From: [Clostridium] saccharolyticum WM1
Lineage (GTDB): Bacteria; Bacillota; Clostridia; Lachnospirales; Lachnospiraceae
Reading direction: 5' to 3'
Assembly (NCBI RefSeq): GCF_000144625.1
Contig: NC_014376.1
Coordinates: forward strand, 2,480,001 to 2,544,000
Length of the DNA stretch: 64,000 bases
In this document: one piece after another, positions 1-64,000 of the stretch
Layout: every line of letters starts with the position of its first letter
How positions within the stretch are numbered: the first letter of the stretch is position 1
The notes under the pieces: model-generated
What the model was told of the DNA's origin: nothing
The model's input: only the letters and a program-made list of their open reading frames with translations
Databases searched by the model: none
Translations under genes and position numbers: made by a program

Positions 1-334
1 CAAAGCCTTTTTCCTGCTGCCAGGCGACATGCCGGTAGTCAGGAAAGGCACATTCCTTAAGCTTTTAAAAGCCTGGCCGGCCGACCGGCCGTCGGTTCTC
101 TTTCCCACTCTGGAAGGTTACCGGAAGCACCCGCCTCTCATTGATTACAGATTCCGTAATCTCATACTGGAATTTAAAGGAGAAGGCGGTCTTCGGCAGA
201 TATGGAAGCTGCAGGAGGATTCCATTATTCACGTTCCGGTGGATGATGACGGTGTATGGATGGACGTAGATACCATGGAAGATTATGAAGTCTGCATCAG
301 CCGGTTCGCCCGGCTAACTTTTAACAGGAGGTAA
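1..334 (+). CDS. MocA-like molybdenum cofactor cytidylyltransferase (C-terminal part, 5' end outside window)
   Basis: This is the end of a MobA/MocA-type nucleotidyltransferase, which would attach CMP to molybdopterin for the molybdenum hydroxylases encoded next to it. The reading frame is open from base 2, and its first visible residues read FFLLPGDMPVV. This contains the Asp-x-Pro motif that binds metal and nucleotide in MobA-like transferases. A later segment, VPVDDDGVWMDVDTMEDY, matches the usual family C-terminus, where a conserved Asp-x-Asp-Thr is followed by the last helix. The next gene starts 7 bases after the stop, so the two are probably cotranscribed. The ATG at 29 is internal and not the start. 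Family assignment is fairly sure; the exact nucleotide (CMP or GMP) is inferred from the neighbours. Confidence 0.78.
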   Translation, partial: KAFFLLPGDMPVVRKGTFLKLLKAWPADRPSVLFPTLEGYRKHPPLIDYRFRNLILEFKGEGGLRQIWKLQEDSIIHVPVDDDGVWMDVDTMEDYEVCISRFARLTFNRR

Positions 335-341
335 TGAAACA

Positions 342-2468
342 ATGGAAAACATCAGTCAGCCAGTAGTAAAGAAAGACCATGAAGCAAAGATGTCCGGCCG
401 CTCTGTTTATGTAGGCGACTATGAAAATGACGGGGTCCTGGTAGGAAAAATGCTACGTTCCAAGCTGGCCCGTGCAAGGCTTTCTGCCGTAAACATTCCA
501 CCGCTTCCCGACGGATATTTTTACGTCGATCAGTCTGATGTACCCGGTGACAACAATGTGAACATCGTCATGGATGATACGCCTGTCTATGCCCGGGAAA
601 CCGTAGAATACATCGGTGAGCCTATCGGAATGGTAGTAGGACCGGTAGAATCAGTGGTAGACCGCATCCTGGATGAGATCCAGGTATCTTATGAAGAACT
701 GGAGCCTGTCCTGGATCTTAGAAAGGCGGATACGGTATTCTTTGATTACGAATATGGCAAAGGGGATATGGAGAAGGCCTTTGCTGAAGCCGATAAGGTA
801 TATGAAGAAGAATTTATCACCGGTTATCAGGACCAGACCTATTTAGAAACCCAGGGCATGATGGCAGAACCTGAGGAAAGCGGAACAATGTTCATCCACG
901 GCTCTCTCCAATGTGCCTATTACGTTCACGGAGCTATTATGCGCGCCCTTGGCTGCGGACCGGATAAAGTACATATCAAACAGGATGTGACTGGCGGAGG
1001 GTTCGGGGGGAAAGAAGCCTTTCCGTCAATCCTGGGCTGCCAGGTGGCCGTAGCTGCCAAAAAAGCCGGTGCCCCGGTGCGCTGCATCTTTGACCGCCGG
1101 GAGGATTTAGAGTTCACCTCCAAACGGCATCCTTCCCTCTGCAGATACAAGGTTGCAGTAAAGGAAGGCAAAGTGACAGCCATGGACATTGATGTAAAAT
1201 TCAACAGCGGTGCTTACACCACCCTGTCTGCCGTAGTTCTTCAGCGGGGTCTTATCTGCTCAAACGGAATCTACAACATTGAAAACCTTCACGTACGGGG
1301 AAGGGCTTTAAAAACCAACACCACTCCTACCGGGGCCTATCGTGGGTTTGGTGCCCCTCAGACATTTTTTGCTGTTGAACGGATGATGGACCACATTGCT
1401 ATGGACCTTGGAATCGACAGTCTGGAATTTAAGGAAAAGCACATTGTAAAGCAGGGGGATTCCACTTCCACCTCCGGAAAATACCATTTTCCTGTCCCCA
1501 TTCCCGCCATGATCCAGGAGATCGACCATGCATGTGACCTCCGCAGAAAACACAGGGAATATGCAAAGCCTCAGACCGGACGGTACCGCAAAGGGATGGG
1601 ATTTTCCATGCACTTTCATGGAGCGGGATTTACCGGCTCGGGGGAACGGGACATTATCAAAGCCGTATGCAGGCTGCACAAATATCCTGACGGCACGGTG
1701 GAGATCCTCGCCTCCAATGGAGAAATCGGCCAGGGTCTGCGTACTACATTTCCCAAAATTGTTGCTAACGAATTAAACCTGCCTCTTGATAAGGTCTATT
1801 ACGATCATCCAGATACGGCCAGGGTACCGGATTCCGGCCCTACCGTTGCCTCCCGCTCCCTCATGGTCGTAGGGGAACTCCTCCGCCGCTGCGCCATTAA
1901 GCTGCGCACCCAATGGAAGGACGGAGAAGATCAGGTGGTGGAGGAACGGTTTAAGGAACCTGATTTTGTCATTCCCTTTTACCTGGATAAGTTTCAGGGT
2001 GATGCTTATCCCACCTATGCATGGGGTGTCAATGCTGTGGAGGTGGAAGTAGATACCTATACGGGACTGACAAAAATCCTTGGGGCTTACGGCAATTTTG
2101 ACGTAGGTACTCCCATTGACTACAACATCGTCATGGGACAAATGGAAGGCGGATTCCTTCAGGGAATCGGTTATGCTTCCACCGAATATATGGATTACGA
2201 CCAGAAAGGAAGAATACGAAACAATTCTTTCTCTGATTATTTAATCCCCACTTCCGCAGATGTGACAAATTTAACATGTATGCTGCACGTGGAAAAATAC
2301 CCTGACGGGCCTTACGGGGCCAAAGGTGCCGGAGAACTTCCTCTGGTCGGGGTTCCTGCCGCTTATGTGGAAGCGGTGGAACAAGCCCTGGGTCATGGAG
2401 TCAAGCTGAATCACGCTCCGTTTACCGCAGAGGATACCATGAAAGTGATTATGAAGGAGGGGTTATAA
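342..2468 (+). CDS. Xanthine dehydrogenase-family molybdopterin-binding subunit
   Basis: This is the large catalytic subunit of a three-part molybdenum hydroxylase (xanthine/aldehyde oxidase family), 708 residues. The N-terminal third is the small 'a/b hammerhead' domain (GRSVYVGDYENDGVL onward). The molybdopterin-binding part follows, with GGGFGGKE near residue 220, YRGFGAPQ near 335, and GAKGAGE near 665; the last Glu is the catalytic base in this family. The ATG at 342 follows an AGGAGG at about 326-331. The stop overlaps the next start by one base (TAATG), which suggests translational coupling to the Fe-S subunit. The length is a little below the roughly 750 residues usual for this subunit. 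The substrate cannot be read from the sequence; purines are the default guess. Confidence 0.9.
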   Translation: MENISQPVVKKDHEAKMSGRSVYVGDYENDGVLVGKMLRSKLARARLSAVNIPPLPDGYFYVDQSDVPGDNNVNIVMDDTPVYARETVEYIGEPIGMVVGPVESVVDRILDEIQVSYEELEPVLDLRKADTVFFDYEYGKGDMEKAFAEADKVYEEEFITGYQDQTYLETQGMMAEPEESGTMFIHGSLQCAYYVHGAIMRALGCGPDKVHIKQDVTGGGFGGKEAFPSILGCQVAVAAKKAGAPVRCIFDRREDLEFTSKRHPSLCRYKVAVKEGKVTAMDIDVKFNSGAYTTLSAVVLQRGLICSNGIYNIENLHVRGRALKTNTTPTGAYRGFGAPQTFFAVERMMDHIAMDLGIDSLEFKEKHIVKQGDSTSTSGKYHFPVPIPAMIQEIDHACDLRRKHREYAKPQTGRYRKGMGFSMHFHGAGFTGSGERDIIKAVCRLHKYPDGTVEILASNGEIGQGLRTTFPKIVANELNLPLDKVYYDHPDTARVPDSGPTVASRSLMVVGELLRRCAIKLRTQWKDGEDQVVEERFKEPDFVIPFYLDKFQGDAYPTYAWGVNAVEVEVDTYTGLTKILGAYGNFDVGTPIDYNIVMGQMEGGFLQGIGYASTEYMDYDQKGRIRNNSFSDYLIPTSADVTNLTCMLHVEKYPDGPYGAKGAGELPLVGVPAAYVEAVEQALGHGVKLNHAPFTAEDTMKVIMKEGL

Positions 2469-2941
2469 TGGAAGCAATTAATTTTCTGTTAAACGGAAAG
2501 GAAGCCTCCTACGACGGCAGCGCCACAGACCGTCTTCTGGATGTGTTAAGAGATGCCTTCCGTATGACCAGTGTCAAATGCGGATGCAAGGAAGGAGAAT
2601 GCGGCGCCTGTTCTGTCCTGATGGATGGAATTCTTGTCAATTCCTGCTGTGTGGCTATGGGGGCTGCGGAAGGCACCAGCATTGTCACCCTGGAAGGATT
2701 CCGGGAAACTGAACGGTTTGCCGTATTAAACAAGGCCTTTGCATCCACGTCAGCTGTACAGTGCGGCTTTTGTATCCCGGGAATGGTTCTGGCCTCAGAG
2801 GCCCTTTTGAGCAAGATTCCCAATCCGACAGACAGCCAGATACGGGAAGGACTATCCGGCAACTTATGCCGCTGTACCGGTTACAACGCCATTGTAAATG
2901 CAATTCATATAGCCGCAAAGGAGGGGAATGGACTATGGTAA
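2468..2941 (+). CDS. Molybdenum hydroxylase [2Fe-2S] subunit
   Basis: This is the small iron-sulfur subunit (157 residues) that carries electrons from the Mo site to the flavin. The N-terminal ferredoxin-like domain binds one plant-type [2Fe-2S] cluster through Cys40, Cys45, Cys48 and Cys60 (CKEGECGAC). The helical C-terminal domain binds the second cluster through the CGFC and CRC motifs (QCGFCIPG and NLCRCTGY). Length and motif order are typical of XdhC/CoxS subunits. It overlaps the Mo subunit by one base and the FAD subunit by seven bases, so the three are clearly one operon and one complex. Confidence 0.93.
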   Translation: MEAINFLLNGKEASYDGSATDRLLDVLRDAFRMTSVKCGCKEGECGACSVLMDGILVNSCCVAMGAAEGTSIVTLEGFRETERFAVLNKAFASTSAVQCGFCIPGMVLASEALLSKIPNPTDSQIREGLSGNLCRCTGYNAIVNAIHIAAKEGNGLW

Positions 2942-3753
2942 ATGGATACCGACCGGCTTCCTTGCAGGAAGCATTGGAAATAAAGAAAAATACCGGGGCC
3001 GTTCCCTATGCCGGCGGCACAGATCTTATGGTGGAAAACAGAAAAGGCGTATCCTACCTGTTCTTAAACGGATTGGATGAATTAAGGCATATCCGGGAAG
3101 ATGAGGACTATATTTCCATCGGTGCCTGTGTCACGTTTACTGAGGCATTGGAATCTGATCTCATTCATCCCCTAATGAAAGAAGCCGTTGCAAAAATTGC
3201 TGCCCCGGCAATCCGGAATACGGGAACCTTTGGGGGTAATATCGGAAACGGATCTGCCAAAGCAGATTCCGTGCTGATCCTTTTTGTCTGCGGTGCTAAA
3301 ATATGCCTATCCTCTGTCCACGGTCAGCGGACTGTAAATGTTGAAGACTTTTACCAGGGTAGAAAAAAACTGGATATAAAGCCGGAGGAACTGATTGTTG
3401 AGATACTTATCCCCAAACAAGGCCTGGATGATTATTATTATAAAAAGGTGGGCGGGCGAAATGCGCTTGCCATCTCCCGGGTTTCATTTGCAGGACTTAT
3501 CACGGTTGAGAATGGCCGGATCCAACGGATGGCAGCCGCATTCGGCGCTGTGTCGGACACAGTGCTCCGCTTTCAGGATCTGGAAGCCAGGCTACAGGGA
3601 AAAACCTTAGAAGAAGCCGGCGCTATAAAAGAAGAACTGCTGTCCGCTTACGGAGAACGCCTTGTATTGACCAGAGGCCGCGTATCTGCAGAATACCGAA
3701 AAGCAGTGTGTATGAACCTGCTTAAGGATTTCTTAGAAGAAAAAGGCATATAG
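2935..3753 (+). CDS. Molybdenum hydroxylase FAD-binding subunit
   Basis: This is the flavin subunit (272 residues), which would pass electrons from the Fe-S subunit to NAD+ or another acceptor. The N-terminal half is a PCMH-type FAD domain: VPYAGGTDLMVENRKG near the start and NTGTFGGNIGNGSAKAD around residue 100 are the two loops that hold FAD. The C-terminal half is the CO-dehydrogenase flavoprotein C domain. I place the start at ATG 2935 because an AAAGGAGGGG at about 2918-2927 precedes it and the protein then begins MVNGYRPASL. The frame is open further upstream, but that part is a shadow of the Fe-S gene. Confidence 0.92.
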   Translation: MVNGYRPASLQEALEIKKNTGAVPYAGGTDLMVENRKGVSYLFLNGLDELRHIREDEDYISIGACVTFTEALESDLIHPLMKEAVAKIAAPAIRNTGTFGGNIGNGSAKADSVLILFVCGAKICLSSVHGQRTVNVEDFYQGRKKLDIKPEELIVEILIPKQGLDDYYYKKVGGRNALAISRVSFAGLITVENGRIQRMAAAFGAVSDTVLRFQDLEARLQGKTLEEAGAIKEELLSAYGERLVLTRGRVSAEYRKAVCMNLLKDFLEEKGI

Positions 3754-3770
3754 CCGAAAGGAGTTGACAC

Positions 3771-6335
3771 ATGTACATACTACACATCAATGGACGGGAT
3801 TACGAAACACCCCACGATAAAAAGCTGCTGCGTTTCTTGCGCGATGACCTTCATCTGACTGCTACAAAGGATGGCTGCAGCGAAGGTGCCTGCGGAACCT
3901 GTACAGTTCTCATTGACGGAAAAAAAGTAAAGGCCTGCATCCCTAAGATCAGCACTCTGGAGGGAAAAAATATTCTTACGGTGGAAGGAATCGATCCGGA
4001 AGAAATGAAGGTTTATGAACACTGCTTTGCAGAGGCCGGCGCCGTCCAATGCGGCTTCTGTATTCCCGGTATGGTCATTTCCGCCAAAAGCCTTCTTGAC
4101 ACCAATCTCACGCCTACAAGAGCTGAGGTTAAAAAGGCAATCAAGGGCAATTTATGCCGCTGTACCGGCTATAAGAAAATTGAAGATGCGATCCTTCTGG
4201 CTGCCGATTTTTTCAGAGAGAAGCTGGAAATCCCCCTTCCTCCTGCTGCCCTGCACATGAACGAGCATTTCAAGCGTATTGATGCTGCAGAAAAAGTAAA
4301 CGGAACCGGTATCTTTGCCGATGATATGTATCTGCCTGGCATGCTGTACGCCAAGTGTCTGTATTCGAAGTATCCCAGAGCCAGGATCAACCGGATCGAC
4401 GTGTCAAAAGCGCTGGAGCACCCGGACTGCGTGGAAATCCTTACAAAAAAGGATGTGCCATGCAATAAGATCGGCCACATCAAGCAGGACTGGGATGTTC
4501 TCATGGGCGAAGGAGATATCACCCGTTATGTTGGAAATGCCCTGGCAGTCATTGCAGCGGCCCGAGCAGAAGCACTGGAAGAAATCCTGGCTCTCATTGA
4601 TGTTGATTATACCGAGCTTCCTGCCATTACCAGCCCTTATGAGGCTTTAAAAGGAGATGCTCCTCTCATTCATGAAGACGGCAACATCATGAGCCGGGCC
4701 AACCTGGTGCGGGGAAATGCAGATGAAGCCATTAAAAATTCAAAATATGTGGTAACAAGGAAATACAAAACCTCCTGGCAGGAGCACGGCTTTATGGAGC
4801 CGGAGTGCTGCGTGGCGCTTCCTGAAGGAGAAGACGGCCTGCTGATTTATACTACCAGCCAGTCAATTTATGACGTTCAGAGAGAATGCGCCCAGATGCT
4901 GGGACTTCCAAAGGAAAAGGTTCACTGTCATGCACCTTTAGTGGGCGGCGGCTTTGGCGGCAAGGAGGATATGTCGGTACAGCAGTATGCTGCCTTAATG
5001 GCCTGGTATATCAGAAAACCTGTCAAGATCAAATACAGCCGTCAGGAATCCTTAAACTACCATGTAAAACGCCATCCCATGGAAATGGAATTTACCACAG
5101 CCTGTGACGAAAACGGCCGCCTGACTGCCATGAAGGGAGTCATCATTGCTGATACAGGAGCTTACGCCTCTTTAGGAGGCCCGGTGCTCCATCGTGCCTG
5201 CACCCACGCAGCCGGCCCCTATAACTATCAGAACATTGATATCTTTGGTATGTCCGTTTATACCAATAACGTGGTTTCCGGCGCTTACCGCGGATTTGGA
5301 GTAACACAGAGCTGCTTTGCAACAGAAATGAATATCAATCTGCTGGCAGAAATGGCCGGTCTGGATCCCTGGGAAATCCGCCGGAGAAATGCCATCAAGC
5401 CCGGCGATGTCCTTCCAAACGGACAGACTGCAGACCCCAATACCAATATGGAAGCCTGTCTTGATGCCGTAAAGGATATTTATTATTCCAATCCATACGC
5501 CGGTATTGCCTGCGGCTTTAAAAATGCAGGAACCGGTATGGGCAAAATGGATGTAGGCCGGGTCCTTCTTTCCATTGAGCAGGGAAAGATTCACATCCGT
5601 ACCTCTGCCTCCTGTATGGGACAGGGAATCGGCCAAATGGCTTTAACCGAAATCTGTCATGCTTCCGGACTTAATCCTGCACTTTTTGTATTTGAAGCGG
5701 CAGATACCATACGGACACCTAACTCCGGAACCTCCACAGCTTCCCGCCAGACAGTTGTCACAGGAGAAGCCGCACGCAGAGCCGGCGAAAAGCTGAAATG
5801 CGCCTTAGACAGCGGAAACAGTCTGGCAGACTTGGAAGGCCAGGAATTCTTCGGTGAATATTCTGCAAAAACAGATCCTCTGGGAGCCATCAAGGATAAT
5901 CCTGTGAGCCACGTATCGTATTCCTATGGAACTCAGGTAATTATTTTAAATGAAGAAGGAAAGATCACCAAGGCAGTATCCGCCTTTGATGTGGGAACTC
6001 CTGTAAACATCCAATCGGTAGAAGGCCAGATTGAAGGCGGTATGATCATGGGAATCGGTTACGGCGTCACAGAAGAGTTTAAATGTGAAAACGGATATCC
6101 TGTCAGTAAATTCGGAACCATCGGATTTATGAGAGCAGACGAGGCACCTGAACTGGAAGTGATTCTCTGCCAACCGAAGGAAGAGGATAAACTGCCCTAT
6201 TCCTTTGGCGCCAAAGGCTGCGGAGAATTGTGCATGATCCCCACCTCTCCCGCCTGTGCTCACGCATACTACAGGCTGGATGGAGTATTCAGACAGAGCC
6301 TGCCGTTAAAGGGTACCTATTACAAAAAGAAATAA
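3771..6335 (+). CDS. xdh: Fused [2Fe-2S]/molybdopterin hydroxylase, selenium-dependent XDH type
   Basis: This single 854-residue protein joins an Fe-S domain to a molybdenum hydroxylase domain. Residues 1-150 hold two [2Fe-2S] sites: Cys36/41/44/56, then Cys94/97 and Cys129/131. The rest is the Mo domain, with GGGFGGKE near 400, YRGFGVTQ near 510, GQGIGQ near 625 and GAKGCGE near 820. It has no FAD domain, so it must borrow the separate flavin subunit just upstream or use another partner. The order Fe-S then Mo, a length of about 850, and a MocA-like gene beside it match the selenium-dependent xanthine dehydrogenase family found in purine-fermenting clostridia. The selenium dependence is inferred from that architecture. 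The ATG at 3771 follows AAAGGAG with good spacing. Confidence 0.85.
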   Translation: MYILHINGRDYETPHDKKLLRFLRDDLHLTATKDGCSEGACGTCTVLIDGKKVKACIPKISTLEGKNILTVEGIDPEEMKVYEHCFAEAGAVQCGFCIPGMVISAKSLLDTNLTPTRAEVKKAIKGNLCRCTGYKKIEDAILLAADFFREKLEIPLPPAALHMNEHFKRIDAAEKVNGTGIFADDMYLPGMLYAKCLYSKYPRARINRIDVSKALEHPDCVEILTKKDVPCNKIGHIKQDWDVLMGEGDITRYVGNALAVIAAARAEALEEILALIDVDYTELPAITSPYEALKGDAPLIHEDGNIMSRANLVRGNADEAIKNSKYVVTRKYKTSWQEHGFMEPECCVALPEGEDGLLIYTTSQSIYDVQRECAQMLGLPKEKVHCHAPLVGGGFGGKEDMSVQQYAALMAWYIRKPVKIKYSRQESLNYHVKRHPMEMEFTTACDENGRLTAMKGVIIADTGAYASLGGPVLHRACTHAAGPYNYQNIDIFGMSVYTNNVVSGAYRGFGVTQSCFATEMNINLLAEMAGLDPWEIRRRNAIKPGDVLPNGQTADPNTNMEACLDAVKDIYYSNPYAGIACGFKNAGTGMGKMDVGRVLLSIEQGKIHIRTSASCMGQGIGQMALTEICHASGLNPALFVFEAADTIRTPNSGTSTASRQTVVTGEAARRAGEKLKCALDSGNSLADLEGQEFFGEYSAKTDPLGAIKDNPVSHVSYSYGTQVIILNEEGKITKAVSAFDVGTPVNIQSVEGQIEGGMIMGIGYGVTEEFKCENGYPVSKFGTIGFMRADEAPELEVILCQPKEEDKLPYSFGAKGCGELCMIPTSPACAHAYYRLDGVFRQSLPLKGTYYKKK

Positions 6336-6358
6336 TGGAACTTTTTAACAAAGGGTAA

Positions 6359-6420
6359 AAGAAAAAACCTTCCTGCTGTGAGAGGCAGTTACAGTGTCTC
6401 ACAGCGGGGAGGTCTTTTTC
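6359..6420. terminator. Bidirectional terminator between convergent genes
   Basis: A long inverted repeat is centred near 6390: TCCTGCTGTGAGA pairs with TCTCACAGCGGGGA. It is flanked by an A-run on the left and a T-run on the right, so it can end transcription of the hydroxylase operon on + and of the gene on - that stops at 6422. Confidence 0.85.
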
Positions 6421-6421
6421 A

Positions 6422-7126
6422 TTATTGCAGCAGCAGCTTCGCATAAAAAGCAGTCTGATTCTGGTTGACCATGATCTTTGCTGCCGTCCGGAGCTTTTCC
6501 ATGGCTTCCTGATCTGATTCCATAATTTGAGTGGCAGGTTCCATAAAATTGCCTGCATTTATATAAGACATGCCGCAGGGTATGGTTGTGGTTACCAGCT
6601 TAGCGGTTTCATAGCAATCTCTCAAATATCTTCCAAGACTTTCTCCAGACAGCCTTTTTGTATTTCCCTGGATGAAACAGCCGCGTATGGATATAAAACG
6701 CAATTTTCTGGCTTCTGCAGATAATCGGTTCAATTCTTCCACTCGGAACCCCGGCAGTATTCCTTTGTCATAAGCTTCCGGAATCACGGCGATCCCTATC
6801 ACCTCCAGATGTCCCGGGGCCAGGGACCCGGCAGCCGCTTCATTGATAAGCTCCAACTCTTTTAAACTGGAGACAACGAACCTGCAGGTTCCAATGACTG
6901 CTTTTATGGCTGCCGGATCTTTGTTTAGAGCCGTGAAGTAAATATCGTTCTTGCCCATTCCGGCCAAAGATGCCAGCCGGACTGCCTCCCGGTCTTCCGC
7001 CTCTAAGGCCCAGTCCTTTTTAATGAGATGCTTCACCGTGTCATCATTGACTTCCCCTTTATAGAGATATTGAAAACCGGGAATCTGCTCCAGCACTGAC
7101 TCAGTCCTTTCCATTCCGTCATTCAT
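6422..7126 (-). CDS. Hypothetical protein resembling a PLP-type (alanine racemase/decarboxylase) barrel
   Basis: A 234-residue protein I do not firmly recognise. The stretch DIYFTALNKDPAAIKAV followed by FVVSSLKELELIN resembles the strand-helix pattern of the alanine racemase/ornithine decarboxylase barrel, where 'tGPgK...' is followed by 'v.Sl.ELe.I'. The usual N-terminal segment with the PLP lysine is not visible, so it may be an inactive or minimal relative. The start is ATG 7126, because AAGGAG lies 8 bases upstream; an in-frame ATG at 7147 has no such site. It converges on the molybdenum hydroxylase operon and shares its terminator, so a functional link is possible but unproven. A plausible promoter (TTGAAA, 16 bp, TATTCT) lies about 30-70 bases upstream. 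Confidence 0.5.
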   Translation of the reverse strand: MNDGMERTESVLEQIPGFQYLYKGEVNDDTVKHLIKKDWALEAEDREAVRLASLAGMGKNDIYFTALNKDPAAIKAVIGTCRFVVSSLKELELINEAAAGSLAPGHLEVIGIAVIPEAYDKGILPGFRVEELNRLSAEARKLRFISIRGCFIQGNTKRLSGESLGRYLRDCYETAKLVTTTIPCGMSYINAGNFMEPATQIMESDQEAMEKLRTAAKIMVNQNQTAFYAKLLLQ

Positions 7127-7245
7127 ATAGGTCTTCTCCTTATCCATTGGTTTTACTTTTAGAATAACCCATATGGATCATATTTCAAGTTCTTTTTCCA
7201 TGGATATCGGAGCTAAGGAAAATTCTCGTTCCCGTCTATGGTCAG

Positions 7246-7881
7246 TTAAAGCTTGGTAATATCCATGGTATATATGGCTCCCCCATAGGTATAGTAACTC
7301 CTTAAATCCACTTCATGAAGGACTCCGTCAAGCTTCACCACTGCCGGTATCTCCCGTTTTACATATTCCAGGCTCAGGCGGTTTTTTATGCAGTAATCTT
7401 CCAGGACAGAGAAGAATTCTTCCTTCGTGCCAGGTTTATCCTTTAAGTCAATGACCAGAGTACGCCCTCCCTTAGCCATATTCAGTTGATTGGCAGTTCG
7501 TTTTACGTAAAGATAATTCAGCACCCATCTTCCGAAAAGCACCACAGCATCCGATAAGACCATGTATCTTAAATAATCCGGAAGAAATCTGGCAAGAAGC
7601 AATAGGAGGAACAAAATAATATAATACCAATACATAAAAGCCATGCCCCGAAGCCAGCTTAAGTCCATTTCAGGCAAGTGTTTTAAGAACTGAAGCAGCC
7701 AGCCAGCCACCAGATAGATGAGAAAAATCAGACCAAGGCGGTCCATGAGGATCTCCATCCCCTGCGGGCCGGAAAAAATCCAAAGTCCCATAACAGCTCC
7801 TGCAAATAAAATCGTTCCCAAATCAGCCCCGGAAAGCAGTATTTCCCAAAATGCTTCTCTTTTTTCCATGTTTTTAATCAT
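7246..7881 (-). CDS. Four-helix membrane protein coupled to the LytTR regulator
   Basis: A 211-residue integral membrane protein. Hydrophobic segments lie at about residues 18-38, 48-66, 82-100 and 105-125, followed by an approximately 85-residue soluble tail (LVIDLKDKPGTKEEFFSVLEDYC and onward). Its start codon lies inside the end of the LytTR gene (8-base overlap), so the two are translated together. Small LytTR regulators paired with a short membrane protein are known in streptococci (HdrRM, BrsRM), where the membrane partner inhibits the regulator. The same role is a reasonable inference here, but the soluble tail is not one I can name. Confidence 0.6.
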   Translation of the reverse strand: MIKNMEKREAFWEILLSGADLGTILFAGAVMGLWIFSGPQGMEILMDRLGLIFLIYLVAGWLLQFLKHLPEMDLSWLRGMAFMYWYYIILFLLLLLARFLPDYLRYMVLSDAVVLFGRWVLNYLYVKRTANQLNMAKGGRTLVIDLKDKPGTKEEFFSVLEDYCIKNRLSLEYVKREIPAVVKLDGVLHEVDLRSYYTYGGAIYTMDITKL

Positions 7882-8332
7882 AATGCTTTACCTCCAAAAT
7901 CCTGTCTCTTACCTCTCTCAAATACTTTCTGGAAATATAAGTCACCTGGGAATTCAACATGGAAACCTTCATAATCCCATTGAGCATGGGAGTATAGGTT
8001 CTCACTTTATCTATGTTAATGATCACCGACTTGGATATCCGGATAAAATTCGATGGAAGAAGCCGTTCCAGTTCATAAAGCCTCTTATTCAACTCGTAGG
8101 TCTCCTGTCCCGTATGGACCACCTGTTTTTCCTTTACCGTTTCAATGAGATAGATTTCTAAGCTTGAGATCCTGCAGATTTTATCTCCTGTCTGGCACAA
8201 AAGTGTTACTGACCGGAATAAGTCCTGTTCCAAATATTCCACAAGACGGCTCATTGCATCATCCTGCTCCTGAATGTACAGATCCGCAAATTCTTCTGTC
8301 TCATAACCGATTGTTTTTATATTAACCCTCAT
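7874..8332 (-). CDS. Stand-alone LytTR-family DNA-binding regulator
   Basis: A 152-residue transcription regulator. The C-terminal 100 residues form a LytTR domain: IYLIETVKEKQVVHTGQETYELNKRLYELERLLPSNFIRISKSVIIN is the typical core, ending in YISRKYLREVRDRI. There is no receiver domain, so it is not a two-component response regulator. The start is ATG 8332, supported by CAGGAGGAAACAGT just upstream; an in-frame start at 8428 lacks this. It overlaps the membrane-protein gene downstream and probably also controls its own operon. Confidence 0.85.
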   Translation of the reverse strand: MRVNIKTIGYETEEFADLYIQEQDDAMSRLVEYLEQDLFRSVTLLCQTGDKICRISSLEIYLIETVKEKQVVHTGQETYELNKRLYELERLLPSNFIRISKSVIINIDKVRTYTPMLNGIMKVSMLNSQVTYISRKYLREVRDRILEVKHYD

Positions 8333-8594
8333 ACTGTTTCCTCCTGACTGCAAGTTCATCATATCATATTTGATACTGCATTTACAGGGTTTTTGGGTAA
8401 GTGGCCGGATGGAAAGGGTAAGTAGCAATGGGTCTGTCCTTTCCCCGTCAAGACCACCCGTAAAACGGGTGGCTTGTGAAAAGGGTATAACCCTTTGATA
8501 CTAGGCCAGCGTCTCAAGGCGCTGGCTTTCACTTCGTTCAAGCCACTATGCTTTTGACTCGTCGCCGCCCCTGAAGGGGCCTTTGTAATACCGA

Positions 8595-9051
8595 CTAACC
8601 CTTAAAAGGGTCCTCGTATTCTTTTACACTTAGTTTATCTTGCATAATATCCGCTTTTTCCTGCTACTGTATATATTTTCGGATGGTGTCCTCATTTAGT
8701 CCTACTGTGCTTACATAGTATCCTTCCGACCAAAAATGTCGGTTTCCGAATTTATACTTTAGGTTTGCGTGGCGATCAAACATCATAAGGGCGGATTTGC
8801 CTTTCTGATAACCCATAAAACTGGATATGCTAATTTTAGGTGGAATACTTACCAGCATATGTACATGATCCGGCATAATATGGCCTTCTAAGATTTGGAC
8901 CCCCCTTATAATTACATAGTTGCTTCAAGACTTCTCTCAAATCTTCCTTGTATTGATTATAAATTACTTTTCGTCTATACTTAGGTGTGAAGACGATATG
9001 ATATTTGCACATCCATTTCGTGTGTGCCAGTTCATTGGCTTTCTTCGCCAT
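8595..9051 (-). pseudogene. tnpA: Broken IS200/IS605 TnpA transposase
   Basis: A Y1 HUH transposase that would cut and join single-stranded DNA. The N-terminal part (WMCKYHIVFTPKYRRKVIY) and the HUH motif (HIMPDHVHMLV) are in different frames. One extra G in a run of six Gs (rc of 8901-8906) causes the shift; with five Gs the protein reads straight through. A second lesion, a TAG at 8664-8666, cuts off the usual tail, which still reads QEKADIMQDKLSVKEYEDPF up to a stop at 8595. The start is ATG 9051. Apart from these two lesions the gene looks intact, so the damage is recent, or the first lesion is a sequencing error. Confidence 0.85.
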
Positions 9052-9053
9052 TG

Positions 9054-9116
9054 AAATCACCTTTCCTTTCTCTAATAGTGGCTTGGACACCTCTATTATA
9101 ATCGGAAAGGTGATTT
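9054..9116 (-). promoter_or_regulatory. Stem-loop sequestering the transposase ribosome-binding site
   Basis: A perfect 13-bp inverted repeat (9054-9066 against 9104-9116) lies just before the transposase start. The 3' arm on the coding strand is GGAAAGGTGATTT, which contains the AAAGGTG ribosome-binding site. In mRNA the hairpin would hide the site. This fits the known low translation of IS200 transposases. Confidence 0.65.
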
Positions 9117-9230
9117 TTTGTATAACTTACTGACTCGCACCCGCATAGCGGGTGGTTTATTATTTCACATGGATTCATTTCTCTTAAAGAGAAACTCACC
9201 CATGTTCAACAGGCTAAAGCCCATAAAATA

Positions 9231-9284
9231 AAAAACAGGGTATTTTGACTCCGCCTAACGCAGGCAGCAAAATACCCTGTTCTC
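9231..9284 (-). terminator. Terminator downstream of nrdG
   Basis: AACAGGGTATTTTG pairs with CAAAATACCCTGTT across a short loop, directly after the nrdG stop at 9285. On the minus strand it is followed by a T-rich stretch. Confidence 0.85.
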
Positions 9285-9803
9285 CTATTCCCACAGCACG
9301 ATGGTTCCCGTTGCCAGGGATTCCTGTACTTTAATAATCCTCTGATTGGATGACCCTCTAAAACGCAGCTTTAAATCCTTTTTATCCACCTCAAACCTTC
9401 CGTCTACCAGAACATCAAGGCACGCCAGTATCCGCTTTGTCTCGGCCAGCTTTTCCGCCATGTCTTCCAGAATATCCCGTTTAAAATCGTATCCGGTGTA
9501 ACACCAGATGGTCTTTTCGGGAAACCGTTCCTTTACCTTCTCCACCAGAGACAGAATGCCCTTTTGATTTGCCGGGTCCATGGGTTCTCCTCCTAAAAGG
9601 CTTAAGCCGGCAATGTAGGTATGGTCTAAATATTCCAGTATTTTTAACAAGGTTTCGGGTCCGTACTCCTTGCCGTAATGAAAATCCCAGGCTTCCGAAT
9701 TAAAGCATTCCCTGCAGCGATGGTTGCACCCGCTGACAAATAAGGATACCCTGACCCCCGGACCGTTGGCTACATCCGTAGGCTTTATGGTCGCATAATT
9801 CAT
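9285..9803 (-). CDS. nrdG: Anaerobic ribonucleotide reductase activating protein (radical SAM)
   Basis: This enzyme uses S-adenosylmethionine and a [4Fe-4S] cluster to make the glycyl radical on NrdD. The cluster motif CNHRCRECF places Cys at 26, 30 and 33, the CxxxCxxC spacing normal for NrdG. The preceding GPGVRVSLFVSGC and the later LSLLGGEPM (SAM-binding GGE motif) are also typical. Its length of 172 residues is standard. It lies 11 bases after nrdD and is followed by a terminator, so the two form a simple operon. Confidence 0.96.
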   Translation of the reverse strand: MNYATIKPTDVANGPGVRVSLFVSGCNHRCRECFNSEAWDFHYGKEYGPETLLKILEYLDHTYIAGLSLLGGEPMDPANQKGILSLVEKVKERFPEKTIWCYTGYDFKRDILEDMAEKLAETKRILACLDVLVDGRFEVDKKDLKLRFRGSSNQRIIKVQESLATGTIVLWE

Positions 9804-9814
9804 GGTACCGCCTC

Positions 9815-11980
9815 CTACAGGTGAAGGACTCTGGATTTGATCTCCTTTGTCTTTCCCGTGTTCCAGAAATTCTCTCCCAGATAACCGCAGGTTCTTCTGG
9901 TCACATTCATCCGTTTCTTATCTTTGTTGTGGCACTGAGGACATTCCCATTCCATGTCGTCGTTGATGATGATCTCGCCGTCAAAGCCGCATTCCTGGCA
10001 ATAATCTGATTTGGTGTTAAACTCTGCATACTGGATGTTATCGTAAATGAACCTTACCACTTCCTCCATTGCCTCCAGATTGTGCTGCATATTGGGAACC
10101 TCCACATAGGAAATAGCCCCGCCAGAGGAGATCTTCTGGAACTGGCTTTCAAAGTTGAATTTACTGAATGCATCAATGGATTCCCTCACATCTACGTGAT
10201 AGGAGTTGGTGTAATATCCCTTATCCGTCACATCCGGTATGATACCAAAACGTTCCCTGTCGATTTTTGCAAATCTGTAGCAAAGAGATTCTGCCGGTGT
10301 TCCGTATAAGCCGAAACCAAGGCCGGTCTGATTCTTCCACTGGTCCACAGTCTTTCTCATGTGGTTCATGACGCGAAGGGCGAATTCTTCTCCCTCCGGT
10401 GTCGTATGGCTGACACCTTTCATAAGCTTTGTCATCTCATATAGGCCGATATATCCCAGGGAAATGGTGGAATAGCCATTTCGAAGCAGCGGATCGATCT
10501 TTTCTCCCTTTTTCAGTCTTGCGATGGCCCCATACTGCCAGTGAATCGGGCTTACATCGGAAAGAGTCCCTTCCAGGGACTTATGCCTGCACATCAGTGC
10601 TTCATAGCACAGATTCAGGCGTTCATCCAAAAGCTTCCAGAAGGTATCTTCATCTCCCTTTGCAAGTATTCCGATCTGGGGCAGGTTAAGGCTAACCACT
10701 CCCTGATTGAACCTTCCCTCAAACTTGTAATTGCCGTTTTCATCCTTCCAGGTAGACAGGAAGCTTCTGCACCCCATACAGCTGAATACATTTCCCTCGT
10801 AGTTCTCCCTCATCTTCTTGGCAGATATATAGTCCGGATACATGCGCTTGGAAGAGCATTTCACAGCCAGCTTTGTTATATAATCATATTTTCCGCCCTT
10901 TAAGCAGTTGTTTTCATCTAAGACATAGATCAGCTTAGGAAATGCGGGAGTAACATAAGCACCTGCCTCGTTCTTGATCCCTTCCAGTCTCTGGCGGAGC
11001 ACTTCCTCTACAATCAAGGCATTTTCTCTGATATATTCATCATTTTCATCAAGATATAAAAACAGGGTGACAAAGGGAGCCTGCCCGTTGGTGGTCATTA
11101 AGGTGTTGATCTGATACTGTATGGTCTGGACGCCGGATTTCAGTTCATCTCTCAGACGAACAGCCGCCATTTTCTCCACCATTTCACCAGTTACTGTATC
11201 GCCGAATTCTTCATGGATCTGGTTATGGAATTTTACGTTGCTTTTTCTCAAGTATTTTCCCAAATGCCGGATATCCACAGACTGACCGCCATACTGGTTG
11301 CTGGCAACAGCCGCAATGATCTGGGTCATGACGGTGCATGCCACCTGAAAGCTCTTTGGACTTTCAATCATTTTTTCATTCATTACAGTACCGTTATCCA
11401 GCATATCACCGATATTGATCAGGCAGCAGTTGAAAATGGGCTGGACGAAATAATCTGCATCATGGAAATGAATGGCTCCCTGCTCATGGGCAAGGGAAAT
11501 CCGCTCAGGAAGGAGCATTCTTTTTGTTAAATCCCTGGATACCTCCCCTGCGATATAATCCCTCTGGGTAGAAGCCAGAATGGTATTCTTATTGGAATTT
11601 TCCTCAGCCAATTCCTTGTTCTCGTTCTTAATCAGCTTCAGAATGGACTCATCCGTTGTATTTGCTTTTCTGAGAAGCGCTCTTTGGTAACGGTATATGA
11701 TATACTTCTTGGAAAGGGTATACTTATTCCTATTCACAAGTCCGCTCTCGATCATGTCCTGGATGGTCTCTACGTTGATTACATCCTCTGCGTGGCTCTC
11801 CACAAAATCCAGTATTCCATCGATCATTTCCTCTCCGGCCTGCTCACTGGCTTCCACTTCCGCATTCGCCTTTCCAATGGCCGTAACGATCTTTTCTCTG
11901 TCATATTCTACAATCCTGCCGTCCCGCTTCTGAACCTTAATCATTCCTGTCACCTTAACCTCTTCTATATTTTGTGTCAT
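9815..11980 (-). CDS. nrdD: Anaerobic (class III) ribonucleoside-triphosphate reductase
   Basis: This enzyme reduces ribonucleoside triphosphates to deoxy forms without oxygen. An N-terminal ATP-cone (about residues 14-105, VQKRDGRIVEYDREKI onward) senses ATP/dATP. The large barrel domain contains conserved active-site cysteines. The C-terminus has a zinc-type Cys cluster (CQECG...CPQC) and the glycyl radical motif RRTCGYLG, with the radical on Gly699. Length 721 is normal. The start is uncertain: ATG 11980 has no clear ribosome-binding site, whereas ATG 11944 is preceded by AAGGTG and gives MIKVQKRDGR, the more usual family N-terminus. Expression is probably controlled by NrdR through the box upstream. 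Confidence 0.96.
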   Translation of the reverse strand: MTQNIEEVKVTGMIKVQKRDGRIVEYDREKIVTAIGKANAEVEASEQAGEEMIDGILDFVESHAEDVINVETIQDMIESGLVNRNKYTLSKKYIIYRYQRALLRKANTTDESILKLIKNENKELAEENSNKNTILASTQRDYIAGEVSRDLTKRMLLPERISLAHEQGAIHFHDADYFVQPIFNCCLINIGDMLDNGTVMNEKMIESPKSFQVACTVMTQIIAAVASNQYGGQSVDIRHLGKYLRKSNVKFHNQIHEEFGDTVTGEMVEKMAAVRLRDELKSGVQTIQYQINTLMTTNGQAPFVTLFLYLDENDEYIRENALIVEEVLRQRLEGIKNEAGAYVTPAFPKLIYVLDENNCLKGGKYDYITKLAVKCSSKRMYPDYISAKKMRENYEGNVFSCMGCRSFLSTWKDENGNYKFEGRFNQGVVSLNLPQIGILAKGDEDTFWKLLDERLNLCYEALMCRHKSLEGTLSDVSPIHWQYGAIARLKKGEKIDPLLRNGYSTISLGYIGLYEMTKLMKGVSHTTPEGEEFALRVMNHMRKTVDQWKNQTGLGFGLYGTPAESLCYRFAKIDRERFGIIPDVTDKGYYTNSYHVDVRESIDAFSKFNFESQFQKISSGGAISYVEVPNMQHNLEAMEEVVRFIYDNIQYAEFNTKSDYCQECGFDGEIIINDDMEWECPQCHNKDKKRMNVTRRTCGYLGENFWNTGKTKEIKSRVLHL

Positions 11981-11991
11981 TTATTTTAATT

Positions 11992-12042
11992 ACACTACAT
12001 CTAGTGCTTTTCTAATTATACACTACAGGAAGAAAAAGTAAA
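11992..12042 (-). promoter_or_regulatory. nrdD promoter with NrdR box
   Basis: On the minus strand TTTACT (12037-12042) and TATAAT (12015-12020) are 16 bp apart. Just downstream, 11992-12007 reads GCACTAGATGTAGTGT on the minus strand, a near-perfect palindrome matching the NrdR box (aCAcTA..TAGTGt). A second half-site, GTAGTGT, overlaps the -10 region (12020-12026), 28 bases from the first. NrdR boxes usually occur in pairs about 31-32 bp apart, so the second site is imperfect in both sequence and spacing. Confidence 0.7.
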
Positions 12043-12059
12043 GGGAATTTTTGCATCTT

Positions 12060-12680
12060 TTATCGGATAAAATTTGTTCTTGGAATTTCTTCCTTGGATG
12101 GAAAGCTGATTCCTGCGGCCTTTCCCACTTCCAGACATTTTAACAGCCATGCCATATTTTTACCCAGAGTTCTCATGGTGTGAAGCCCTTCCAGATCCTG
12201 CTCCACCTCCTGGGGCGTAAAACCGTGAACCATATTCCAGTAAGAGGAGGAAACCACCGGCATCTGGGCTATTGTAAAATATTTGTTTAATACATCTAGA
12301 GAAGCCGTGGTACCTGCTCTCCGTGCGGACACAACGGCAGCCCCCGGTTTAAATGCAAAATTTCTTCCTGCATAAAACAAACGGTCCAGAAAGGAAAGCA
12401 CTGTGCCGTTGGGAGAAGCATAGTGAACCGGAGAACCTACAACCAGCCCTGCCGCTGTTTCCATTTTATCCAGCACCTGATTCACCATGTCATAATTAAA
12501 TACGCATCTTCCTGTTTCCGAACACTTCTGGCAGGCAATACAGCCATGAACAGACTGGCTCCCCACATGAAGAATTTCCGTCTCAATGCCTTCCTCATTC
12601 AAAGCCCTTTCCACTTCAAGGAGGGCTCGGTTGGTACAGCCTCTCTCATGAGGGCTTCCGTTTAACATTAACACTTTCAT
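12060..12680 (-). CDS. Flavodoxin-fold NAD(P)H-dependent FMN reductase-like protein
   Basis: A 206-residue protein of the NADPH-dependent FMN reductase/iron-sulfur flavoprotein group. The N-terminus, KVLMLNGSPHERGCTN, is the FMN phosphate-binding loop. CIACQKCSETGRC (about residues 48-60) resembles the Cys cluster of iron-sulfur flavoproteins. VVGSPVHYASPNGTVLSFLDR is the second flavin loop. The start is taken as ATG 12680, with AAAGGATGG upstream; GTG 12683 is also possible. It stands alone between nrdD and the helicase gene on the same strand. The physiological substrate is unknown. Confidence 0.85.
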   Translation of the reverse strand: MKVLMLNGSPHERGCTNRALLEVERALNEEGIETEILHVGSQSVHGCIACQKCSETGRCVFNYDMVNQVLDKMETAAGLVVGSPVHYASPNGTVLSFLDRLFYAGRNFAFKPGAAVVSARRAGTTASLDVLNKYFTIAQMPVVSSSYWNMVHGFTPQEVEQDLEGLHTMRTLGKNMAWLLKCLEVGKAAGISFPSKEEIPRTNFIR

Positions 12681-12749
12681 CACTCATCCATCCTTTCTTC
12701 AAATCACTTACGGAGATGTTATTTGTTTCTTTTGCAACGGTAATATTTT

Positions 12750-15700
12750 TTATATATTCAAAAGCCCCATCAGATCCTCTTTGGTAAGATTACTTAAGGA
12801 AACGGTTCCTTCCGTTATAATCTGTTCCGCCAGATCCTTTTTGGATTCCTGAAGCTTTAAAATATTCTCCTCAATGGTATTCTTTGTAATCAGCTTGAAT
12901 ACGCTTACCTGCTTTTCCTGACCGATCCGGTGGGCCCGGTCCGTTGCCTGGTTCTGTGCCGCCACGTTCCACCATGGATCAAAATGTATGACAACGTCCG
13001 CAGCTGTCAGGTTAAGTCCGGTTCCCCCCGCCTTAAGGGAAATAAGGAACAAGGGAATTTCATCATCTTTAAAGGAGTTCACCATATGAAGCCTCTCTTC
13101 TTTAGGCGTTGCTCCTGTCAGCATGTAGTACGGGACGGCCTCCTTTTTCAACCTTTGTTCCATAATCTCCAGCATGGAGGTAAACTGAGAAAAAAGCAGG
13201 ATCTTATGTCCTCCTTCCACTCCGTTTCGAATCAGGTCCATACAGGTTTCCAGTTTCGCCGATTCCCCCTTATAATTGTTGTAGCATAAATGTGGATCAC
13301 AGCAGATCTGCCGGAGCCTGGTAAGTGCCGCAAGGATCTGTATGTTATCCCTTCCCCGTCTGTCCTCCAGTCGTTCAAGCTCCTGCTTTAAGAGAAATGC
13401 ATTTGCTGTGTACAGTTCCTTCTGTTCCTTGTCAAAAACGGAATAAACAATGGTTTCCAGCTTATCCGGCAGCTCTTTCAGCACATCCTTCTTAAGCCGC
13501 CTTAACAGAAAAGGGCCGATCAGGCGATGAAGGCTTTCCAGCACCGTCTGCTCCTGGTCCCGGACAATAGGCTGTTCATACTCCTTTTTAAATTTGCGGT
13601 AGGTAAACAGAAATCCCGGCATGAGAAAATCAAAAATACTCCATAACTCTGACAGACGGTTTTCAATGGGGGTACCTGTTAATGCAAACCGGTTTCCAGC
13701 ATCAATGCTTTTCACCGCCCTGGCGCTTTGCGTGGACGCATTTTTAATGTACTGGGCCTCGTCAATGATTTGAAACCGGAAGAATCTGCTTTTGTAAAGA
13801 TCAATGTCCCTCTTTAACAAATCATAGGAAGTGATCAGCACATCTTCCTCCCCTTTATGCATGAGCAGCGCTTCCCGCTCTCCGGCCTGCCCGGTTACTG
13901 TTACAACCTTAAGAGAAGGAGCAAAGATGTGGAATTCGTTCTCCCAGTTGTATACCAGAGAAGCCGGGCAGACAATGAGGGAGGTGGTATGTTCCTTTTT
14001 CCCTGCTTCATCAAGGAGCAGGGCGATGACCTGAATGGTCTTTCCAAGGCCCATATCATCGGCAAGGATTCCCCCAAAACCATAGCTGTCCAGGGTCTTA
14101 AGCCAGCGGTATCCAGTTTTTTGATACCCTCTCAGCACTTGCCGGAGGGGTTTGGGAATCTCAAAATCGCTGTCCTCTACGGACTTCATCCCCCTGACCA
14201 CAGCTTTATAAAGCTGGTCCCTGTAAAGAGTTATACCGCTTCCTTCTTTCAGAATGCTGTCCAGATACAGCGCTCTGTATTTGGGCAGGCGGTACGTTTT
14301 GTTCAGCGCATCCGGGTCTGCGGATAAACCCTCCACCAGCTTTGCAACCGTTAAAAGCCCGTTGTCATCAAGGCTTATAAATTCCCCGTTTTTTAGACGG
14401 TAATACTTTTTTTTCTGGCTGTACACCTGCAAAAGTCTGGTCAGATCCTCTCCGGACAGGCCATCCGTATCCACCTTCAGCTCCAGCCAGTTCCCAGTGC
14501 TCCTGACACCGACAGATACCTTGGGAGGCGGCAGGATCTTTAATTTTTTAAAGGATTCGGAAAAATACACCTCTCCCAAAGCCATGAACTCGCTGATCCC
14601 TGAATTCAGCAGCCGGTATACCGCTTCCTCATCATCCCGGATAGCCGGATATTCTGATTCATATTCCTTGTATTTAAAATATCTGGTGATAAGGCGGCTG
14701 ATACGGAATTCCCCCGGTATGTCCCGGCACACGGTGCGGGGCAGGCGCTCATCCTCAACCGGCTGGAAAGAATAGTCTCCATAGGAAAGGGTAGGTTTTA
14801 AAATCAGATCGTTGGGTCCGTCAGAATCAAAATCAAACCGGGCTTTCAGTTCCTCCGGCTTAAAAGCTTCTAAATCCACCTCTCTGGAATCAATGGTGCT
14901 ATAGGATGCAATTCTTTTTAATACCCGCTCATAAAAAAGAGGCATATCCTTATGATTGATCTCCGTTTCATAGGAGGGTTTAAAACCTTCCATCATCTGT
15001 TTGAAAAATACGGAAAGAGCCTCGCTGCAGTCCTGGTCGCAGCAGTATAAGTATTTTGTATCTGCAAGGTATAACCGGTGTTCCCCTTCAAAGGTCAAAA
15101 GATCTTTATTAATGGATACCAATACCCCGTCCCGCTCCTGGTGTGTAATTGTCACCGTCAGATCAGGATTGCGGTCTACCACCTCAAGCTGCCGCTTCTG
15201 TCCCTTATAATCTTCAAATTCCAGGGTCTCCCCCATCATAATTCCAAAAAACCGATCTCTGTTTGCCCTGCTCAGATTTAAAAACCGCAGAACAGGCTTT
15301 GTAGAAAAAGAACTTTTCTGAAACTGCTCATAATGCTCGCAGTATAAGTTAACCATCTCAAGAACAAATTCCAGAAGGGGCCGGCTCTCCTTTACAAAGG
15401 CGGAAGGAGTGTGATGGAATGCCAGGTTTTTTCCATACTCTGCATAGGTGCCATTCTCCACCGCACTGGCAAAGGCGGTCAGATCCTTTAACAGATAAAG
15501 ACGGTCCCGTCCCAGTTTAAACTCCAGCTTTACCTCCCTGCGGCTGACCAGAAGAGCTACCGAAAGCTTTACCTGCTCCTCTTCTCCCTCACTCATGATG
15601 CGGGATACTTCCCAGTTGGTATATTCACGGATCATTGCTCTTGCCTGCTGGGAGGTGACCACCGGCCTTCCAGGGTTTAATTCCTGCTCCTTATAAGCTT

Positions 15701-15893
15701 CAAGCAACGCTTGACAGTGGGAACACATGCCCCGGTAAGAATTACCCTGGGCACAGGAACAAGAGTAGTCAAAAACCTGACTACCCTTGATATGCAGACT
15801 TGCCTTATATTCCTTTCCCTGGTCCTCTACCAAAGCCCTGACGCCTGATTCGCCTTTCCAGAAGGTATTTGTCGTCAAGTGTGATACTCTCAT
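12750..15893 (-). CDS. SNF2-family helicase with N-terminal SWIM zinc finger
   Basis: A 1047-residue Swi2/Snf2 ATPase. Residues about 40-65 hold a SWIM zinc finger (CSCAQ...CSHC). A middle region of unknown fold follows, typical of bacterial SNF2-SWIM proteins. The motor domain begins near residue 590 with Walker A DDMGLGKT, then the DEAQ box (IIDEAQYIKN), LTGTPIENRL, and in the second RecA-like lobe LLFSQFTSMLEIME, SLKAGGTGLNL and QATDRAHRIGQ. Such proteins translocate on DNA or remodel protein-DNA complexes; the target here is unknown. It starts 23 bases after the argS stop and probably shares its transcript. Confidence 0.92.
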   Translation of the reverse strand: MRVSHLTTNTFWKGESGVRALVEDQGKEYKASLHIKGSQVFDYSCSCAQGNSYRGMCSHCQALLEAYKEQELNPGRPVVTSQQARAMIREYTNWEVSRIMSEGEEEQVKLSVALLVSRREVKLEFKLGRDRLYLLKDLTAFASAVENGTYAEYGKNLAFHHTPSAFVKESRPLLEFVLEMVNLYCEHYEQFQKSSFSTKPVLRFLNLSRANRDRFFGIMMGETLEFEDYKGQKRQLEVVDRNPDLTVTITHQERDGVLVSINKDLLTFEGEHRLYLADTKYLYCCDQDCSEALSVFFKQMMEGFKPSYETEINHKDMPLFYERVLKRIASYSTIDSREVDLEAFKPEELKARFDFDSDGPNDLILKPTLSYGDYSFQPVEDERLPRTVCRDIPGEFRISRLITRYFKYKEYESEYPAIRDDEEAVYRLLNSGISEFMALGEVYFSESFKKLKILPPPKVSVGVRSTGNWLELKVDTDGLSGEDLTRLLQVYSQKKKYYRLKNGEFISLDDNGLLTVAKLVEGLSADPDALNKTYRLPKYRALYLDSILKEGSGITLYRDQLYKAVVRGMKSVEDSDFEIPKPLRQVLRGYQKTGYRWLKTLDSYGFGGILADDMGLGKTIQVIALLLDEAGKKEHTTSLIVCPASLVYNWENEFHIFAPSLKVVTVTGQAGEREALLMHKGEEDVLITSYDLLKRDIDLYKSRFFRFQIIDEAQYIKNASTQSARAVKSIDAGNRFALTGTPIENRLSELWSIFDFLMPGFLFTYRKFKKEYEQPIVRDQEQTVLESLHRLIGPFLLRRLKKDVLKELPDKLETIVYSVFDKEQKELYTANAFLLKQELERLEDRRGRDNIQILAALTRLRQICCDPHLCYNNYKGESAKLETCMDLIRNGVEGGHKILLFSQFTSMLEIMEQRLKKEAVPYYMLTGATPKEERLHMVNSFKDDEIPLFLISLKAGGTGLNLTAADVVIHFDPWWNVAAQNQATDRAHRIGQEKQVSVFKLITKNTIEENILKLQESKKDLAEQIITEGTVSLSNLTKEDLMGLLNI

Positions 15894-15916
15894 AGTTTCT
15901 CACATCCGTTCACCAT

Positions 15917-17686
15917 TTACATTCGTTCCGGCGCCTCAATACCCAAAACGCCAATACATGCATTCAATACATCCTTGGCTAGCCCGATCAGGCGTACCCA
16001 GGATGCTTGCCTCTTTTTATCCTCTTCCGTAATGATCTTGGTATCATGATAAAAGCGGTTAAATGCATTGGCCAGTTCATAAATGTACTGGCATATCTTA
16101 TGGGGCGCAAGTTCCGTAAAACCGGTTTCCATGATTTCATTGTATCTGGAAAGCTGAAGCATCAGATCTTTTTCTGCCTCTGTTGCAGCGGCAAGAATCT
16201 TCTCTTCCCCCTGGTATTTATCTTCAATACCCTGGTACTTTGCCAGGATGGACTTGATCCTTACAATGGTATAAAGGATGTAAGGACCGGTATTTCCCTC
16301 AAAGGAGACGAAACGGTCCATGTCAAAGACATAGTCCTTGGACGCCTGATTGGACAGATCCCCATATTTTAGAGCTGCCATTCCAACAATTTTTGATGTT
16401 TCCTCCGCCTCTTTTTCTGAAACGGTACGGTTCTCCATGATCTTTTCATAAGCTGCCTGGCTGATATCAGATATGAGAGTTTCCAGACGCATGACTCCCC
16501 CATCCCTTGTCTTAAAGGGCTTTCCGTCTTTTCCGTTCATTGTACCGAAACAAAGATGGGACATCTTTTTATCCTGTGATACAAAGCCGGCCTTCTTTGC
16601 CACACGGAACACCTGGACAAAATGAAGCTCCTGGCGTTTATCCGTAAGATAAATGTACCAGTCAGGCTTTATCTCTTTTTCCCTCTCAATGATGGTTCCC
16701 AGATCAGAGGTGGAATAAAGGGCCGCACCATCAGATTTTCTTACAATGCAGGGGGGAAGTTCTTTGGGATCCCCCTCTTCTGCAATATCCACCACAAGAG
16801 CTCCCTGGCTCTCGTAGGCAAGACCCTGATCCTCCAGTTCCTTTATCAAACCGGCAATATAGGGTTCCGCATCGCTTTCCCCTTTCCATAAATCAAAGGA
16901 AACATTGAGATTTCCGTAATTATTCTTTAAATCCGCAACAGATACTTCAATAATATGCTGCCAGATGGCACGGTAAGGCCTGAAACCGTTTTGCAGCTTT
17001 AACGTGGCATCATGGGCTCTTGTGCTGAATTCCTCATCAGACTTGGCTTTTGCACTGGCAGCCGGGTAGATCTCTTCCAATTCACCGATGGTAAAGGGCG
17101 CTTCCTTTGGATACTCCCCTTCAAAGGATGGGTCAAAATAAGGAAGCTCCGGCTTTCTGTCCTTCAGCTCCTCAATAATCAGCCCCATCTGAAGGCCCCA
17201 GTCTCCCAGATGGACATCTCCAATGACTTGATGACCAAGAAAACGGCCCATTCTCTTAATGCTTTCCCCGATAATGGCAGAACGGAGATGGCCCACATGG
17301 AGGGGCTTTGCCACATTGGCTCCGCCGTAATCCACCACAATGGTCATGGGATTTTCAGTTCTTTCACAGCCGCACTGCTCTTGGCCGGCCATACCGTCCA
17401 CATATTCTGCCAGATAATCTGAATTAAGCTTTAAATTGATAAATCCCGGCATCACCGCATCTACTGAGGCAAATACATGGCTGCCCGTAAGCTTTGCCAC
17501 TGCTTCCGATGCGATATCAAAAGGTTTCTTTTTATATGCCTTTGCTGCTGCCATGGCTCCGTTACACTGGTATTCACAAAGATCCGGGCGGTTGGATAAG
17601 GTCACCTTTGCATAGGCCTCATCATATCCGCAGTCTGCAAACGCTGCCTTCATCTCTGCCGTAATCAAATCAAGAATCTTCTTCAT
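15917..17686 (-). CDS. argS: Arginyl-tRNA synthetase
   Basis: Class I aminoacyl-tRNA synthetase charging tRNA-Arg, 589 residues. The N-terminal Add1-type domain covers about residues 1-105. The HIGH motif appears as HVGH in ANVAKPLHVGHLRSA. The KMSKS position carries the KTRDG variant (PFKTRDGGVMRL) common in ArgRS. The C-terminal DALR domain binds the anticodon. The start at 17686 follows AGGAGACC. I saw no T-box before it, in contrast to valS. Confidence 0.96.
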   Translation of the reverse strand: MKKILDLITAEMKAAFADCGYDEAYAKVTLSNRPDLCEYQCNGAMAAAKAYKKKPFDIASEAVAKLTGSHVFASVDAVMPGFINLKLNSDYLAEYVDGMAGQEQCGCERTENPMTIVVDYGGANVAKPLHVGHLRSAIIGESIKRMGRFLGHQVIGDVHLGDWGLQMGLIIEELKDRKPELPYFDPSFEGEYPKEAPFTIGELEEIYPAASAKAKSDEEFSTRAHDATLKLQNGFRPYRAIWQHIIEVSVADLKNNYGNLNVSFDLWKGESDAEPYIAGLIKELEDQGLAYESQGALVVDIAEEGDPKELPPCIVRKSDGAALYSTSDLGTIIEREKEIKPDWYIYLTDKRQELHFVQVFRVAKKAGFVSQDKKMSHLCFGTMNGKDGKPFKTRDGGVMRLETLISDISQAAYEKIMENRTVSEKEAEETSKIVGMAALKYGDLSNQASKDYVFDMDRFVSFEGNTGPYILYTIVRIKSILAKYQGIEDKYQGEEKILAAATEAEKDLMLQLSRYNEIMETGFTELAPHKICQYIYELANAFNRFYHDTKIITEEDKKRQASWVRLIGLAKDVLNACIGVLGIEAPERM

Positions 17687-17736
17687 CAGTCCCTGGTCTC
17701 CTTTTTCTATTCCAGATATTTCTAAGCTAAATATTA

Positions 17737-17765
17737 ATTATATTACAAGTAATCTTAAAAATCAA
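17737..17765 (-). promoter_or_regulatory. argS promoter
   Basis: On the minus strand TTGATT (17760-17765) and TATAAT (17737-17742) are separated by 17 bp, about 50 bases before the argS start. Confidence 0.7.
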
Positions 17766-17849
17766 ATTCTTTTCCCTTTTCTTTTCCAAACCCCTGCTGC
17801 CCATGACCCTCAGCCTTATGGTCAGAAAATAATGTTCCATTAATAAAAT

Positions 17850-17910
17850 AAGCGCCTTTTTAAGTCAAGAGGATTGAGACAGTCCTTATCTTTTCCCAAA
17901 AAGGTGCTTT
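17850..17910 (-). terminator. Inverted repeat, probable terminator of the mgtC-like gene
   Basis: AAGCGCCTTTTT (17850-17861) pairs with AAAAAGGTGCTTT (17898-17910) around a 36-base loop. It lies between the mgtC-like gene and argS, both on the minus strand. The T-tract on the minus strand is weak, so termination is likely but not certain. The rest of the 17,766-18,009 gap holds nothing I recognise. Confidence 0.45.
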
Positions 17911-18009
17911 CTTTTTATATTCCATAATATTTACCATTAATCACTGCAATATTCCCTTATTACATTCTGCCCCGGCATTTCCGTTAATGGCGGATCAATG
18001 GGTCCTATC

Positions 18010-18699
18010 TCACATGTATTCCAGCTCCTCCAGATATTTAACCCCTTTTATTCCGCTCATTTCCTGAATCGCTTCTATATGATTTACCGGCATATCCATT
18101 TTCACCCAAAAGGTGGCGCCCACATAATCCGTATAGCCTTGCCTGGAGTTAACCTCCAGATCATCCAGCTGGCAGCCCATTTCCCGGAGCTTCTGAATAA
18201 AATTTCCCATGGACTCCATGGTTTTAAATTCCGCAAAGAAATGGATGTGGTTGGAGCGCAGGCATAGATAGCGGTCGATCTTTTGCATCAGGGACATGAT
18301 GAGCAGTAAAAATACTCCGGCCAGAACAGAACCCATATAAAATCCGGCTCCTACCGCCAGACCAAGGCAGGCCGATGCCCAAAGCCCTGCTGCAGTAGTC
18401 AGTCCCTTTACCTGCTTGGAGGTAATGATGATAGTGCCTGCGCCCAGGAAACCGATTCCGCTGATCACCTGGGCTCCCAGGCGTGCCGGATCACCGGTCT
18501 GGTAACGCTCCACCAGGTATTCTCCCGTGATCATCACCAGGGCCGATGCCAGGCAGACGATCATATAGGTACGAAGACCTGCCGGCCTGCGTTTTCTTCC
18601 CCGCTCAAATCCCAGAATTCCACCCAGCATCACCGCAAGGGTCAGGCGCGTCAGCACGGATATCAGATTTATACTTTCAAATAATTCTCCGTTTGGCAT
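18010..18699 (-). CDS. MgtC/SapB family membrane protein
   Basis: A 229-residue inner-membrane protein with an MgtC domain: LAVMLGGILGFERGRKRRPAGLRTYMIVCLASALVM is the family signature, followed by the helix pair GFLGAGTIIIT and AAGLWASACLGLAVGAGFYMG. About five membrane helices occupy residues 15-145. The remaining ~80 residues form a soluble C-terminal domain, as in MgtC. MgtC proteins are linked to Mg2+ homeostasis and F-ATPase inhibition in other bacteria. The start is ATG 18699, because GGAAGGGAGAG lies 7 bases before it; the ATG at 18717 overlaps that ribosome-binding site. Confidence 0.88.
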   Translation of the reverse strand: MPNGELFESINLISVLTRLTLAVMLGGILGFERGRKRRPAGLRTYMIVCLASALVMITGEYLVERYQTGDPARLGAQVISGIGFLGAGTIIITSKQVKGLTTAAGLWASACLGLAVGAGFYMGSVLAGVFLLLIMSLMQKIDRYLCLRSNHIHFFAEFKTMESMGNFIQKLREMGCQLDDLEVNSRQGYTDYVGATFWVKMDMPVNHIEAIQEMSGIKGVKYLEELEYM

Positions 18700-18740
18700 C
18701 AATACTCTCCCTTCCAATATATGAAGTCACATGGTTATGA

Positions 18741-19577
18741 TTATTTCCATTTCAGCATCATACCGTCCCAGGCAGCTCGGATTCCTGCCTCCCCAAGTCT
18801 TTGTTCCAGTTCCTGATGGCTCATATTGCAGTTATGGGAAAAATGGGTTGCTGTGATCACGGTGGAGGGGGTCAGGCATCCAGCTTCCTCCAAATGTTTT
18901 ACAACAGCAAGATTTTCTTCTATTCCCATATGAGTACCGCCGTGATATTTATTGAAACCAAAGGTACAGTCCAGGCTGACAAGGGAAAGCCTCTTTCCTT
19001 TCAGGAAATCATAAACTTCTGATCCTAAAAGACCCGTGTCATTGGCATAGAGAATCAGGGTTTCTCCCTCTTCTATCAGATAAATAAAACACATTTCCCT
19101 GGGATCATGATTAGCCGGAATGGGAATGACCGTCAGTTCTTCCATCCTGATTTCCGAAAACGGCTGGGCAAGCAGAAATACCACGGACGGATCCTCTTCC
19201 TTTCCAAACTCCTCCTTAAAGCTTTCCCTGCCCATGCGGCAGACCTTGGAATTGCCATAGACGGTCAAAGGCCTCTCACTATGGATATGGCAGTAATTGG
19301 CGCTGCTGCGGCGTGTCAGCTCTTGGCTGTCAAAATGATCACTGTGGGAGTGAGTGACGCAGACTGCTTTTAACTTCCACAAATCCAGATCATAACAAAG
19401 CTTGTGGAAATACAGGTCAGGAGAAATATCCAGGAGAAGCTTGCCATTGACAAGGGTGCTGGCCCTGGTTCGTATGTCCTTCCCCTTCTGCTTTGCCGCC
19501 TTCCTGCAGGTTTCACATTGGCAGAAAACGGCAGGAATTCCTTCCGCTGCTCCTGTACCTAAATACCGGATCTCCAT
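18741..19577 (-). CDS. PhnP-like metallo-beta-lactamase-fold phosphodiesterase
   Basis: A 278-residue metal-dependent hydrolase. LGTGAAEGIP followed by C-Q-C-x-x-C (Cys19, 21, 24) matches the start of E. coli PhnP, where these cysteines bind a structural zinc. THSHSDHFD (about residue 78) is the metal-binding HxHxDH motif. ANHDPREM, YANDTGLL and ATHFSHNC supply further metal ligands. PhnP opens a cyclic ribose phosphate in phosphonate breakdown, but no phn operon is visible here, so the substrate is open. The ATG at 19577 follows GGGAGGAG and overlaps the upstream phosphodiesterase stop (TGATG), showing coupling to that gene. Confidence 0.82.
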   Translation of the reverse strand: MEIRYLGTGAAEGIPAVFCQCETCRKAAKQKGKDIRTRASTLVNGKLLLDISPDLYFHKLCYDLDLWKLKAVCVTHSHSDHFDSQELTRRSSANYCHIHSERPLTVYGNSKVCRMGRESFKEEFGKEEDPSVVFLLAQPFSEIRMEELTVIPIPANHDPREMCFIYLIEEGETLILYANDTGLLGSEVYDFLKGKRLSLVSLDCTFGFNKYHGGTHMGIEENLAVVKHLEEAGCLTPSTVITATHFSHNCNMSHQELEQRLGEAGIRAAWDGMMLKWK

Positions 19578-20887
19578 CAGGAATCTCCTCCCGTTCTTTT
19601 CTTCCACATCTGCGTCCTGGCGGTTCCATCCACCGGATCAATTTTCATATTCAGCCAATGGCAAACCGAAGGCAGAATATCAATGATTCCCATGGTCTCC
19701 ACCTGGAAAGGAGCCACGTCCTCTCCCCAGGCAAACATCATAGTCTGGTAATTTTCCCCATCGGGAAGGTATCCATGTACTCCCTGGTAATGGCTGTTCA
19801 CAATCCCCTCTTCATCCGCTGCCTCTTCATATCCGGACTCAAAGTAATAACCGTCTCTTGCTTCAAGAACCAGATCAGCTTCTTTGTCACATCCCAGATT
19901 CTCAAAATCCTGTTTCTCCATTACCCGGCTTACTCCTCTGTTTACGGCAAAGGCTTCCTTCACCCTGGCGGTTACCTGTTCTTTATCACCGCCCTTTATG
20001 TAAATATAAGCCATTCCGTCACCGGAGTCTAAGTAAGCCCTGTAGCCGGTAAGCCTTTTACTCTCATAAGTGCAGTAGCCCAGACGTTCCAGAACCATGT
20101 TGCCGTGTATGGCATAGGACACCTGCTTTTGGGAATGGTCACCTGTGAACAGGAGCGTCACATTCTGGTCACTGCACTGCCTTGCATAATCCATGAGCTG
20201 CCCCACAAATCTGTCGTACTCCTTCAGATAATACCGGCATTTCCCGGAATAGATTCCATAGGTATGCTTTGTATCGTCCAGGCCGTAAATGTGAAGCATT
20301 GCAATATCAAAATCATACCGGTTCACAGCGTCCAGGAACCGGTCCATCATGGACATATCCAGATTAGGCTGTTTTCCCAGAAACCATGCCTTTGGAAGCT
20401 CCCTGTCTGACAAAAGCGTTCTCATGGCAAAACGGGGGGTTCCGTACTTGCAGAGTACTTTCATCTGTCTCACAAAGCTGTCCAAGTTCCAGACCTTGGG
20501 CTTGACAGGGGACATTTCCGGCATGGAGTAGGCCATTTTCCCTCCTGCACTGACCGGCCAGGACATGTTCATCACCCGTTTCCCATTTTCAGCAGCATAG
20601 TCCCATATGGCTCTGCGCGTTAAGCTGGAGGCGTAAAAATTCCATTTGTGAATCCGGGCAAAAGGCTCCAGCACATAATTGTTCACGATTCCGTGGGAGG
20701 AAGGACGGCAGCCTGTGGCAATGCTGGCATGGCTGGGAAACGTAAGGGATGGATACACAGAATGCACATGGGTGCAATAAGCCCCCTCTTTCATGATCCG
20801 GGAAAAATGAGGCAGGGTTTTTACATATTCTAAATCCGTACAGGACAAGGCATCAAAAGATACCAAAATCAGCTTCTTTTTTTTCAT
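19577..20887 (-). CDS. Alkaline-phosphatase-superfamily phosphodiesterase (type I phosphodiesterase/NPP-like)
   Basis: A 436-residue hydrolase of the phosphodiesterase/nucleotide pyrophosphatase group. LVSFDALSCTDLEYV supplies the first metal Asp (Asp12). PSLTFPSHASIATG holds the nucleophile Thr49. LLFTGDHSQKQVSY and VHGYLPDGENYQTMMFAWG carry the later metal ligands (Asp-His and the final His). There is no signal peptide, so it should act in the cytoplasm on something imported. It is the gene after the two permease genes of a CUT1 ABC importer and is coupled to the PhnP-like gene. The substrate is therefore probably a phosphodiester- or phosphate-bearing sugar or glycerol compound. This is inference from context. 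Confidence 0.8.
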   Translation of the reverse strand: MKKKKLILVSFDALSCTDLEYVKTLPHFSRIMKEGAYCTHVHSVYPSLTFPSHASIATGCRPSSHGIVNNYVLEPFARIHKWNFYASSLTRRAIWDYAAENGKRVMNMSWPVSAGGKMAYSMPEMSPVKPKVWNLDSFVRQMKVLCKYGTPRFAMRTLLSDRELPKAWFLGKQPNLDMSMMDRFLDAVNRYDFDIAMLHIYGLDDTKHTYGIYSGKCRYYLKEYDRFVGQLMDYARQCSDQNVTLLFTGDHSQKQVSYAIHGNMVLERLGYCTYESKRLTGYRAYLDSGDGMAYIYIKGGDKEQVTARVKEAFAVNRGVSRVMEKQDFENLGCDKEADLVLEARDGYYFESGYEEAADEEGIVNSHYQGVHGYLPDGENYQTMMFAWGEDVAPFQVETMGIIDILPSVCHWLNMKIDPVDGTARTQMWKKRTGGDS

Positions 20888-20899
20888 TACAACTCCTTT

Positions 20900-21733
20900 T
20901 TATCCTTTCACAGCCCCTGCTGTCAAACCTCCGATAATCTGCTTCTGCATCAGAATATAGAATATCATGATTGGCAGCATGGAGATCAGGAATGAGGCAA
21001 AAATCAAACCGAAATCCGTCTGATATGCTGTTTTAAAGTTATACACATAAAGGATCAGCGTCCAAAACCTGGACGATTTATTGAGAACCAGCAGAGGGAG
21101 CTGGAAATCATTCCATACCCACAGCGCATTCTGGATCGCCACCGTGGCAAGGATCGGCTTCATAAGGGGCAGAATCACCTTCGTGTAGGTTCTTAAAAAA
21201 CCAGCTCCGTCTATATAGGCGGCTTCCTCCATGTCCGGCGGGATAGACTGAAGATAACCGGCGCACAGGAATACGCCCTCACAGGTAGAACCGGCAACGT
21301 ACAGTACGATAATTCCCGGCACGTTCATCATTCCCAGCTTACTGGCGATCATGATTAAGGGAATCATTTTCGCCTGGAAGGGGACAAAAAGACCGATAAT
21401 CAAAAAGTAGTAAAAGAGACGGAGAAAACGGTTATTCGCCATGATCCGGGATACGCCGTAGGCTGTCAGGGGCAATGTCACCGTACTGATAAACAGGAAA
21501 ACACCTGCGATCACAACAGAGTTTAAAAACGCATACTTCAGTTCATTTTTTGCAAACAGGGTTTTAAAATTATCCAGGTACAGTGGGACCGGAAGGGAAA
21601 ACCAGCTTTCCGCGATCTGAAGATTTGACTTAAAAGCAGTCATTACCACCAGAATCATCGGAAGGAAAATCAGGACAGAGCCTGACACCAGGATCCCGTA
21701 TTTCACCGCATTTAGTATTTTACGTTGGTTCAT
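20900..21733 (-). CDS. CUT1-type ABC transporter permease (MalG-like)
   Basis: A 277-residue permease with six membrane helices. The EAA loop, EEAAYIDGAGFLRTYTKVILPLMKPIL (about residues 185-211), contacts the ATPase. Family length and layout match MalG/UgpE. AGGAGGG precedes the start. It follows the MalF-like permease by 11 bases. No ATPase gene is present in the operon, which is common for CUT1 systems that share one MsiK-type ATPase encoded elsewhere. Confidence 0.92.
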   Translation of the reverse strand: MNQRKILNAVKYGILVSGSVLIFLPMILVVMTAFKSNLQIAESWFSLPVPLYLDNFKTLFAKNELKYAFLNSVVIAGVFLFISTVTLPLTAYGVSRIMANNRFLRLFYYFLIIGLFVPFQAKMIPLIMIASKLGMMNVPGIIVLYVAGSTCEGVFLCAGYLQSIPPDMEEAAYIDGAGFLRTYTKVILPLMKPILATVAIQNALWVWNDFQLPLLVLNKSSRFWTLILYVYNFKTAYQTDFGLIFASFLISMLPIMIFYILMQKQIIGGLTAGAVKG

Positions 21734-21744
21734 GCCATACCCTC

Positions 21745-22638
21745 CTAGTAGATGCGTTTCCTGTTGGACCAGACAATCTGGATAAATGAAACGGTGCAGA
21801 CTATCACTGCCAGTATCAGTGCCTCTGCCATGGCCACACTAAGGCGGCGTTCCACAAAACCATGGTTATAGATCAGCATTGCCATGCTCTCCGTGGATCC
21901 TGCCGGGCCACCCTGGGTCATGGACATAATCAGATCAAATACCATAAGCCCCTGTTTTAAGGTCAGCACAAATACCATGGTAATGGTGGGAACCAGAAAC
22001 GGCAGGGTAATAAAACGGAATTTTTTCCATGCCGTGGCCCCATCCAGGCTTGCAGATTCCTCCAACTCCCTGGGAACGGTCTGAAGTCCTGCAAGAAACA
22101 GTACCGTGGGAATGGCCAGGCCCTGCCATATGGCTACGAACAGGATGGCATACATGGCAGTATCCGGCTTTGACAAAAGACTTATTTCCCAGCTTTCAAA
22201 GCCAAGGTTTGCTCCTAGCTGCGGCAGGCCCTTTGTGATAATGCTGTTAAACACCAGTCCCATGGTAAGCAGCGGTAGCACTGCCGGAAAGAAGAACACA
22301 GAACGGAACACGGTCTTTCCCTGGAGGCTGCTGTTTAAGATAATTGCAAGTATCAGGCTTAAAGACACGATGAAGATAACCAGGAGAGCGCTGTACGTTA
22401 CATTGAACATTACGGTTTTCAAGAAACGGGAGTTGCTGAATACTGCCCGGTAGTTCTCAAGCCCAACAAAGTTCAGCTTTTTGTTGATTCCGTTATAATC
22501 GGTGAAGCTGTAAATGATTCCGCCAAGGATCGGGGCAATAAAAAAGATCACATAGACAATTGCCTGCGGAATTGCAAATAGGCTCAAAATAATGGATTGT
22601 TTTTTATAAAACGTCATCCTTTTGCTTTGGCTGTTCAT
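21745..22638 (-). CDS. CUT1-type ABC transporter permease (MalF-like)
   Basis: A 297-residue permease with about six membrane helices, the first near residues 15-38. The EAA motif is EESASLDGATAWKKFRFITLPFLVPTI. I choose ATG 22638 (MNSQSKRMTFYKKQ), which is preceded by GAGGGAGA; the frame is open back to 22716, but that extension has no ribosome-binding site and is basic and poorly conserved-looking. It pairs with the MalG-like gene downstream and the solute-binding lipoprotein upstream. Confidence 0.9.
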   Translation of the reverse strand: MNSQSKRMTFYKKQSIILSLFAIPQAIVYVIFFIAPILGGIIYSFTDYNGINKKLNFVGLENYRAVFSNSRFLKTVMFNVTYSALLVIFIVSLSLILAIILNSSLQGKTVFRSVFFFPAVLPLLTMGLVFNSIITKGLPQLGANLGFESWEISLLSKPDTAMYAILFVAIWQGLAIPTVLFLAGLQTVPRELEESASLDGATAWKKFRFITLPFLVPTITMVFVLTLKQGLMVFDLIMSMTQGGPAGSTESMAMLIYNHGFVERRLSVAMAEALILAVIVCTVSFIQIVWSNRKRIY

Positions 22639-22742
22639 TTTCTGTCTCCCTCTATCAGAGTGAGGCAGCCGTTTATGGAAATTACCGGGAAACGTCCGCC
22701 TCATCACATAGCACATACCGGCACCAATGCAGTTACGGTTGT

Positions 22743-24056
22743 TTATTGTTCATTTTCAAAATACTCGACGCTGATAGAATCACTGTCCTTTAAAAACGCA
22801 TCCACATCCTTGGAAAGGATCATCTGCTGTAAGGGAACTTCCCAGCTCTTGCGGAAGCCTGCCGGCCAATATACGGATGGGCTGAAGAACATGTCACCTG
22901 CTTTCAGCTTCTCGCTCATGGTCTGAAGCTGCGGGCGCTTGTAGTCAACGGTCTTGATAACGGATGGATTCTTCTCTGTATCTGCATAATACTGGGCAGT
23001 CTCTTTAGAGCCCATGAATTCCAGGAACTTAAGAGCTGCCTCCTTGTTCTTGCAGCTTTCTGTGATGGAAAGTGCCGTATCAATGCTGGCAGGAATCCTG
23101 CTGGCCTCTCCCGAAGGATTGGGGATGGTTATCATTTCAATGTCCAGATCCGGGTTTAAGTTAAGGATCGTCTGGATACCCCAGCTTCCGTAAAAGATCA
23201 TGGCTGCCTTTTCTGTGGCAATATCGTTGAACGCGTCCTCATAACCTGCTCCCAGGGTATCTTTCTGGCCGTATTGGCGAAGCTTTAGCATGGCATCTGC
23301 CAGCACCTTCATCTCTTTCTCATTTTCCCAGGTTGTCTCCTTTTTGCCCACTTTCTGAAATTGAGAAGTAATATCGTTGTTGATCACACCAATGAGCCGC
23401 TCTGCCATCTGCCCCAGCTGCTCTGTGGATTTATCGTAAAATGCAAAAGGCTGGATCCCTTTTGCCTGGAATGCTTCAGCTGCTGCAATCAGCTCATCCC
23501 AGGTCTGCGGCTTCTCAATGCCATTGTCCTCAAACAGCTTATTATTAACAATGAGGCCATAAGCGCTCATTGTCATGGAAAGTGCGTAATCCTTTCCATC
23601 ATATTTGGCAATCTCTCTTGTTTCGTCCGCCACATCGTTTAAGAACGCCTGGTCGGAAATATCCATCAGGGCTCCGTCTCTCATCAGATCCCGGTAAAAT
23701 TTTTCTGCCGGCCAGATGGTCACAATGTCCGGATAATCATTAGAAGCAATTCTTGTAACAAGAGCTGTCTCCGGATCCGGTACACTTGTCAGCTCAATCT
23801 TGATTCCAGGGTTCTGCTCTTCGAAACGGGTAGTCAATTCCTGAAAAACATCCACTACGTTTGTTTTCTGCAGATATAACTCCAGGGTTACCTGGTCCCC
23901 CTCTGCTTTGGTTTCCTTTGCCTTAGCCGTCTCCCCTGCTGCAGCGGCTGTCTCCTCCGTTGATTTGGCAGGTGCCGGTTCGCTTTTCCCGCATCCGGCC
24001 AAAAGTGAACAGACCAGGCCGAAAGATAATGCGAGAACTCCAATTCTTTTCTTCAT
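22743..24056 (-). CDS. ABC transporter solute-binding lipoprotein (family 1, sugar type)
   Basis: A 437-residue extracellular binding protein. The signal peptide ends in the lipobox LLAGC (Cys at about 21), followed by a Ala/Glu/Thr-rich linker. The body matches family 1 binding proteins (UgpB/MalE-like): VFQELTTRFEEQNPGIKIELTSVPD at the start, DYPDIVTIWP near residue 115, and a hinge with AAMIFYGSWGIQTI. The start is ATG 24056 with AAGGAGGAGAATCAATC upstream; an in-frame ATG at 24092 lies before that site. It is the first gene of the importer operon. Confidence 0.92.
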   Translation of the reverse strand: MKKRIGVLALSFGLVCSLLAGCGKSEPAPAKSTEETAAAAGETAKAKETKAEGDQVTLELYLQKTNVVDVFQELTTRFEEQNPGIKIELTSVPDPETALVTRIASNDYPDIVTIWPAEKFYRDLMRDGALMDISDQAFLNDVADETREIAKYDGKDYALSMTMSAYGLIVNNKLFEDNGIEKPQTWDELIAAAEAFQAKGIQPFAFYDKSTEQLGQMAERLIGVINNDITSQFQKVGKKETTWENEKEMKVLADAMLKLRQYGQKDTLGAGYEDAFNDIATEKAAMIFYGSWGIQTILNLNPDLDIEMITIPNPSGEASRIPASIDTALSITESCKNKEAALKFLEFMGSKETAQYYADTEKNPSVIKTVDYKRPQLQTMSEKLKAGDMFFSPSVYWPAGFRKSWEVPLQQMILSKDVDAFLKDSDSISVEYFENEQ

Positions 24057-24113
24057 GATTGATTCTCCTCCTTTTTGGTGATAGGTTTTCATGGACTTTA
24101 TGTAGATGGCATC

Positions 24114-24142
24114 ATCTTAGCAAGTTTTCCTTATCAAGTCAA
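24114..24142 (-). promoter_or_regulatory. Promoter of the CUT1 importer operon
   Basis: On the minus strand TTGACT (24137-24142) and TAAGAT (24114-24119) are 17 bp apart, about 60 bases before the binding-protein start. Confidence 0.65.
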
Positions 24143-24244
24143 TAGGGATTTTGAAGTTTTTTGTAAATTATGCACCTTTTCCGTTTTGATTATTGATTTT
24201 ATTCGTACCTTTTCACCACTATACCATCAAAATTTTAAAATATA

Positions 24245-24273
24245 TTTACATTTATTCTATAATGGCGTATAAT
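24245..24273 (+). promoter_or_regulatory. Promoter of the sulfatase-ROK-MFS operon
   Basis: TTTACA (24245-24250) and TATAAT (24268-24273) are 17 bp apart, about 80 bases before the sulfatase start. It is divergent to the importer promoter about 100 bp away, so one regulator bound between them could control both; the ROK protein of this operon is the obvious candidate. Confidence 0.68.
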
Positions 24274-24354
24274 ACCCTTATTAAATTAGTAATTATTCCT
24301 TACTTTCTTTGTCATGGAATGTACCAAATAAGATTTCACTTTCAGGAGGAGCTT

Positions 24355-25818
24355 ATGAAACAGCCGAATATTGTTCTTATTATGTGCGACCAGATGCGAG
24401 GGGACTGTATGGGAGTTGCGGGACACCCGGATGTTCAAACGCCATATCTGGATTCCCTGGCCGCAGAGGGTACCTATTTCCCAAATGCCTACGCTTCCTG
24501 TCCAAGCTGCATCCCTTCCAGAGCCGCCCTGTTTACAGGAATGAGCCAGGAGCGCCACGGCCGGGTGGGCTATCAGGACGGAATTGACTGGGATTATCCC
24601 AGCATGCTTCCCCAGGTTTTATCCTGCAACGGCTATCATACGGAAGCGGTGGGAAAGCTTCACGTTCATCCGCCCCTTCGCCGCTGCGGCTTCCATAACC
24701 TGACGCTTCATGACGGATATATCGGCTTTTACCGCAGGCCCGGCCTTCCAACCCGGCAGAACCAGCTTTATGGAGACAGCTATTTAAGATGGCTGAAAGA
24801 CCGGTACGGGAATGCAGCGGATGTCAATGATACCGGCCTGGAATGCAATTCCTTCATTGCTTCGCCCTGGGTGTACGACAGCATGTCCCATCCCACCAAC
24901 TGGACGGTTACGGAAAGTATCCGTTTCCTGGAAAAGCGGGATCCTGACTTGCCCTTTTTCCTCATGACCTCCTTTGTAAGGCCTCATCCGCCCTTAGATG
25001 CTCCCTCGGATTATTTTGATATCTACCGGAGCAGGGAGCTGGCGCCTCCTGCAATGGGTACCTGGGAAGATTTTTCCCATAAAGCAAAGGATTATGAAGG
25101 GCTTTATGATTCTCCTTACGGAACAAAAAATAATAAGCTCAAGCAGGATGCCATGATCGGCTACTATGCCTGCATCACCCATATGGATCACCAGATCGGA
25201 CGGCTTTTGCAGGCTCTTTACAGAGAGGAGCTTTTAGAGGACAGCATTCTGATCTTCCTCTCCGATCATGGAGAGCTGCTGTTTGATCACGGCCTGTTCC
25301 GGAAAGTACAGCCTTACCAGGGCAGCATCCGGATCCCCATGATCGTCCGTGTGGGAAAAAACCTGTTTCCAGGCAGGACCCAGATCCCGGTTTCCAGGGA
25401 CCTGGTGGAATTAAGGGACATCATGCCAACCATTCTGGATTCCCTGAACCTTCCTGTTCCGGATGAGGCCGACGGGCAAAGCTTTTTCCCCTCCCTGTTT
25501 GGAGAAGCCGGTTTTGACAGGGAATACTTGCACGGCGAACACAGTGGCGGGGAGATATCAAACCATTTTATCGTCACCCCCACAGACAAATATATCTGGT
25601 ACAGCCAGACCGGTGAAGAGCATTATTTTCAGCTGGATCAGGACCCAAAGGAGCTTTGCGACCGGATCCATGATCCAGGCTGCAGGGAACGGATCGACTG
25701 CCTGAAAGGACGTCTCATCGAAGTCTTAAAGGACCGGGAGGAAGGCTATTCTGACGGTATTTCCCTGATTCCGGGGAAAAAGCCGGTGTTTAAGCTGACA
25801 AACATATCTGATAAATAG
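24355..25818 (+). CDS. Sulfatase-like hydrolase (Cys-type formylglycine site)
   Basis: A 487-residue member of the sulfatase/phosphonate monoester hydrolase family. IVLIMCDQMRGDCMG gives the two N-terminal metal Asp residues. C-I-P-S-R at Cys52-Arg56 is the CxPSR motif in which Cys is oxidised to formylglycine. FLSDHGELLFDHGLFRK carries the second metal pair (Asp-His). A maturase (anSME) would be needed and is not in this window. No signal peptide is seen, so the enzyme is probably cytoplasmic. The start ATG 24355 follows TCAGGAGGAGCTT. The substrate could be a sulfate ester or a phosphonate/phosphate diester; the neighbouring phosphodiesterase and importer suggest a shared substrate. Confidence 0.85.
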   Translation: MKQPNIVLIMCDQMRGDCMGVAGHPDVQTPYLDSLAAEGTYFPNAYASCPSCIPSRAALFTGMSQERHGRVGYQDGIDWDYPSMLPQVLSCNGYHTEAVGKLHVHPPLRRCGFHNLTLHDGYIGFYRRPGLPTRQNQLYGDSYLRWLKDRYGNAADVNDTGLECNSFIASPWVYDSMSHPTNWTVTESIRFLEKRDPDLPFFLMTSFVRPHPPLDAPSDYFDIYRSRELAPPAMGTWEDFSHKAKDYEGLYDSPYGTKNNKLKQDAMIGYYACITHMDHQIGRLLQALYREELLEDSILIFLSDHGELLFDHGLFRKVQPYQGSIRIPMIVRVGKNLFPGRTQIPVSRDLVELRDIMPTILDSLNLPVPDEADGQSFFPSLFGEAGFDREYLHGEHSGGEISNHFIVTPTDKYIWYSQTGEEHYFQLDQDPKELCDRIHDPGCRERIDCLKGRLIEVLKDREEGYSDGISLIPGKKPVFKLTNISDK

Positions 25819-25826
25819 GAGTGCAT

Positions 25827-27002
25827 ATGAAAAAAACAGTAAATCTCAGCCATGTCCGTACAATCAATCAAAGGGCTATCCTGGACGCCATTTTTCAGAA
25901 AGGCGACACTTCCAAGGCCCAATTGGCCCGCATGCTGAACATGAGCAAGCCGTCCATGGCCGACAATGTGGCGGCTCTTTTACAAATCGGCATTATTAAA
26001 GAGATCGGCGAAGGAGCTTGTTCCAGCGGAGGCGGCAGAAAACCGACACTTCTACGTTTCTGCGATAATTTTAAATACATTATTGTGATGGATTTTCAAT
26101 ACCAGCATTCCTATTTCTGCTTAAGTGACTTAAGAGGTACCATCATGAACCAGTTTACCATCCAGCAGACCCCCACCGCTGATTTGAATTCCTGGATCAC
26201 CATGTGCATCAATGCGGTATCCATGCTGCTGGCCTCCCAGTGCATTACCCACCAGGACTTAGCAGCTATTGCCGTGTCCGCTCCCGGTATCCTCAATGAC
26301 AATGATAAAAATTATATTGTCAGTTCCAAATATGGGGATTTTAATGTGGGACTGATCGAGGATCGTCTTACAGAGGCATTTCCTGTCCCTGTCCTGATTA
26401 AAAACAGCGCCAATGCTTCTGTTCTTGGGGAATGGTGCTGCGGCGGAGGCCGGGACCGCAGCCATCTGGCCTTTATCAGCTGCGGTCAGGGCGTTGGCGC
26501 GGGAATCCTGTTAAACGGCAGGCTCCACGAGGGAAACCATCTGGCGGCAGGTGAAATCGGTTTTTGCATCACTCCGGAAAGCCTTACCTCAAAAAATGCT
26601 TCCCTGGAAAACAGGATCTGCATTGACTCCATACTCAGGCAGCTTAGCTGTGACTGCCAGGGCGAGCCCGTCACCTTCCCGGATATGATCAAACGCTATC
26701 AGGCGCAGGATCCTCAGGTGACCGCCCTGGTGGATCTTATCAGTACGGAGTTAGGCTGTGCAGTCTGCAACCTTTTGTCTGTCATTGACTGTGAACTGGT
26801 GATCATTGGCGGCGACTACCTGGCCTTTGAGGAACAGCTGATTCCAAGGATACAAAAAATCGTTGACGATCATGCCGCTATCCCGGTTCCTGTTATCCCG
26901 TCAAGACTGGGAGAAAAGGCATCTGTGCTGGGTCTGATTGCCACCAGCCGGGAATTCTATTTTAAGCAGATTTGTACCAGGACCACCGGGGAGGAACAAT
27001 GA
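25827..27002 (+). CDS. ROK-family transcriptional regulator
   Basis: A 391-residue regulator. An N-terminal winged helix (NQRAILDAIFQKGDTSKAQLARMLNMSKPSMADNV) is joined to a ROK sugar-kinase-like domain: LAAIAVSAPGILND, SCGQGVGAGILLNG, and AAGEIGFC. The usual zinc motif CxCGxxGC after GEIG is absent, so the sensor domain is atypical. ATG 25827 is preferred over GTG 25821, because TAGGAG then has normal spacing. It begins just after the sulfatase stop and its own stop overlaps the MFS start (ATGA). It likely controls this operon and perhaps the divergent importer. Confidence 0.88.
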   Translation: MKKTVNLSHVRTINQRAILDAIFQKGDTSKAQLARMLNMSKPSMADNVAALLQIGIIKEIGEGACSSGGGRKPTLLRFCDNFKYIIVMDFQYQHSYFCLSDLRGTIMNQFTIQQTPTADLNSWITMCINAVSMLLASQCITHQDLAAIAVSAPGILNDNDKNYIVSSKYGDFNVGLIEDRLTEAFPVPVLIKNSANASVLGEWCCGGGRDRSHLAFISCGQGVGAGILLNGRLHEGNHLAAGEIGFCITPESLTSKNASLENRICIDSILRQLSCDCQGEPVTFPDMIKRYQAQDPQVTALVDLISTELGCAVCNLLSVIDCELVIIGGDYLAFEEQLIPRIQKIVDDHAAIPVPVIPSRLGEKASVLGLIATSREFYFKQICTRTTGEEQ

Positions 27003-28230
27003 ATAAACATCGCCTCCTATTCCTTTTATGCTGGATCGCCTATTTTTCCACCTATATCGGGCGGCAGAACTACGCTGCCTCCATGTCGGAAATTATTGCT
27101 GCAGAGGGCTATTTAAACCGCACCTGCGGACTGGTGGGGACTGGCTTTTTCATCACTTATGGGCTGGGACAGATTATCAGCGGGTTTCTGGGAGATCGTT
27201 TTTCACCCAAATGGATGATTTTCACAGGGATCTTTCTCTCCTCCCTGTCCAATCTTTCCATGTGCTTTCTTACCTCGCCGGAAGCTATGACAGCGGTCTG
27301 GTGCGTCAACGGGGCCGCCCAGTCCATGACCTGGTCCCCCCTGCTTCGCATCTTCTCGGAATACCTTCCTGAAAAGGAGCAGAAAACGGCCTGCGTCAAT
27401 ATTGCCACCACTTATCCGGCAGCCGTATTCCTCATCTATCCCCTATGCTCTTTCCTGATTTATGTTTCCGGGTGGAGGATGGTGTTTCTGGTATCCGGCG
27501 GCTTTATGCTGGCAGTATCCCTTCTCTGGGCCTCAGGCTTTGCCTGGCTGGAGCGTTTATATCCGGAAAGAGAGGGCAGTTGCACCCGGAAGTCCATGGA
27601 CCAGTACGGCACCAATACCCAGTGCTTTCGGGTTACGGGAAATCTGATCCTGCTCCTGTCCCTGGCAGGCTTTCTTCTGACCATTCAGGGAGCCCTTAGG
27701 GATGGGGTGACGGGATGGGTTCCCTCTTACCTTTCCAACACCTATGAGGTAGGAACCTTTATCACTATCTTTGCCACCGCTTTTCTCCCGTTTATCAACC
27801 TGTTTGGCGTGTACTTTGCCAATCTGATTTACAGGAAGGGGAGAAAAATGAATTGGAAACCACGGCCATCCTATTTGTAATTTCCTTCTTCTCAATTCTC
27901 TTTTTGATAATTTTTGAAGGGGTGTCCCTGGTTTGGTCCCTGGTTTTCTTTGCCGTGACAACCTCCTGCATGATGGGCATCAACGTGATGCTGGTCAGCT
28001 TTATCCCTTCCTATTTTATCCGCTTTGGCAAGGTGTCCACCGTCTCCGGCCTGCTCAATTCCACGGTCTATATAGGAAGCAGCCTTGCTGTCTACGGTCT
28101 GGGCGCTCTGGCGGATTCTGCGGGCTGGTCCTTTATCCTGAAATTTTTGTGCATGGTGGCAGCAATAGGAATCCTGGGAAGTCTGATCTGTGTTCCGCGG
28201 TGGAAAAAATTTCTGAAGGAGAATGGATAG
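26999..28230 (+). pseudogene. MFS transporter (GlpT/UhpT-like) interrupted by a frameshift
   Basis: Two overlapping frames together make one ~410-residue major facilitator. The first (26999-27880) covers the first eight or nine helices and starts CWIAYFSTYIGRQNYAASM, like organophosphate:phosphate antiporters. The second, from about 27838 to 28230, carries the remaining helices (AILFVISFFSILFLIIFEG onward). The shift is at the AAGGGGAG at 27836-27843. One more G there would restore a continuous reading of RKGEKNELETTAILF. It may be a real null mutation, a phase-variable tract, or a sequencing error. The ROK stop overlaps its start, so it belongs to the sulfatase operon. Confidence 0.78.
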
Positions 28231-28404
28231 CCATATCTTCCAACAGACTTATTCTTATGGCTCCTAAAGCCAGCACCATTGTAGGGAGCACCACCGGAAC
28301 ATGCTATATATACCATCTCTGACGGGCGTATTGTTTATGACGGGCAGGCAGTTAAATAGCCGGGCAGATTTCCTTATGCAAATATCAATCAGCGCTTTCA
28401 AATC

Positions 28405-28440
28405 AAACAGGCTGCCGGATATTCTCCGACAGCCTGTTTT
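28405..28440 (+). terminator. Terminator of the sulfatase-ROK-MFS operon
   Basis: AAACAGGCTG (28405-28414) pairs with CAGCCTGTTT (28430-28439), with an inner CCGG/TCCG pairing, and T residues follow. The 170 bases between the MFS stop and this hairpin hold nothing I recognise. Confidence 0.85.
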
Positions 28441-28467
28441 GCCCGTCCGGGCCGGGTGCACCACAGC

Positions 28468-28498
28468 AAAAAAGACCGGTCATCCCGGTCCTTTTACT
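28468..28498 (-). terminator. Terminator downstream of efp
   Basis: On the minus strand AAGGACCGG pairs with CCGGTCTTT and a T-run follows, a few bases after the efp stop. Confidence 0.82.
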
Positions 28499-28504
28499 TT
28501 CTGA

Positions 28505-29062
28505 TTATACTCTGGACAGGTATTCACCTGTACGTGTATCAATCTTGATTTTATCACCCTGATCAACAAATAATGGAACATAAACCACTGCACCAGTTTC
28601 AACCGTAGCTGGCTTAGTAGCACCCTGGGCTGTATCGCCTTTGAATCCCGGCTCTGTATCTGTGATAACCAGTTCCACGAATAACGGAGGCTCTACGGAG
28701 TACACCTTACCATTATAAGAGCATACCTTAACCGTCTCATTCTCTTTCACAAACTTTAACGCATCACCGATTACATCCGGTGCTAATGCTACCTGCTCAT
28801 AGGTATTTGTATCCATAAAGTTATGAAGATCGCCATCGGCATACAGATACTGCATGTCCAATCTGTCGATTCTTGCCTGTGGGAACTTCTCTGTCGGGCG
28901 GAATGTGCGCTCTACGACGCCACCGTTTACCACATCTTTAATCTTAGTCCTTACGAACGCAGCGCCCTTTCCAGGCTTTACATGCTGGAACTCCATAATC
29001 TGATATACAGTACCCTCGATCTCCAATGTGATACCGTTTCTAAAATCACCCGCTGATATCAT
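28505..29062 (-). CDS. efp: Translation elongation factor P
   Basis: This factor relieves ribosome stalling at proline runs. It has 185 residues in the usual three OB-like domains. The loop KPGKGAAF places Lys32 at the tip, the residue modified in many bacteria. The C-terminal signature [13 protein letters not shown] is complete. No epmA/epmB or ymfI-like modification gene is seen beside it. AAGGAGGAATATC precedes the start. It follows the common Firmicute neighbourhood with aroQ and yqeG upstream. Confidence 0.97.
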
Positions 29063-29103
29063 AAATGATATTCCTCCTTGAATTTCTCTTCTTAACCTTT
29101 TAT

Positions 29104-29132
29104 ATTCTATACTATAATAAATACATTTTCAA
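29104..29132 (-). promoter_or_regulatory. efp promoter
   Basis: On the minus strand TTGAAA (29127-29132) and TAGAAT (29104-29109) are 17 bp apart, about 40 bases before the efp start. It indicates that efp can be transcribed separately from aroQ. Confidence 0.6.
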
Positions 29133-29174
29133 CCGTTTTTTACAAATATCTCCCTTTTCTTTGGATCAGAGTGC

Positions 29175-29603
29175 TTATTTTCCTGTTAAAAAATCCATTG
29201 CCAGGGCATATCCCTTAAGTCCAAGGCCAACCACCTGTCCGGTACAAACCGGTGCTGTCACCGAGGTATGGCGGAATTCTTCTCTCTTGTGGACATTGGA
29301 TATGTGAACCTCCACTTTTGGTATCTCTACGGAACCCAGAGCATCTCTTACCGCATAGCTGTAATGGGTAAAGGCTCCGGGGTTGATGATGATACCCTCC
29401 GTGCCATTATGATATGCCTCCTGGATCTTATCGATGATCCCACCTTCATAATTGCTCTGATAGATCTCCAGTTCATGACCTTCCTGCCGGGCTTTTTCTT
29501 CCAGCATGGAAACCAGTGCATGATAATCCTCTGTTCCGTATATTCCTTTTTCACGGATCCCTAAAAAATTCAGATTCGGCCCGTTTAATACAAGAATTTT
29601 CAT
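29175..29603 (-). CDS. aroQ: Type II 3-dehydroquinate dehydratase
   Basis: This shikimate-pathway enzyme converts 3-dehydroquinate to 3-dehydroshikimate. It has 142 residues and forms dodecamers in other species. LNGPNLNFLGIREKGIYG includes the catalytic Tyr22. IIINPGAFTHYSYAVRDAL and VEVHISNVHKREEFR hold the active-site Asn and His. The ribosome-binding site before ATG 29603 is weak (GGCGGTAAG). The 127 bases between it and yqeG contain no gene. Confidence 0.95.
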   Translation of the reverse strand: MKILVLNGPNLNFLGIREKGIYGTEDYHALVSMLEEKARQEGHELEIYQSNYEGGIIDKIQEAYHNGTEGIIINPGAFTHYSYAVRDALGSVEIPKVEVHISNVHKREEFRHTSVTAPVCTGQVVGLGLKGYALAMDFLTGK

Positions 29604-29730
29604 ATCTGCTTACCGCCTTTCCAATTTCCTGTACGTTTGGGATCAGCCGGCTTGTCCGGACCGTTTCATCCGTATTATAACCGGTTAAACCATCTTTTAC
29701 CCACCGGTAATCTTCCTGCCATTGATGGTA

Positions 29731-30240
29731 CTATCGTTGTTTTTTCTTATCCCTGTGGTAAAAATACAGCACTACCGCTTCCAAAAGTCTTTTTAATACG
29801 ATTTGAATTTCTTCTTTTGGATGAATTGGTTTTACAAGGATGCTGTAGATCCCGGCTCTTTTCGCCCCATACACATCGGTAAAAAGCTGGTCTCCAACAA
29901 ATACCGTCTGTTTTACATCCGTTCCCATTAAATCCATAGCTTTCCGGTATCCTTTAATCCCCGGCTTGTTTCCTTTAAATATATAGCGGGGACTGCCCGC
30001 AGACCTGGCAAAGGCAGCCACTCTCGGCTCCTTATTATTGGAAAGAAGGCAGGTTTCCATCCCAAGGTCATGTAAACGCAAAAACAGCTTCCTTACCCTT
30101 TCATCTGCAGGCGCATCATGAGGTACCAGAGTATTGTCAATATCAAAAACCACACCTCTGATCCCTCTTTTATATAAATCCTCATAGGGTATGTCATACG
30201 CAGAAGCCGCATCTTCATCCGGATAAAATATTTTAAACAT
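29731..30240 (-). CDS. yqeG: YqeG-family HAD phosphatase
   Basis: A 169-residue HAD-superfamily IIIA phosphatase. VFDIDNTLVPHD (about residues 32-43) is HAD motif I, LLSNNKE is motif II, and KPGIKGYRKAM with VFVGDQLFTDVYGAKRAG are motifs III and IV. It belongs to the YqeG/GEP4-like group related to phosphatidylglycerophosphate phosphatases. GTAGGAG precedes the start. It lies 7 bases after nrdR and is probably cotranscribed with it. The physiological substrate is not certain. Confidence 0.88.
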   Translation of the reverse strand: MFKIFYPDEDAASAYDIPYEDLYKRGIRGVVFDIDNTLVPHDAPADERVRKLFLRLHDLGMETCLLSNNKEPRVAAFARSAGSPRYIFKGNKPGIKGYRKAMDLMGTDVKQTVFVGDQLFTDVYGAKRAGIYSILVKPIHPKEEIQIVLKRLLEAVVLYFYHRDKKKQR

Positions 30241-30247
30241 AGATCTC

Positions 30248-30700
30248 CTACTTTTTTAATAATTTTCCTATTTCTTCCATAAATGTATTTACGTCTTTGA
30301 ATTCCCGGTATACGGAAGCAAAACGGACATAAGCCACCTCATCTACATCCTGCAGCTTTCTCATAACAAGCTCTCCGATCACCGTACTTTCCACTTCCTT
30401 TTCTTCCCGGTTGAACACCTGAGTTTCTATCTCATCTACCATGGAGTCAATCTGCTGGGATGAGACAGGACGCTTATGGCAGGAATGAAGAATACCTGAT
30501 TCTATTTTTGAACGGTCATATACCTCTCTGGAATTATCCTTTTTAATCACCATGAGAGGCATGGTCTCCAGTTTCTCATAGGTTGTAAACCGCTTCCCGC
30601 ATTTCTCACACTGTCTGCGGCGTCTGATGGAGCTATTGTCGTCTGCCGGCCTGGAATCAATGACCTTTGTATCTGCTTCATTACAAAATGGACATTTCAC
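30248..30700 (-). CDS. nrdR: Transcriptional repressor NrdR
   Basis: NrdR represses ribonucleotide reductase genes when dATP is high. The protein begins with a zinc ribbon (CPFC...CEKCGKRFTTYE) and continues with an ATP-cone (LMVIKKDNSREVYDRSKIESGI onward). I assign a GTG start at 30700 giving VKCPFCNE, the normal family N-terminus and length (150 residues), preceded by CAGGAGGACC. An ATG at 30742 would add 14 residues with no family support. Its likely target in this window is nrdD-nrdG, which carries a matching box. Confidence 0.95.
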   Translation of the reverse strand: MKCPFCNEADTKVIDSRPADDNSSIRRRRQCEKCGKRFTTYEKLETMPLMVIKKDNSREVYDRSKIESGILHSCHKRPVSSQQIDSMVDEIETQVFNREEKEVESTVIGELVMRKLQDVDEVAYVRFASVYREFKDVNTFMEEIGKLLKK

Positions 30701-30872
30701 GTTTCTGGTCCTCCTGTCTACGGACTGTAATTTTATTGGCATAATTTACTTCATGAAAGCTAAGGCCACGGAGTTGTATTCAGTAAATCAGCCGTTCGAC
30801 GAGCCAAAGGCCAATCGAATTTCCTAGTATATATCATAACTTACAATCCTAAGATCCGCAAGCCCCTCATCC

Positions 30873-31133
30873 CTATATCCCGCATCTTTCCGTTGCTTTT
30901 TCCAAATCCACATTTACAAGGATGATATCCGGACCCACCTGTCTGATATCGCAGAAGGGGATCACATACTCCTTCTCTCTGACTAAAAATCCGCAAAAGC
31001 ATCCTGGTCCCGGCACAATGATGGCGATAAGACAGCCTGTTTCCATGTCAAAATCCACATCGCCTACATAGCCAAGGCGTCTGCAGTCACAGATATTAAT
31101 CACTTCTTTTTGTCTAAGATCACAAATGCGCAT
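30873..31133 (-). CDS. YlmC/YmxH family PRC-barrel sporulation protein
   Basis: An 86-residue protein with a PRC-barrel-like fold (MRICDLRQKEVINICDCRRLGYVGDVDFD). The YlmC/YmxH family is confined to spore-formers. YlmC and YmxH in Bacillus are sporulation-associated genes of unclear function. AAGGAGGTGTATAT precedes the start. It sits alone between the membrane-protein pair and nrdR. Confidence 0.88.
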   Translation of the reverse strand: MRICDLRQKEVINICDCRRLGYVGDVDFDMETGCLIAIIVPGPGCFCGFLVREKEYVIPFCDIRQVGPDIILVNVDLEKATERCGI

Positions 31134-31187
31134 AGATATACACCTCCTTAGTGTAGTCTATGCGCATACCTTCTGCATGACACGGTT

Positions 31188-32018
31188 CTACCACTGATTT
31201 TCCCGGTTCCACGCTGACTGGGAAAACGCTTCCTCATCTCCTATAAGGGAGTTATGGGGAAACCGATCCTTAAGATCCAGATAATACTCTGTCATGGTAG
31301 CGTAAATATAAGGAAGTATCCAGAGAAAACCGATCCCCAGGGAACAGTATCCAAGAATTATAATTCCCAAAAAGCTTAATAAAATATAAAAGAGTCCGCC
31401 CTTATTTCCCTTCATCATTTCTGCACTTTTCTTTAGACATTTCCATAGTCTCTGATCCGGAGATTCGATAAGGATGAACATGGACTGGGATAAACACAGC
31501 ATTGTAACAGTACTTCCAATGAGCAGGAGCAGATACGTAAGCACCAGTAATACCACCATGACCGGTATAAAGTCAGTAACGACTGCAACAATGAGTACCA
31601 CGAAATACGGGACAGCCCATATAAATCCAATCAGAATATTTATAAAATAAAGCCCTAAAAATTTATGAGGCTTATTCTGAAAAGCAAAGAAAAGATCCGA
31701 CAGGCCGGCTGAATTGCCAGTACTCATATTCAGATATATCTTAAGGATTCCCGGCATTAACAGACCGTATACGGAAAGGATCACCAGAAAGGATAAATAA
31801 ATCCCTCCCCTTAGCGCTACATAACCCGGTGATATGGTAAGTGAGCCTTCAAAAAAAGGATTTTGAACCAGTCCCAGGGAATACGAAGTTAAAACATACA
31901 CCAGGGAAGCAGCCAGAAGAACGGCACATGCCAGGAACTGGACGCCAATGCACAGACCGTATCTGCCTTTTAAGCTTCGTCTTGCCCGCCTTTTAAGTTC
32001 TGAAGATGAAGTTTTCAT
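31188..32018 (-). CDS. DUF975 family multi-pass membrane protein
   Basis: A 276-residue membrane protein. The basic N-terminus SSELKRRARRSLKGRYG followed by a hydrophobic helix is the DUF975 signature. About six helices follow; the C-terminal tail is polar. Its function is unknown. Its ATG overlaps the stop of the upstream small membrane-protein gene (ATGA), so the two are coupled. An AGGAGGTG lies before the start. Confidence 0.82.
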   Translation of the reverse strand: MKTSSSELKRRARRSLKGRYGLCIGVQFLACAVLLAASLVYVLTSYSLGLVQNPFFEGSLTISPGYVALRGGIYLSFLVILSVYGLLMPGILKIYLNMSTGNSAGLSDLFFAFQNKPHKFLGLYFINILIGFIWAVPYFVVLIVAVVTDFIPVMVVLLVLTYLLLLIGSTVTMLCLSQSMFILIESPDQRLWKCLKKSAEMMKGNKGGLFYILLSFLGIIILGYCSLGIGFLWILPYIYATMTEYYLDLKDRFPHNSLIGDEEAFSQSAWNRENQW

Positions 32019-32362
32019 GAAAACACACCTCCTATTCCCAAATCACTCATTGCAGCAATACCCACATATACGATTACCACCAATACGACCAGCACCATGG
32101 CAATGGCTGAAGTAATAAGACCTGCCTTCGCATAGCCTTCCAACCTGTCTTCTGTCCTGGACAGCAGGGCAAACAAGATCCCAAGGCTTCCAAAGATCAA
32201 TCCTCCGCAACAGCAGCAGGAGGTTATAATGCCAAGAATCCCCATGACCAGAGATGCAAGGGCCATGTTGCTTTGGGCCGTTTTTTCAGGCTGCACGTAA
32301 ACCACGCTCTGATCCTGATCCCTTGTTTCCTGCCAGGATCCTTCTTGATTATCCTGATCCAT
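32015..32362 (-). CDS. DUF4190-like small membrane protein
   Basis: A 115-residue protein. A polar Gln/Asp-rich N-terminus of about 35 residues is followed by two hydrophobic helices (LASLVMGILGIITSCCCCGG onward, then a helix near residues 85-108). The first helix ends in four consecutive Cys residues. This is the DUF4190 pattern. I choose ATG 32362, with AAGGGAGATGG upstream; ATG 32371 lies too close to the site. It is coupled to the DUF975 gene, and both probably form a membrane complex of unknown role. Confidence 0.75.
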   Translation of the reverse strand: MDQDNQEGSWQETRDQDQSVVYVQPEKTAQSNMALASLVMGILGIITSCCCCGGLIFGSLGILFALLSRTEDRLEGYAKAGLITSAIAMVLVVLVVIVYVGIAAMSDLGIGGVFS

Positions 32363-32396
32363 TATTACCATCTCCCTTTATCTCTTACTATTAATT

Positions 32397-32454
32397 ATCA
32401 GAAATCAATTTTTGACTTCTGATAAATTATACAATATTTTCCATTGCCTGTAAA
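32397..32454 (-). promoter_or_regulatory. Promoter with inverted repeat before the DUF4190-DUF975 pair
   Basis: On the minus strand TTTACA (32449-32454) and TATAAT (32426-32431) are 17 bp apart. Just downstream of the -10 lies an inverted repeat, ATCAGAA (32397-32403) and TTCTGAT (32417-32423), where a repressor could bind. The regulator is unknown. Confidence 0.6.
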
Positions 32455-32485
32455 ATTAAGATTTTCTTTCGCAGACTTTTGATAC

Positions 32486-32540
32486 AAAAAAGCCGCTGCG
32501 GAAGCAGCATAAATCTGCCTCCCCAACAGCTTCTCTTTCC
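32486..32540 (-). terminator. Terminator of the metNIQ operon
   Basis: On the minus strand an imperfect hairpin with arms near AAGCTGTTGGGGAGGCAG and CTGCTTCCGCAGCGGCTT is followed by TTTTTTG, starting about 20 bases after the metQ stop. Confidence 0.7.
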
Positions 32541-32558
32541 ATTGGAACCATTCCCTCT

Positions 32559-33467
32559 TTAGAAAGAAGGAACAACTGCTCCATCGTAGGTATCTTCAAT
32601 AAACTTTTTAATAGTATCGCTTGTCAAAGCTTCTACAAGAGCTTTTGACTTTTCACTGCTTTCCTCTCCTGCACGAACGGCAACGATGTTGCTGTAAAGG
32701 GTGGCTGCTATGGACTTGGCATCTTCTACAGCCAGTGCATCGGATACCTTTAAGCCTGCTTCAATGGCATAATTTCCATTGATAACTGCCACATCCACAT
32801 CGCTTAAGGACCGGGGAAGCTGAGCCGCCTCCACTTCAACGATCTTAAAATTCTTGTCATTCTTTACAATGTCATTCTTGGTAGCATTCAGTTCAACACC
32901 TTCTTTAAGGCCGATCAGCCCCTTGTCAGCCAGTAAAAGAAGAGCTCTTGCTTCGTTGGAAACGTCATTGGGAACTGCGATCTGGGCTCCTTCGGCAAGC
33001 TTATCAAGAGCATCTGTCTTTCCTGCATAAATACCAAAAGGCTCGTAATGAATGGCTGCTGCACTTACAAGATCAGTCCCCTTTTCCTCATTGAACTGGT
33101 CCAGGTAAGGCTTGTGCTGAAAATAGTTGGCATCCAGGTCTCCGGATTCAAGAGCCAGGTTTGGCTGTACATAATCCGTATATTCCTTTACCACCAGCTC
33201 ATATCCCTTTTCTTTCAGAAGATCCTTTGCAGCGTTTAAAATCTCTGCATGAGGAGCCGGAGTAGCTCCCACAACGATCTTTTCCAGATCACCGGTAACT
33301 TCCTTGCTCTCTGCTGCCGATGTCTCTTCTGCTTTAGCTGCCTCTGTTGCTGCAGCCTGTGTTGTCTCAGCCGCCGTAGTTCCAGGCGCTTCCTTGCTTC
33401 CTGCGCATGCGGTCAACGCTCCTGCGGCAATCAGTGCTGCCGTAAGTACATAAAGTGATTTTTTCAT
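32559..33467 (-). CDS. metQ: Methionine-binding lipoprotein of the NlpA/MetQ family
   Basis: A 302-residue extracellular lipoprotein that captures methionine for the MetNI transporter. The signal peptide ends in the lipobox LTACAGS (Cys at about 21). A low-complexity Ala/Glu/Thr linker follows, and then the NlpA domain: VGATPAPHAEILNAAKDLL, YTDYVQPNLALESGDLDANYFQHKPYL. The last phrase is highly typical of MetQ. AAGGAGGAACAATT precedes the start. It is the last gene of metN-metI-metQ. Confidence 0.95.
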   Translation of the reverse strand: MKKSLYVLTAALIAAGALTACAGSKEAPGTTAAETTQAAATEAAKAEETSAAESKEVTGDLEKIVVGATPAPHAEILNAAKDLLKEKGYELVVKEYTDYVQPNLALESGDLDANYFQHKPYLDQFNEEKGTDLVSAAAIHYEPFGIYAGKTDALDKLAEGAQIAVPNDVSNEARALLLLADKGLIGLKEGVELNATKNDIVKNDKNFKIVEVEAAQLPRSLSDVDVAVINGNYAIEAGLKVSDALAVEDAKSIAATLYSNIVAVRAGEESSEKSKALVEALTSDTIKKFIEDTYDGAVVPSF

Positions 33468-33513
33468 AATTGTTCCTCCTTAAAATTTTTTATGGTAACG
33501 CCTTAGGCTGTTA

Positions 33514-34179
33514 CTATTTAATTCTCTTATCACTCACTCTGGAAAGCTTCATTCCCGCTTCCTGGATGACCTGGACAATGATTACAAGAATTGCCACTGT
33601 TATAAACATCATTTCCGTCTGATAGCGGTAATATCCATATTTAATTGCAATATCTCCAAGTCCGCCTCCGCCTACAAAGCCTGCCATTGCAGAGTAGGCC
33701 AAAATAGTAGTGATGGATAGAGCCGCACCTACCAAGAGGGAAGGTTTTGCTTCCGGAAGAAGAACCTTCCATATAATCTGAAAGGTGGAGGACCCCATGG
33801 ATTTTGCCGCCTCGATCACTCCTGGATCCACTTCCTTAAAGGAGGCTTCCACGACTCTGGCCACATAGGGGGCTGAGGCTATTACCAACGGCGGGATTAC
33901 GGCTTTTGCTCCCAGGGTAGTGCCTACAATGGCCCTTGTAATAGGAATCACCATAATAAGTAAAATTATAAACGGAACAGACCGGAGCAGGTTTATAATC
34001 AGCCCCAGGATCCGTTGAAGCCAGGGAATGGGATAGATTCCGTCTTTATCCATAACCACCAGAATAATGCCTAAAGGAATTCCAATAAGATATGCAAAAA
34101 AGGAGGAGGAAAATGTCATGAACAAACTTTCCCATATACCAGTTTTCAGCATCTGTAAAACTGTTGCATCAAAGATCAT
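33514..34179 (-). CDS. metI: Methionine ABC transporter permease
   Basis: A 221-residue permease with five membrane helices. LLRSVPFIILLIMVIPITRAIVGT is the MetI signature, and VDPGVIEAAKSMGSSTFQIIWKVLLPEA is the loop contacting MetN. It overlaps metN by 11 bases. GAGGTGAAGGATC lies before the ATG. Confidence 0.95.
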   Translation of the reverse strand: MIFDATVLQMLKTGIWESLFMTFSSSFFAYLIGIPLGIILVVMDKDGIYPIPWLQRILGLIINLLRSVPFIILLIMVIPITRAIVGTTLGAKAVIPPLVIASAPYVARVVEASFKEVDPGVIEAAKSMGSSTFQIIWKVLLPEAKPSLLVGAALSITTILAYSAMAGFVGGGGLGDIAIKYGYYRYQTEMMFITVAILVIIVQVIQEAGMKLSRVSDKRIK

Positions 34180-35191
34180 GATCCTTCACCTCCTCATGAG
34201 TAATTCCCGCTGTTTTTAAATAATTAAGGATCCTGTTCTGATCTACTTCGTCTTCCGGAAGCTGTATGACCATCTGTCCCATAGCAGTTCCGCTAATATC
34301 CCGTGTCTCGGCGTGCATAATGTTCACCGGCACTTTACAGGCTAATATCATGTTTGCAAGAACCGGTTCAAAGGAAGAACGTCCGTCAAAGGAGATCCGG
34401 ACCCTTCTGGAGCCGCCGAACCGGATGACCTGTTCTGCTGCTTCCCCTAATATCAGCTGTCTGCCGATATTTGACTTTGGTTCCGAGAAAATTGCTCTTA
34501 CACTTCCCACTTCTGCAATGTGGCTTTGGTCAATAATGGCCACCCTGTCGCAAATAGCTTCTATTACCGTCATCTCATGGGTGATGACGACTACGGTAAC
34601 TCCCATGGAACGGTTAATGTCCTTTAAAAGGCCGAGAATGGATTTAGTGGTGTTTGGATCCAAAGCACTTGTGGCTTCATCGCAAAGCAGAACCTTTGGA
34701 TTCGTTGCAAGGGCTCTTGCAATGGCGACCCTTTGCTTCTGTCCGCCTGATAACTGGGCCGGATATGCCTTTGCCCTTTCCTTAAGGCCTACGATTTCCA
34801 AAAGCTCCATAGCTCTTTTCATTCCTTCTTTTTTGGAAACCCCTGCAATTTCCAAAGGAAAGCACACATTTTGTAGTACATTCCTCTGGGCCAGCAGGTT
34901 GAACTGCTGAAAGATCATACCCATGGACTGTCTGGCCAGCCTCTTCTCCCTGGGCCGCATGGATGCCAGACTTTTATTCTCAAAAAGCACATCTCCCGAG
35001 GTAGGTATTTCCAGATAATTGATACAGCGGACCAATGTACTTTTTCCTGCTCCGCTCAAACCGATAATTCCAAATATCTCCCCCTGTTCAATGGACAGGT
35101 TAATATCATCTAGGGCCTTTATGGGACCGTTTGCGGTACGGAACTCTTTTCCTAGTCCTACCAGCTGGATAATAGGTTCTGCTGACTGCAT
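34169..35191 (-). CDS. metN: Methionine ABC transporter ATP-binding protein
   Basis: A 340-residue ATPase. Walker A is GLSGAGKST, the ABC signature LSGGQKQR, and Walker B VLLCDEATSALDP. The last 80 residues form the NIL domain (VRISFDGRSSFEPVLANMILACKVPVNIMHAE), which binds methionine and inhibits transport when methionine is abundant in the cell. This domain identifies MetN rather than a generic amino-acid ATPase. Expression appears to be controlled by the leader described upstream. Confidence 0.95.
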   Translation of the reverse strand: MQSAEPIIQLVGLGKEFRTANGPIKALDDINLSIEQGEIFGIIGLSGAGKSTLVRCINYLEIPTSGDVLFENKSLASMRPREKRLARQSMGMIFQQFNLLAQRNVLQNVCFPLEIAGVSKKEGMKRAMELLEIVGLKERAKAYPAQLSGGQKQRVAIARALATNPKVLLCDEATSALDPNTTKSILGLLKDINRSMGVTVVVITHEMTVIEAICDRVAIIDQSHIAEVGSVRAIFSEPKSNIGRQLILGEAAEQVIRFGGSRRVRISFDGRSSFEPVLANMILACKVPVNIMHAETRDISGTAMGQMVIQLPEDEVDQNRILNYLKTAGITHEEVKDHDL

Positions 35192-35282
35192 ATGTCTATT
35201 TCCTTTCCTTTCTTTTCATTATATATCTCCTGAAGACTCAGGCGGATTAGGTATACCCGCAGGATATTCATAAAGATACAAA

Positions 35283-35318
35283 AAGGCCGCAAGCCCTGCA
35301 CAGACTTGCGACCTAAAA
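35283..35318 (-). terminator. Attenuator terminator between Met-rich leader ORF and metN
   Basis: On the minus strand GGTCGCAAG (35305-35313) pairs with CTTGCGGCC (35285-35293), all nine positions paired with one G-U, and then TTTTTG. It lies about 90 bases before metN and 60 bases after the leader ORF stop. It would end transcription unless prevented. Confidence 0.82.
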
Positions 35319-35375
35319 TTTCCGCGTTTTGCTGCTTTCAGCGAATTCCAATCACAATCCATACAAATGAAACGA

Positions 35376-35471
35376 TTATCGTAATTTTATGCACTCTGAT
35401 ACACGACACATCATCATACACATGCCGTTCATCTGATCCATATTCATCTGCATGGTTTTTAACTGGTTCAT
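35376..35471 (-). CDS. Methionine-rich leader peptide of the metNIQ operon
   Basis: A 31-codon ORF too short for routine gene calling. It starts at ATG 35471 after GGAAGGAG, with 8 bases spacing, and stops at TAA 35376. Nine of 31 residues are Met: positions 1, 7, 9, 11, 14, 17, 19, 20 and 21, ending in a run MCMMMC. Three Cys are also present. It lies between a consensus promoter and a strong terminator before metN, the exact layout of ribosome-mediated attenuation. With scarce charged tRNA-Met the ribosome would stall in the Met run and could prevent terminator folding. A metal-binding small protein is the alternative reading. I know of no described Met leader peptide in this group, but I cannot search. 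Confidence 0.75.
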   Translation of the reverse strand: MNQLKTMQMNMDQMNGMCMMMCRVSECIKLR

Positions 35472-35529
35472 GGCAGCTACTCCTTCCACTGATTCCTATA
35501 GGCAAACTAGGAATTACTTTATGAGCCGT

Positions 35530-35558
35530 ATTTTACGCCCTCTTCCTGTTTTTGTCAA
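35530..35558 (-). promoter_or_regulatory. Promoter of the leader-metNIQ transcript
   Basis: On the minus strand TTGACA (35553-35558) and TAAAAT (35530-35535) are separated by 17 bp. Transcription would begin near 35523, about 50 bases before the leader ORF. No SAM-I riboswitch consensus lies between this promoter and metN. Confidence 0.82.
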
Positions 35559-35595
35559 TACTTAATTTAAAAATCAAAAACAAAGTCTTAAAATT

Positions 35596-36999
35596 TTATG
35601 AACAAAGATCCACGATGACCTGGGCAAAAATCTTGGCACTTACCACCAGTTCATCAATGACCGCGTACTCATCGGCTCCATGCATGCGGTTATCCGTCCC
35701 CGGCATGGAAGCACCAAAGGCAACGCCGTTCTTTAAGGAATGAACATAAGTGCCTCCGCCCATGGACACGCATTCTCCCTTGAGGCCTGTATAGCTTTCA
35801 TAGACATTCAGCAGGGTTTTCACAAATTCTGAATTGCCATCCACATGATGAGGAGGCTTCATGGAATCATTGTGAAGGGTGAAGCCTTTTTCCGCCATGT
35901 TCCTTTTTACTACTTCCAGAACGTTTTCTTCTGTGGCGCAGACCGGACACCGGCTGTCAAAGGTTCCTTCCAGACAGGATGACCTGACCTGTAATAGGCT
36001 GAATGCCAAAGTCAGACTGCCGGAAAGCTCATCCTCCATGGCAATTCCCAACGCTTTACCTGAGGTATCCCCATGGGGGATCAGCTCCAGAAGGCGGCGG
36101 ATCATGGTCATCTGCTCACATTCTGCCAGGGGAAGCTTCGTTAAGTAATAAAGGAGTCCTGTCAGAGCATTGTTTCCTTCCTCAGGAAGGGAAGCATGGG
36201 CACTCTCGCCGATGGCCGTAATGGTGGCGATGTCTTCCTCCAGTTCCAGTTCAAAACGGATCCCCGTTCTTTCTTCACACTGTGACGCAGTGAGTTCAAG
36301 GGATTTTGCATCAATTCCCTCAACTACCGCAATGGCTTTTCCAGGCACCACATTCACCTTGGTCCCTGCGTCTAAGCTCACCAGCTTGGGGAGTGCTTGA
36401 GAGGAAGCCCATTCAGCGGTGAAATGGCCGTTTAAGCCTCCTTTTTCCGTGTTTACCACCGGAAAGGAACCATCAGGCGAAAAGGTCATGGGGGATTCCT
36501 TCTCTATAGCATAATAATGAGCAATATCGGAGCTTCCGCATTCTTCGTCTGTTCCTAAGATCAGCCGGACGTTTTTCTTAAGGGGAATATTCAGCTCTTT
36601 TACTGCTCTCATAGCGTAAAGTGCTGCAACCGCCGGGCCCTTATCATCTGCGGTCCCCCTGCCAAACAGCTTATCACCTTTCACGACAGGTTCAAAGGGA
36701 TTTGTCTCCTTCCAGCCTTCTCCTGCCGGAACCACATCAAGGTGGGCCAGGATATCAAGCTGGCGCTCTTTCTCGTTTAAATCTGCCGTTCCCACATAAT
36801 TATCGTAATTGGTAATGGAAAAGCCATAGGATTCCGCCATAGCCAGGGCCTCCGTCAAGGCCTCAAAGGCTCCTGGTCCGTAGGGCATCCCCTCCTTATA
36901 GGACATTTTTTCACTGTTGATGCGGCACAGCGTACAGATATCATGGATCATTTCCTGCTTATGCGACTCAATATATTCTTCTATTTCCTTCCTATACAT
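35596..36999 (-). CDS. pepV: Dipeptidase PepV-like (M20 family)
   Basis: A 467-residue zinc peptidase of the PepV/Sapep group, which cuts dipeptides in the cytoplasm. DILAHLDVVPAGEGW carries the first zinc His and the catalytic Asp; GRGTADDKGP the bridging Asp; LGTDEECGSSD the base and zinc Glu; the final His lies in TYVHSLKNGVAFG. The lid domain occupies about residues 190-320. ATG 36999 is chosen with AAGGGG 8 bases upstream; GTG 37008 is possible. It lies 17 bases after yqeY and probably shares its transcript. Confidence 0.9.
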   Translation of the reverse strand: MYRKEIEEYIESHKQEMIHDICTLCRINSEKMSYKEGMPYGPGAFEALTEALAMAESYGFSITNYDNYVGTADLNEKERQLDILAHLDVVPAGEGWKETNPFEPVVKGDKLFGRGTADDKGPAVAALYAMRAVKELNIPLKKNVRLILGTDEECGSSDIAHYYAIEKESPMTFSPDGSFPVVNTEKGGLNGHFTAEWASSQALPKLVSLDAGTKVNVVPGKAIAVVEGIDAKSLELTASQCEERTGIRFELELEEDIATITAIGESAHASLPEEGNNALTGLLYYLTKLPLAECEQMTMIRRLLELIPHGDTSGKALGIAMEDELSGSLTLAFSLLQVRSSCLEGTFDSRCPVCATEENVLEVVKRNMAEKGFTLHNDSMKPPHHVDGNSEFVKTLLNVYESYTGLKGECVSMGGGTYVHSLKNGVAFGASMPGTDNRMHGADEYAVIDELVVSAKIFAQVIVDLCS

Positions 37000-37016
37000 G
37001 GTCCACACCCCTTTTC

Positions 37017-37469
37017 TTACTTCATCATCGATGCAAGTGCTTCATTTACCGCCTTGCCGTCGGCTTTTCCTTTTACCCTGGGCATCAGGACCTTCATGAT
37101 TCTTCCCTTATCCGCTCCGGTGGGAGCTTCAATTCCAAGTTCCTCAAGAACAGACCGGATGATCTCCTTGATCTGATCCTCTCCCATATCTTCCGGAGCA
37201 AACTCTTTATAAACAGCAATGCGAAACGCTGCTTCCTGCCTGATATCGGTTCGGTCCTCAGGGGCCAGGTCATGAGTCTCCTGAGTCTGCCTTATTTCTT
37301 TCTTTACAACCGCATTGGCCTCATCCTCTGTAATGGGAGTATGGTCCTTCTTGTCAATCTCAAAATTCTTAAGGGAGGAAAGAAGCATGGATAACGCATC
37401 CTTCCTCTGCTTGTCCTTTGCCTTCATGGCCTCCACCATGGCGGCCCTTACTTCATCAATTCTGCTCAT
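37017..37469 (-). CDS. yqeY: YqeY/GatB-tail domain protein
   Basis: A 150-residue protein of the YqeY family, which shares its fold with the C-terminal tail of the GatB amidotransferase subunit and may bind tRNA. MLLSSLKNFEIDK, AVVKKEIRQTQET, and the tail GADKGRIMKVLMPRVKGKADGKAVNEAL are the conserved blocks. AAGGAGGCAGACAGACA precedes the start. Its exact role is unknown. In many Firmicutes it follows rpsU, which is not here. Confidence 0.9.
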   Translation of the reverse strand: MSRIDEVRAAMVEAMKAKDKQRKDALSMLLSSLKNFEIDKKDHTPITEDEANAVVKKEIRQTQETHDLAPEDRTDIRQEAAFRIAVYKEFAPEDMGEDQIKEIIRSVLEELGIEAPTGADKGRIMKVLMPRVKGKADGKAVNEALASMMK

Positions 37470-37594
37470 TGTCTGTCTGCCTCCTTATATATTATTCTTT
37501 CATTCACTCTTCCTGGCTTTCCGGCACCTGTACGGTACCAGCGGTGAGCATGATATGCAGGCATATTCGCTTACCGAATACCGCTTCTTCTAAT

Positions 37595-37618
37595 GAAAAA
37601 CGCTTAAGGCGTTTTTCC
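37595..37618 (-). terminator. Terminator at the end of prfC
   Basis: AAAAACGCTTAAGGCGTTTTT forms a perfect small hairpin with a T-tail on either strand, directly at the prfC stop. Confidence 0.8.
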
Positions 37619-39207
37619 TAGTTATGGCCGAATTCAGAAAGCTTCAATCCCGGATTTCGCTCTAATACCATGCCTACGCTCCAGTTGTTGACAAATAAAA
37701 GAAGGGGATTATCCTTTAAATCCTTGATTCGTTTCATATCAGATGTGCCCTGGATCTTAGCCACGTCAACTTCATCTTTGTTCTCAATCCAGCGGATATA
37801 TTCGTATGGCAGCTTTTCAAGTCTTACTTCCACATTGTATTCATTTTCCAGACGGTAGGTCAATACCTCAAACTGAAGTTCTCCTACAACCCCTACAATG
37901 ATCTCTTCCATTCCGGTATTAAACTCCTGAAAGATCTGTATGGCGCCTTCCTGTGCAATCTGATTCACACCCTTGATAAACTGCTTTCTTTTCATGGTAT
38001 CCATCTGCCGCACTCGTGCAAAATGCTCCGGTGCAAAGGTAGGAATTCCTTCATATTCGAATTTCTCTCCGGATTTGCAAAGGGTATCCCCAATGGAAAA
38101 GATGCCAGGATCAAAGACGCCGATAATATCTCCTGCATAAGCCTCTTCCACGATCTTCCTATCCTGAGCCATAAGCTGCTGCGGCTGGGACAGGCGCAGT
38201 TTTTTGCCGCCTTGGACATGGTTTACCTCCATGCCTGCGTCAAACTTGCCGGACACTATCCGCATGAATGCAATACGGTCCCGGTGGGCCTTATTCATGT
38301 TGGCCTGTATCTTAAATACAAAAGCAGAAAACTCCTCTTCAAAGGGATCTACAACACCTGTAGTAGTCAGCCTTGGAAGAGGGGAAGTGGTCATCTTCAG
38401 GAAATGCTGCAAAAATGTCTCCACTCCGAAATTAGTAAGAGCAGAACCGAAAAATACAGGAGACAAGTCTCCCCTGCTCACCCGGTCCATATCCAGCTCA
38501 TCGCTGGCCCCGTCAAGAAGTTCAATGTCATCCATAAGCTGCCGGTGAAAGCTTTCTCCGATCAGGGCATCTACCTGGGTATCACCCAGCTGGACTTCCG
38601 TTGCTTCTACTTCCTTCTGACCGTTCATGGCGGCCCGGAATGTGGTTATGGTTTCTTTAAAGCGGTCATAAACCCCTTTAAATTCTCTTCCGCAGCCTAT
38701 GGGCCAATTCACCGGACATGTCCTGATCCCAAGCACTTCCTCAATTTCATCCATCAGTTCAAAAGGATCTCTTGCTTCACGGTCCATTTTATTTACAAAT
38801 GTAAAAATAGGGATATGGCGCATCACGCAGACTTTAAACAGCTTTATGGTCTGAGCCTCCACACCTTTGGAACCGTCAATGACCATGACAGCGGAATCGG
38901 CCGCCATGAGAGTACGGTAGGTATCCTCTGAGAAATCCTGGTGGCCTGGAGTGTCCAGGATGTTGATACAGAATCCGTCGTAATTAAACTGCAGAACTGA
39001 GGAGGTGACGGAAATACCTCTCTCTTTTTCAATCTCCATCCAGTCAGAAACAGCATGCTTGGCGCCCTTTCTTCCTTTTACTGTTCCTGCCAGGTTAATG
39101 GCTCCTCCATAAAGCAGAAATTTCTCAGTCAGCGTGGTCTTTCCCGCATCCGGGTGGGAAATAATGGCAAATGTTCTTCTCTTTTTAATTTCTTCCGCTA
39201 TATTCAC
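37618..39207 (-). CDS. prfC: Peptide chain release factor 3
   Basis: RF3 is a GTPase that recycles RF1/RF2 from the ribosome. It has 529 residues: the G domain (SHPDAGKTTLTEK P-loop, DTPGHQDFSEDTYR G3, NKMDREARDP G4), an EF-Tu-like domain II, and the RF3 C-terminal domain. The length is standard. GGAGGAACTATTTTTGTGAAT precedes the start, a somewhat long spacing. Its promoter contains a palindrome, described separately. Confidence 0.96.
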   Translation of the reverse strand: MNIAEEIKKRRTFAIISHPDAGKTTLTEKFLLYGGAINLAGTVKGRKGAKHAVSDWMEIEKERGISVTSSVLQFNYDGFCINILDTPGHQDFSEDTYRTLMAADSAVMVIDGSKGVEAQTIKLFKVCVMRHIPIFTFVNKMDREARDPFELMDEIEEVLGIRTCPVNWPIGCGREFKGVYDRFKETITTFRAAMNGQKEVEATEVQLGDTQVDALIGESFHRQLMDDIELLDGASDELDMDRVSRGDLSPVFFGSALTNFGVETFLQHFLKMTTSPLPRLTTTGVVDPFEEEFSAFVFKIQANMNKAHRDRIAFMRIVSGKFDAGMEVNHVQGGKKLRLSQPQQLMAQDRKIVEEAYAGDIIGVFDPGIFSIGDTLCKSGEKFEYEGIPTFAPEHFARVRQMDTMKRKQFIKGVNQIAQEGAIQIFQEFNTGMEEIIVGVVGELQFEVLTYRLENEYNVEVRLEKLPYEYIRWIENKDEVDVAKIQGTSDMKRIKDLKDNPLLLFVNNWSVGMVLERNPGLKLSEFGHN

Positions 39208-39245
39208 AAAAATAGTTCCTCCAAAATTTACGTCTCAACTTATCT

Positions 39246-39274
39246 ATTGTATTATGATTCCAATCATAAGTCAA
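39246..39274 (-). promoter_or_regulatory. prfC promoter with palindromic operator in the spacer
   Basis: On the minus strand TTGACT (39269-39274) and TACAAT (39246-39251) are 17 bp apart. The spacer is almost wholly an inverted repeat, TTATGATT-CC-AATCATAA as read on + (39252-39269). A dimeric repressor there would block RNA polymerase directly. Confidence 0.68.
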
Positions 39275-39290
39275 GATTCACTCTTCCATA

Positions 39291-40106
39291 TCAAAAATTC
39301 GATATCCAGGTCTTTGCAAGTGAAATCCAGCTCTGACAGGAAGGTTCAAGAAAAGCCTCATTGGAGCCTGCAGTTTCCTCGTTGGCCAGGGACAGGCCGT
39401 GTACACCCGCAGGATAAACATGGAGTTCAAAATTCACGTGATGTTTTCTCATAGCATCTGCCAGGAGCAGGCTGTTTTCAAGGGGGACGGAAGCATCGGT
39501 ATACGTATGCCACAGAAAGGTTTTTGGCATATGTTCCGTTACAAACCGCTCCAGGGATACTGCCTCTATATCCTCCTTTGTTGCCTCCTGTCCTAAAAGA
39601 CTTAAAACAGAACCTGCATGCTTAAATTCTCCGCTTGTAATCACCGGATAATTTAAGATCAGTCCATCGGGCCTTACTTCCTCGGGGGCTCGTTTTATGG
39701 CCTTCCAAACAAGATCCCTGTTCCAGAAAACCCCCAGGCTGCAGGCCAGATGCCCTGCAGCAGAGAAGCCGCAGGCAATGATCCTATTCGTGTCCACCTT
39801 CCATTCTGCCCCGTGCTCTCTGATCACAGCTACCGCTTCCGCAAGTTCTCTTAAGGAGGTCGGGAAGCGGTTGGGATCCACACTGTAATCCAGTACAAAT
39901 CCATGACATCCCATAGACATGAACTGTAAGGCGACCGGCTCACTTTCCCGGTCCGACCTGCGGATGTATCCCCCTCCCGGAAGGACGATTACCGCCGGAC
40001 GAAGCTTATCCGGATTTACGCTTATGCTGTCTAATAAATAACCGGTCAGACATGCAGGACCGGTCACCTGACCTGGTACCATGATCTGCCTTTTCTCAAT
40101 TCTCAT
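39291..40106 (-). CDS. Alpha/beta hydrolase, esterase-like (BD-FAE/acetylxylan esterase type)
   Basis: A 271-residue serine hydrolase. AVIVLPGGGYIRRSDRE provides the oxyanion-hole HGGG-like loop, GFSAAGHLACSLG the nucleophile elbow with Ser, LWHTYTDASVPLENSL the Asp, and YPAGVHGLSLA the catalytic His. This order is typical of carbohydrate acetyl-esterase-like enzymes. There is no signal peptide, so its substrate is intracellular. It lies 6 bases after coaBC with AGGAG before its ATG. The link to CoA synthesis is positional only. Confidence 0.85.
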   Translation of the reverse strand: MRIEKRQIMVPGQVTGPACLTGYLLDSISVNPDKLRPAVIVLPGGGYIRRSDRESEPVALQFMSMGCHGFVLDYSVDPNRFPTSLRELAEAVAVIREHGAEWKVDTNRIIACGFSAAGHLACSLGVFWNRDLVWKAIKRAPEEVRPDGLILNYPVITSGEFKHAGSVLSLLGQEATKEDIEAVSLERFVTEHMPKTFLWHTYTDASVPLENSLLLADAMRKHHVNFELHVYPAGVHGLSLANEETAGSNEAFLEPSCQSWISLAKTWISNF

Positions 40107-40112
40107 AATGTC

Positions 40113-41321
40113 CTACTCCTTCTTTCCCTCATTCCAACCGGAAAATATCTCATCCAGAATCCGGTGGGCAAGCTTCTCCTTTGTCATGGTTTCCAGGGAT
40201 ATTTCCTTATCCCTGGTAATGATGGTAGCTACATTGGTTTCGGTTCCAAAACCGGCTCCCTCCACCTTCAAGTTGTTGGCAACGATCATATCCACATTCT
40301 TTTTTTCAAGCTTTGCCCTCGAATTTTCCAGCATGTTCTGAGTTTCCATTGAAAAACCGCAAAGAAACTGCCCTTTTTTCCTGTGATCTCCCAGCCACTT
40401 AAGGATATCGGATGTACGATCCAGTTCTATAACCATTTCTCCGTCTTTTTTCTTTGTTTTTTCCGTATTCACAAATTTAGGACGATAATCTGCTACAGCC
40501 GCCGCCTTAATGATGGCATCCTGAGCTTCCCCTATAGCCGTAACCTCATCAAACATCTCCTTTGCGCTGTCAATCTCTACGAGGTGCACAAATCTGGGCT
40601 TTGGGATATTGGTTTTCCCGCTCACCAAGGTCACATCCGCTCCCCTGAGGGAAGCAGCCTTTGCAATCGCATACCCCATTTTCCCGGTAGAATGGTTGGT
40701 GATAAACCGGACCGGATCAATGGCTTCCCTGGTGGGACCGGCTGTAACCAGAATTTTCTTACCTGTCAGATCCTTTTCATAACTAACCTCTTTTTCAATG
40801 TAATCAAAAAGCACATCCGGCTCCGGCATCTTTCCCGCTCCGGTATCTCCGCAGGCCAGATACCCGAAGTCAGGCCCTATGACTTCCATGCCATAGTTCC
40901 GGCAAATCTTCAAATTATCCTGGACAATGGGATTTTCATACATATTGGTATTCATGGCAGGTGAAATGATTTTTTTGCATCTGCATGCAAGTACAGTGGT
41001 CGTCAGCATATCATCAGCGATCCCGTGAGCCAGTTTTGCTATCACATTGGCGCTGGCCGGCGCGATCATCACCACATCAGCAAGCTTAGCCAGGGATACG
41101 TGCTCTACGCTGTACTGGAAATTGCGGTCAAAGGTATCTACCAGGCATTTATTGCCCGTCAATGTTTCAAATGTAATGGGGTTGATGAAGTTCGTGGCGT
41201 TCCGGGTCATGATGACGTGTACCTTGCAGCCTCTTTTTACCAGCATACTGGCAAGTCCGGCTATTTTATAGGCTGCGATGCTTCCTGTTACTCCCAATAT
41301 AATATTTTTTTCTTTCAGCAT
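40113..41321 (-). CDS. coaBC: Bifunctional phosphopantothenoylcysteine decarboxylase/synthetase
   Basis: This 402-residue enzyme carries two steps of CoA synthesis. The N-terminal CoaC flavoprotein part begins GVTGSIAAYK, with catalytic His in VEHVSLAKLAD and the substrate loop ACGDTGAGKMPEP. The CoaB part starts near residue 188 (ILVTAGPTREAIDPVRFITNHSTGKMG) and includes KKKDGEM and LDRTSDIL. GGGAGG precedes the start. It is divergent from coaX, the pantothenate kinase that feeds the same pathway. Confidence 0.96.
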   Translation of the reverse strand: MLKEKNIILGVTGSIAAYKIAGLASMLVKRGCKVHVIMTRNATNFINPITFETLTGNKCLVDTFDRNFQYSVEHVSLAKLADVVMIAPASANVIAKLAHGIADDMLTTTVLACRCKKIISPAMNTNMYENPIVQDNLKICRNYGMEVIGPDFGYLACGDTGAGKMPEPDVLFDYIEKEVSYEKDLTGKKILVTAGPTREAIDPVRFITNHSTGKMGYAIAKAASLRGADVTLVSGKTNIPKPRFVHLVEIDSAKEMFDEVTAIGEAQDAIIKAAAVADYRPKFVNTEKTKKKDGEMVIELDRTSDILKWLGDHRKKGQFLCGFSMETQNMLENSRAKLEKKNVDMIVANNLKVEGAGFGTETNVATIITRDKEISLETMTKEKLAHRILDEIFSGWNEGKKE

Positions 41322-41435
41322 AAGTGCCTCCCATCCGATCTGCCAAAGGCCAATCGAACTTCCTTGTTTTTCAAATTAAAATATGATACTCTACAGTATA
41401 GCACAAGAAAAAAAAGTTGGAAAGGAGTTCCCTTT

Positions 41436-42206
41436 ATGATTTTGGCCATTGATATGGGAAACAGCAATATTGTTATCGGCGGCATTGACAATACCGGTAT
41501 CTACTTTGTAGAGCGAGTCACCACAAATCACGGAAAAACGGAGCTGGAATATGCGGTAAATATAAAAGATATTATGGAAATTCATGGCCTGCCTCTCTCT
41601 TCCATAGAAGGTGCGATCCTGTCTTCCGTCGTTCCTCCTCTTACGGATGTGGTCCTGAGTGCTGTTAAAAAAATAACAGGAAAAACACCAATGCTTGTAG
41701 GTTCCGGAATGAAGACCGGACTTAACATTAAAATGGACAATCCCAAAACCGTGGGCAGCGATCTGATTGTTAATGCAATCGCCGCTTTAAAGGAATATCC
41801 TGCTCCCATCATTGTAATTGATATGGGAACAGCCACTACCATGTCCGTCATTGACCATGAGGGCAACTATACCGGCGGTATTATTTTTCCCGGGCTCAGA
41901 GTGTCTCTGGATTCCTTAAGCAGCCGGGCCGCGCAGCTTCCTTATATCGGATTAAACAAACCAACCAGGGTGATCGGCAAAAATACCATTGACTGTATGA
42001 AAAACGGCATCCTGTTCGGCAATGCCGCTATGATCGACGGTCTTATTGACCGGATGGAAGCAGAACTTGGGGCTTCTGCGTGCCTTGTAGCCACCGGCGG
42101 CCTGGCCTCCTCCGTGGTTCCCCTGTGTTATCATAAAATTTATTATGACGACGCTCTCCTATTAAAGGGATTGCTGATTCTGTATGAAAAAAATAAGCAG
42201 GATTAA
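41436..42206 (+). CDS. coaX: Type III pantothenate kinase
   Basis: This enzyme phosphorylates pantothenate, the first step to CoA. It has 256 residues. LAIDMGNSNIVIGG is the phosphate-1 motif of the ASKHA fold, IVIDMGTATTMSVID the second, and TGGIIFPGLRVSLDSL a family marker. The start is ATG 41436 after GGAAAGGAG; the frame is open much further upstream, but only as an antisense shadow of coaBC. It faces coaBC across about 110 bases, so the two CoA genes are divergently arranged. Confidence 0.96.
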   Translation: MILAIDMGNSNIVIGGIDNTGIYFVERVTTNHGKTELEYAVNIKDIMEIHGLPLSSIEGAILSSVVPPLTDVVLSAVKKITGKTPMLVGSGMKTGLNIKMDNPKTVGSDLIVNAIAALKEYPAPIIVIDMGTATTMSVIDHEGNYTGGIIFPGLRVSLDSLSSRAAQLPYIGLNKPTRVIGKNTIDCMKNGILFGNAAMIDGLIDRMEAELGASACLVATGGLASSVVPLCYHKIYYDDALLLKGLLILYEKNKQD

Positions 42207-42415
42207 TAATGACCTAAAAACTGGAAATTAAATTTGATTCGGCTGTCGTATAAAAGCCCTCGTTTGAGTACATCATTCCTTTATGATAGTCAAATACCCC
42301 GCAGGAAACTGCAATGGATTTGACACTTGCAGCATTGACCGTTACAGGAGATAGAAACCACTCCTGCATACGGCTCATTGCCTGTATAAATAAAGAATGA
42401 TGCGGAGGGAAAGAT

Positions 42416-43192
42416 ATGTCTGGATACAAAGTAGAGATTTGCGGTGTCAATACTTCCAAACTGCCTCTTCTGAGCAACGAGGAAAAGGAAGTTCTGTTCA
42501 AACGGATTCTTAACGGGGATAAAAAGGCCAGAGAAGATTACATCAAGGGAAACCTAAGATTGGTTCTCAGTGTGATACAGCGATTTTCCGGCAGTAATGA
42601 AAACGTAGATGACTTATTTCAGATTGGATGCATTGGTTTAATCAAAGCTATTGACAATTTTGATATTACTCAGAACGTTCGTTTCTCCACCTATGCGGTG
42701 CCCATGATCCTGGGCGAAGTTCGGCGTTATCTTAGGGATAATAATTCCATCCGTGTCAGCCGGTCCCTGCGCGATACCGCTTATAAAGCAATTTACGCCA
42801 AAGAAAATCTGATGAAAAAGAACTTAAAAGAACCTACCCTTATGGAAATCGCCGAGGAAATCGGGGTCAGTAAAGAGGATATTACCTATGCTCTGGATGC
42901 CATACAAAGCCCGGTCAGTCTTTATGAGCCGGTTTACTCCGATGGCGGTGATCCTCTTTTTGTCATGGACCAGATCAGTGACAAAAAGAACCTGGAGGAA
43001 AACTGGGTGGAGGATATCTCCTTAAACGAAGCCATGAGACGCCTCCCCGAAAGGGAACGGCATATCATTGACATGCGCTTTTTCGAAGGAAAAACTCAGA
43101 CCGAAGTGGCGGAAGAAATCCATATCAGCCAGGCACAGGTAAGCCGCCTGGAGAAAAATGCATTAAAGACCATGAAGAATTACCTTTCTTAA
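42416..43192 (+). CDS. sigG: Sporulation sigma factor SigG
   Basis: The late forespore sigma factor, 258 residues. The N-terminus YKVEICGVNTSKLPLLSNEE is a SigG hallmark. Region 2 (RLVLSVIQRFSGSNENVDDLFQIGCIGLIKAIDNFD) and region 4 (LPERERHIIDMRFFEGKTQTEVAEEIHISQAQVSRLE) are complete. GCGGAGGGAAAGAT precedes the ATG. Here it is on the opposite strand from sigE and separated from it by another sigma/anti-sigma pair, instead of following sigE directly. Confidence 0.95.
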   Translation: MSGYKVEICGVNTSKLPLLSNEEKEVLFKRILNGDKKAREDYIKGNLRLVLSVIQRFSGSNENVDDLFQIGCIGLIKAIDNFDITQNVRFSTYAVPMILGEVRRYLRDNNSIRVSRSLRDTAYKAIYAKENLMKKNLKEPTLMEIAEEIGVSKEDITYALDAIQSPVSLYEPVYSDGGDPLFVMDQISDKKNLEENWVEDISLNEAMRRLPERERHIIDMRFFEGKTQTEVAEEIHISQAQVSRLEKNALKTMKNYLS

Positions 43193-43300
43193 ACATTATT
43201 TCCTGGCACATTTCATTGAACGAAGGAAAGCCCCCCTAGTTTGAACTCCGTAAATCAGCCATAGGATGAGCCAAAAGCAAATTGGACTTTCCAAAAAACA

Positions 43301-43336
43301 CAAGCCCACCTTTCCAGTCAGGAAGGCAGGCTTTTA
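43301..43336. terminator. Terminator between sigG and rsiV-like gene
   Basis: AAGCCCACCTTTCC pairs with GGAAGGCAGGCTTTT across AGTCA. It can stop sigG transcription on + and perhaps the opposing operon. The rest of the 43,193-43,443 gap holds one copy of a small dispersed repeat (43,248-43,292) and nothing else recognised. Confidence 0.78.
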
Positions 43337-43443
43337 CATATTCTAAAGAGTTTTCTCCATTCCAAATATCCTACACGGAATTCCTCCGGGAATTTAACAA
43401 TCCCCTGATTTGTTAAGGGATGCTTAACAGCGTCTCATAAGTA

Positions 43444-44313
43444 TTAATATCCGGTAACATCCTTTGGAATGGCAAATTCCACAGCGCCCATGTAACCCGG
43501 GGCTACTTCATATTCATCAAATGCAATCACGATCTCACCTTTTTCATTAAAATAAAAGCTTTCATCTCCGGTGATCCGGTCAAATCCATCCAAAGAATCC
43601 TCTCCGGTCTTATAAAAGTACATTTTGGAATCATCTGCTGCCATCTGCTCTGCCATCTGCTTTTTAATGTTATCACTGATAGCGGTAATATAGTCCGGCT
43701 TATTCTTCATTAAATCTTTTAATGACACTACATTTCCGGTTTCCTTGTCAATGGTGAAAATCTTCACAGACTCCGCCCCGCTGGCCATAATAACGGTTGT
43801 ATTGATCCGCAGGGAAAGGTATCGGTCGTTATCTGTCACAACATCATAACTGGATGTTACGGAATAATGGCCGTCGCCTGCCAGATCTTCCCCAACCTGT
43901 TTTTCATATTCCGAGATCAGCTCACCGGCATATTCCTCAATGGAACGGTTAACCTTGTCATTGTCTTTTTCATTGATAGAAACCTTGGGTATCTCAATTT
44001 TGGCTTCATAATTGTTCTTGGCATCCGCAAAGGTACGAAAGGTAACTACCTTGGCGATAGCCCCAAGGACCGGGATGTCTTCCATGGCGTTTGCGGTAAC
44101 CGGGCTTGCATTTGCCATAATGATAATCGCTGCCATTGCTGCAGCCCCTGTTATTGCGGTTCGTTTTGACATTTTCATCATCTGAATTCTCCTCTGATCC
44201 TTTTTTGCTTTCTCAATTCCTGCCATGATTCCTGTCCGGGCTGATTCCGGTACAGGGATATGATTGTATTCCTCTTTCATCTTCAACAGTTTATCCTTGT
44301 CACTGTTCTCCAT
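43444..44313 (-). CDS. RsiV-like anti-sigma factor (DUF3298/DUF4163)
   Basis: A 289-residue membrane anti-sigma factor. A cytoplasmic N-terminus of about 48 residues (MENSDKDKLLKMKEEYNHI onward) binds the sigma factor. One membrane helix (TAITGAAAMAAIIIMANAS) follows, then an extracellular domain with the DUF4163/DUF3298 layout seen in RsiV (FTIDKETGNVVSLKDLMKN; VAPGYMGAVEFAIP). In Bacillus and Clostridioides RsiV binds lysozyme and is then cleaved to release SigV; the same trigger is likely here. It lies 20 bases after its sigma gene. Confidence 0.88.
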   Translation of the reverse strand: MENSDKDKLLKMKEEYNHIPVPESARTGIMAGIEKAKKDQRRIQMMKMSKRTAITGAAAMAAIIIMANASPVTANAMEDIPVLGAIAKVVTFRTFADAKNNYEAKIEIPKVSINEKDNDKVNRSIEEYAGELISEYEKQVGEDLAGDGHYSVTSSYDVVTDNDRYLSLRINTTVIMASGAESVKIFTIDKETGNVVSLKDLMKNKPDYITAISDNIKKQMAEQMAADDSKMYFYKTGEDSLDGFDRITGDESFYFNEKGEIVIAFDEYEVAPGYMGAVEFAIPKDVTGY

Positions 44314-44333
44314 AATAACTGCTCCTTTCCTTC

Positions 44334-44813
44334 CTAAGTAGCTTCCGGTTCCAGTACAATCTTCAGTTTCTTAAGGGCCCGGTAAAGCCTGGCCTTAACG
44401 GTGCTTACATTCATTTCCAGAATCTCAGCGATTTCTTCCAGCTTCCATTCCTCGATATATTTTAATATCACAATGGTCCGGTCCTTCTCTTCCAGGGAAC
44501 TTAAAAGCTCTAAATAATCATCCTCTTTATAGTGATCTTCCTGGGGAATCTCTACCTCATCAAGGCTCACTCTGTCCGTTTTCTGCTTTCTTAAATAATC
44601 GATGGATGCATTTATGACGATCCGGTAAATCCAGGTGGACAGATAGTTTTCTTGTCTCAGCTTCCTGCACTCCTTAATTACGCGGTAGGCACTTTCCTGA
44701 ACGATATCCAGGGCATCCTGTTCATTTTTTACATAGCTGTACGCAAGCCGGTAATACGACTCATAATTTTTCAAGAGGATCCGCTCCGCCTCTGCCTCAA
44801 TCTTTTGTTTCAT
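44334..44813 (-). CDS. sigV: ECF sigma factor, SigV-like
   Basis: A 159-residue extracytoplasmic-function sigma factor. Region 2 is YYRLAYSYVKNEQDALDIVQESAYRVIKECRKL with the STWIYRIVINASIDYLRK helix; region 4 is LEEKDRTIVILKYIEEWKLEEIAEILEMNVSTVKARLYRALKKL. The RsiV-type partner downstream suggests a SigV role in the cell-envelope/lysozyme response. GAGAGGAGG precedes the start. An ECF-type promoter upstream suggests that the factor activates its own operon. Confidence 0.88.
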   Translation of the reverse strand: MKQKIEAEAERILLKNYESYYRLAYSYVKNEQDALDIVQESAYRVIKECRKLRQENYLSTWIYRIVINASIDYLRKQKTDRVSLDEVEIPQEDHYKEDDYLELLSSLEEKDRTIVILKYIEEWKLEEIAEILEMNVSTVKARLYRALKKLKIVLEPEAT

Positions 44814-44840
44814 TTTTTCCTCCTCTCTGGGGTTCTATCT

Positions 44841-44872
44841 ATTAGACGTATTATAACTCAATAAAAGTTGCA
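44841..44872 (-). promoter_or_regulatory. Autoregulatory ECF promoter of the sigV-rsiV operon
   Basis: On the minus strand TGCAACTTT (44864-44872) resembles an ECF -35 and CGTCTAAT (rc of 44841-44848) a typical ECF -10, with 18 bases between CAAC and CGTC, slightly longer than usual. It ends about 30 bases before the sigV start. Confidence 0.6.
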
Positions 44873-44879
44873 TGTTTAC

Positions 44880-44918
44880 AAAAAAAGAAAAGACTCTCAT
44901 GAGCCTTTCCTTTTTTCA
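44880..44918 (-). terminator. Terminator of the spoIIGA-sigE operon
   Basis: On the minus strand AAAAAAGGAAAGGCTC-ATGA-GAGTCTTTTCTTTTTTT forms a hairpin with a long T-tail, just after the sigE stop at 44928. Confidence 0.75.
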
Positions 44919-44927
44919 GCTAAAATA

Positions 44928-45668
44928 TCATTCAAACCGTACGATTTCTTTTTTCAGTCTCTTCATGATTTTCTTTTCCAGTCTGGAGATATAGGACTGG
45001 GAAATGCCCAATAAATCCGCCACTTCCTTCTGGGTCATTTCCTCTCCTTCCTCATCTGTTAATCCAAACCGAAGCTCCACAATCTTCCGCTCCCTAGGGC
45101 TTAAGCGGCTGATAGCGGTATTCAGCAGGTTTCGTTCCACCTCGGTTTCTAAATCTTTATAAATCACATCCTCCTCAGTTCCAAGAATATCTGATAAAAG
45201 GAGCTCGTTGCCATCCCAATCCACATTCAAAGGTTCATCAATGGAAACCTCCATTTTTGTCTTATTGTTCCGGCGCAGATACATGAGTATTTCGTTTTCA
45301 ATGCAGCGGGAGGCATAGGTAGCCAGCTTGATGTTTTTGTTGGGATTAAAGGTATTAATGGCCTTAATGAGCCCTATGGTTCCTATGGAAATCAAATCCT
45401 CCACCCCAACACTGGTGTTATCAAACTTCTTCGCTATGTAGACCACAAGCCGGAGATTATGTTCAATCAACTCGGATTTAGCCCTCTGGTCGTCATCACT
45501 TCCAAGAAGGGCAATGATCTGCGCCTCTTTTTCATTATCCAGAGGCGGAGGAAGGATATCTGCTCCTCCTATGTAATGGATCTCTCCCTGGTTTGGCATC
45601 ATCAGCGTTTTAAATGTTGGAATTGCCTTAAATTGAAAACGGTTTGGTACGGACACTTTTATAATCAT
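44928..45668 (-). CDS. sigE: Sporulation sigma factor SigE (pro-sigma E)
   Basis: The early mother-cell sigma factor, 246 residues. The hydrophobic/basic N-terminus (about residues 1-27) is the pro-sequence removed by Spo[23 protein letters not shown] follows as in other SigE proteins. Region 2 ([35 protein letters not shown]) and region 4 ([44 protein letters not shown]) are intact. AAAGGAGAGAG precedes the start. It lies 28 bases after spoIIGA. Confidence 0.96.
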
Positions 45669-45696
45669 GCGATACTCTCTCCTTTACATCATTCAC

Positions 45697-46533
45697 TCAC
45701 TCTTCATGCAGCAGCATCTGATACTCTCCTTTTTCGGATAATGCCTTTTTGCATACAGCCACCAGAGGCCGCTCAATCACCTTCACTTCATCCCCTTGAC
45801 GTACCTCCATCTCATCTAAAAAGATTCCAGGCAGAACGCCGTCACTTTTCCCGACACTTCCAAAGGGAATATAGACGACCTCCGATACACTTTCGCATAT
45901 CTCCCGGACAGCCTCATAGGTCACAACATGAACGGCACGGCGGCTCACCGGCTCATACAGCCTGTTTCCCGTATCAAGAAGTGCCGTTACTACCTTTTTT
46001 TTCCCTCTGTAATGCATGGTAACTTCATAAAAATTGCTCTTTCCCTTTAGCATGGCGGAAATCTGCCGCAGAAAGCAGCGGATTCCAAAGTAAGTACCCG
46101 CTGCCAAAAAAATCAACCGGTAAAAGGGTATGGCCTTCTGACCATTTCCTCTAAGAATCTGTTCTATATAATAGCCGGCCTTCGTATGCTGATATAGGGC
46201 ATCCATAATTCCTGCTACCGTAACCGCGGACAGATAAAGAACCCCTACTGCTTTCCCGATTTCCTTTGGTCTTTTTACGTCGAAAGCCGTCACCACCATC
46301 AGGGTGCTTACCGCTAAATAGGTAAATACCATTTCAAGCCACAGGGGTAAAAATGGAAAAGCGGCAGCAAATACAGCCCACGCTGCCCCCAAAATAGCCC
46401 CAAGAATCATTCTCCACCATATAAGGCGGTACTTCATCCCCCGTCTCACAATGGATAAGACCAGAAAATCCATGGCAAAATTAGTTAAGAACAACACATC
46501 AATGTACAGGTTTATTTCCGTCGCCGCTTTCAC
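45697..46533 (-). CDS. spoIIGA: Sporulation sigma-E processing peptidase SpoIIGA
   Basis: A membrane aspartic protease that activates pro-SigE after septation. About five membrane helices occupy the first 150 residues, beginning INLYIDVLFLTNFAMDFLVL. The soluble C-terminal domain has the catalytic LLDTGNRLYEP (Asp-Thr-Gly). The start is uncertain. The ATG at 46590 lies within the promoter and cannot be used; transcription should begin near 46545. GTG 46533 gives VKAATEINLYIDVLF and 278 residues, preceded by AGGG and overlapped by AGGAGGTG. The strong AGGAGG might instead serve a rare codon such as the ACG at 46521. Confidence 0.92.
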   Translation of the reverse strand: MKAATEINLYIDVLFLTNFAMDFLVLSIVRRGMKYRLIWWRMILGAILGAAWAVFAAAFPFLPLWLEMVFTYLAVSTLMVVTAFDVKRPKEIGKAVGVLYLSAVTVAGIMDALYQHTKAGYYIEQILRGNGQKAIPFYRLIFLAAGTYFGIRCFLRQISAMLKGKSNFYEVTMHYRGKKKVVTALLDTGNRLYEPVSRRAVHVVTYEAVREICESVSEVVYIPFGSVGKSDGVLPGIFLDEMEVRQGDEVKVIERPLVAVCKKALSEKGEYQMLLHEE

Positions 46534-46551
46534 CTCCTGCCCTGTACGAAC

Positions 46552-46585
46552 ATTATAGCCAGTAAGCCATTCAGAATTTGTCAAA
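46552..46585 (-). promoter_or_regulatory. spoIIG promoter with long spacer and Spo0A box
   Basis: On the minus strand TTGACA (46579-46584) and TATAAT (46552-46557) are both perfect but 21 bp apart, too far for ordinary sigma-A use. The B. subtilis spoIIG promoter has the same oddity (22 bp) and needs Spo0A~P. TTTGTCAAA (46577-46585), matching the TTTGTCRAA Spo0A box, overlaps the -35. Confidence 0.8.
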
Positions 46586-46748
46586 ACCATGGGGATGATT
46601 CCAATTTTTTATCGCCTTTTTCCATCCTGACACGGCATATGCCGACAGATTCCTACAGACCACACGTTCCCCTTTCGTCCTTCCTGTCCCTGTTCCTGAC
46701 AAATGGACAAAATATAAAAATGAGGTATCCTCCCACACTGCGCAAGAA

Positions 46749-46795
46749 AAAACAGCCGGACACAGCATTTTCTGCCATGTTCGACTGTTTTTCAC
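46749..46795 (-). terminator. Terminator downstream of valS
   Basis: AAAAAACAGCCGGACACAGCA pairs imperfectly with TGCCATGTTCGACTGTTTTT, followed on the minus strand by a T-run, about 40 bases after the valS stop. The remaining 46,591-46,748 gap contains no gene I can support. Confidence 0.72.
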
Positions 46796-46831
46796 ATTCT
46801 ATTCCGGATTGTCGATTTACAAGACCAGGAT

Positions 46832-49471
46832 TTATGAAAGCTGGGAAAGCCTATCTTTCACCTGTTCCATCATCTGAGCATATTTCTCAAGCTTTGCTTT
46901 TTCCTCTTCGATCTTTGCCGCCGGAGCCTTGCTAACGAACTTTTCGTTGCTAAGCATCCCTTGGACACGGGACAATTCCTTGCTTAAACGCTCTTCTTCT
47001 TTCTTTAACCGCTCAATTTCTTTTTCAATATCCACCAGCTCTGCAAAAGGCATGTAAATAACTGCCTGATGGATCACTGCGGATACCGCATCGTCTGCTA
47101 TGCCGCTTTTATCCTTCTGCAGATATACTTCTCCGGCATAACCCAGTGTGGCAAAGAACACCTTGCTGTGTTCAAAAATATCAAGAATCTCCTGATTTTC
47201 AGAAACAACATATACCTTTGCCTTTCTGCTTGGCGGAACGTTCATGGAAGTGCGTACGTTCCGGATCCCTCTTACGGCTTCCTTAATGGTTTCCACCGCA
47301 TGTTCCTCTGTTTCAAAGCTCCAATCCTCCCGGTATTCCGGCCAGCTGGAAATCATAATGGACTCTTCCTCCTCCTGGAGATTGCAGAAGATTTCCTCCG
47401 TAAGGAAGGGCATATAAGGATGGAGAAGCTTTAAGGAGTTGATCAACACGGTTTTTAAGGTCCAGATGGCTGCCGCCTTTGTTTTATCCTCATCGTCCCA
47501 CAGCCTTGGCTTTACCATCTCAATATACCAATCGCAGAATTCCTCCCAGATAAAGTCATAAACCTTCTGAAGGGCAATTCCCAGCTCATATTTATCCAGG
47601 TTTTCTGTCACATCCTTTGCAAGGGTGTTCGCCTTTGACAGGATCCATTTGTCCGCAATGGTAAGTTCTTTAAGTTCTGCCTTGGCATCCGGTGCCTTTT
47701 CAATATTCATCATAATGAAACGGGATGCATTCCAAACTTTATTGGCAAAGTTTCTGCTTGCCTCTACGCGCTCCCAGTAAAAACGCATGTCATTGCCAGG
47801 TGCATTACCGGTGATCAGAGTCATTCGCAGGGCATCGGCACCGTACTTTTCGATAACCTCCAGAGGATCGATTCCATTTCCCAGGGATTTGCTCATCTTG
47901 CGGCCTTCCGAATCCCTTACCAGGCCGTGGATCAGCACCGTATGAAAAGGAAGCTTTCCGGTCTGCTCGATTCCGGAAAATACCATGCGGATAACCCAGA
48001 AGAAAATTATATCGTAGCCTGTAACCAGCACATCAGTTGGGTAGAAGTACTCTAAATCCTCTGTTTTTTCTGGCCAGCCTAAGGTGGAGAAAGGCCAGAG
48101 AGCAGAGGAAAACCAGGTATCAAGGGTATCCTCATCCTGAGTCAGATGGGTTCCTCCGCATTTGGGACATACTGTGGGAACTTCTTTTGATACGATGATC
48201 TCTCCGCACTGGTCACAATAATATGCCGGGATCCGATGTCCCCACCAAAGTTGCCTGGAAATACACCAGTCACGGATATTTTCCAGCCAGTGAAGATAGA
48301 TCTTATCAAACCTCTCGGGAACGAATTTCAGCTTTTCTGTTTTTAACGCTTCAATTGCCGGCTTAGCCATCTCCTCCATCTTGACAAACCACTGCTGTTT
48401 TACCATAGGCTCTACGGTGGTCTTACACCGGTCATGGGTCCCTACTGCATGGGTATGGGGAGCCACCTTCACCAAAAGCCCCAGTTCCTCAAGATCCTTA
48501 ACCATTGCCTTTCTGGCTTCATACCGCTCCATGCCGTGATACTTGCTGCCTGGAAGGTTAATGGTCGCATCGTCATTCATGATGTTGATTTCTGGAAGGC
48601 GGTGTCTCTTTCCTACCTCAAAGTCATTGGGGTCGTGGGCTGGTGTGATCTTTACGCAGCCGGTTCCGAACTCTTTATCCACATAGGCATCTGCAACAAC
48701 CGGTATTTCCCGGTCTGTAAGGGGAAGCTTCAGCATCTTGCCAACCAGGTCCTGGTACCGCTCATCTTCCGGATTGACTGCCACAGCAGTATCTCCAAGA
48801 AGAGTTTCCGGTCTGGTGGTGGCTATCTCCACAAACCTCCCCTCTTCTCCGGCAATGGGATACTTGATGTGCCAGAAGAAACCATTCTGGTCCTCATGCT
48901 CCACTTCTGCATCTGAAATAGAAGTCTGGCATACAGGACACCAGTTTACAATACGGGAGCCCTTGTAAATATAGCCCTTTTCGTATAAACGGATGAAAAC
49001 CTCCTGTACGGCTTCAGAGCAGCCTTCATCCATGGTAAAACGCTCCCTGTCCCAGTCAGCAGAGGAGCCCATCTTATGAAGCTGGTTGATGATCCTTCCG
49101 CCGTATTCTTTTCTCCAGTCCCAGCATTTTTCCAGGAATCCGTCCCTGCCCAGTTCCTCTTTGTCTATCCCCTGTTTCTTTAAACTCTCTATCACCTTGA
49201 CTTCCGTAGCAATGGCCGCATGGTCCGTACCCGGCTGCCAAAGAGCCTCATAGCCCTGCATCCTCTTATAGCGGATCAGTATATCCTGCATGGTGTTATC
49301 CAGAGCGTGGCCCATGTGAAGCTGTCCCGTAATATTGGGCGGCGGCATTACAATGGTAAAGGGCTTTTTATCCTTATTGGGCTGTGCACGAAAATACTTC
49401 TTATCCAGCCATTTCTCATAAAGTTTTCCTTCAATTCCCGCCGGATTATAGGTTTTTTCCAATTCTTTCAT
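46832..49471 (-). CDS. valS: Valyl-tRNA synthetase
   Basis: Class I synthetase charging tRNA-Val, 879 residues. The HIGH motif is [13 protein letters not shown] (about residue 45); the KMSKS motif is [14 protein letters not shown] (about 525). The editing domain lies between them, with two Cys pairs (WCPVCQ; CDQCGE...CPKCGG) that bind zinc. The C-terminal 70 residues form the usual coiled coil ([21 protein letters not shown]). The start is ATG 49471 after GGAAGGAGATAATC; an in-frame codon at 49546 precedes it without support. A T-box leader controls it. Confidence 0.97.
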
Positions 49472-49595
49472 GATTATCTCCTTCCTACTGACCGCCCCAT
49501 ATTGCCCAGGGCGTATATCTTTCTTCTGATGGTGGCAGTGAAACAAAGACGCTTGCGCCGGGCTCTTTTTGATTCATGAGACGTAACTTCTTACG

Positions 49596-49905
49596 AAAAA
49601 AAAGCCCTCTGCATCTCCAGGATGCAAAGGGCGAATCAACGCGGTACCACCTTTATTCATATGGCAGAACAGCCATACCTCATGCAGCCTGTAACGCAGC
49701 CAAGCGTGAAAGCCTACTGAATCTGGATCTTAAAATTTCAGCCTTCCGGTTCTGAAGCTACCTTCCGCATATACTTCCTTAACCGTCTTTCAGCCGGTGG
49801 ACGGTTTTCTCTTTCAGGGTTATAAGCGTACTCCTCTTCTTCTCTACCTTTTCCTTATTCCCACCCATGCTTTTGAGGCTTCAAGGTATGCCTGCATGGT
49901 GTTTT
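49596..49905 (-). promoter_or_regulatory. T-box riboswitch of valS
   Basis: On the minus strand the T-box core AAAGGTGGTACCGCG lies at 49640-49654, followed directly by a terminator hairpin (GCCCTTTGCATC / GATGCAGAGGGC, then T8) at 49596-49633. About 250 bases of structured leader precede it, corresponding to Stem I to III. Uncharged tRNA-Val would stabilise the antiterminator and switch valS on. I did not assign the specifier codon. Confidence 0.93.
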
Positions 49906-49945
49906 CTTATATACCTTGTAATGATAGTGTTTTTTAACGGTTTTG

Positions 49946-50761
49946 TCAAGACATAATATTCCTGTATTCCTGTTTCCACTTCCGGATAAGCTCACCAGCC
50001 CCCTGGAAGCGCTTAATAGGATCCTTTTGAAACAGCTGTTCCAGTTCCTGAAGGCTGTCCGCCTGGGCCGCCAGAGCTTGTGCGCTTTCCTTTTCCCTTT
50101 GGCACTCCTCTTTTAGCTCATCAGTAAGAAGAGCCTGAAACCGTTCATTTAACACCAGACCCGGGTTCCACTGGGCCAGATGACATATCCGTTTTAAAAC
50201 ATCACCGTTTTTCACCAGATCAAAGGATTTCTGATATGCCTGGCAGGCTTTGTCCGTCATAAACAGCCTGGCGTAAGCCGCTCCCAGGTTATTGTAGATT
50301 TTTGACTGAAAGGCGTCATCCATTCGGTCCCCTTTTGGAAGGTCAAGGATCCGGCCGTATTCAGCAACTGCCTTTCCATATTGTTTTCTGGAAAACAGAT
50401 AATCTGCCTTTGCCTTTAAAAATTCCGGTGCAGGCATCCGCCGGTAAGCCGCCAGGCCCTGCTGGAACCGGCTTACCTCAGAAGCGGTATAGTAATCGCA
50501 TTCATGAAGGATCATGGCAAGAAGCTCGTCCGGCTCCTCACCGCTTTGCTGCCACTTTTCCAGCCTGGCAGCCAGAAAAGCCATATCCAGATCCTCCCTG
50601 ATAAACCGGATCAGATTCTGGTCCACAAACTGATCCATAACCAGCAAAGGATTATTGTAAATAGCATAGCAAAGCTCCTGAGAGGAAAACAGGCGGACTC
50701 CCAGGCCTTCAAAATAAAAGGGGTGTTTCACCGGTTCCTGCCGGCAAAGAATCAGACTCAT
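49946..50761 (-). CDS. TPR-like hypothetical protein of the DUF5716/DUF5717 operon
   Basis: A 271-residue protein of unknown function. It begins MSLILCRQEPVKHPFYFEGLGVRLFSSQELCYAI and has no signal peptide or membrane segment. Residues 115-195 look like two TPR-type helix pairs (YLFSRKQYGKAVAEYGRILDL; IYNNLGAAYARLFMTDKACQAYQKSFDL). The C-terminus is helical and rich in Glu/Gln/Lys. Its ATG overlaps the stop of the DUF5716 gene (ATGA), so it is translated with it. It is likely an adaptor in the same complex. Confidence 0.7.
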   Translation of the reverse strand: MSLILCRQEPVKHPFYFEGLGVRLFSSQELCYAIYNNPLLVMDQFVDQNLIRFIREDLDMAFLAARLEKWQQSGEEPDELLAMILHECDYYTASEVSRFQQGLAAYRRMPAPEFLKAKADYLFSRKQYGKAVAEYGRILDLPKGDRMDDAFQSKIYNNLGAAYARLFMTDKACQAYQKSFDLVKNGDVLKRICHLAQWNPGLVLNERFQALLTDELKEECQREKESAQALAAQADSLQELEQLFQKDPIKRFQGAGELIRKWKQEYRNIMS

Positions 50762-51981
50762 AGCATAACCTCTTGCCTTATTACGGCTTCTGTCGCCGGA
50801 AACAGCTCACCAAAGCCTTTATCCTTCAGTACCACTGCCATGGTTTTTTCATCCAGAAATCCAAAGCTGATCCCTATACGCAAGGTCCTGTCCTGCCGGC
50901 GGGGAAATCCTTCCAACGGAATCTTTATCAGCCGTTTCTGCTTTGGATCCATAGGCGTCACCATAAATTCCACGTAATCCTGATGGTCCACAATAAGATC
51001 CACGGTGCTCTTCGCCTCATACCAGCTGTCTCCGGCGGCAGCTACCACCAACTGGCTTTCCCGTTCCTTGTGAAGCACTCTCATGGAAACTGTGGAACGA
51101 AGCCGTCCCTGACAGATGCAGGTAAAGGGATATGGAGTCTTTTCCTGAAGATAATCCATTCCTTTAAACGCCGCACCCCTGGCAAACAGTTCCGGCTCCA
51201 TATAAACCTTCCGCCGGGAGCACAATATCTTCATGGAATCCGTCGCCCAGTCGTGGCGCTCAAATCCTTTTCCCGTCAGGAATATGGAGGAAAATAATTT
51301 CTTCTGGAGAAGTCTTTCCGCACAGGAGCTTAAGATTTTATCTGCCAGCTTTCCTCCGGAGACCGTGTCCAGAATATCCAGATTAAAGCTTTCCTCCAAA
51401 GCTTCATCCTCCGCAATCACCATCATCTTTCGCAGCCCTCTCTGTACCTTGAGCTCGTGGTAGTGAAACGCGTCTTCCGATAAATCAAACACGCCTACCT
51501 GATTGCTCCATACCTCTTTTTTCTGGCTGAGGGCATAATATACAAAGCTTTCCGTGTGGCTTATGATGTGCACCCGATCTCTTGGAATCTCCAGAAAGTC
51601 TGCGCAGTACATGATTGCGTCCATGAGTTTTCCATCCACCTTCTGCATGGTGATTACCAGCTGCTTCACCTCTTCGCAAAAGAACTCCTCCATGGGAAGC
51701 TTTAAAATCTTCTTTAAAAACATCTTTAAAAGGTCAAGACCTTCGTATTTGGTTCCGCCCAGTGTAGCGGTCCCTTCTTTCCTAACCATTTTTATCAGCT
51801 TGTCTACAATAATGCCTTCTCCTACAAGGGTATAGGCATAAGCCTCTTCCCCTACAAACCAGGCATCTTCATCCTTCTTCCTACAGATGACCGTAGGAAG
51901 GCACCATGATTTTTCCCTGTCATGGCAGCATATGCGGGTATAGGCATCGCAAAGGTCAAGCCCTATTATCAGTCCGTCCAT
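50758..51981 (-). CDS. DUF5716 family protein, actin/Hsp70-like (ASKHA) fold
   Basis: A 407-residue cytoplasmic protein. GLIIGLDLCDAYTRIC at the N-terminus resembles the phosphate-1 motif of Hsp70/actin ATPases, QVGVFDLSEDAFHYHELKV (about 175-193) the phosphate-2 motif, and SSIFLTGKGFERHDWATDSMKIL the adenosine motif. The phosphate-2 glycines of Hsp70 (DLGGGT) are replaced by DLSEDA, so ATP hydrolysis may be weak or lost. I recall this as DUF5716, found in Lachnospiraceae. It lies 16 bases after the DUF5717 gene and overlaps the TPR gene. Function unknown. Confidence 0.72.
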   Translation of the reverse strand: MDGLIIGLDLCDAYTRICCHDREKSWCLPTVICRKKDEDAWFVGEEAYAYTLVGEGIIVDKLIKMVRKEGTATLGGTKYEGLDLLKMFLKKILKLPMEEFFCEEVKQLVITMQKVDGKLMDAIMYCADFLEIPRDRVHIISHTESFVYYALSQKKEVWSNQVGVFDLSEDAFHYHELKVQRGLRKMMVIAEDEALEESFNLDILDTVSGGKLADKILSSCAERLLQKKLFSSIFLTGKGFERHDWATDSMKILCSRRKVYMEPELFARGAAFKGMDYLQEKTPYPFTCICQGRLRSTVSMRVLHKERESQLVVAAAGDSWYEAKSTVDLIVDHQDYVEFMVTPMDPKQKRLIKIPLEGFPRRQDRTLRIGISFGFLDEKTMAVVLKDKGFGELFPATEAVIRQEVML

Positions 51982-51997
51982 TGACAGCCCCCTTATC

Positions 51998-54900
51998 TTA
52001 CTTCAGTGGAAATAATTCTTCTGCAGCCGCATTCTTCATTAAATACTCCTGCATCCGTTTTTTCAGCCCATTCTCATCCTTTAAGCTTAAGGACAGGCTC
52101 ATATCATTCAAACAGGCAAACCTGCTGTCCGAAGCCTTGAAGGAGATCCCGGTATCGCAGCTGACACTGCCTTCCTTTTTCACGACCCATGCTTCATCAA
52201 TAAGCTCTCTTACCTGATATTCCATGATCTCGCCTTCAAACAAAATTTTCTGCTTGACAAAGACCCCCTGGTACATCCGGGAAATATCCTCACTGTGGAA
52301 TTCCTCTTCGTCGGGAAGAATCCTCACCTTAAGCTCCACCTTGGAATCCCGGCCCCCGCAGTACTGGATCATGGCCTTGTCCATGATATCCTCCGGCATT
52401 GGAACATATTTGGAAAGAGTCTTAAAATACGGAAACACAAACCCCTCTTCCAGAAGGAAAGAAACCGTATTCCGGCACAGCTTCTGCTGCTCTTCGTCAA
52501 GAGAAGAAAGACGGGAATAATATTTTGTGACTGCCAGCAAATAAATGGTGGGAAGACGGCCTTTTAAGGAAGCGGACCGGACCGTTCCTTCCAGATAATC
52601 AAATACCTTTTCCTCCGGCTCCTTATCCTCCATAAAGTACTCCGTACATTTGATGGTAAAATAAGCTTTTACGATCATATCGCTGGTTTCCTTACGGCTC
52701 CGGTAAAGGCCAAACACCTTATCAAGCTTTGAACTGCAGCCGGAAAACATCATCTGGGCTGTCAGGCGCTCTTCCAGATCGTATGTTTCCACATGCTCGG
52801 CAACCCCCTTCTTAAGCACGTGATACATCTGATCCGTCAGGCCATTAAAATGCTCGCATAAGTAGTCAAGGATTACGCCGTCACTTTTTCCTTCCCTGAA
52901 AACATCATAAGCCAGCTGTAAGAGCAAAGGATCTTCATCAAACAGATTCTTTAGTATCATTTTCGAACATAGCTCATGAAGCCGTTCCGCAGATATCCCT
53001 TCACTGCCAAATTCCCGGATCATCAGGAACGCCTCTTCCATGTAATTGTTACGGATGAGTGTGTTTAAGACGCTTATCCTCTCCTGCTTTAAAAGGACCT
53101 TTTTGTCAAGCTTAAGCAGATATCCGGCCCCTTCTCCCTCTTCTTCCCGGGCATCTGCCTGTTTCTGATAAAACTCAATGACTCTGGAAAGGAGGTTCTT
53201 CTGATAAAGAGGCCGCAGTTTTTTATCTTCCAGCGTGCTCTCTAATATCTTTACCTCTATCCTGTCTGAGGCCCCCTCCGCCAGGATCCGTTCGCAGGCC
53301 CGAAGCCGGAGCATAAAATGCTCCGGATACACTTCAAAGCAACGGTCTTCCAGTTCCGGACGGTCCATGACCTGTTCTTTTTTATAGGGAATGCCAGCAT
53401 ACCGATTACCAAAGCCATCTTGAAAAAGCAAAATGCTGTGTTCTGAAAACAGCGGCACATAGGCAACACCATCGTTAAGAAGAAAGGCATCCTCCTCTGT
53501 CATTTCCTCATAGCACACAATGACGTACTTCATCTTTTTATTGCTGCACTCCACCCGGTAGGACCGGAGAATGGAGGGCAATACCATAGCCATGGGAAGG
53601 TCTATCACATCCTTTAATATCATCCGCTCATAAATCCCGGCAAGCTGCTTGTCAATCCTGGACTCAAACAGCTGTTCCGTGGCAAATTTCTCAATGGTTC
53701 GTTCATAGGCCTGATAAAGAGGATCCCCAGGCTCCAGATATACCAGAACATTTTTATAAAGGACCGCCCTGCTATGGAGATCCAGTTCATTACCTCCGTA
53801 GGAAAAATAAAGGAGAACTTCCTTTGGGAGAAGATAACAGTAATTTCCCGGCAAGGCGTATAGATAATATTCATACAGCCGCGTCAGACTGATCCCTGCT
53901 TTTACCCCCTTTTCATACCAGGCAAAAGCTTCTGCCATCCGGCATTCTCCTTTGATCAGCAGGGCACAAATGGCCTCAAGCACTTCCTTGATGGGATATT
54001 CTTCGTATAGTTGAACCAGCATCCGGTATTGCAGCCGGTTGAAATGCTTCGCAGCCAGGGTAAGCTTTGATACGGCAACCGCCAGATTTTTTTCTACCAG
54101 TCCTTTCCCGGCACAATGGGTAAGGATCTGAAGCTCCATGGGTCCTATGGTTCTTATGGACTCCGGTGCCCGGTTTAATATCCTGCAGCCCCAGACATAG
54201 AAAAACGGGCTTCTGACACCCATTTGAAACTGTTTTTTCGCCATGGAAAACAAGGCCGGCAGATTCTCAAACATCCTGTTATCCAGCTTCATGAGCAGCA
54301 AAAAAAGCCAGAAGAGCCGTCTGTCTTCTTCCAGATATTTTTTCATAAGACGGATGAGTGATTCCTTCTGGTACTCGTCCGGCTGCACATTTAGGCGCAG
54401 GAACTGGTAATAGCAGTAAATCTCTTTTTTTTCCTGACGCTCCTTTAGAATCTCATCCCTGCATTCATCAAGGAGCAGGGCTGCCTTTGATGGATTTCCC
54501 TGCCCAAGGAATATCTCAGCCCGGAATAGTTTAAGAAGGCTGCTTTCCCCTTTCATCAGTTCGATTTCATCAAGAGCCCTTCCCATCTCATCATAAAGAA
54601 TGTTTAAATCCTTCCGCCCGTACTCCTCTTCCAGGCGAAGCCGCAAAAAACGGCCAAAGGCTTCCTTGGCAAAAGCATCTTCAGCTGATATCCCCCCGCC
54701 TGGGTTATTAACCGCCAAAACCGGTATAACAAATTGATCTTCGATCCCTGTTATGAGAATCCTTCCGAAATTCTCTCCCTGATGCATACGCTCCGGATGA
54801 ACCAGAAAAGGAACCATACACTCCTCTTCTTCAAAATCCTGCTCCCCAAGGGTTTTCCTTGGCAACTCTATAAAATCACAGTCTGTTGTAACTTCCAGGT

Positions 54901-55570
54901 TTACATAGCCCCATTCGCTGCGCTTTATGACCACCCACTCCGTTACAACGTCTTCCAATTCTCCAAATCTCCGCTCGCCGGTTTCTGCCCATAGCTGGAC
55001 CGGCTTTTTCACCTTTAAAGCGGTCAGAAACTCTTCCAGTTCCTTTTTTCTGTCAGGTCTTCCTTTTAATCCATCGTAAATAGCTCTTACATGCAGATCC
55101 TGCATAAAAGGAGCATTGACAAAATCCCGGTACTCGAACAACCGAAGAGCCGTGTCCATATCTTTTTTTGCGATATCTGCAAAATCCACTGCTGTCTTTA
55201 AATCACTCAGTGCTTTCCCTGACGTACTCAGTTCCACACAAAAAGAATAAGGGACTTCTCTCTCGCCGCCATTGGTAACCAGATAAAAAGAGCCCTTAAT
55301 CATATCTCCATCTTCCAAGAAACTGCTGTTAATCTCATAGACCAGATGGTTGTATGTCCCGCCAAATGCTCCGCTTATGAGTTTGACGCGGAAGTTTGAC
55401 GAATACGCAAGTCCTTTTATATGTAGATTATTCTCACTGGTGACGACAAGCTCCCGCCTGGTGGCTCCGCCCGAGCGCACCACATCATCAATTTCCCCTG
55501 GTGTCACCTTAATCTTTGGAATCTCTGAATCAATGATACCTTTAGCCAGCCTGTTGATCCGTTCTCTCAT
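51998..55570 (-). CDS. DUF5717 family giant protein
   Basis: A 1190-residue protein with no signal peptide or membrane segment. The first ~300 residues look beta-rich, as tandem immunoglobulin-like modules (LHIKGLAYSSNFRVKLISGAFGG; WGYVNLEVTTDCDFIELPRKTL), and the rest is an alpha-solenoid of many helical pairs (GQGNPSKAALLLDECRDEILKERQ and onward). The C-terminus returns to beta-type sequence (VELKVRILPDEEEFHSEDISRMYQGVF). I recall this as DUF5717, usually beside DUF5716. It would suit a scaffold that holds partner proteins. AGGTGG lies before the ATG. First gene of a three-gene operon. Confidence 0.72.
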   Translation of the reverse strand: MRERINRLAKGIIDSEIPKIKVTPGEIDDVVRSGGATRRELVVTSENNLHIKGLAYSSNFRVKLISGAFGGTYNHLVYEINSSFLEDGDMIKGSFYLVTNGGEREVPYSFCVELSTSGKALSDLKTAVDFADIAKKDMDTALRLFEYRDFVNAPFMQDLHVRAIYDGLKGRPDRKKELEEFLTALKVKKPVQLWAETGERRFGELEDVVTEWVVIKRSEWGYVNLEVTTDCDFIELPRKTLGEQDFEEEECMVPFLVHPERMHQGENFGRILITGIEDQFVIPVLAVNNPGGGISAEDAFAKEAFGRFLRLRLEEEYGRKDLNILYDEMGRALDEIELMKGESSLLKLFRAEIFLGQGNPSKAALLLDECRDEILKERQEKKEIYCYYQFLRLNVQPDEYQKESLIRLMKKYLEEDRRLFWLFLLLMKLDNRMFENLPALFSMAKKQFQMGVRSPFFYVWGCRILNRAPESIRTIGPMELQILTHCAGKGLVEKNLAVAVSKLTLAAKHFNRLQYRMLVQLYEEYPIKEVLEAICALLIKGECRMAEAFAWYEKGVKAGISLTRLYEYYLYALPGNYCYLLPKEVLLYFSYGGNELDLHSRAVLYKNVLVYLEPGDPLYQAYERTIEKFATEQLFESRIDKQLAGIYERMILKDVIDLPMAMVLPSILRSYRVECSNKKMKYVIVCYEEMTEEDAFLLNDGVAYVPLFSEHSILLFQDGFGNRYAGIPYKKEQVMDRPELEDRCFEVYPEHFMLRLRACERILAEGASDRIEVKILESTLEDKKLRPLYQKNLLSRVIEFYQKQADAREEEGEGAGYLLKLDKKVLLKQERISVLNTLIRNNYMEEAFLMIREFGSEGISAERLHELCSKMILKNLFDEDPLLLQLAYDVFREGKSDGVILDYLCEHFNGLTDQMYHVLKKGVAEHVETYDLEERLTAQMMFSGCSSKLDKVFGLYRSRKETSDMIVKAYFTIKCTEYFMEDKEPEEKVFDYLEGTVRSASLKGRLPTIYLLAVTKYYSRLSSLDEEQQKLCRNTVSFLLEEGFVFPYFKTLSKYVPMPEDIMDKAMIQYCGGRDSKVELKVRILPDEEEFHSEDISRMYQGVFVKQKILFEGEIMEYQVRELIDEAWVVKKEGSVSCDTGISFKASDSRFACLNDMSLSLSLKDENGLKKRMQEYLMKNAAAEELFPLK

Positions 55571-55649
55571 AGTACCACCTGTATCTTTAACTTCCTTATC
55601 TTATTCGCTTGTTTGAATTCAATTACTCTATATTCTAACATATTTTCTA

Positions 55650-55678
55650 TTGATTTAAAACCCTAAAATTGGTATGAT
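55650..55678 (+). promoter_or_regulatory. Malic enzyme promoter
   Basis: TTGATT (55650-55655) and TATGAT (55673-55678) are 17 bp apart, about 35 bases before the malic enzyme start. The region is shared with the divergent DUF5717 operon. Confidence 0.68.
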
Positions 55679-55712
55679 AAAATAAAAACTGTGAAAAAAA
55701 GGACAAACAATT

Positions 55713-56867
55713 ATGACGACCAACGAAAAAGCTTTATTACTGCATGAAGAATGGAAGGGGAAGCTGGAAATTATTTCCAAAGCAAAGGTAAAAAGCAGGG
55801 AAGATCTGGCTCTAGCCTATACTCCTGGCGTGGCGGAACCCTGCAAGGTCATTGCTAAAAATCCAGAGGCTGCCTATCAATATACGGTGAAATCCAATAC
55901 CATTGCCGTGGTTTCCGATGGTAGTGCTGTTCTAGGACTGGGCAACATCGGCCCGCTTGCTGCCATGCCGGTCATGGAAGGAAAAGCGGTCCTGTTTAAA
56001 GAATTCGGGGGGATCAATGCCATCCCTATTTGTCTGGACACCCAGGATACGGAAGAGATCATTAAGACCGTGGTAAATATTGCTCCCGCCTTTGGCGGGA
56101 TCAATTTGGAAGATATCTCCGCTCCCCGTTGTTTTGAAATTGAGGAACGGTTAAAAGAACTGCTTGACATCCCCGTATTCCATGACGACCAGCACGGAAC
56201 CGCCATCGTAGTTCTTGCCGGAATCATAAACGCCTTAAAGGTGACCGGAAAGACAAAGGAGGAATGTACTGTGGTGGTAAACGGTGCAGGATCTGCAGGA
56301 ATCGCCATTACAAAGCTTCTTCTTACCTATGGTTTTACCCACATCACCATGTGCGACCGGGCAGGGATTCTGGCTAAGGGCATGGAGGGGTTGAACTGGA
56401 TGCAGGAAAAAATGATGGATGTGACCAACCTGGAAGGAAAACAAGGTTCTCTGGCAGACGCCATGAAGGGTACCGATGTCTTCGTGGGAGTATCAGCCCC
56501 GGGAATCGTTACAGAAGAAATGGTCGCTTCCATGAATCCTGATGCAATTTTGTTTGCCATGGCTAACCCGGTTCCGGAAATTTTGCCTGACCTTGCAAAA
56601 GCAGCCGGCGCAAAGGTGGTGGGAACCGGAAGGTCTGATTTCCCCAACCAGGTCAATAATGTAGTCGTATTTCCCGGCATCTTTAAAGGGGCTTTGGAAG
56701 GGCGGGCTTCCGCCATCACGGAAGAAATGAAGCTTGCTGCCGCTGCTGCCATCGCCGGTCTTGTAGCGCCTTCTGATCTGAACGAAAACAACATCCTGCC
56801 GGAAGCTTTTGACCCACGGGTTGCGGCTGCCGTAAGCCAGGCAGTGAAAGACCATATCCGGCAGTAG
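55713..56867 (+). CDS. NAD-dependent malic enzyme
   Basis: Oxidative decarboxylation of malate to pyruvate, 384 residues, the short bacterial form. LAYTPGVAEPCK holds the catalytic Tyr, VLFKEFGGINAIPICLDTQD the active-site Lys, VFHDDQHGTA the metal Asp residues, and VVNGAGSAGIAITKLL the Rossmann loop. The acidic residue after the second strand (MCDRAG) fits NAD rather than NADP. It is a single gene from its own promoter, with the DUF4364 gene 80 bases downstream. Confidence 0.94.
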   Translation: MTTNEKALLLHEEWKGKLEIISKAKVKSREDLALAYTPGVAEPCKVIAKNPEAAYQYTVKSNTIAVVSDGSAVLGLGNIGPLAAMPVMEGKAVLFKEFGGINAIPICLDTQDTEEIIKTVVNIAPAFGGINLEDISAPRCFEIEERLKELLDIPVFHDDQHGTAIVVLAGIINALKVTGKTKEECTVVVNGAGSAGIAITKLLLTYGFTHITMCDRAGILAKGMEGLNWMQEKMMDVTNLEGKQGSLADAMKGTDVFVGVSAPGIVTEEMVASMNPDAILFAMANPVPEILPDLAKAAGAKVVGTGRSDFPNQVNNVVVFPGIFKGALEGRASAITEEMKLAAAAAIAGLVAPSDLNENNILPEAFDPRVAAAVSQAVKDHIRQ

Positions 56868-56946
56868 AAACACAAAGGATCCGGTTGAAAGCTGCTTTCA
56901 CCATCCCTGAATTTACGGCGCGGCAAGCGCATCACTGGAGGTAACT

Positions 56947-57471
56947 ATGCTGTCAGAACCCATGACCCTGTACAAACTAATGATCTTATACATGCTGAAA
57001 CAGGTTAATTTCCCCCTGACAAGCGCACAACTGTCAAACTTTTTTCTGGAGCATGAATATACCACATATTTCACGCTCAATCAGGCATTGAATGAACTGC
57101 TGGAGGCAAGACTTCTTCATGTGGAAACCAACCACAACAGCAGCCGGTACGAGATTACCAGGGAAGGGGAAGAAACCCTTTCCTTTTTCGGCAACAAAAT
57201 TTCCCCGGCAATCATCAATGATATGGATGAATATTTAAAGGAAAACAAGTTCCGGCTCCGCAATGAGGTTGGGGTAACTGCTGATTTCTATAAATCCACC
57301 AGTCATGACTACATTGTCCACTGTCAGGTCCGGGAGGGAAAAAACTGTCTGATCAATCTGGAGCTGTCTGTTCCGGATAAAGATCAGGCAGAAATTATGT
57401 GTGACCACTGGAAATCAAAAAGCCAGGAAATTTATGCATTTGCCATGAAAGCGCTGATGAGCGGCTCTTAA
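56947..57471 (+). CDS. DUF4364 family winged-helix protein
   Basis: A 174-residue protein. The first 75 residues form a winged helix (LYKLMILYMLKQVNFPLTSAQLSNFFLEHEYTTYFTLNQALNELLEARLL), then a mixed alpha/beta domain follows. This is DUF4364, common in Clostridia and presumed to be a regulator. GGAGGTAACT precedes the start. Its target is unknown. It is followed by a small membrane protein. Confidence 0.82.
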   Translation: MLSEPMTLYKLMILYMLKQVNFPLTSAQLSNFFLEHEYTTYFTLNQALNELLEARLLHVETNHNSSRYEITREGEETLSFFGNKISPAIINDMDEYLKENKFRLRNEVGVTADFYKSTSHDYIVHCQVREGKNCLINLELSVPDKDQAEIMCDHWKSKSQEIYAFAMKALMSGS

Positions 57472-57507
57472 TATTTTATCCGAAAGTAAACAGAAGGGGG
57501 ATTCATC

Positions 57508-57825
57508 TTGAATAAAACTCAGTCAAAAAATCCATTGTTTCCTAAGATAAGCCAACAGTATTATTTTTATCGGAAGGAGTATAAGAAAAAAAAATTCTAT
57601 TTGAAAGCAAAACTGATTTTAACCATCATCCTTCCAATTTTAATAATTGTGCTTTCTATCAAAGCGGCGGAAACTTATATCCGCATTAAGGTAAGGAAAA
57701 TTTTTTCCAAACCGGTCTGTGACAGTGCAACAAAAAAAACAGGAGCGGCTGCTCCGATCCATGCAGAGCCGGTCCATAAGGAAGTGGTTCAGCCCCAACG
57801 GGTTTCCGGGGATTCGAATTCATAA
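57508..57825 (+). CDS. Small single-pass membrane protein
   Basis: A 105-residue protein I do not recognise. The N-terminal 35 residues are very rich in Lys and Tyr (YYFYRKEYKKKKFYLK), then one membrane helix (ILTIILPILIIVLSIKAA), then a polar Ala/Pro/His tail. The start codon is TTG at 57508, preceded by AGAAGGGGGATTCATC, a strong ribosome-binding site. A basic cytoplasmic end suggests N-in topology. It lies 36 bases after the DUF4364 gene and before a terminator. Confidence 0.65.
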   Translation: MNKTQSKNPLFPKISQQYYFYRKEYKKKKFYLKAKLILTIILPILIIVLSIKAAETYIRIKVRKIFSKPVCDSATKKTGAAAPIHAEPVHKEVVQPQRVSGDSNS

Positions 57826-57850
57826 CGATAAAAGGAGCAATATTTTGCAA

Positions 57851-57888
57851 AAAAAGCTGATCCAATGAATCTACTGGATCAGCTTTTT
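57851..57888. terminator. Bidirectional terminator
   Basis: AAAAAGCTGATCCA (57851-57864) and TGGATCAGCTTTTT (57875-57888) are a perfect 14-bp inverted repeat around a 10-base loop, between convergent operons. Confidence 0.93.
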
Positions 57889-57889
57889 C

Positions 57890-58633
57890 TTATCCCTGCA
57901 TAAATCTGTTTAAAAATTCCTTTGTTGAATTTTTCTTTGGATTACCGAAGATATCGGCCGGTGCACCTTCTTCTTCGATGACGCCGCCTGCCATATAGAC
58001 CACACGGCTGGACACATCCCTGGCAAATGCCATTTCATGAGTTACTATGATCATCGTAAGCCCTTCTTTGGCCAAAGTCCTCATAACTGCCAAAACTTCT
58101 CCTACCATCTGCGGATCCAGTGCAGAAGTAGGCTCATCAAACAGCAGGATCTCCGGTTCCATTGCAAGGGCTCTGGCAATAGCCACCCTCTGCTTCTGAC
58201 CGCCGGAAAGCTGTCTTGGCTTTGCATTGATGTAAGGAGCCATACCTACTTTCTCCAAATACATCATAGCTTTCTTTCTTGCCTCTTCCTTATCCTTTTT
58301 AAGCACTTTCACCTGGCCTACCAGACAATTCTCCAAGACAGTCATGTTATTAAACAGATTAAAGCTTTGGAACACCATGCCCACCTTGGTGCGGTAAGAT
58401 GGAACATTCATTTTCCGGTCCGTTATGTCCACATCGTGGTACAGGATCTCGCCGGTGGTGGGGGTTTCCAACAGATTGATGCAGCGCAGCAGCGTTGACT
58501 TTCCGGAACCGGAAGCTCCGATGATACAGGTCACATCTCCGGCATCCACCGAAAAATCAATATCCCGCAGCACTACATTGGTCCCAAAGGTTTTGCTTAA
58601 ATGATGGATCTCTAAAACTTTTTTGCCTTCCAT
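57890..58633 (-). CDS. Polar amino-acid ABC transporter ATP-binding protein
   Basis: A 247-residue GlnQ/HisP-type ATPase. Walker [10 protein letters not shown], signature LSGGQKQR, Walker [15 protein letters not shown], and the H-loop VTHEMAFAR. Its start directly abuts the stop of the permease gene, with AAGGAGG inside that gene's end. Forms a transporter with the permease and binding protein upstream. The exact amino acid is not determined. Confidence 0.94.
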
Positions 58634-59434
58634 TTATTTATCCTCCTTCTCTTTGGGATCCGGAAACTTTACCATACCGCTGGTGTAAGCCAGGGTATCA
58701 GTGGTAGCCAGATCGTAGCTGTCCGGACCGTCCATCTTCTTTTCCCAGTGACGCAGGATCCTGGAACAGGTAAAAGTCAGGATAAAATAAATGATCATGG
58801 TAATTCCGAATGCTTCAAAATACGTATAATAAGCACCTGCAACGCCTTTGGTTGCATAGAACAGCTCCACTACCCCAATGACGGAAAGGACACAGGTATC
58901 CTTAATGTTGATAATCAGGTTATTGCCGATCTGAGGCATGATATTGCGCAGAGCCTGAGGCATGATGACATTAACCATAGTCTGAAAATGTGTCATGCCG
59001 ATGGCCTTGGCACCCTCTGTCTGGCCCGGATCAATGGAAAGGATTCCTCCTCTTACAGTCTCAGCCATATAGGCTCCTGTATTAATGGATACAATAAAAT
59101 AGGCAGCAAAAACGATAGACATGTTGATGCCAAACAGCACGGAAGAGCCGTAGAAAATAAACATGGCCTGAACCATCATAGGAGTTCCGCGGAATACCTC
59201 TACGTAAATATTTAGAATAAACTTTACTAATTTTAACAAATACCTTTTTACCGGATTATCACTTTTTTGAACCGGAATGGTCTGAATAATACCTACGGCA
59301 AAACCTATGATACATCCGATTAATGTGCCGACAATGGCAATTGCCATTGTCTTTCCAGCCCCTTTTAGAAAGGACGGGCCATAATTCTGCAGTATAAACA
59401 CTATTCTTCCAAAAAAATCTGACGGCAAAGACAT
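58634..59434 (-). CDS. Polar amino-acid ABC transporter permease
   Basis: A 266-residue permease of the HEQRO family. The N-terminal helix is preceded by FLKGAGKTMAIAIVGTLIG; the coupling loop is IDPGQTEGAKAIGMTHFQTMVNVIMPQALRNIMP. About five helices. The C-terminal tail is long and charged for this family (from about residue 225). AAGGAGAAGGTAGTAT precedes the start. Confidence 0.93.
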   Translation of the reverse strand: MSLPSDFFGRIVFILQNYGPSFLKGAGKTMAIAIVGTLIGCIIGFAVGIIQTIPVQKSDNPVKRYLLKLVKFILNIYVEVFRGTPMMVQAMFIFYGSSVLFGINMSIVFAAYFIVSINTGAYMAETVRGGILSIDPGQTEGAKAIGMTHFQTMVNVIMPQALRNIMPQIGNNLIINIKDTCVLSVIGVVELFYATKGVAGAYYTYFEAFGITMIIYFILTFTCSRILRHWEKKMDGPDSYDLATTDTLAYTSGMVKFPDPKEKEDK

Positions 59435-59610
59435 ATACTACCTTCTCCTTTTCGTAACTTCATCGAAACAGAACAAGCGGCACGAAATAAGAACGCTCTT
59501 GTTCCGTGCCTGCAAATCCTGATTCTATTCTTTATTCCTGCAAGCAATCAGCCGGCCTCAGGAATACAGCATTCCTCCTGCCTGCAGATGCGGCCAAGTA
59601 TCGGCCTGGC
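59435..59610 (-). other. Hairpin-rich intercistronic region
   Basis: The 176 bases between the binding-protein and permease genes contain no ORF but several inverted repeats: GAACAAG/CTTGTTC (59471-59504), the interlocked GGCACG/CGTGCC (59479-59510), AGGAAT/ATTCCT (59560-59576) and GGCC repeats near 59592-59610. Such structures after a binding-protein gene often protect its mRNA, allowing more binding protein than permease. Confidence 0.5.
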
Positions 59611-60492
59611 CTATTTAGATAATGGCTGTACGGAAATTGCCTCTTCCATCATCTTATTAAAGTCATCCTTGCTCATTTTGGCAAGCACTCCGTTAACGGC
59701 ATCCTTTAATTCTGTATTTCCTTTCTTCAGAGAAATGCCGATGTTCACATCTTCATCGGAAACCTTAAACTCTCCTTCTGTTCCGGTGAAATCAAGAAGC
59801 TTGAAATCAGGATACGCAACCAGCGCTGCCTGTCCGGTAGGCTTGTCCGTCACAACCAGATCGCTTCTGCCGGAGCTTAACGCTACCAGCATTGCCGGTG
59901 CAGACTCCTGAGCAGGCTGGATGTCTGCATTGGGAATCTGCGGCAGGCAGTTGTTATACCAGATGGTGTTTAACTGGGAAGTACAGGCTGCACCGGAAAG
60001 ATCAGCAACACTCTTTGCATTCTCATACTTGCCTCCTGCTTTTACCAGGGTCACAATGGTTGCATAATAGTAAGGATCTGTAAAATCAACGGACTGCATA
60101 CGTTCTGCAGTAACGGACTGTCCGGCAATCACACAGTCAACCTTTCCGGACTGAACCGCAGGAACAAGGGAATCCCAGTCCAGCTTTACGATTTCCAGTT
60201 CATAGCCCAGCTCCTCTGCAACCTTCTTTGCCATCATGACATCATAGCCATAAGCGAAATCAGAGCTTCCGGAAATAGGAACGGCTCCATTGGCATCTGT
60301 AGGCTGGGTCCAGTTGTACGGCGCATAGCTGCATTCCATGGCAACCTTCAACACCTTTTTATCTCCTGTCTCCTTACCGGCTGCCGCAGACGTGCCTGTG
60401 TTACTATTTCCGCCTCCGCAGGCAGTCAGAAAGGACGCTGCCAAAGCGGCTGCCATAAAAGCGGATGCAATTTTTCTCATTGTCTTTTTCAT
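59611..60492 (-). CDS. Amino-acid ABC transporter substrate-binding lipoprotein
   Basis: A 293-residue family 3 binding protein. Lipobox LTACGGG (Cys at about 25) after a standard signal peptide. The ligand domain starts VLKVAMECSYAPYNWTQ, with ELEIVKLDWDSLVPAVQSGKVDCVIAGQSVTAERMQSVDFTDPYY, very typical of GlnH/ArtJ-type proteins, and ends DFNKMMEEAISVQPLSK. GGAAGAGGAG precedes the start. It has its own strong promoter. Confidence 0.93.
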   Translation of the reverse strand: MKKTMRKIASAFMAAALAASFLTACGGGNSNTGTSAAAGKETGDKKVLKVAMECSYAPYNWTQPTDANGAVPISGSSDFAYGYDVMMAKKVAEELGYELEIVKLDWDSLVPAVQSGKVDCVIAGQSVTAERMQSVDFTDPYYYATIVTLVKAGGKYENAKSVADLSGAACTSQLNTIWYNNCLPQIPNADIQPAQESAPAMLVALSSGRSDLVVTDKPTGQAALVAYPDFKLLDFTGTEGEFKVSDEDVNIGISLKKGNTELKDAVNGVLAKMSKDDFNKMMEEAISVQPLSK

Positions 60493-60514
60493 AACTGTTT
60501 TCTCCTCTTCCTAT

Positions 60515-60573
60515 TATAATGAACGCTATGTAATAAATAGGTTCATTATAAAAAGATTTTTACTCCTTGTCAA
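60515..60573 (-). promoter_or_regulatory. Consensus promoter and operator of the amino-acid transporter operon
   Basis: On the minus strand TTGACA (60568-60573) and TATAAT (60545-60550) are 17 bp apart, a perfect sigma-A promoter. The -35 lies inside the last codons of engB. A perfect inverted repeat, TATAATGAAC (60515-60524) and GTTCATTATA (60541-60550), covers the -10 and the start region with a 16-base gap, which looks like an operator. Confidence 0.8.
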
Positions 60574-61159
60574 GACTATTTACGGTTTCTGATATCATCT
60601 CCCATATCTCTTCCCTTCCCTGCTTCGTCTCAGCGGAAAAGGGTATGACCATCACATCACTTCCCAGGCCAAGGCCCTGGCGAAGAATTTTTACCGATTT
60701 TTGTACCTGGCTTCTCTTGATCTTATCCAGCTTGGTGGCGATGATTACCGGCTGGTAACCATTATAAACGATCCAGTCATACATGGTCTTATCATTTTCA
60801 GAGGGCTCGTGGCGGATATCAATCAGCAAAAATACGCACCGAAGCATTGGTGATTTATGGAGATAATTTTCTATCATTTTTCCCCATTTGGCCTTTACTT
60901 CCTGAGAAACCTTTGCATAGCCGTAACCTGGCAGATCCACATAATATAACGCATCATTGATATTATAAAAATTAATGGTCTGAGTCTTCCCCGGCTGGGA
61001 CGAGGTCCTGGCAAAAGATTTGCGGTTCATCAGGGCATTGATGAGAGAAGATTTTCCCACATTGGACTTGCCTGCAAAGGCAAACTCCGGCTTTGTATTC
61101 TCCGGAAGCTTGCTGGTGATGCCGCATACAGTCTCCAGCTCTACAGTTTTAATGATCAT
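60560..61159 (-). CDS. engB: Ribosome biogenesis GTPase YsxC/EngB
   Basis: An essential GTPase for 50S subunit assembly, 199 residues. G1 FAGKSNVGKSS, G2 with switch SFARTSSQPGKTQTINFY, G3 VDLPGYGYAKV, G4 ATKLDK and G5 IPFSAETKQG. The start is ATG 61159 (MIIKTVELE) after AAGAGGAAATTAT; the frame runs upstream through a repeat and is not coding there. It follows lon, as in many Firmicutes (clpX-lon-engB). Confidence 0.95.
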   Translation of the reverse strand: MIIKTVELETVCGITSKLPENTKPEFAFAGKSNVGKSSLINALMNRKSFARTSSQPGKTQTINFYNINDALYYVDLPGYGYAKVSQEVKAKWGKMIENYLHKSPMLRCVFLLIDIRHEPSENDKTMYDWIVYNGYQPVIIATKLDKIKRSQVQKSVKILRQGLGLGSDVMVIPFSAETKQGREEIWEMISETVNSLDKE

Positions 61160-61161
61160 AT

Positions 61162-61288
61162 AATTTCCTCTTTCCTGCCCATGTTTTCTGGGCATACAGG
61201 TATCCCCTAGGGGTTTCCTCTTTCCTGCCCTTGTTTTACAGGTATCCCCTAGGGGGTTTCCTCTTTCCTGCCCATGTCTTCCGGGCAG
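61162..61288. repeat. Imperfect tandem triplication of the engB upstream region
   Basis: Three units begin with TTTCCTCTTTCCTGCCC (about 61164, 61214 and 61257 on +). The first two continue into ACAGGTATCCCCTAGGGG, and the units are about 50 and 43 bases long. On the minus strand each carries GGGCAGGAAAGAGGAAA, the engB ribosome-binding region, but only the copy next to ATG 61159 is followed by a start. Confidence 0.8.
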
Positions 61289-61313
61289 GGCCCACCCTGC
61301 TTTTCAGGCATCT

Positions 61314-63632
61314 CTATTCCTGGACGAAAGCTTCTTTTATAACCTCCTGCATGTCCTTTGCATAAATAATTTCAAGGCCACCAGTGATCTCCTCTGAAAG
61401 TTCTGCAATATCCGGGCGGTTTCTCTCTGGAACGAGAACCTTTTCTACATGTGCCATACGGGCAGCAAGGATCTTTTCCTTAAGACCTCCGATAGGCAGA
61501 ACCCGGCCACGGAGCGTAATTTCCCCTGTCATGGCCACCCTGGCGTTTACCTTCCGGTTCGTAACCGCAGACAGCATAGCGGTTGCCATGGTGATTCCTG
61601 CTGACGGGCCATCTTTAGGAACTGCTCCTTCCGGGATATGAAGATGGATGTCGTGCTTTTCAAAATAATCATCTTTTATCTTAAATTCCGGGCACACTGA
61701 CCTGACATAGCTCAAAGCCGTCTGGGCGGATTCCTTCATCACATCTCCCATCTGTCCGGTCATTTGCAGTGTTCCCTTTCCCGGCATGACATTGACTTCA
61801 ATTTGAAGGGTATTGCCGCCTACGCTGGTCCATGCAAGACCTCTTACGATCCCCACCTGGTCTTCCTCATTGACATCCTCAAAAAGCACCTTTTCCTTAC
61901 CTAAATATCTCTCCAGATTACTTTCCGTAATCCTGACTGCCCTCGTTTCATCCTCAAGGAATTCTCTTGCAGCCTTTCTGAAAACAGCCCCGATCCGCCT
62001 TTCCAGGTTTCTGACTCCGGCCTCTCTGGTGTAATGGTGAATGATCTTTTTAAGTGCTTCATCCGATACGGTCACCTGCTTTTCTTTCAGCCCGTTCTTG
62101 TCCCGCTGCTTTCTTACTAGATAATTCTTTGCAATATGGAATTTTTCATTCTCCGTATAGCTATTTACTTCAATTACTTCCATACGGTCCAAAAGGGGCC
62201 CAGGTATGGTCGTTGTCGTATTGGCCGTTGCAAGAAACAAAACATTGGATAAATCGATGGGAATCTCCACGTAGTGATCCCGGAATTTTACATTTTGCTC
62301 ACTATCCAGCACTTCTAATAATGCGGAAGAGGTATCTCCTTTGTAATCCCTGCTCACCTTATCAATTTCATCAAGCAGCATCAGAGGATTGCTGACTCCG
62401 GCCTGCCGCAAAGCTTCCACAATCCTGCCGGGCATGGCGCCCACATAGGTTTTCCGGTGCCCGCGGATCTCCGCTTCATCCCGGATTCCTCCCAGGCTGA
62501 TTCTTACATATTCTTTGTTTAATGCCTTTGCCACCGACCTGGCAATAGAGGTCTTTCCTGTTCCGGGAGGCCCTACCAGACAAATAATGGGACTGGATCC
62601 TTTTTTTGTAAGGACACGGACGGCCAGATATTCCAGAATTCTCTCCTTTACTTTTTCCAGGCCGTAATGATCCTCATTCAAAATCTCTTCTGCATGGATA
62701 ATGCTGTTATTATCCCTGGAAAGCTTTTTCCAGGGAAGCTCCAGGACCGTCTCAAGGTACATACGCACCACATTGGCTTCCTGACTTCCTCCAGGCATTG
62801 CCTTAAACCGTTCTATTTCCTTCTGGATCTTATCCCTGGTCTCCTTATCAGCCTTTAAAGCCTTCAGTCTCTTGAAATACTCGTCCGCATCGGACAGAGG
62901 GTTGTCCTCTCCTAACTCCTCCCGGATTACCTTAAGCTGCTCCCTTAATATATAATCCTTCTGATTCTTGTCGATCCGCTCTTTTACGTGGGATTGTAAT
63001 TCCCGTTTTACCTTTGTTACCTCGATCTCCGTAATCATCTGCTTCATGACCAGAGCATACCGATCCTCCAGAAGAGCACTTTCAAGCACCTGCTGGCGCA
63101 CCCTGTAATCCCAGGAAAGCTGTACGGCGATCTGGTCCAAAAGCTCACCGAGATCTGCAAGAGCCATAAGATTGGGGAGCACTTCCTTCCCAATCCTGGG
63201 ATTTTCCTTGCCGTATTCCTCCAGCTTTTCCTGAATAATCTGTATCATAGCCTGTCTGGCGATATAATCCAGAGAGTCATCGGATTCTAAGGTTCTTTCC
63301 ACCTCTCCCACCAGCATAGGTTCTTCGCTGTCAAGAGCCAAAAGCTCCACCCGCTCCACACCTTCCACCATAACACGGATTACATTATTCGGCAGCTTTA
63401 CCAGCTGCTTGATCAGGGCCACTGTGCCGACCTGATATAAATCTTCAATTCCAGGGTCAGCCTCCTCAGAATTTCTCTGGGTAACCAGACACACCTTCTG
63501 ATCCCCTACCATCGCCTTCTCCACGGCTGCAATGGATTTTGTCCGGCTGATATCAAAATGCAGCATCATTTTGGGAAGAACAGTCATGCCTCGCAGGGCG
63601 ATAACTGGCATTGTGATTGTCTTATCCACCAT
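61314..63632 (-). CDS. lon: ATP-dependent protease Lon
   Basis: A 772-residue LonA protease. The N-terminal substrate domain begins [23 protein letters not shown]; a coiled coil follows (residues about 190-260); the AAA+ module has Walker [12 protein letters not shown] and Walker [10 protein letters not shown]; the protease domain has the Ser in PKDGPSAGI and Lys in [12 protein letters not shown] 63632 is the start, with CAAAGGAGAGAACACA upstream; an extension to 63689 lacks such a site. It follows clpX by about 80 bases. Confidence 0.97.
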
Positions 63633-63710
63633 TGTGTTCTCTCCTTTGCATTCAAAAAGGTGTTCCAGCAGATTTTCTCGCTGTAACACCTTCCCGACTC
63701 ATGCAGGGAC

Positions 63711-64000
63711 CTATGCGATCTCGCCTGTCTTATCTTTTCTCAACTTCTGAGCCAGTGACTTTCTGGGGACTGCCGTGTCCCGATAGATCAACTCCGGCTC
63801 ACCCTTTTTATCTACAACATCTTTGGTAATCGTACAGATTCCAATACTGCTGTCAGATGGAATCTCGTACATCAACTCCATCATTACACTTTCCATAATG
63901 GAACGTAAACCTCTGGCACCGGTCTTTCGTTCTACTGCCAGTTCCGCAATCCGTTCTACCGCTTCTCTGGTCAGCTCAAGCTTAACGTCATCCAGTTCAA
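63711..64000 (-). CDS. clpX: ATP-dependent Clp protease ATPase subunit ClpX (C-terminal part, start outside window)
   Basis: The last 95 or so residues of ClpX, reading ELDDVKLELTREAVERIAELA, then KTGARGLRSIMESVMMELMYEIPS, which is the sensor-2 region (GARGLR) of the AAA+ unfoldase, and a family-typical tail. The frame is open to the window edge. ClpX feeds proteins to ClpP. Gene order clpX-lon-engB is the standard Firmicute one. Confidence 0.95.
   Translation of the reverse strand, partial: ELDDVKLELTREAVERIAELAVERKTGARGLRSIMESVMMELMYEIPSDSSIGICTITKDVVDKKGEPELIYRDTAVPRKSLAQKLRKDKTGEIA

Follow-up and report, generated by a model that had tools for sequence, protein, structure and literature searches.

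A candidate trp-type attenuator with a methionine- and cysteine-rich leader peptide upstream of metNIQ in Lachnospiraceae

Introduction

In Firmicutes, SAM riboswitches or Met T-boxes are usually regarded as the sensors of methionine supply. How, then, might an operon for methionine uptake be controlled where its leader has the hallmarks of neither? This question is raised by the metNIQ operon of [Clostridium] saccharolyticum WM1, which lies on the minus strand of the 64,000-nucleotide stretch of DNA analysed here (the window). The genome (G000), a single contig of 4.66 Mb, has its closest named relatives in Lacrimispora and other Lachnospiraceae. A reading of the sequence had proposed that a short Met-rich open reading frame (ORF) and a terminator form an attenuator at this locus (the original prediction). 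Our computational analysis supports that interpretation: metNIQ is very probably preceded by a ribosome-mediated transcription attenuator of the trp type, which would sense methionine and, probably, cysteine supply.

Results

Anatomy of the metNIQ leader

The features of the leader and operon are as follows.

35530..35558 (-), sigma-A-like promoter TTGACA-17-TAAAAT; TTGACA starts at 35558 and TAAAAT ends at 35530
35526-35538 (-), palindrome GCGTANAATACGC containing the -10 region, a possible operator, conserved in related metN leaders
35492..35514 (-), predicted 5' hairpin AUUCCUA/UAGGAAU, upstream of the ribosome-binding site
35480..35485 (-), Shine-Dalgarno sequence AAGGAG, 8 nt 5' of the ATG
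35376..35471 (-), leader ORF of 31 codons plus TAA; ATG at 35471, TAA at 35378-35376
35443..35455 (-), segment 1, CCAUGCAGAUGAA, codons 6-10, 13 bp with segment 2
35359..35371 (-), segment 2, UUCAUUUGUAUGG, directly 3' of the stop codon, partner of segment 1
35341..35365 (-), antiterminator 5' strand UGUAUGGAUUGUGAUUGGAAUUCGC in the post-stop RNA, including the conserved motif UGUAUGGAUUGUGAU
35297..35325 (-), antiterminator 3' strand GCGGAAAUUUUAGGUCGCAAGUCUGUGCA, including the terminator 5' arm and pairing with UGUAUGGAUUGUGAUUGGAAUUCGC
35284..35314 (-), intrinsic terminator, 13-bp stem and 5-nt loop; U tract 35284-35280
34169..35191 (-), metN (ATPase), best NCBIfam match, below the curated cut-off
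33514..34179 (-), metI (permease), best NCBIfam match, passing the curated cut-off
32559..33467 (-), metQ (binding lipoprotein), best NCBIfam match, below the curated cut-off

The promoter agrees with the sigma-A consensus at 11 of 12 positions with a spacer of 17 nt, as the original prediction had held, and the predicted 31-codon ORF with its ribosome-binding site and nine Met codons was likewise recovered. The ORF encodes MNQLKTMQMNMDQMNGMCMMMCRVSECIKLR, with Met at codons 1, 7, 9, 11, 14, 17, 19, 20 and 21 (nine with the start codon) and Cys at codons 18, 22 and 27. Several details of that reading were revised: the ORF does not end in Met-Cys-Met-Met-Met-Cys, RVSECIKLR coming after it; codons 16-31 contain four Met codons, not the five ascribed to the last half; and the terminator stem measures 13 bp rather than 9. 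The small GCTG/CAGC hairpin noticed between ORF and terminator is swallowed by an antiterminator pairing, UGUAUGGAUUGUGAUUGGAAUUCGC with GCGGAAAUUUUAGGUCGCAAGUCUGUGCA, which had not been obvious before.

The leader RNA folds with a z score of -4.71, none of 200 shuffles being equally stable. An Rfam search of the leader gave no family at gathering score, five permissive matches (E 0.48-8.9) lying far below it; in this search there was no SAM aptamer (SAM-I) and no match to the T-box covariance model. The reported absence of SAM-I and Met T-box elements is thereby corroborated, no aptamer shares the leader, and a SAM riboswitch or T-box was rejected as its control. Elsewhere in the window, a T-box leader (108 bits; 49624-49853, minus strand) lies ahead of ORF 46832-49546, which from its sequence we take to be valyl-tRNA-synthetase-like.

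Three predicted, mutually exclusive RNA structures

Examination of alternative folds, proposed with the original prediction, yielded three structures that exclude one another. The 1:2 structure is a 13-bp helix joining CCAUGCAGAUGAA, in the region of Met codons 7-9, to UUCAUUUGUAUGG after the stop; the 2:3 structure is the antiterminator, which competes both with the 1:2 helix and with the terminator; and the 3:4 structure is the terminator itself. When the RNA was cut before the terminator 3' arm, all 12 placements of the ribosomal A-site that were tried (codons 3 to 32) gave the antiterminator as the minimum-energy fold, and the 1:2 helix formed when the ribosome was omitted. In the full-length RNA the terminator won in every ribosome state tried, and antitermination must therefore be kinetic, as in known attenuators.

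A promoter, a translated-looking Met/Cys ORF and three exclusive RNA structures were found by sequence and comparison, and we favor the following attenuation mechanism. With charged Met (or Cys) tRNA available, the ribosome would complete the ORF, the 1:2 helix would form behind it and the terminator would follow; the helix formed behind the released ribosome would be what blocks the antiterminator. Alternatively, a ribosome at the stop codon could hinder segment 2, but in a crude folding model a ribosome resting there did not block the antiterminator. A stall at Met codons 7, 9 or 11 would mask segment 1, allowing segment 2 to pair with the terminator 5' arm and RNA polymerase to read into metNIQ, and a stall in the Met/Cys cluster further on (codons 17-22) would likewise leave the antiterminator free. 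With no translation at all, 1:2 would form and transcription would terminate. Charged tRNA would thus decide termination. Since the sensor itself starts with fMet, a non-monotonic response to methionine is expected, on at moderate and off at extreme starvation: in the latter case initiation of the leader also stops, which should switch the operon off again.

Conservation of the leader among related metN loci

Conservation of the Met codons, ORF and terminator, an expectation attached to the original prediction, was examined in 80 named metN loci, which are those nearest to the query from a genome scan and not a random sample. A Met-rich ORF lies upstream of metN in 71 of them; a T-box takes its place in four (L068, L091, L093 and L101), a terminator occurs without the ORF in two (L083 and L085), neither element is present in two (L063 and L087), and for one (L112) only 8 nt before metN were available. 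With the window included, 69 of 72 loci have a detected terminator behind the ORF, the detector having missed L056, L067 and L074. Retention of the terminator with loss of the ORF, which would speak against attenuation, is thus seen in two of the 80 loci and not generally. In these two, the 520-nt region before metN has retained promoter and terminator but not the Met ORF, a natural loss of the sensor. Within the genus, the leader DNA is present in 24 of 25 genomes, the missing one being 67% complete, and the peptide profile also matches 24 of 25.

Exchange of strands among 28 non-redundant loci was used to look for covariation. With terminator arms swapped, none of 2000 permutations equalled the native arms; with antiterminator strands swapped, 16 of 2000 were as good; and with 1:2 strands swapped, 695 of 2000 were as good, giving no covariation signal for that helix in these loci. 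Native antiterminator partners formed 382 of 435 pairs against a permutation maximum of 380 (2000 permutations; register fitted), a comparison that favors native pairs since the registers for the antiterminator, 1:2 and CRM counts (see below) were chosen to suit each strand's native partner best. These comparisons indicate that terminator and antiterminator covary, the antiterminator moderately. The antiterminator folding energy falls below a z of -2 against shuffles in 16 of 69 loci and is weak in the window (z -0.53); the 1:2 helix has a single register in 37 of the 46 loci examined. Allowing up to three mismatches, the motif UGUAUGGAUUGUGAU was found in 41 of 69 loci, 34 times after the stop codon and seven times inside the ORF (L042, L043, L078, L099, L102, L104 and L108). 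Inside the ORF it uses frames 0, 1 and 2, which indicates that it is conserved as RNA.

Codon conservation and the place of cysteine

Excluding the start codon, the composition is 25.7% Met and 10.4% Cys. Across 69 distinct ORFs, conservation reaches 67 and 68 sequences at two Met columns and 68 at one Cys column, where the codon is TGC in 49 and TGT in 19. As both synonyms are in use, what is preserved here is the Cys codon or residue rather than a set RNA sequence; and because the column is as strongly conserved as Met, cysteine is probably sensed as well, by way of charged tRNA-Cys. An invariant Cys column with both synonyms fits residue-specific conservation and codon sensing alike. A conserved Gln is CAG in 43 of 43 cases and the next Asn is AAT in 50 of 50, both within the 1:2 helix strand; judged from these columns, part of the Met-codon conservation stems from RNA pairing, not decoding. 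As a coding signal, the third-codon-position excess in close ORFs is weak (0.117, 0.156 and 0.185).

Distribution of Met/Cys-rich leaders

The peptide profile matched 8 of 150 Lachnospiraceae representatives, seven times before metN; match L122 was dropped, there being no metN at that place. In the order-wide draw it matched 6 of 344 genomes, five of them of the window's genus, and in the class-wide draw 2 of 341, both of that genus. We also applied a profile-free test, which picks, no more than 450 nt from metN, the short ORF richest in Met and Cys, calls it positive at a score of at least 3 and obtains the expectation from dinucleotide shuffles. By this test 16 of 79 metN loci of Lachnospiraceae genus representatives were positive against 0.09 expected, and the positives L148, L164, L166, L201 and L208 have little in common except their Met/Cys richness. 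Among metQ-first operons, 4 of 15 loci scored at least 3. Outside Lachnospiraceae, one of 80 metN loci was positive (L233), although one of those 80 genomes does belong to the family. The positive locus, from another family (G987), carries the Met/Cys-rich ORF MKAINYLNMNMCMAMMMRTKDCCIMRCFMG before metN, with a hairpin and a T run behind it.

SAM riboswitches occur in 122 of 150 Lachnospiraceae genomes, and none of those listed lay near metNIQ when compared by eye with the best metI places in 82 genomes. The sole SAM riboswitch above cut-off in the window's genome precedes metK; a glycine riboswitch (L113, 1838-1929, plus strand) lies close by.

A second leader architecture ahead of sulfur genes

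Leaders of metQ-first operons contain Met/Cys runs followed, still within the ORF, by a strand CUCCCGGGCA complementary to the terminator arm UGCCCGGGAG (type II, as distinct from the type I arrangement before metNIQ). Profiles A3 and A4, built from metQ-first leader peptides, define the CRM set; they match 23 of 397 and 20 of 215 Lachnospiraceae genomes, the window's genome not among them, and matches to their own source sequences, which were found again, are not independent. Of 50 rows, 30 were kept, within L305-L322, L328-L331 and L339-L353 (other Lachnospiraceae). Eight repeats of places already in the set were removed (L332-L338 and L349), as were three metQ leaders in which the CRM motif is absent (L306, L307 and L320) and nine rows that were weak or in which the motif was not found (L323-L327, L346, L350, L351 and L354).

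In 27 of the 30 loci with C-R-M-x-x-S, 9 or 10 of 10 antiterminator pairs can form, with changes from G-C to A-U or from C-G to U-A at four positions. The 15 distinct pairs of strands gave 140 of 150 pairings against a permutation maximum of 138 (5000 permutations; register fitted), and one R-to-Q change in the peptide is attributable to the RNA pairing. The Arg codon of the motif is CGA in 18 of 19 leaders. From the last Cys codon, 14 nt are left to the antiterminator strand, a distance that would approximate the downstream footprint of a ribosome. An Rfam search of 19 CRM loci gave no match, and neither the type I nor the type II architecture matched Rfam.

Downstream of the CRM leaders lie genes for O-acetylhomoserine sulfhydrylase (metY; L329 above the curated cut-off, and 13 others whose N termini look similar by eye), cysteine synthase (cysK; L322, above cut-off) and MetQ (eight loci by blastp, and L345). 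Matches below cut-off were obtained for amino-acid/cystine-type binding proteins (L314 and L328), an enzyme of the cystathionine gamma-synthase/lyase type (L352), a second OAH-sulfhydrylase type (L347) and a partial protein resembling sulfopropanediol dehydratase (L311); the downstream proteins of L310 and L315 gave no match. In L313 and L319, the leader is followed by an ORF in which a MetQ domain is apparently fused to an amino-acid binding protein.

The C-R-M motif is invariant in 19 aligned CRM leaders, and Gly (54 of 69) and Arg (32 of 69) also recur in the ORFs of type I, as would be anticipated if the nascent peptide, through a C-terminal motif (M..MCRM), stalled the ribosome from within the tunnel on SAM or Met and so set the same RNA switch. 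We consider such arrest unlikely: ORF length and C terminus are variable, the invariant Gln and Asn codons are accounted for by RNA pairing, and divergent genera retain Met/Cys richness alone.

The palindrome over the promoter

Of 70 related metN leaders, 31 carry the palindrome GCGTANAATACGC over the -10 region with at most two mismatches, against 0.65 expected, and it is a possible operator. Were metNIQ governed by a repressor at this site, the terminator could be constitutive or an ordinary 3' end and the ORF a product of chance, and the two loci with a terminator and no ORF would fit. That the repressor replaces attenuation is nevertheless very improbable, as the Met-rich ORF is far above chance and the antiterminator strand is co-conserved with the terminator arm; the two are compatible, and a repressor could act alongside attenuation. 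A second match to the palindrome, with one mismatch, lies at 24265-24277 of the window (plus strand). That the peptide itself is functional, for instance as a metal-binding peptide, accords with its Met/Cys-rich composition but is hardly credible, given that the ORF sits before a terminator, that the antiterminator strand can fall within the ORF in each of the three frames and that 105 clusters of similar small proteins carry no Pfam domain and no name except 'hypothetical protein'.

Discussion

Trp-type attenuation of metNIQ would mean that, across numerous genera of a major gut family, a translated Met/Cys ORF and its RNA switch stand in for a SAM riboswitch or T-box. It also presents a puzzle, in that translation of the sensor cannot begin without the very amino acid that serves as signal. 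As the switch depends on a ribosome close behind RNA polymerase, it offers a natural locus at which to test transcription-translation coupling in Firmicutes. More broadly, Lachnospiraceae may possess a leader-peptide code in which AUG and UGY are read together, type I and type II attenuators giving metNIQ/metQNI, metY, cysK, cystine-like uptake and further sulfur genes a common Met/Cys control and the SAM riboswitch being left to metK; from the sequence comparisons, we see this proposal as evenly balanced between right and wrong.

A search of the open literature, with most subscription papers and all preprints outside its scope, returned nothing on Met/Cys leader peptides of this kind in Lachnospiraceae or Clostridia, and a single published metNIQ leader peptide, from Streptomyces. 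Of the usual RNA controls of methionine genes, a T-box takes the corresponding position at four of the 80 metN loci compared, and neither it nor SAM-I is found in the window's leader.

In enterobacterial attenuators of the trp and his type, control codons lie in segment 1, the stop codon lies between segments 1 and 2, the structures 1:2, 2:3 and 3:4 are exclusive, and an intrinsic terminator follows. The metNIQ leader shares the control codons in segment 1, the placement of the stop, the competing 2:3 and 3:4 structures, with a candidate 1:2 helix, and the terminator, whereas its signal would be Met (and Cys) and its host belongs to Lachnospiraceae; the likeness is one of layout, with no sequence relation claimed. 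Leader peptides for Leu and Ile have reportedly been found in Staphylococcus and Listeria. His leader peptides precede hisS/hisZ of bacilli (PMC2965389), and leader-peptide attenuation is common to these Firmicutes systems and the metNIQ leader, the amino acids and operons being different.

Two further systems likewise have a short ORF with control codons for Cys: leader peptides of Actinobacteria, reported to lack a terminator (PMC1262725), and the cysS motif of Rhodobacterales, which has one (PMC8632094). Both differ from the metNIQ leader in genes and phyla and in having no Met run. The gene context is shared by metL of Streptomyces lividans, a leader peptide before metNIQ which is described by its Met and Thr (PMC8079986). 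Unlike the leader analysed here, metL is leaderless and is reported to have no typical terminator, and it is one sequence; yet its end (…RCMCRRMCAF) interleaves Met and Cys, by our own observation, before metNIQ just as the present leader does (PMC8079986).
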